Of a stretch of 14,451 bases of DNA, positions 1 to 14,451 are shown in pieces. Origin of the DNA: Lachnospiraceae bacterium (GTDB taxonomy: Bacteria; Bacillota; Clostridia; Lachnospirales; Lachnospiraceae). Numbering within the stretch: the stretch's first letter is position 1; each line of letters begins with the position of its first letter. The stretch spans positions 1 through 14,451 of the forward strand of contig JAFRCB010000357.1 in the NCBI GenBank assembly GCA_017404585.1, written 5' to 3'. The translations under genes and the position numbers were made by a program. Under the pieces are notes generated by a model that was given only the letters and a program-made list of their open reading frames with translations, did no database searches and was not told the DNA's origin.

Positions 1-457
1 GCGGCTTACACGTGACCCCGAGACCCGCTACTCAGCGCAGGGACAGGGCGTTGGACGTTTTTCCATCGCCGTGGACCGCAGATTCAAGAGAGAAGGACAG
101 CCGGACGCGGATTTCTTTGACTGCGTATGCTTCGGCCGTCAGGCGGAATTTATGGATAAGTACCTCAGAAAAGGTACAAAGGTTGTCATTAACGGATCCA
201 TCCAGAACAATAATTATCAGGACCGCAACGGCCAGATGGTCTACAGACAGCAGATCGTCTGCGACAATATCGAATTTGCAGAGAGCAAGTCGGTAAGCCA
301 GCAGAATGCGGGTGCTTATCAGGCACCGCAGTATCAGCAGGCAGCTCCGGCTCCGGTACAGACACCGGCTCCGGCAGCAGTCTCTGCACCGGACATCTCC
401 GGCGACGGTTTCATGAATATTCCGGATGGCATTGACGAAGAGCTTCCGTTCAATTAA
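1..457 (+). CDS. ssb: Single-stranded DNA-binding protein (5' end outside window)
   Basis: SSB binds and protects single-stranded DNA in replication, repair and recombination, and recruits partners through its C-terminal tail. The window opens inside the OB fold: reading from base 2 the frame gives RLTRDPETRY, a typical strand near the SSB N-terminus, so only about ten residues are missing. The OB fold continues through FSIAVDRRF, DFFDCVCFGRQAEF and KGTKVVINGSIQ, then a Gln/Ala/Pro-rich disordered linker (about bases 295-400), then an acidic tip ending EELPFN. The tip is the usual partner-binding peptide, but one Asn follows the normally terminal Pro-Phe. rpsR begins 29 bases downstream, the standard rpsF-ssb-rpsR arrangement. 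Identity is secure; only the start is missing. Confidence 0.96.
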   Translation, partial: RLTRDPETRYSAQGQGVGRFSIAVDRRFKREGQPDADFFDCVCFGRQAEFMDKYLRKGTKVVINGSIQNNNYQDRNGQMVYRQQIVCDNIEFAESKSVSQQNAGAYQAPQYQQAAPAPVQTPAPAAVSAPDISGDGFMNIPDGIDEELPFN

Positions 458-486
458 GGAACGGGGCGTAAAAGAAGGGAGATACT

Positions 487-756
487 ATGGCTTACCAGAG
501 AAATAGCGAAGGCCGTGAAGGCGGATTCAGAAGAAAGCAGAGCGGATTCCGCAGAAGAAAGAAAGTCTGCGTATTCTGCGGCAAAGACAGTGAGATCAGC
601 TACAAGGACGTAAACAAGCTTAAGAGATATATCTCTGAGCGCGGCAAGATTCTTCCGAGAAGAATTACAGGCAACTGCGCAAAGCATCAGCGTGCCGTCA
701 CACTGGCTGTTAAGCGTGCTCGTCACCTTGCAATCCTTCCGTATGTACAGGATTGA
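487..756 (+). CDS. rpsR: 30S ribosomal protein bS18
   Basis: Small-subunit ribosomal protein that binds 16S rRNA next to bS6 on the platform. The 89-residue product is full length. It has a basic N-terminal extension ([15 protein letters not shown]) and then the family core: [41 protein letters not shown] and [13 protein letters not shown]. The Cys-x2-Cys pair plus the later Cys and His indicate the zinc-binding form of S18. The ATG at 487 is preceded by a GGGAG ribosome binding site at proper distance. It follows ssb by 29 bases and is followed by a terminator, so it is probably the last gene of the operon. Confidence 0.98.
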
Positions 757-770
757 GGCTGAGACCTGCA

Positions 771-799
771 TTGCAAAGGATTACTGAATAAGTTATAAT
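771..799 (+). promoter_or_regulatory. Sigma-A-type promoter for gdpP-rplI-dnaB
   Basis: TTGCAA (771-776) and a perfect TATAAT (794-799) are separated by 17 bases. The expected start is near 805-807, about 70 bases before the gdpP ATG. This start would fall inside the 5' arm of the terminator hairpin at 801-832, so RNA made here could not form the complete hairpin, while read-through RNA from rpsR could. The assignment comes from matching the consensus only. Confidence 0.7.
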
Positions 800-800
800 G

Positions 801-836
801 ATGGGGAGTTGCCGCGTGCGGCAGCCCCCCATTTTC
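801..836 (+). terminator. Rho-independent terminator after rpsR
   Basis: ATGGGG at 801-806 pairs with CCCCAT at 827-832. After one A/C mismatch the stem continues GTTGCCG with CGGCAGC (one G-T pair) around a four-base loop, CGTG. A short T run follows (832-835). It closes the rpsF-ssb-rpsR transcript. The T run is modest but the stem is strong and GC-rich. Confidence 0.8.
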
Positions 837-876
837 AATTGAACTTTGGCGCTGAATTTTAGATGCGGGTATAAAT

Positions 877-2916
877 ATGGATGAGAAAAATGTAATTGAG
901 CGGATCAAAAAATACATACAGTGGCCGCTTTGGTTCGGAGCATACTGGCTTGCCATGGCGATTCTGTTCCGCTTTGTGATCGGCAGGGGCGCAGCTCTTT
1001 TGACGGTATTCGGCGGTGCCCTGTACATGGCCTGTGCCGCTTTCCTCTACAACCGTGAAAAGACAAGATCTGCATCGGGACTGATTCGCCTCGCTGCCGA
1101 GTATGGACAGATCCAGAATAAACTTCTCAAAGAATTCATACTGCCCTATGCGCTCCTCGATATGAAGGGCGGTATTCTGTGGATGAACGATGAATTCGCT
1201 GCTCTGACAGGAAAGAACAATAATTTCCACAAGAATGTGGCGGCAGTTTTCCCGCAGATCACGAACAGCAACCTTCCCGGAAAGGAACCTCAGACCGAAG
1301 TCACCGTGTCAAAGGACGAACGCAAGTACCGCGCAGCCATGACTCTGGTCGACGCGGGAGATATGTTCGGAGAGGATACTGAGGAGACCGGCGACAGCAA
1401 CTCCATGATCGCCATGTATCTCTTCGATGAGACTGAGCTGGCAGCTATCCGCGAGGACCGTGACAATAACCGGATCTGCTGCGGTCTCCTCAGCATTGAC
1501 AACTACGAGGAAGCACTCGAGAGCGTCGAGGAATTGCGCAGATCGCTGCTGGTCGCGCTGGTCGAGAGAAAGATCAATAAGTATTTCGCGGACGTCGACG
1601 GTATCGTTCGAAAAACTGAGAAGGATAAATACTTTTTCCTTATTCGAAAAAGTTCACTGGACGCGCTGGAGGCCGGCAAGTTCTCATTGCTGGAGGACGT
1701 CAAGACAGTCAATGTCGGCAATGAACTTGCACTGACGATCTCTATGGGCATCAGTTACGGGTCCCATTACTATATTCAGAATGCAGAGCAGGCCAGAAGC
1801 GCGATCGATATCGCCCTCGGCAGAGGCGGCGATCAGGTCGTTGTCAAAGAAGGATATAATACTCGATACTTCGGCGGCAAGACAGAGTCGGTAGAGAAGT
1901 ATACCCGCGTCAAAGCCAGAGTAAAAGCTCACGCGCTCAAGGAAATCATTACCGCCAAGTCGTCGGTCTTTATCATGGGCCATCATATACCGGATATGGA
2001 TGTTCTCGGAGCCGCGGTCGGTATATATGCCTGTGCCAAGAGTCTCAATAAGCCGGCATATATCGTCATGGACAAGCCTCCCGATGCAATATCCATGATG
2101 GTCGACACCTTTAAGGACAGTCCTGTCTATGGTGAGGAGATGTTCATCAGCTCCCGCGACGCCATCGAGATGGTAAATTCCGCGGCGGTCCTTGTCGTTG
2201 TCGACACCAACAAGCCGAGCTATACCGAATGCGAGGATCTGCTCCGCCGCACAAATGCGATCGTCGTTCTGGACCATCATCGCCAGGGCAAGGAGATGAT
2301 CCAGAATGCGGTCCTGTCCTATATAGAACCCTACGCTTCCAGCGCGAGCGAGATGGTAGCGGAGATTGTTCAGTACTTTGACGAAGCGCTCAAGATCCGG
2401 CCGATCGAGGCTGATGCCATGTACGGCGGTATTATGGTCGACACGAGCAACTTCCTCACAAGGACCGGCGTCAGGACCTTTGAGGCGGCAGCCTACCTGA
2501 GAAGGAACGGAGCAGACGTCACCCGTATCAGAAAGATGCTCAGAGACACAATGGAAGATGTCCGGGCCAAATCGACGGCAATTGCCGGAGCGGAGATCTA
2601 TGAGCAGTGCTACGCGATCTCCATATGTCCCAGCAGCGGTCTTAAGAGCCCGACAGTTGTATGCGCTCAGACAGCCAACGAGCTTCTGTCCGTTGTCGGC
2701 GTGAAGGCTTCATTTGTCCTCACATTCTACAATAACCAGGTATATATCAGTGCCCGCGCGATCGACGAGGTCAATGTACAGCTCATCATGGAGCGCCTCG
2801 GAGGCGGCGGACACCTGAACATAGCGGGAGCCCAGCTTCAGGATACAAGTGTATCCGAGGCGGTATCGCTCCTTAAGAGTACGATCAGCGAGATGCGGAA
2901 AGAAGGAGATATCTGA
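877..2916 (+). CDS. gdpP: c-di-AMP phosphodiesterase, GdpP/YybT type (DHH-DHHA1)
   Basis: Membrane-bound enzyme that hydrolyses the second messenger c-di-AMP, which controls potassium and osmotic balance and cell-wall homeostasis. The 679-residue protein has the complete family order. Two membrane helices lie at about 17-35 and 39-57. A PAS-like domain (about 75-135) includes [16 protein letters not shown] degenerate GGDEF domain (about 180-325) has EKDKYFFLI where the signature should be. The DHH domain starts near 360 with GHHIPDMD (H369, D373, D375), then VVDTNKP (D443), the DHH triplet at 466-468 and VDTSNF (D522). DHHA1 ends with GGGGH (642-646). All expected metal ligands are present, so it should be active. 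The family usually has about 655-660 residues; the surplus may be an acidic insert near 160-175 ([11 protein letters not shown]). The ATG at 877 has a weak ribosome binding site. The stop overlaps the rplI start by one base. Confidence 0.93.
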
Positions 2917-3362
2917 TGAAAGTTATACTATTGGAAGACGTAAAATCCCTCGGAAAGAAGGGGGAAGTTGTCAAGGTTTCCGACGGCTATGCAAGGAATA
3001 TGCTGTTCCCCAAGAAACTCGGCATCGAGGCGACAGCCGGTCATATGAAGAAGCTTGAGCAGAAGAGAAACATTGTCGAGAAGAATGCGGCGGAAGAACT
3101 GAAACGTGCGCAGGAATTCGCTAAAGACCTCGAGACAAAGTCTGTCACCGTAGGCATCAAGGTCGGCGCCGGCGGAAAGACGTTCGGCTCTGTCTCCACG
3201 AAGGAGATCGCCGATGCAGCCAAAAAGCAGCTCGGCATCGAAATCGATAAGAAAAAGATGGTGCTTGCGAACCCGCTCCGCGAGCTCGGTGAGACACAGG
3301 TCCCCGTAAAGGTCCATCCCAAGGTCACAGCCAATCTGAAAGTCATTGTTAAGGAAATCTGA
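2916..3362 (+). CDS. rplI: 50S ribosomal protein bL9
   Basis: Large-subunit protein that binds 23S rRNA near the L1 stalk and helps hold the reading frame. The 148-residue product is complete. The N-terminal globular domain carries the family signature ([20 protein letters not shown], residues 13-32). A long charged connecting helix covers roughly 45-75. The C-terminal domain has [16 protein letters not shown] and ends LKVIVKEI. Its ATG overlaps the gdpP stop codon (TGATG), so translation is probably coupled. gdpP-rplI-dnaB is a frequent Firmicutes arrangement. Confidence 0.98.
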
Positions 3363-3385
3363 ACGGTTACGATAAGGGAGATCCG

Positions 3386-4735
3386 ATGGAAGAAGCTCTC
3401 ATTAAACGCATTCCGCCTCATTCGCTTGAGGCGGAGAAATCGGTCATAGGCTCCATGCTTATGGATCGGGAAGCCGTACTGACTGCGCTTGAGATCCTCA
3501 CGAAAGAGGATTTTTATGAACAGCAGTACGGTATTATTTTCGAGGCTATGAAAGAACTGTCCGAGAAGGACAAACCTGTCGATGTCATCACGCTTCAGAA
3601 TGCACTCAGGGAGAAGGATGTGCCGCCGGAACTTGTCGACATGTCTTTTATCGGTGAGATCATCACATCCGTGCCGACATCCGCCAATATCCGGCATTAT
3701 GCCAATATTGTGGCAGAGAAGGCGACGCTGCGCCGCCTGATCCGCGTCGCCCAGGATATTGAAAATGACTGCTTCCTCGGCCATGAGGAGGTCAGCGCTA
3801 TACTTGAGAAGACGGAGAAGAACGTCTTTAATGTACTTCAGCAGAAGTCTTCCAGTGAGTACACACCGATCAGGGATATAGTCATGCAGACACTCGAGAA
3901 GATCGAGAATGCGTCAAGGTTAAAGAGTTCCGTGACCGGTCTGCCGACGGGATTTCTGGATCTGGATTACAAGACATCCGGTTTTCAGCCGTCTGATTTT
4001 ATTCTGATCGCTGCAAGACCGTCCATGGGAAAAACAGCTTTCGTGCTCAATATTGCCGAGTACATGGCTTTTCGAAAGAATATTCCGTGTGCTCTGTTCT
4101 CTCTTGAGATGAGCCGGGACCAGCTGATGAACCGTCTCTTTGCGCTCGAATCCCGTGTCAATGCCCAGTCTCTCAGGACCGGTAAGCTCAAGGATGACGA
4201 GTGGGCAAAACTTGTGGAGGGTGCCGGCATTATCAGCAATTCGCAGCTGGTCATCGATGACACTCCCGGCATCAATCTGCAGGAGTTCCGTTCCAGGGCC
4301 CGCAAGTATAAGCTGGATCACGATATTAAGATCATATTTATCGACTATCTCCAGCTGATGGCCGGCAACGGCGGCAGGAATGACAATCGTCAGCAGGAAA
4401 TTTCGGACATTTCCCGCGCACTGAAGTCCCTGGCCCGTGAGTTGAATATTCCGATCGTCGCACTGTCCCAGCTCAACCGTGCCGTTGAGCAGCGTGAGGA
4501 CCACAGACCGATGATGTCGGACCTTCGCGAGTCAGGCGCAATCGAGCAGGATGCCGACATGGTCATGTTCATTTACCGCGATGATTACTACAATAAAGAT
4601 ACAGAGGAAAAAGGAATTGCCGAGATCATTATCGGTAAGCAGAGAAACGGTCCGATCGGGACCGTGAAGCTGGTGTGGCTTCCGGAGTACACAAAATTTG
4701 CAAATATGTCCAAAAATACAAAGCAAAACGGATGA
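3386..4735 (+). CDS. dnaB: Replicative DNA helicase DnaB
   Basis: Hexameric 5'-3' helicase that unwinds DNA ahead of the replisome and contacts primase. The 449-residue length is typical. The N-terminal domain (about 5-110) opens PPHSLEAEKSVIGSML. A linker helix leads to the RecA-like domain: Walker A RPSMGKTAF (K216, T217), the glutamate of SLEMS (E240), Walker B IIFIDYLQL (D320), LSQLNRAVE, SDLRESGAIEQDAD, and KQRNGPIG (418-425) in the arginine-finger region. No intein interrupts it. The ATG has a GGGAG ribosome binding site and lies 23 bases after rplI. No clear terminator follows. Confidence 0.98.
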   Translation: MEEALIKRIPPHSLEAEKSVIGSMLMDREAVLTALEILTKEDFYEQQYGIIFEAMKELSEKDKPVDVITLQNALREKDVPPELVDMSFIGEIITSVPTSANIRHYANIVAEKATLRRLIRVAQDIENDCFLGHEEVSAILEKTEKNVFNVLQQKSSSEYTPIRDIVMQTLEKIENASRLKSSVTGLPTGFLDLDYKTSGFQPSDFILIAARPSMGKTAFVLNIAEYMAFRKNIPCALFSLEMSRDQLMNRLFALESRVNAQSLRTGKLKDDEWAKLVEGAGIISNSQLVIDDTPGINLQEFRSRARKYKLDHDIKIIFIDYLQLMAGNGGRNDNRQQEISDISRALKSLARELNIPIVALSQLNRAVEQREDHRPMMSDLRESGAIEQDADMVMFIYRDDYYNKDTEEKGIAEIIIGKQRNGPIGTVKLVWLPEYTKFANMSKNTKQNG

Positions 4736-4780
4736 TGTATCTGCATTTCTCCAAAGCTTTCCGCATAAGGTCTGTTTGAT

Positions 4781-4809
4781 TTGGCATTTCATCTGATCTC
4801 ATGTATAAT
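4781..4809 (+). promoter_or_regulatory. Sigma-A-type promoter for glyA
   Basis: TTGGCA (4781-4786) and TATAAT (4804-4809) are separated by 17 bases. The predicted start near 4816 leaves a leader of about 43 bases, too short for a known riboswitch class. The 123-base gap between dnaB and glyA holds this promoter and the glyA ribosome binding site AGGAGG (4846-4851), and nothing else recognisable. Confidence 0.8.
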
Positions 4810-4858
4810 AAAGTTGTTACGAATATAGTTCAAAGCCCGAATTACAGGAGGAATAAAA

Positions 4859-6094
4859 GTGTATACACTCGAAGATATAAAAAAAGTTGATCCCAAAATT
4901 GCCGATCTTATCCAGAAAGAATTTGAGCGGCAGAATTCACATATTGAACTTATCGCGTCTGAGAACTGGGCGAGCAAAGCTGTTATGTCAGCGCTCGGCT
5001 CTGTACTGACCAATAAATACGCTGAAGGCTATCCTCTTCACCGCTACTATGGCGGATGCGATGTCGTCGATGAGATCGAAGAACTGGCAATCAGCCGCGC
5101 GAAGAAGCTTTTCGGCTGCACATATGCCAACGTTCAGCCGCATTCCGGCGCGCAGGCCAATTTTGCTGTCTTCTATGCGCTGCTTCAGCCGGGTGATACA
5201 TTTATGGGAATGAAGCTGGACGAGGGAGGACATCTCTCCCACGGATCGGCAGCCAATGTATCCGGCGACTATTTCAACGCCGTACCCTACGGTGTCGATG
5301 AAAACGGCTTCATTGATTATGACGAATGTGAGCGCATTGCCAGATCCTGCCGTCCGAAGATGATCATAGCAGGCGCGTCTGCCTACTGCAGAACAATCGA
5401 TTTCAAGAGAATGCGTGATATAGCGGATATGGTCGGTGCCTACCTCATGGTGGACATGGCTCATATTGCGGGACTCGTTGCGACCGGATATCATCCGAGC
5501 CCGGTACCTTACGCCCATGTCATTACAACGACGACGCACAAGACTCTGCGCGGACCGCGCGGAGGAATGATTCTGTCCGACGCTGAATTTGCAAAGACAC
5601 ACAAGCTGAACAAGTGCATCTTCCCGGGCACACAGGGCGGCCCCCAGATGCACTCGATCGCGTCGAAGGCAGTCATGCTGAAGGAAGACCTGCAGCCTGA
5701 ATACAAGGAATATGCAGGCAGAGTTATTGACAACGCGCAGGCTCTTGCCAAGGGACTCATGGACCGCGGCATCAAGCTTGTGAGCGGAGGCACGGACAAT
5801 CACCTTATGCTGGTCGATCTTCGGGGGACCGAGCTTACAGGTAAAGAGCTTGAAGCCCGTCTCGATATGGCCCATATTACTGCCAATAAGAATACAGTTC
5901 CGCGTGACCCGAGATCCCCGTTCGTTACCAGCGGTGTTCGTCTCGGCACACCTGCATGCACTACCCGCGGCTTTAACACTCAGGACATGGACCGCGTCGC
6001 TGAGGCAATCGCAATGGTCGCGGAGAGTGAAGCCAATATCGACAGTGCGAAGGCCATTGTAAAAGAACTTACTGACAAGTATCCGCTCGAATAA
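4859..6094 (+). CDS. glyA: Serine hydroxymethyltransferase
   Basis: PLP enzyme that converts serine and tetrahydrofolate to glycine and 5,10-methylene-THF, the main one-carbon source. The 411-residue protein shows LIASEN (E35), NKYAEGYP (Y54), the cofactor-stacking histidine in EGGHLSHGS (H125), VDMAHIAGL (D199, H202), the PLP lysine in [15 protein letters not shown] (K228), and the carboxylate-binding arginine near TPACTTRGF (R370). The start is GTG at 4859, seven bases after a perfect AGGAGG; no ATG fits the N-terminus, which begins YTLEDIKK. It is probably first in an operon with the next two plus-strand genes. Complete and presumably active. Confidence 0.97.
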
Positions 6095-6103
6095 TCAGCG
6101 GAT
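6081..6103 (+). other. Hairpin over the glyA stop, next to the following ribosome binding site
   Basis: ATCCGCT (6081-6087) and AGCGGAT (6097-6103) form a perfect 7-bp stem with a nine-base loop that contains the glyA TAA. No T run follows, so it is not a normal terminator. The GGAG ribosome binding site of the next gene starts at 6104, immediately after the stem. It may tune translation or mRNA processing between glyA and the VanW-like gene; this role is inference. Confidence 0.45.
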
Positions 6104-6115
6104 GGAGACAACTAT

Positions 6116-7663
6116 ATGATGAACAGAAAATGGCAGCGAATAGTCGTTGCGATAATTGCCGTTATTCTGGCTCTGACTATGATCCTCAGTCTGGTCATGC
6201 CCGCGATGGCATCTGATTTTGACAGCGCTGCAGAGAGTTCTGCAGCGTCTGTTGTCCCGGATGATGAGAGCAGCATTTCGGCTGCATCCGAGGACAGCGG
6301 AAAGTCGAAGGAACGCACGATCTTAAACGGCGTGACGATCGGCTCGGTCGATGTATCGGGCATGACAGGGGCAGAGGCCCAGGCAGCGGTCGAGGAGCAC
6401 ATAAATGAGATGGCTGCCTCAAAGCTGAAGATCCATGTGGGGGAAGATTATACCCGCGAGATCGCTATGTCTGATCTCGGATTCCACTGGACCAATACGC
6501 ATGTGGCCGAGGAAGCACTGGAGCTCGGTCAGAGCGGCAATATTATAGAAAGATACAAGATTAGAAAAGATACGGCCGAGGAGGGGAGAACATACCTCCT
6601 CGAAAAATCCTATGATACGGACACTGTAAGATACTTTATCGAGGAGATTGCCGACGAGGTGTATAAAAGTCCGGTGAGCAGCAAAATATCTGTCAATTCG
6701 GACGGGTCTCTCACGGTCACTCCCGGTTCGAACGGTATCGAAGTCGATCAGGACAGCTCCTACAGCCAGCTGAACGTCTATCTGAATTCCGGCTGGCAGA
6801 ACGGAGATCCGGAAATCACGCTGTCTTCGAAGACCCTTAAGCCGAGGGTCCCGGCAGATTCTCTGGACAAGGTCAAGGACGTCCTCGGAAGAGGCTGGAC
6901 AGACTACGGCGGCAGCTCAAACGCGCGCAGCAAGAATATCGAGAACGGCGTAAGCCTTATATCCGGCACGATCATCATGCCCGGAGATTCGTTCTCCCTG
7001 CTTGACCATGTAGTCCCCTTTACTGCAGAGAACGGCTATGCGCTTGCACCGTCAATCGCAGAGGGTTCACTTGTCGATACTTACGGCGGCGGCATCTGTC
7101 AGGTCGCGACGACACTTTATCTGGCCCTTCTTGATGCTGAGCTTCAGGTCGATGAGAGACATAACCATTCTATGATGGTAAGTTACATAGAAAAGTCCAA
7201 GGATGCCGCTATATCCGAGGACGGGGGAAAAGATCTTCAGTTCACCAATAATCTCGATGTGCCTATTTATATTTATGGGGAGGCGGATGACGGAGATCTG
7301 CGCTTTGTCATCTACGGCGCTGAGTACAGACCAAAGGACAGAGAAGTGACTTACGAGTCTAAAGTTACCCATACTGAAAAAGTGGAAGTCGTTATTAATA
7401 CGAGCGATGAGAAATATCTCGGCTACTTCGACTGTGTTTCGGGAGGCTCGGAAGGGATTGATGCTGAGCTGATCAAAACTGTGACCCAGGACGGAGAGAC
7501 CTACTCGGAGACAGTAAATACCAGCTACTATCCCATGCAGCCCTGCACATATGTGGTCGGTCTTAAATCTTCTGATGAGCAGGCCAGAGACAAGGTGGCC
7601 TCAGCGGCTTACACGCAGAAGATAGAAAAGGTAGAGAAAGCCCTGGCGGAGTGCGGGTATTGA
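6116..7663 (+). CDS. Secreted or membrane-anchored VanW-domain protein with PG_binding_4-like region
   Basis: A 515-residue envelope protein. The N-terminus is a short basic stretch and one hydrophobic helix (about 8-31) ending PAMAS, either a signal peptide or an anchor, followed by a Ser/Ala/Asp-rich linker. Residues about 70-245 resemble the PG_binding_4 peptidoglycan-associated domain. The VanW domain covers about 265-400, with its hallmarks MPGDSFSLLD, YALAPSI, VDTYGGGICQVATTLY (C328) and DERHNHS. The segment near 405-480 is beta-rich and could be a G5-like domain. VanW was named from vancomycin-resistance clusters but its biochemical role is unclear; this relative is a chromosomal housekeeping type and gives no evidence of resistance. 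The ATG at 6116 has GGAG eight bases upstream; a second ATG at 6119 is possible. It is 21 bases after glyA. Confidence 0.85.
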   Translation: MMNRKWQRIVVAIIAVILALTMILSLVMPAMASDFDSAAESSAASVVPDDESSISAASEDSGKSKERTILNGVTIGSVDVSGMTGAEAQAAVEEHINEMAASKLKIHVGEDYTREIAMSDLGFHWTNTHVAEEALELGQSGNIIERYKIRKDTAEEGRTYLLEKSYDTDTVRYFIEEIADEVYKSPVSSKISVNSDGSLTVTPGSNGIEVDQDSSYSQLNVYLNSGWQNGDPEITLSSKTLKPRVPADSLDKVKDVLGRGWTDYGGSSNARSKNIENGVSLISGTIIMPGDSFSLLDHVVPFTAENGYALAPSIAEGSLVDTYGGGICQVATTLYLALLDAELQVDERHNHSMMVSYIEKSKDAAISEDGGKDLQFTNNLDVPIYIYGEADDGDLRFVIYGAEYRPKDREVTYESKVTHTEKVEVVINTSDEKYLGYFDCVSGGSEGIDAELIKTVTQDGETYSETVNTSYYPMQPCTYVVGLKSSDEQARDKVASAAYTQKIEKVEKALAECGY

Positions 7664-7668
7664 CGCAT

Positions 7669-8220
7669 ATGAGCGAAAAAATATACGTCGTAAATACGAT
7701 TGCGCTGGGAGCGGCGGAATGGATACTTAATAACAGGAGAGAGGAACTTGAATCGTACTTTCCGTATCTCTTCGTGAAACGCGCTGAGGAGGCGGTAAAG
7801 TGCGATCTCTCACTCGTCGGAGAGTTTCCGGCATTCCTTGCGGAGAAATGTACATACGCAGAGGAAATCGGAGGGCAGGGTATACTGTCAGCCCTCTGGC
7901 GCATGGCGGAAGAGTTGAGTACGGGGCTTGAAATACGTCTCAGAGATATACCGATCAGGCAGGAGACGGTCGAAATCCTGGAGAGGTTCGATCTCAATCC
8001 TTATTATGCGCTGTCGGATGGCGCGTATCTTGCTGTTACCGGCCATGGCGGCGAACTCATGAAGGCTTCTCAAAGTGCAGGTCTCACCTGCGATGAGATC
8101 GGGGAGCTGAGACCGGGTATCGCGAGAACCGTGATAAACGGGGAGAGCGTCCGCTATCTGGACCGGCCGCAGCCGGAAGAATTGAATAAAGTGAAACAGT
8201 TCAGACAGGCTATTACGTAG
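7669..8220 (+). CDS. Short AIR synthase / HypE C-terminal-like protein
   Basis: A 183-residue protein resembling the C-terminal domain (PF02769-like) of the PurM/HypE/ThiL ATP-binding superfamily. Suggestive stretches are GGQGILSALWRMAEELSTGLEI, the family's GGv-aL-ela pattern in which GGQG stands for the usual glycine motif, then IPIRQETVEI, LNPYYALSDGAYLAV and VRYLDRPQPEEL. The N-terminal nucleotide-binding half is absent, so ATP-dependent activity is doubtful. Start choice: ATG at 7669 gives MSEKIYVV; in-frame GTG 7651 and TTG 7660 lie inside or across the end of the VanW-like gene, and no ribosome binding site is convincing, so translational coupling is likely. The last codons (QFRQAIT and stop) lie inside the repeat at 8195-8282, suggesting the 3' end was altered by it. 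The exact function is not known. Confidence 0.7.
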   Translation: MSEKIYVVNTIALGAAEWILNNRREELESYFPYLFVKRAEEAVKCDLSLVGEFPAFLAEKCTYAEEIGGQGILSALWRMAEELSTGLEIRLRDIPIRQETVEILERFDLNPYYALSDGAYLAVTGHGGELMKASQSAGLTCDEIGELRPGIARTVINGESVRYLDRPQPEELNKVKQFRQAIT

Positions 8221-8282
8221 TTCCTGAATTCGGTGTCAGCATCATCTTCATCGAAAAACGGAATATGCCTGTCTGAACTGTT
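8195..8282 (+). repeat. Dispersed repeat, copy 1, closed by a perfect 16-bp inverted repeat
   Basis: The left arm (8195-8210, AACAGTTCAGACAGGC) and right arm (8267-8282) are perfect reverse complements around 56 bases. Bases 8196-8260 align without a gap to 14366-14430: 16 identical bases, a variable middle of 28, then 21 identical bases (8240-8260). The copy contains the end and stop of the preceding gene and fills most of the gap between two convergent genes. It could act as a convergent transcription barrier, a MITE-like insertion or a small structured RNA. No transposase is present. Matching and pairing are directly visible; function is unknown. Confidence 0.85.
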
Positions 8283-8300
8283 GTTTAAAACAATGTTTTT
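8281..8300 (+). terminator. Weak terminator-like hairpin between convergent genes
   Basis: TTGTT (8281-8285) pairs with AACAA (8289-8293) around TAA, and TGTTTTT follows (8294-8300). It could help end the plus-strand glyA-VanW operon, perhaps together with the larger stem at 8195-8282. The stem is short and AU-rich, so the call is tentative. Confidence 0.35.
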
Positions 8301-8301
8301 A

Positions 8302-9708
8302 TCATGCCATCTCGAGTGTAAATATGAATTCGGTCCCAACGTTCTCCGTGCTGACGACGGAGATTGTCTGACCATGTGCGCTGATGATCTCCTTGACGAT
8401 AGAGAGCCCGAGACCTGTTCCCTGGCGGTCCCTGCCACGGGATGAATCGCTCTTATAGAAGCGGTCCCAGATCTTGGTAAGGTCGTCGCGTGCTATGCCG
8501 CAGCCCTCGTCTTTGACGGAGACTGCACATTTGCCCCTCTGGATGGTCGTCTCTACTTTGACTTCAGAATTTCTGTCGCTGAATTTGATTGCGTTATCGA
8601 GCAGGTTATAGATGACCTGCTCGATTTTTTCTCTGTCTCCTCTGACAAAGAGCTCGGTTCCGGTCAGCACCAGATTGATGCTGATTTTTTTCTTTCTGCA
8701 GCTGCCCTCGAACACGGCTGCCGTACTCTTTAGCATTGCATTGATGTCGAAGCGCGACATGTTGAGGGACGTTCTGTCCCTGTCCATGCTGTTGAGTTCA
8801 AGGATCGTGTTGGTCAGCTTATTCAGCCTCTCTGTCTCCTGAACGATGATCCCAAGGTATCTGTCATGCATCTCCGCCGGAATCGTACCGTCCAGCATGG
8901 CCTCTGAAAAACCTTTGATCGAGGTCAGCGGGGAGCGGAAATCATGGCTGACATTGGAGATGAAGTTCTTCTGATAGTCATTGTTCTTTCTGAGTTCGCC
9001 TGCCATGAGATTCAGCGTGTCTGCGAGGTATCCCATTTCATCGTGGCTCGTGACTTCAATTTTATGCCGCAGGTTGCCGGATGCAAATTCCTTCGCTCCG
9101 TCCATGATCTGCAGCATCGGTCGGTATGTCGTGAGCGCAAAGAAAAGCAGGATGAGAAATGAGAGACCGAAGTTCACGGCTGCAATGATCATCATGATCC
9201 TGACGGTCGAAAAGACTTCATCCCGGATCACTGTCATATCTTCGGTAATCGCTATGTAGCCTCTTACACGGACACCGCTCGTCACCGGGCAGATCACGCT
9301 CAGGCAATCATCCTGATATTCATCGTAAAATGTGCCTATTTCATATATTCCGGGACCGAAGGCTGCGTAATTGAATGATTCAATGACGTGAGACTTCTTC
9401 GGGTCGAAGGGAATGTCCGTGTTTATGATTTCCGTACCGTCCGTTGCGATTACCCTGATCACGGTCTCGTCCGCGTCGGCAATTACCCGTAAATTTTCAT
9501 AACTGTCTCTGAGATTCGCTGATTCGACAAAATATCTCACCCCATGGCCATCGGCAATGCGGGATGCCTCCGCGTACAAAGTGTCGGCTTCTGCCTTTAC
9601 GCGATTGTTTAACACTAACTGTCTGCCGAGTGTAGTCACGACGAGCAGGGAGAGGATAGCCAGGATCAGGTAAGCAAATATAAATTTCCAGTAAAGCGTT
9701 CTTCTCAT
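8302..9708 (-). CDS. Membrane sensor histidine kinase with HAMP domain
   Basis: Senses an unknown envelope signal and phosphorylates the response regulator encoded just upstream. The 468 residues show TM1 (about 8-28), an extracytoplasmic sensor region (about 30-165), TM2 (about 169-192), HAMP (about 193-245, with the DEMGYLAD motif), then HisKA with the phospho-accepting H255 in SNVSHDFRSPL. The ATPase domain has the N box EQVIYNLLDNAIKFS (N368, N372), G1 DEGCGIA (400-406), WDRFYKSD and G2 GTGLGL (430-435). All catalytic boxes are intact. The ATG has GGAG about eight bases upstream. The gene lies 25 bases after the response regulator and is last in the minus-strand operon, meeting the repeat at its 3' end. 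The sensor domain does not reveal the ligand. Confidence 0.94.
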   Translation of the reverse strand: MRRTLYWKFIFAYLILAILSLLVVTTLGRQLVLNNRVKAEADTLYAEASRIADGHGVRYFVESANLRDSYENLRVIADADETVIRVIATDGTEIINTDIPFDPKKSHVIESFNYAAFGPGIYEIGTFYDEYQDDCLSVICPVTSGVRVRGYIAITEDMTVIRDEVFSTVRIMMIIAAVNFGLSFLILLFFALTTYRPMLQIMDGAKEFASGNLRHKIEVTSHDEMGYLADTLNLMAGELRKNNDYQKNFISNVSHDFRSPLTSIKGFSEAMLDGTIPAEMHDRYLGIIVQETERLNKLTNTILELNSMDRDRTSLNMSRFDINAMLKSTAAVFEGSCRKKKISINLVLTGTELFVRGDREKIEQVIYNLLDNAIKFSDRNSEVKVETTIQRGKCAVSVKDEGCGIARDDLTKIWDRFYKSDSSRGRDRQGTGLGLSIVKEIISAHGQTISVVSTENVGTEFIFTLEMA

Positions 9709-9733
9709 GAAATATTCTCCGAAGGATCCGCGT

Positions 9734-10438
9734 TCATTTTACTTCGAACTTATAACCGATTCCCCACACTGTTCGGATCGCCCAGTTCTCATGATCGCTG
9801 ATCTTTTCCCTCAGACGCTTGATATGGACGTCCACGGTCCTTGTGTCGCCGATATATTCATAGCCCCAGATGTGGTCCAACAGCTGTTCGCGAGTGAAGA
9901 CCTGATTCGGCTGTGATGCCAGGAAGTAGAGGAGCTCCAGTTCCTTGGGAGGCATGACAAGCTCCCGTCCGTTGTAGGTGACTGAATAGTTGGTCTGATT
10001 GATCGTCAGATTAGGGTATTCTACGACCTTGATCTTCGGTTTCGGTTTCTCCGGGGCAGGTGCTGCCTTTCGGTAGCGGCGAAGTACAGCCTTGACCCGT
10101 GCTACGAGCTCCTTCGTGTCGAAGGGCTTTATCATATAATCATCTGCTCCCAGCTCGAGGCCGAGCACTTTGTCAAAGGTCTCTCCTTTTGCGGAGAGCA
10201 TGATGATCGGCGTATCTTTTTGTTTCCGTATCTCTCTGCACACTTCATATCCGTCTTTACCCGGAAGCATAAGGTCAAGAATGACCAGATCCGGCTCAAA
10301 GCTCACGAAGAGATCCAGAGCTTCATAGCCGTCCTCAGCGACCTTTGTCTCGAACATTTCTTTGATCAGATACAGTGAGATAATTTCTGCGATATTAGAA
10401 TCATCATCGACAATTAAAACTTTTTGTCTTTCAGCCAT
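9734..10438 (-). CDS. OmpR/PhoB-family response regulator
   Basis: DNA-binding regulator, the probable partner of the adjacent kinase. The 234-residue protein has a receiver domain with acidic pocket DDD (11-13), phospho-acceptor D55 in LVILDLMLPG, the LSAKGE switch region and K104 in YMIKPFD. A Pro/Lys-rich linker (about 124-140) joins the winged-helix domain, which carries LTINQTNYSVTYNGRELVMPPKELELLYFL, HIWGYEYIGDTRTVDVHIKRLREKI and IRTVWGIGYKFE. The start is set at the ATG (complement of 10436-10438), which gives MAERQKVLIVDDD after a GAAGG-type ribosome binding site; a longer frame reaches back into mutS2 and is unlikely. It sits 16 bases after the mutS2 stop. Targets cannot be told from this window. 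Confidence 0.95.
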   Translation of the reverse strand: MAERQKVLIVDDDSNIAEIISLYLIKEMFETKVAEDGYEALDLFVSFEPDLVILDLMLPGKDGYEVCREIRKQKDTPIIMLSAKGETFDKVLGLELGADDYMIKPFDTKELVARVKAVLRRYRKAAPAPEKPKPKIKVVEYPNLTINQTNYSVTYNGRELVMPPKELELLYFLASQPNQVFTREQLLDHIWGYEYIGDTRTVDVHIKRLREKISDHENWAIRTVWGIGYKFEVK

Positions 10439-10454
10439 AAGAAAACCTTCTCTC

Positions 10455-12830
10455 TTACTTGAGTTCTGCGATTGTGACACCCGCATCGCCCTCACCGTAT
10501 TCACCGAGGCGGAAAGTCTTGATATGTTTGTTGCGTTTCAAGTACTGCTGCACTCCCTTTCTGAGCGCGCCCGTGCCTTTGCCGTGGACGATCCGCACTG
10601 ACGGCAGATGCGCCATGTAAGCATTATCGATGAATTTTTCAAGTTCCATGCAGGCTTCGTCGACAGTCATCCCGAGCAGATTGATCTCAGTCGTGGCTGT
10701 CGATGACTTCTCCATTCTGAGCTTACCGGTCGAGCTCTTTTTGACGCCCGGCGCGGTGATCTCGACTTCATCGATTTTTTCGAGATCCGTAAGTTTTACT
10801 TTTGTCCTCATGATGCCAAGCATAACGAACAGATTGCCCTTTGAATCCGGTAGTGAATTGACGGTTCCCTTAAGATTCAGGCTGATGACTTTCACTGCGT
10901 CACCGACCTTGATGTCTTTGGCCGTCAGCGTGCCGGATTTGGACTTCTGATCATCGATGTCCGTGAGACTGCCGTTTAAATCGTTTATTTTTGCGCGAAG
11001 AGCCTGACGCTCTTTTTCCATATCCTTGCCGGAGGCAATACCGCCGTGTTTTGCGAAATAGCTGATCGTGCGGTCCGCGTAATCTTTCGCATCCTGAAGG
11101 ATCTTTCTGGCTTCGACCTGAGACTGGGCAATCAGCTTCTGCTTCTGCTCCGTGAGGTGGGCTTTCTGATATTCGAGGTCCTTTTTCAGGGCTTCGATAT
11201 CCCGGCGCATTCTCTCGGCATCTTCTTTTTCCTTTTCAAGTCCTGCCCGTTTGGATTCCAGATCGGAGATGACGTCCTCGAACGACTCTGCCTGATCGGA
11301 GAGCAGGGATTTTGCGTCCTCGATGATGTCCTCTGACATGCCGAGCTTTCTGGATATTGCAAATGCGTTGCTCTTGCCCGGTACTCCGATGAGAAGACGG
11401 TAGGTCGGGGAGAGTGTCGCGACATCGAATTCGCACGAAGCATTCTCGACACCGGGAGTCCGCAGCGCATAGACCTTGATCTCGGCATAATGGGTCGTTG
11501 CGATTGTTCGTATCCCCCTCTTGTGCAGGCTGTCAAGGATAGCTACGGCAAGAGCCGCTCCTTCCGTCGGGTCGGTACCGGCGCCGAGTTCGTCGAACAG
11601 GACCAGAGATCCCTCATCCGCTCTGGACAGGAAATCAACGACATTCGTCATGTGGGACGAGAAAGTTGAGAGGCTCTGCTCTATGCTCTGCTCATCTCCG
11701 ATATCGGCGTAGACTTCATTAAACAGCGCAATGCGGCTCCTGTCCGCCGCCGGAATATGGAGGCCTGACAGGGCCATCAGGGTGAGAAGACCGGTCGTCT
11801 TAAGTGTTACGGTCTTACCGCCGGTATTGGGACCTGTGATGACAAGCAGGTCGAACTGCTCTCCTATACGGATATCGATCGGTACGACTTTTTTCTTATC
11901 AATCAGCGGATGGCGGGCCTTTTTAATCTCAATGATCCCCTCGCTGTTGACAAGAGGCTTGGAAGCATTCTGCTCAATTGCAAGACTTGCCCTCGCGAAG
12001 ATGAAATCAAGCGATCTCATGATCTCGTAGTCGTACTTGATGGCTCCGTCGTACTCTGCCAGCATATCGGACAGCTTCGCGAGGATGACCTCGATCTCCT
12101 TCTGCTCGGCCAGTTCAAGCTCGCGGATCTCATTGTTCAGCTTGACGACAGACGCAGGCTCTATGAACAGAGTGCTGCCGGAAGAGCTCATATCGTGGAC
12201 GATGCCGCCGACGTTGGCCTTGTGCTCGACCTTGACCGGGACACAGTAGCGGCCGTCGCGTGTTGTTATGATGCTGTCCTGGAGGTAATCCTTGGAGTGC
12301 TGGGCGATGATCTTGTTGAGCTCGGAGTAAATGCGCTCTCCGGCTGACTTGATATTTCTGCGTATCTGTCTCAGTGTGCTCGACGCATTGTCGCTGACCT
12401 CGTCTTCAGAGACGATGCAGCGGCGGATCTCATTTGTAACGGACGGAATGGGATCGAGACCGTTAAAAAGGATCGTCAGGATATCATCGGGCTGGTCCTC
12501 CCGCTCCTTCCTGCCGTATGCGCGGACGAGGGACGCGTTCTCCAGGAGCTTGCAGATCTGAAGCAACTCACGGATGCCCAGCGCGCTGCCGAGCTGGAGG
12601 CGCAGAAGAGAGGCGTTCACGTCGACGGTGTGTCCGAAAGATATGCTGCCTTTTGCAAATATCCGCCCGACGGCTGCGGCTGTCTCCTCCTGCAGCGTCT
12701 CTATTTTCTCAATGTCCGTCAGAGGCGTGATCGCATGGCAGAGGGCCTTGCCGGGGGCGGAAGTGGCCCGCTCCTCGAGCAAGGTAACAATTTTATCATA
12801 TTCCAGTGTGTGTAATGCTTTCTCATTCAT
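10455..12830 (-). CDS. mutS2: MutS2 ATPase with C-terminal Smr domain
   Basis: MutS-related ATPase, linked in different species to suppression of recombination and, in Bacillus, to splitting collided ribosomes. The 791-residue protein is full length. The N-terminal core and clamp region occupy about 1-315. The ATPase has Walker A GPNTGGKT (333-340), the ST-rich loop near STFSSHM, Walker B LVLFDELGAGTDPTEG (409-424) and the ATTHY histidine. A coiled coil covers about 515-580, with a KOW-like segment near 640-680 and Smr at about 714-791. Smr keeps HGKGTGALR (749-757), but the usual nuclease-linked LDLRG motif reads INLLG (716-720). No MutS mismatch-recognition domain is present, as expected for MutS2. 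The ATG at 12828-12830 (complement) is preceded by AGGG at a rather long distance. It heads the operon with the two-component pair. Confidence 0.96.
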   Translation of the reverse strand: MNEKALHTLEYDKIVTLLEERATSAPGKALCHAITPLTDIEKIETLQEETAAAVGRIFAKGSISFGHTVDVNASLLRLQLGSALGIRELLQICKLLENASLVRAYGRKEREDQPDDILTILFNGLDPIPSVTNEIRRCIVSEDEVSDNASSTLRQIRRNIKSAGERIYSELNKIIAQHSKDYLQDSIITTRDGRYCVPVKVEHKANVGGIVHDMSSSGSTLFIEPASVVKLNNEIRELELAEQKEIEVILAKLSDMLAEYDGAIKYDYEIMRSLDFIFARASLAIEQNASKPLVNSEGIIEIKKARHPLIDKKKVVPIDIRIGEQFDLLVITGPNTGGKTVTLKTTGLLTLMALSGLHIPAADRSRIALFNEVYADIGDEQSIEQSLSTFSSHMTNVVDFLSRADEGSLVLFDELGAGTDPTEGAALAVAILDSLHKRGIRTIATTHYAEIKVYALRTPGVENASCEFDVATLSPTYRLLIGVPGKSNAFAISRKLGMSEDIIEDAKSLLSDQAESFEDVISDLESKRAGLEKEKEDAERMRRDIEALKKDLEYQKAHLTEQKQKLIAQSQVEARKILQDAKDYADRTISYFAKHGGIASGKDMEKERQALRAKINDLNGSLTDIDDQKSKSGTLTAKDIKVGDAVKVISLNLKGTVNSLPDSKGNLFVMLGIMRTKVKLTDLEKIDEVEITAPGVKKSSTGKLRMEKSSTATTEINLLGMTVDEACMELEKFIDNAYMAHLPSVRIVHGKGTGALRKGVQQYLKRNKHIKTFRLGEYGEGDAGVTIAELK

Positions 12831-12937
12831 ATTGTTATTTTACCCTAAAGTTGCGCCGTATAAAAGAGTTTCCTTTGTCTACCTTTACATCCCATTCATA
12901 AATTGTTCATATTCAAATGATAAACTAAAACTTGGTG

Positions 12938-12995
12938 TATAGTCTGAGCCTGCCTTTTGGCAAGACGGATCACAGGATCCGCATCGTCCGAAAAA
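12938..12995 (+). promoter_or_regulatory. Leader of the HtrA-like gene: possible -10 box and 6-bp hairpin
   Basis: A possible -10 box TATAGT lies at 12938-12943 with no good -35 partner. CGGATC (12966-12971) and GATCCG (12976-12981) form a perfect inverted repeat around ACAG, 14 bases before the ATG at 12996. No ribosome binding site lies at normal distance; the only AGGA (12974-12977) is partly in this hairpin. It may be an operator or a translational control element. The rest of the 165-base mutS2/htrA divergent gap is AT-rich and shows no other clear signal, although both genes must have promoters there. Confidence 0.4.
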
Positions 12996-14312
12996 ATGGA
13001 AGAGAACTTAAAAAGAAAAGACAACGATAACCCCGATGAAGAATACTCCTTTATAAAAGAGACGGTGAAAGATGTACCGGTCGATCCGAAAAAGAGGCGC
13101 ATGTATGTGCTCAAACTCGTTGTATCGGCTCTGGTATTCGGCCTTATAGCCGGTCTTACATGCTCGGCTGTTTTTAATATGCGGATGCGTCAGGCAGTCA
13201 GTGCCGTATCGATCCCGGATGACGAGGAGTACTACGAGGACATATCACAGGATACCACGGAATCGGATATGGCCGAGTCAGATGCGTCCGGTGAGGAGCA
13301 GCCCCCTATGGAGGAACTCACTGAGGAAGAAAAGACTGAGCTTGCGGTAGAAGATCTCGAGCGCTTTAACCGTGCCGTCAAGGCTGTTGCCGATGAGGTG
13401 AGGGCTTCTATGGTCACTGTGTCCGGCTATGAAGGGGCGGAAGCGTATTCTGACGGAATTGATGAAGCCGTCACATCAAGGAGCGGCATCATCATCGCAG
13501 ATAACGGTCAGAACCTTCTCATACTGACGGAACAGGACGCGGCGTTTGAGGCTGCGACGATCATGGTCACATTTGTCAACAATATTGCCATAGAGGGCAG
13601 CCTGGTGAGTCGTGACCCGGTAACCGGGCTGTGCGTCGTGCAGGTGTCCCTGCAGGCTGTTCCGGACAGTGTTCTCCATGCAGTCAGTATAGCGCAGCTC
13701 GGTACATCGTACGGGACAACGACCGGTACTACGGTGATTGCTGTGGGCTCACCGTGCGGCACAGAGCGTGCATTTGAGGTGGGGCGTGTCGCGGCAATGT
13801 CTCGAAAAGTGGTCGTGACCGACGGCGCGTATACAATGATCGATACGGACATCGCGGGAACGGAGACCGGCAGCGGAGTTCTTATCAACATGAAAGGTCA
13901 GGTCCTGGGAATCATAGCCCAGAAATATGTCCAGAAGGGATCTGACTGCATCGCGGTCATTCCGATCTCCCCGATCAAGAATCTTCTGGAGAGACTTTCA
14001 AACAATGAGAAGCTCTGCTATCTCGGCATCAGAGGGCAGGATGTCTCGACCGTCATGACAGAAGTGACCGGAGTGCCGACAGGTGTGTACGTCGTGAAGG
14101 CATTCGATGATTCCCCTGCCCAGCAGGCGGGAATCCAGCCGGGAGACGTCATCACGGCTATCGATGATACGAATATTACGTCACTGGCAGTCTTTGGTCA
14201 GAGGCTGGTCACAAAACAGCCGGGTGATGAGATCGTCATGACCGTGCAGAGATTCGGTGCAGGGGAATATGTGGAGGTCACCCTCCCGATGACGGTCGGA
14301 ACAAGAGAGTGA
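12996..14312 (+). CDS. Membrane-anchored HtrA/DegP-like protein with PDZ domain, probable pseudoprotease
   Basis: Architecture of the HtrA (S1C) family: a charged cytoplasmic N-terminus, one membrane helix (about 37-60), an acidic linker (about 75-120), a trypsin-like domain (about 125-335) and a PDZ domain (about 340-435) with GVYVVKAFDDSPAQQAGIQPGDVITAID. The fold is recognisable from SGIIIADNGQNLLILT, VIAVGSPCG, MIDTDIAG, LINMKGQVLGI and VIPISPIKNLL. The triad is not: ILTEQD replaces ILTNxHV (D181 at the His site), DPVTGLCVV replaces DPxTDLAVL (G211 at the Asp site) and TETGSGVLIN replaces NPGNSGGPLIN. It may bind misfolded or exported proteins, or a partner protease, without cutting. The ATG at 12996 is preferred; an in-frame TTG at 12957 would add 13 residues, and neither start has a good ribosome binding site. 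Confidence 0.85.
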   Translation: MEENLKRKDNDNPDEEYSFIKETVKDVPVDPKKRRMYVLKLVVSALVFGLIAGLTCSAVFNMRMRQAVSAVSIPDDEEYYEDISQDTTESDMAESDASGEEQPPMEELTEEEKTELAVEDLERFNRAVKAVADEVRASMVTVSGYEGAEAYSDGIDEAVTSRSGIIIADNGQNLLILTEQDAAFEAATIMVTFVNNIAIEGSLVSRDPVTGLCVVQVSLQAVPDSVLHAVSIAQLGTSYGTTTGTTVIAVGSPCGTERAFEVGRVAAMSRKVVVTDGAYTMIDTDIAGTETGSGVLINMKGQVLGIIAQKYVQKGSDCIAVIPISPIKNLLERLSNNEKLCYLGIRGQDVSTVMTEVTGVPTGVYVVKAFDDSPAQQAGIQPGDVITAIDDTNITSLAVFGQRLVTKQPGDEIVMTVQRFGAGEYVEVTLPMTVGTRE

Positions 14313-14315
14313 TAC

Positions 14316-14358
14316 TTGAATTTTACTTTCGACTTGCTATACTAAGTGGGAAGTAAAA
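14316..14358 (+). promoter_or_regulatory. 15-pair inverted repeat with promoter-like sequence in its loop
   Basis: Bases 14321-14335 pair with 14344-14358 (one G/G mismatch, one G-T pair) around the loop GCTATACT. No T run follows on either strand, so it is a poor intrinsic terminator. Across it lie TTGAAT (14316-14321) and TATACT (14338-14343) spaced 16 bases apart, the latter preceded by TGC as in an extended -10 box. If used, transcription would start near 14350, 16 bases before repeat copy 2. It could be a promoter for a small RNA, an operator, or a failed terminator after the htrA-like gene. Confidence 0.5.
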
Positions 14359-14365
14359 AAAGGTG

Positions 14366-14451
14366 ACAGTTCAGACAGGCTTCAACGAAGTTCCATAAAC
14401 CGGCGCAAACATCATCTTCATCGAAAAACGTATATCCTTCCCTGCGAGCTA
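14366..14451 (+). repeat. Dispersed repeat, copy 2 (cut by window edge)
   Basis: Bases 14366-14430 match copy 1 (8196-8260) at 53 of 65 positions with no gap, in the same orientation. Similarity stops after AAAAACG at 14430; the right inverted arm of copy 1 is absent from the remaining 21 bases, so this copy either lacks it or has a longer interior that ends beyond the window. The complementary strand is open from the window edge to a TAG at 14342-14344, but changes between the copies alter the encoded residues almost everywhere, so a conserved protein there is doubtful. Confidence 0.75.

What the first reader, a model, noticed from the sequence alone, without database searches (positions are those of the whole stretch)
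8195..14451. Two-copy dispersed repeat with conserved ends and a variable middle: possible unknown RNA or mobile element
Bases 8196-8260 and 14366-14430 align gaplessly with 53 of 65 identities. The first 16 and last 21 bases are identical and all 12 differences lie in the 28 bases between. Both copies sit directly after plus-strand genes in the same orientation. Identical blocks bounding a variable segment are unusual for a simple degenerate repeat and suggest the blocks are under selection or are recognised by an enzyme. I do not recognise it as a known RNA family.
Basis: seen in the sequence. Interest (0 to 1): 0.75.

Follow-up and report, generated by a model that had tools for sequence, protein, structure and literature searches.

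The report
Folded mobile repeat, IS66-type ends
The two look-alike stretches are a worn copy and a cut-off copy of a small non-coding jumping DNA element that folds into a long hairpin, occurs dozens to a hundred or more times in the genomes of some gut bacteria of one genus, and ends like IS66 transposons of that genus.

Summary
Both sites belong to one family of ~200-bp (long form ~255-bp) palindromic elements. Copy 1 (8193-8284) is an internal-deletion derivative (~120 bp lost); a relative has the full element at the same site. Copy 2 (14363-14451) is cut by the contig end; at the orthologous site in that relative the element is inverted. The family is a non-coding MITE: terminal inverted repeats GTAACAGTTCAGACAGGC, 8-bp target duplications (18 of 92 copies with at most 1 mismatch, 0.58 in shuffles), one clear empty site. 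Some IS66-family transposons of the genus share the first letters (GTAACTGTTCAGA) and the 8-bp duplications, so IS66-type mobilisation is the best account. The interior is a rod with strong covariation (39 of 63 pairs changed on both sides) and conserved internal loops. G-U and A-C mismatches show no consistent strand bias. The element reached no Rfam cut-off and was found in one Lachnospiraceae genus only. Whether the rod acts as RNA or DNA is open.

The parts
8193..8284 (+). Copy 1: element with an internal deletion of about 120 bp (ends GAAAC...GTTGT, consensus GTAAC...GTTAC)
   Evidence: R1 match 8194-8284, 35.2 bits; full-length element at the orthologous site in L173; fold z -7.4
8195..8210 (+). 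Left terminal inverted repeat arm of copy 1
   Evidence: pair I16, 100% complementary
8267..8282 (+). Right terminal inverted repeat arm of copy 1
   Evidence: pair I16
8240..8260 (+). Conserved 5' core strand CATCATCTTCATCGAAAAACG; the deletion junction lies at its 3' end and its pairing partner (GTTTTTCTCACGAAGATGGATG in full copies) is lost
14363..14451 (+). Copy 2: left part of a full-type element, cut by the contig end at 14451
   Evidence: its left flank matches L173 5965-6663, beyond which the element is reversed (R1 match L173 6667-6857 on the minus strand)
14363..14380 (+). Left terminal inverted repeat of copy 2 (GTGACAGTTCAGACAGGC)
   Evidence: sequence; family ends
14410..14430 (+). 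Conserved 5' core strand of copy 2
14431..14451 (+). Left strand of the covarying P4 stem and of the following CTGCGAG segment, cut off before the tip
   Evidence: sequence, against alignment A1
7651..8220 (+). ORF (AIR-synthase-related C-terminal domain) whose last codons and stop come from the left arm of copy 1
12957..14312 (+). Trypsin-like/PDZ protein gene that ends 50 bp before copy 2

Best explanation
Both sites are members of one non-autonomous transposon (MITE) family with IS66-type ends. Shown: 18-bp terminal inverted repeats, 8-bp target duplications, no transposase gene, intergenic copies, an empty site, and IS66-family transposons in the same genus with nearly the same terminal letters and the same duplication length. 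Inferred: an IS66-family transposase, supplied in trans now or in the past, recognises GT(A/T)AC-NN-TTCA at both ends and inserts the element with an 8-bp stagger. Shown: between the ends lies a long rod of stems and conserved internal loops whose stems covary and whose tip is freely replaced. Inferred (about 0.45): the rod is kept because it acts when transcribed from either strand, as an mRNA-end structure or double-strand-RNase target like NEMIS/ERIC; about 0.35: it is kept as a DNA hairpin (transposition substrate, or palindrome correction by template switching); the rest: a by-product.
For: 92 pattern hits against 0 control; 69 places of at least 100 bits with R1 in the own genome (my count of its rows). 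TSD: 18 of 92 copies with an 8-bp duplication at up to 1 mismatch, shuffles mean 0.58, maximum 3; 5 exact against 0.06; 0 at 9 bp. Empty site: L022 against G025 C7, gap 8 instead of 216. 0 of 69 copies inside genes in 1.13 Mb of G025 (my own simple gene caller). IS66 of the genus: four copies in G027 with GTAACTGTTCAGAACCCC at both ends, three of them with perfect 8-bp duplications; one in G035 with GTTACTATTCACAC / GTTACTGTTCACAG ends and CTTGGCGT on both sides; transposases match NCBIfam IS66 (221 bits, over the cut-off of 180; G035, 158 bits, below it). GTAAC(A/T)GTTCAGA: 12 of the first 13 letters shared with the G027 IS66. Covariation: 39 of 63 pairs changed on both sides, 0 of 500 shuffles as high; long form 18 of 56.
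Against: No IS66 transposase in G025 (97% complete) or G017, and the only PF03050 hit in the 65%-complete own genome is an IS256 transposase, so the three genomes richest in copies lack the presumed helper. G027, which holds the IS66 with the closest ends, has no R1 match. Of 20 IS66 loci looked at, 5 show such ends on both sides, 6 on one side, 9 on neither, among these the one in G020, which has 21 R2 matches. No longer relative with these ends and a transposase gene was found. 74 of 92 copies show no 8-bp duplication at that stringency, and three pairs of the positives (L141/L150, L104/L105, L027/L197) are probably one insertion each, seen in two genomes. A plain MITE does not explain why the interior is kept so strictly.
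Confidence: 0.8

Rival explanations
1. A true structured non-coding RNA family (one sense strand, own function) that merely hitch-hikes on transposon ends.
For: Rod with conserved internal loops and covariation over two forms; at 13 syntenic pairs the core strands are more conserved (0.95 and 0.91) than flanks (0.80 and 0.68) and arms (0.74); Clostridiales-1, an Rfam RNA family, is dispersed in the same genus.
Against: No consistent excess of G-U over A-C mismatches: tips 17 G-U and 27 A-C, arms 56 and 38. Orientation to the flanking genes is not clearly biased: 22 same, 32 opposite of 54. Two sites are inverted in place. No transcript data.
Confidence: 0.3
2. The stems are kept complementary by a mutational process (template switching within quasi-palindromes), not by selection, so the covariation says nothing about function.
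For: Mismatches are about symmetric between strands; tips are replaced wholesale by other hairpins; solo arms occur in tandem; in-place inversions.
Against: The internal loops, which such correction should erase, are kept in both forms.
Confidence: 0.3
3. REP/REPIN-like palindromes moved by a Y1 (RAYT) transposase, or attC-like integron sites.
For: Many intergenic palindromic copies, some inside larger palindromes.
Against: 8-bp target duplications and IS66-type ends, not expected for Y1 elements or attC (recalled). No search for a Y1 transposase was run.
Confidence: 0.03
4. Chance or simple degenerate repeat of two copies.
For: None after the genome search.
Confidence: 0.001

Closest known systems
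Bacterial MITEs with strong hairpins: Correia/NEMIS, ERIC, RUP (passages of PMC2229807; passages of PMC10969869)
   Same: Short (Correia/NEMIS ~107 and ~155 bp, ERIC 127 bp), TIRs, target duplications, no transposase gene, long stem-loop transcripts predicted; RUP was assigned to IS630-Spn1 by the same TIR argument
   Different: 8-bp duplication and IS66-type ends, while those three are listed with TA at their termini; conserved internal loops with covariation; interchangeable tip; found in one genus only
IS66 family insertion sequences
   Same: GT(A/T)A... ends and 8-bp direct repeats (8 nt read in PMC10017437, whose IS66 however ends GTCTGTG; GTAA ends read in PMC12888890; in-genus copies)
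   Different: No tnp genes; no likeness to the G027 IS seen beyond the first ~13 bases (by eye)
Clostridiales-1 RNA (Rfam RF01699)
   Same: Also a structured family dispersed in this genus (15 of 41 genomes searched have a match, 14 of the 15 in this genus); a relative of it sits inside some copies (L013, L028)
   Different: The element itself does not match its model; different ends and architecture
MITECca01 of Cardinium (passages of PMC9769881)
   Same: High-copy, mostly intergenic 240-bp MITE with a parental IS in the genome
   Different: IS982-derived; no conserved rod described in the passages seen

Membership tests
MITE | Short, no transposase gene | tested here: met
   ~200 or ~255 bp
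MITE | Terminal inverted repeats | tested here: met
MITE | Target-site duplication | tested here: met
   8 bp, 18 of 92 against 0.58 in shuffles
MITE | Dispersed copies and empty sites | tested here: met
   empty site L022/G025 C7
MITE | Parental or helper IS with matching ends | tested here: met
   IS66 in G027 and G035 of the same genus; but none in G000, G025, G017 and G027 lacks the element
IS66-type element | Ends GTAA/GTTA and 8-bp duplications | tested here: met
   for the family
IS66-type element | Mobilised by an IS66 transposase | not testable with these tools
   needs a transposition assay
IS66 insertion sequence proper | Carries an IS66 transposase gene | tested here: not met
   no such copy found in the stretches scanned
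Known Rfam RNA | Match over the gathering score | tested here: not met
Clostridiales-1 (RF01699) | Match over the gathering score of 48 | tested here: not met
   only inserts within copies match, 38.2 and 35.1 bits
Structured RNA gene | Covarying stems | tested here: met
   shuffles there do not keep relatedness
Structured RNA gene | Wobble pairs favoured on one strand | tested here: not met
   the P4 stem alone leans to A-C
Structured RNA gene | Transcript | not testable with these tools
   no RNA-seq
ERIC/NEMIS/RUP | TA at the termini | tested here: not met
   ends GTAAC with an 8-bp variable duplication; TA feature read
REP/RAYT element | Y1 transposase partner | not tested
   no search run

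The most novel reading that the evidence does not exclude
A mobile, orientation-independent structured nucleic acid: an IS66-type transposon skeleton that carries a conserved rod-shaped RNA (or single-stranded DNA) module with a swappable tip. A second family in the same genus, Clostridiales-1, filed in Rfam as an RNA gene, would be of the same kind, so that part of the orphan structured RNAs of gut Firmicutes would be transposon modules.
Probability: 0.3. Interest if true: 0.7.

Novelty: new variant of a known kind. Interest (0 to 1): 0.5.

Why it matters
It is a high-copy element with textbook covariation that nevertheless has a transposon's ends, no clear RNA strand and in-place inversions; covariation alone would have filed it as a new RNA family. 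It offers a natural series (173 distinct sequences, two forms, syntenic pairs between species) to separate RNA selection, DNA hairpin selection and palindrome correction. No IS66-derived MITE of Lachnospiraceae turned up in the paper searches (open-licence PMC only; most hits seen as listings).

Tried and rejected
Two-copy chance repeat: rejected. Rfam family: none for the element (the best weak match, a microRNA model at 21.8 bits against a cut-off of 117, is a generic long hairpin). Phage or plasmid origin: no match in viral contigs (exact 21-mer with one ambiguous base), plasmids or phages (one 202-bp copy as query). Autonomous copy with the same ends: none in the 1.13 Mb fetched of G025 or in the other loci held; one search's pairs enclose ORFs in which I recognised no transposase by eye. 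IS256 as parent: the L217 stretch has no match to the TIR at 4 mismatches. RNA-strand signature: the P4 stem alone suggested the antisense strand, but tips and arms cancel each other, so I dropped that idea. Terminator role: the scan of 8000-8500 gave no terminator at copy 1 (it only sees short-loop hairpins), and convergent sites are 2 of 67. Orientation bias: 22 against 32, not clear. Of 34 syntenic comparisons 28 are same-orientation, 4 lack the core, 1 holds both orientations, 1 is inverted. Loci were fetched because they carry the element, so shared sites are over-represented there.

Rows dropped before counts: one search found 65 copies with both cores; 2 with a core distance of 170 or more were not aligned (63); A1 left out one deleted and one tip-inserted copy (61); 93 with recognisable ends, 92 with long enough flanks; 139 distinct tips were caught by my pattern out of 173 distinct sequences; of 172 distinct arm pairs, badly paired ones were skipped; 13 pairs chosen from the comparisons; two of them (L073, L067) may be independent insertions. 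One search's 135 rows include places read on both strands; I counted 69 rows of at least 100 bits by hand. Searches scored at most 40, 8, 69 and 7 candidates per genome with strict filters, so weak copies may be missed; one search's 299 and one search's 391 genomes are samples. A1 was aligned by MAFFT, A3 fitted to the model.

Full report
Observation. The two stretches are as described: 53 of 65 identities, 16 and 21 identical end bases, 12 differences within 28. Copy 1 also has a perfect 16-bp inverted repeat at 8195-8210 / 8267-8282 and folds with z -7.4; the visible part of copy 2 alone does not fold better than shuffles. The window is the whole contig C237 of a 2.16-Mb, 361-contig genome that is 65% complete, so copy 2 is cut by the contig end.

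The family. In the own genome the repeat gives 85 blastn rows, and its conserved 20-mer 92 hits at up to 3 mismatches against 0 for the reversed control. I fetched the copies. 91 distinct left cores and 71 right cores pair into 65 copies with both; 61 were aligned as A1. The full element is ~200 bp: GTAACAGTTCAGACAGGCTG - loosely paired stretch - CCGGCGCAAACATCATCTTCATCGAAAAACG - P4 stem - CTGCGAGC - variable tip hairpin - GATCTCTCAG - P4 stem - CAATGTTTTTCTCACGAAGATGGATGCTTTGCTGCCGG - stretch - CAGCCTGTCTGAACTGTTAC. Model R1 gives 135 rows in the own genome, 69 of them of at least 100 bits; it lists copy 1 (35.2 bits) but not the cut-off copy 2.

Structure. RNAalifold pairs 43 columns, 22 with double changes. 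With the arms and the CCGGCG stem added, 91.7% of cells pair; 39 of 63 pairs have double changes (shuffled mean 22.1, 0 of 500 as high), covariation 0.231 against 0.114. In G004, G010, G020, G022, G033 and G035 a longer form (~255 bp) carries a further conserved tip; 18 of 56 core pairs have double changes. One of five measures (further pair types) did not exceed the shuffles for the long form (184 of 500). Part of this covariation could come from subfamilies or from palindrome correction.

Strand test. An RNA under selection should tolerate G-U but not A-C on its own strand. The tips (139 distinct) have 17 G-U and 27 A-C, the arms 56 and 38: no consistent bias. The P4 stem alone leans to A-C, but may hold few independent events. 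So the covariation does not point to one RNA strand.

Mobility. Of 92 copies with recognisable ends (own genome plus relatives), 18 have an 8-bp duplication at up to 1 mismatch, 5 of them exact (shuffles 0.58 and 0.06); 9-bp: 0. Three pairs of the positives are probably the same insertion in two genomes (L141/L150, L104/L105, L027/L197). With looser flank tests on the own genome alone the signal is weak. L022 has an empty orthologous site in G025. Of 34 syntenic comparisons 28 keep the element in the same orientation, 4 lack the core, 1 holds both orientations, 1 is inverted; copy 2 is a further inverted case (R1 match on the minus strand of L173). In 13 chosen syntenic pairs the core strands are 0.95 and 0.91 identical, arms 0.74, flanks 0.80 and 0.68: constraint, conversion or, in some, independent insertion; in L003/L155 the interior was exchanged.

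The helper. PF03050 has no hit in G025 and G017, and the G000 hit is an IS256 transposase. In G035 an IS66-type transposase (158 bits, below the curated cut-off of 180) lies between GTTACTATTCACACACT and GTTACTGTTCACAGTTT ends with CTTGGCGT on both sides. In G027 four IS66 copies end in GTAACTGTTCAGAACCCC on both sides, three with perfect 8-bp duplications. Of 20 IS66 loci looked at, 5 have such ends on both sides, 6 on one side, 9 on neither. G027 itself has no R1 match. Element ends: GTAACAGTTCAGACAGGC in G000, GTTACTATTCAGCTGCC in long forms of G020 and G022. 12 of the first 13 letters agree with the G027 IS66; the first 11 of the long form agree with the G035 one. The family rules were read in passages: 8-nt variable direct repeats of an IS66 element (whose own ends begin GTCTGTG) in PMC10017437; GTAA ends in PMC12888890. 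The same argument tied RUP to IS630-Spn1 (passages of PMC2229807). No autonomous copy was found.

Window copies. L173 (RGIG5770, Lachnospiraceae MAG, sheep ileum by its title) holds a full element at the site of copy 1; the window lacks about 120 bp there. The ORF 7651-8220 ends within the left arm; in L173 the stop comes at the start of the arm (by eye). No target duplication is recognisable at copy 1 (by eye).

Context and spread. In 1.13 Mb of G025, 69 copies: 0 inside genes; of 67 classified 54 tandem, 11 divergent, 2 convergent (gaps in general 444, 61, 60); 22 same, 32 opposite orientation (genes called by my own simple script). R1: 10 of 61 genomes, all 10 among the 37 of the window's genus, 0 of 24 others; family sample 1 of 299, the own genome; R2 6 of 41 and class sample 1 of 391, the own genome. 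That RUG genomes come from the rumen is recalled. Viral contigs, plasmids, phages: none.

Reading. A MITE family with IS66-type ends and an unusually constrained rod-like interior. What selects the rod is not shown. I lean to a transcript structure that works from either strand, with DNA-level hairpin selection or palindrome correction close behind. The papers seen here (listings and passages only) show no such family, but only open-licence PMC papers were searched.

Noticed in passing
L013 1590-1694, L028 1341-1464, also L245 8203-8496 and L191 119-412: A second structured repeat related to Clostridiales-1 (RF01699, below gathering in L013 and L028; likeness of L245 and L191 seen by eye) sits in the tip of some elements or replaces part of them.
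   Followed up: partly
RF01699 hits in 15 of 41 genomes, e.g. L278-L289, L350-L369: Clostridiales-1, filed in Rfam as an sRNA gene, is itself a dispersed multi-copy element in this genus (26 hits in G016), in several cases right after a stop codon and with partly complementary flanks (by eye); it may also be mobile. No duplication test was run on it.
   Followed up: partly
L008, L009, L011, L015, L039, L067, L161: Several elements lie in the middle of a larger palindrome GGGACGGTTCTTTTCACGTGA...TCACGTGAAAAGAACCGTCCC, apparently a different dispersed repeat.
   Followed up: no
L095, L081, L097, L020; G025 C3 66787-66904: Short tandem arrays of solo left arms (units of about 17-39 bp) next to elements, as expected from slippage at palindromes.
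   Followed up: no
window 7651-8220: The transposon arm supplies the last codons and the stop of a host protein; in L173 the stop falls at the start of the arm.
   Followed up: partly
window 14451; also the ends of contigs C130, C276, C114, C259, C132, C303: Contigs of this assembly end inside or next to the element, so the copy number is probably underestimated.
   Followed up: no
L338, L339, L341, L342 (G027): Four IS66-family copies with both ends in a single-contig genome of the same genus, a candidate helper for assays.
   Followed up: yes
window 8302-12830: Histidine kinase, response regulator and MutS2 genes on the minus strand; copy 1 lies in the convergent gap before the kinase gene's end.
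   Followed up: no
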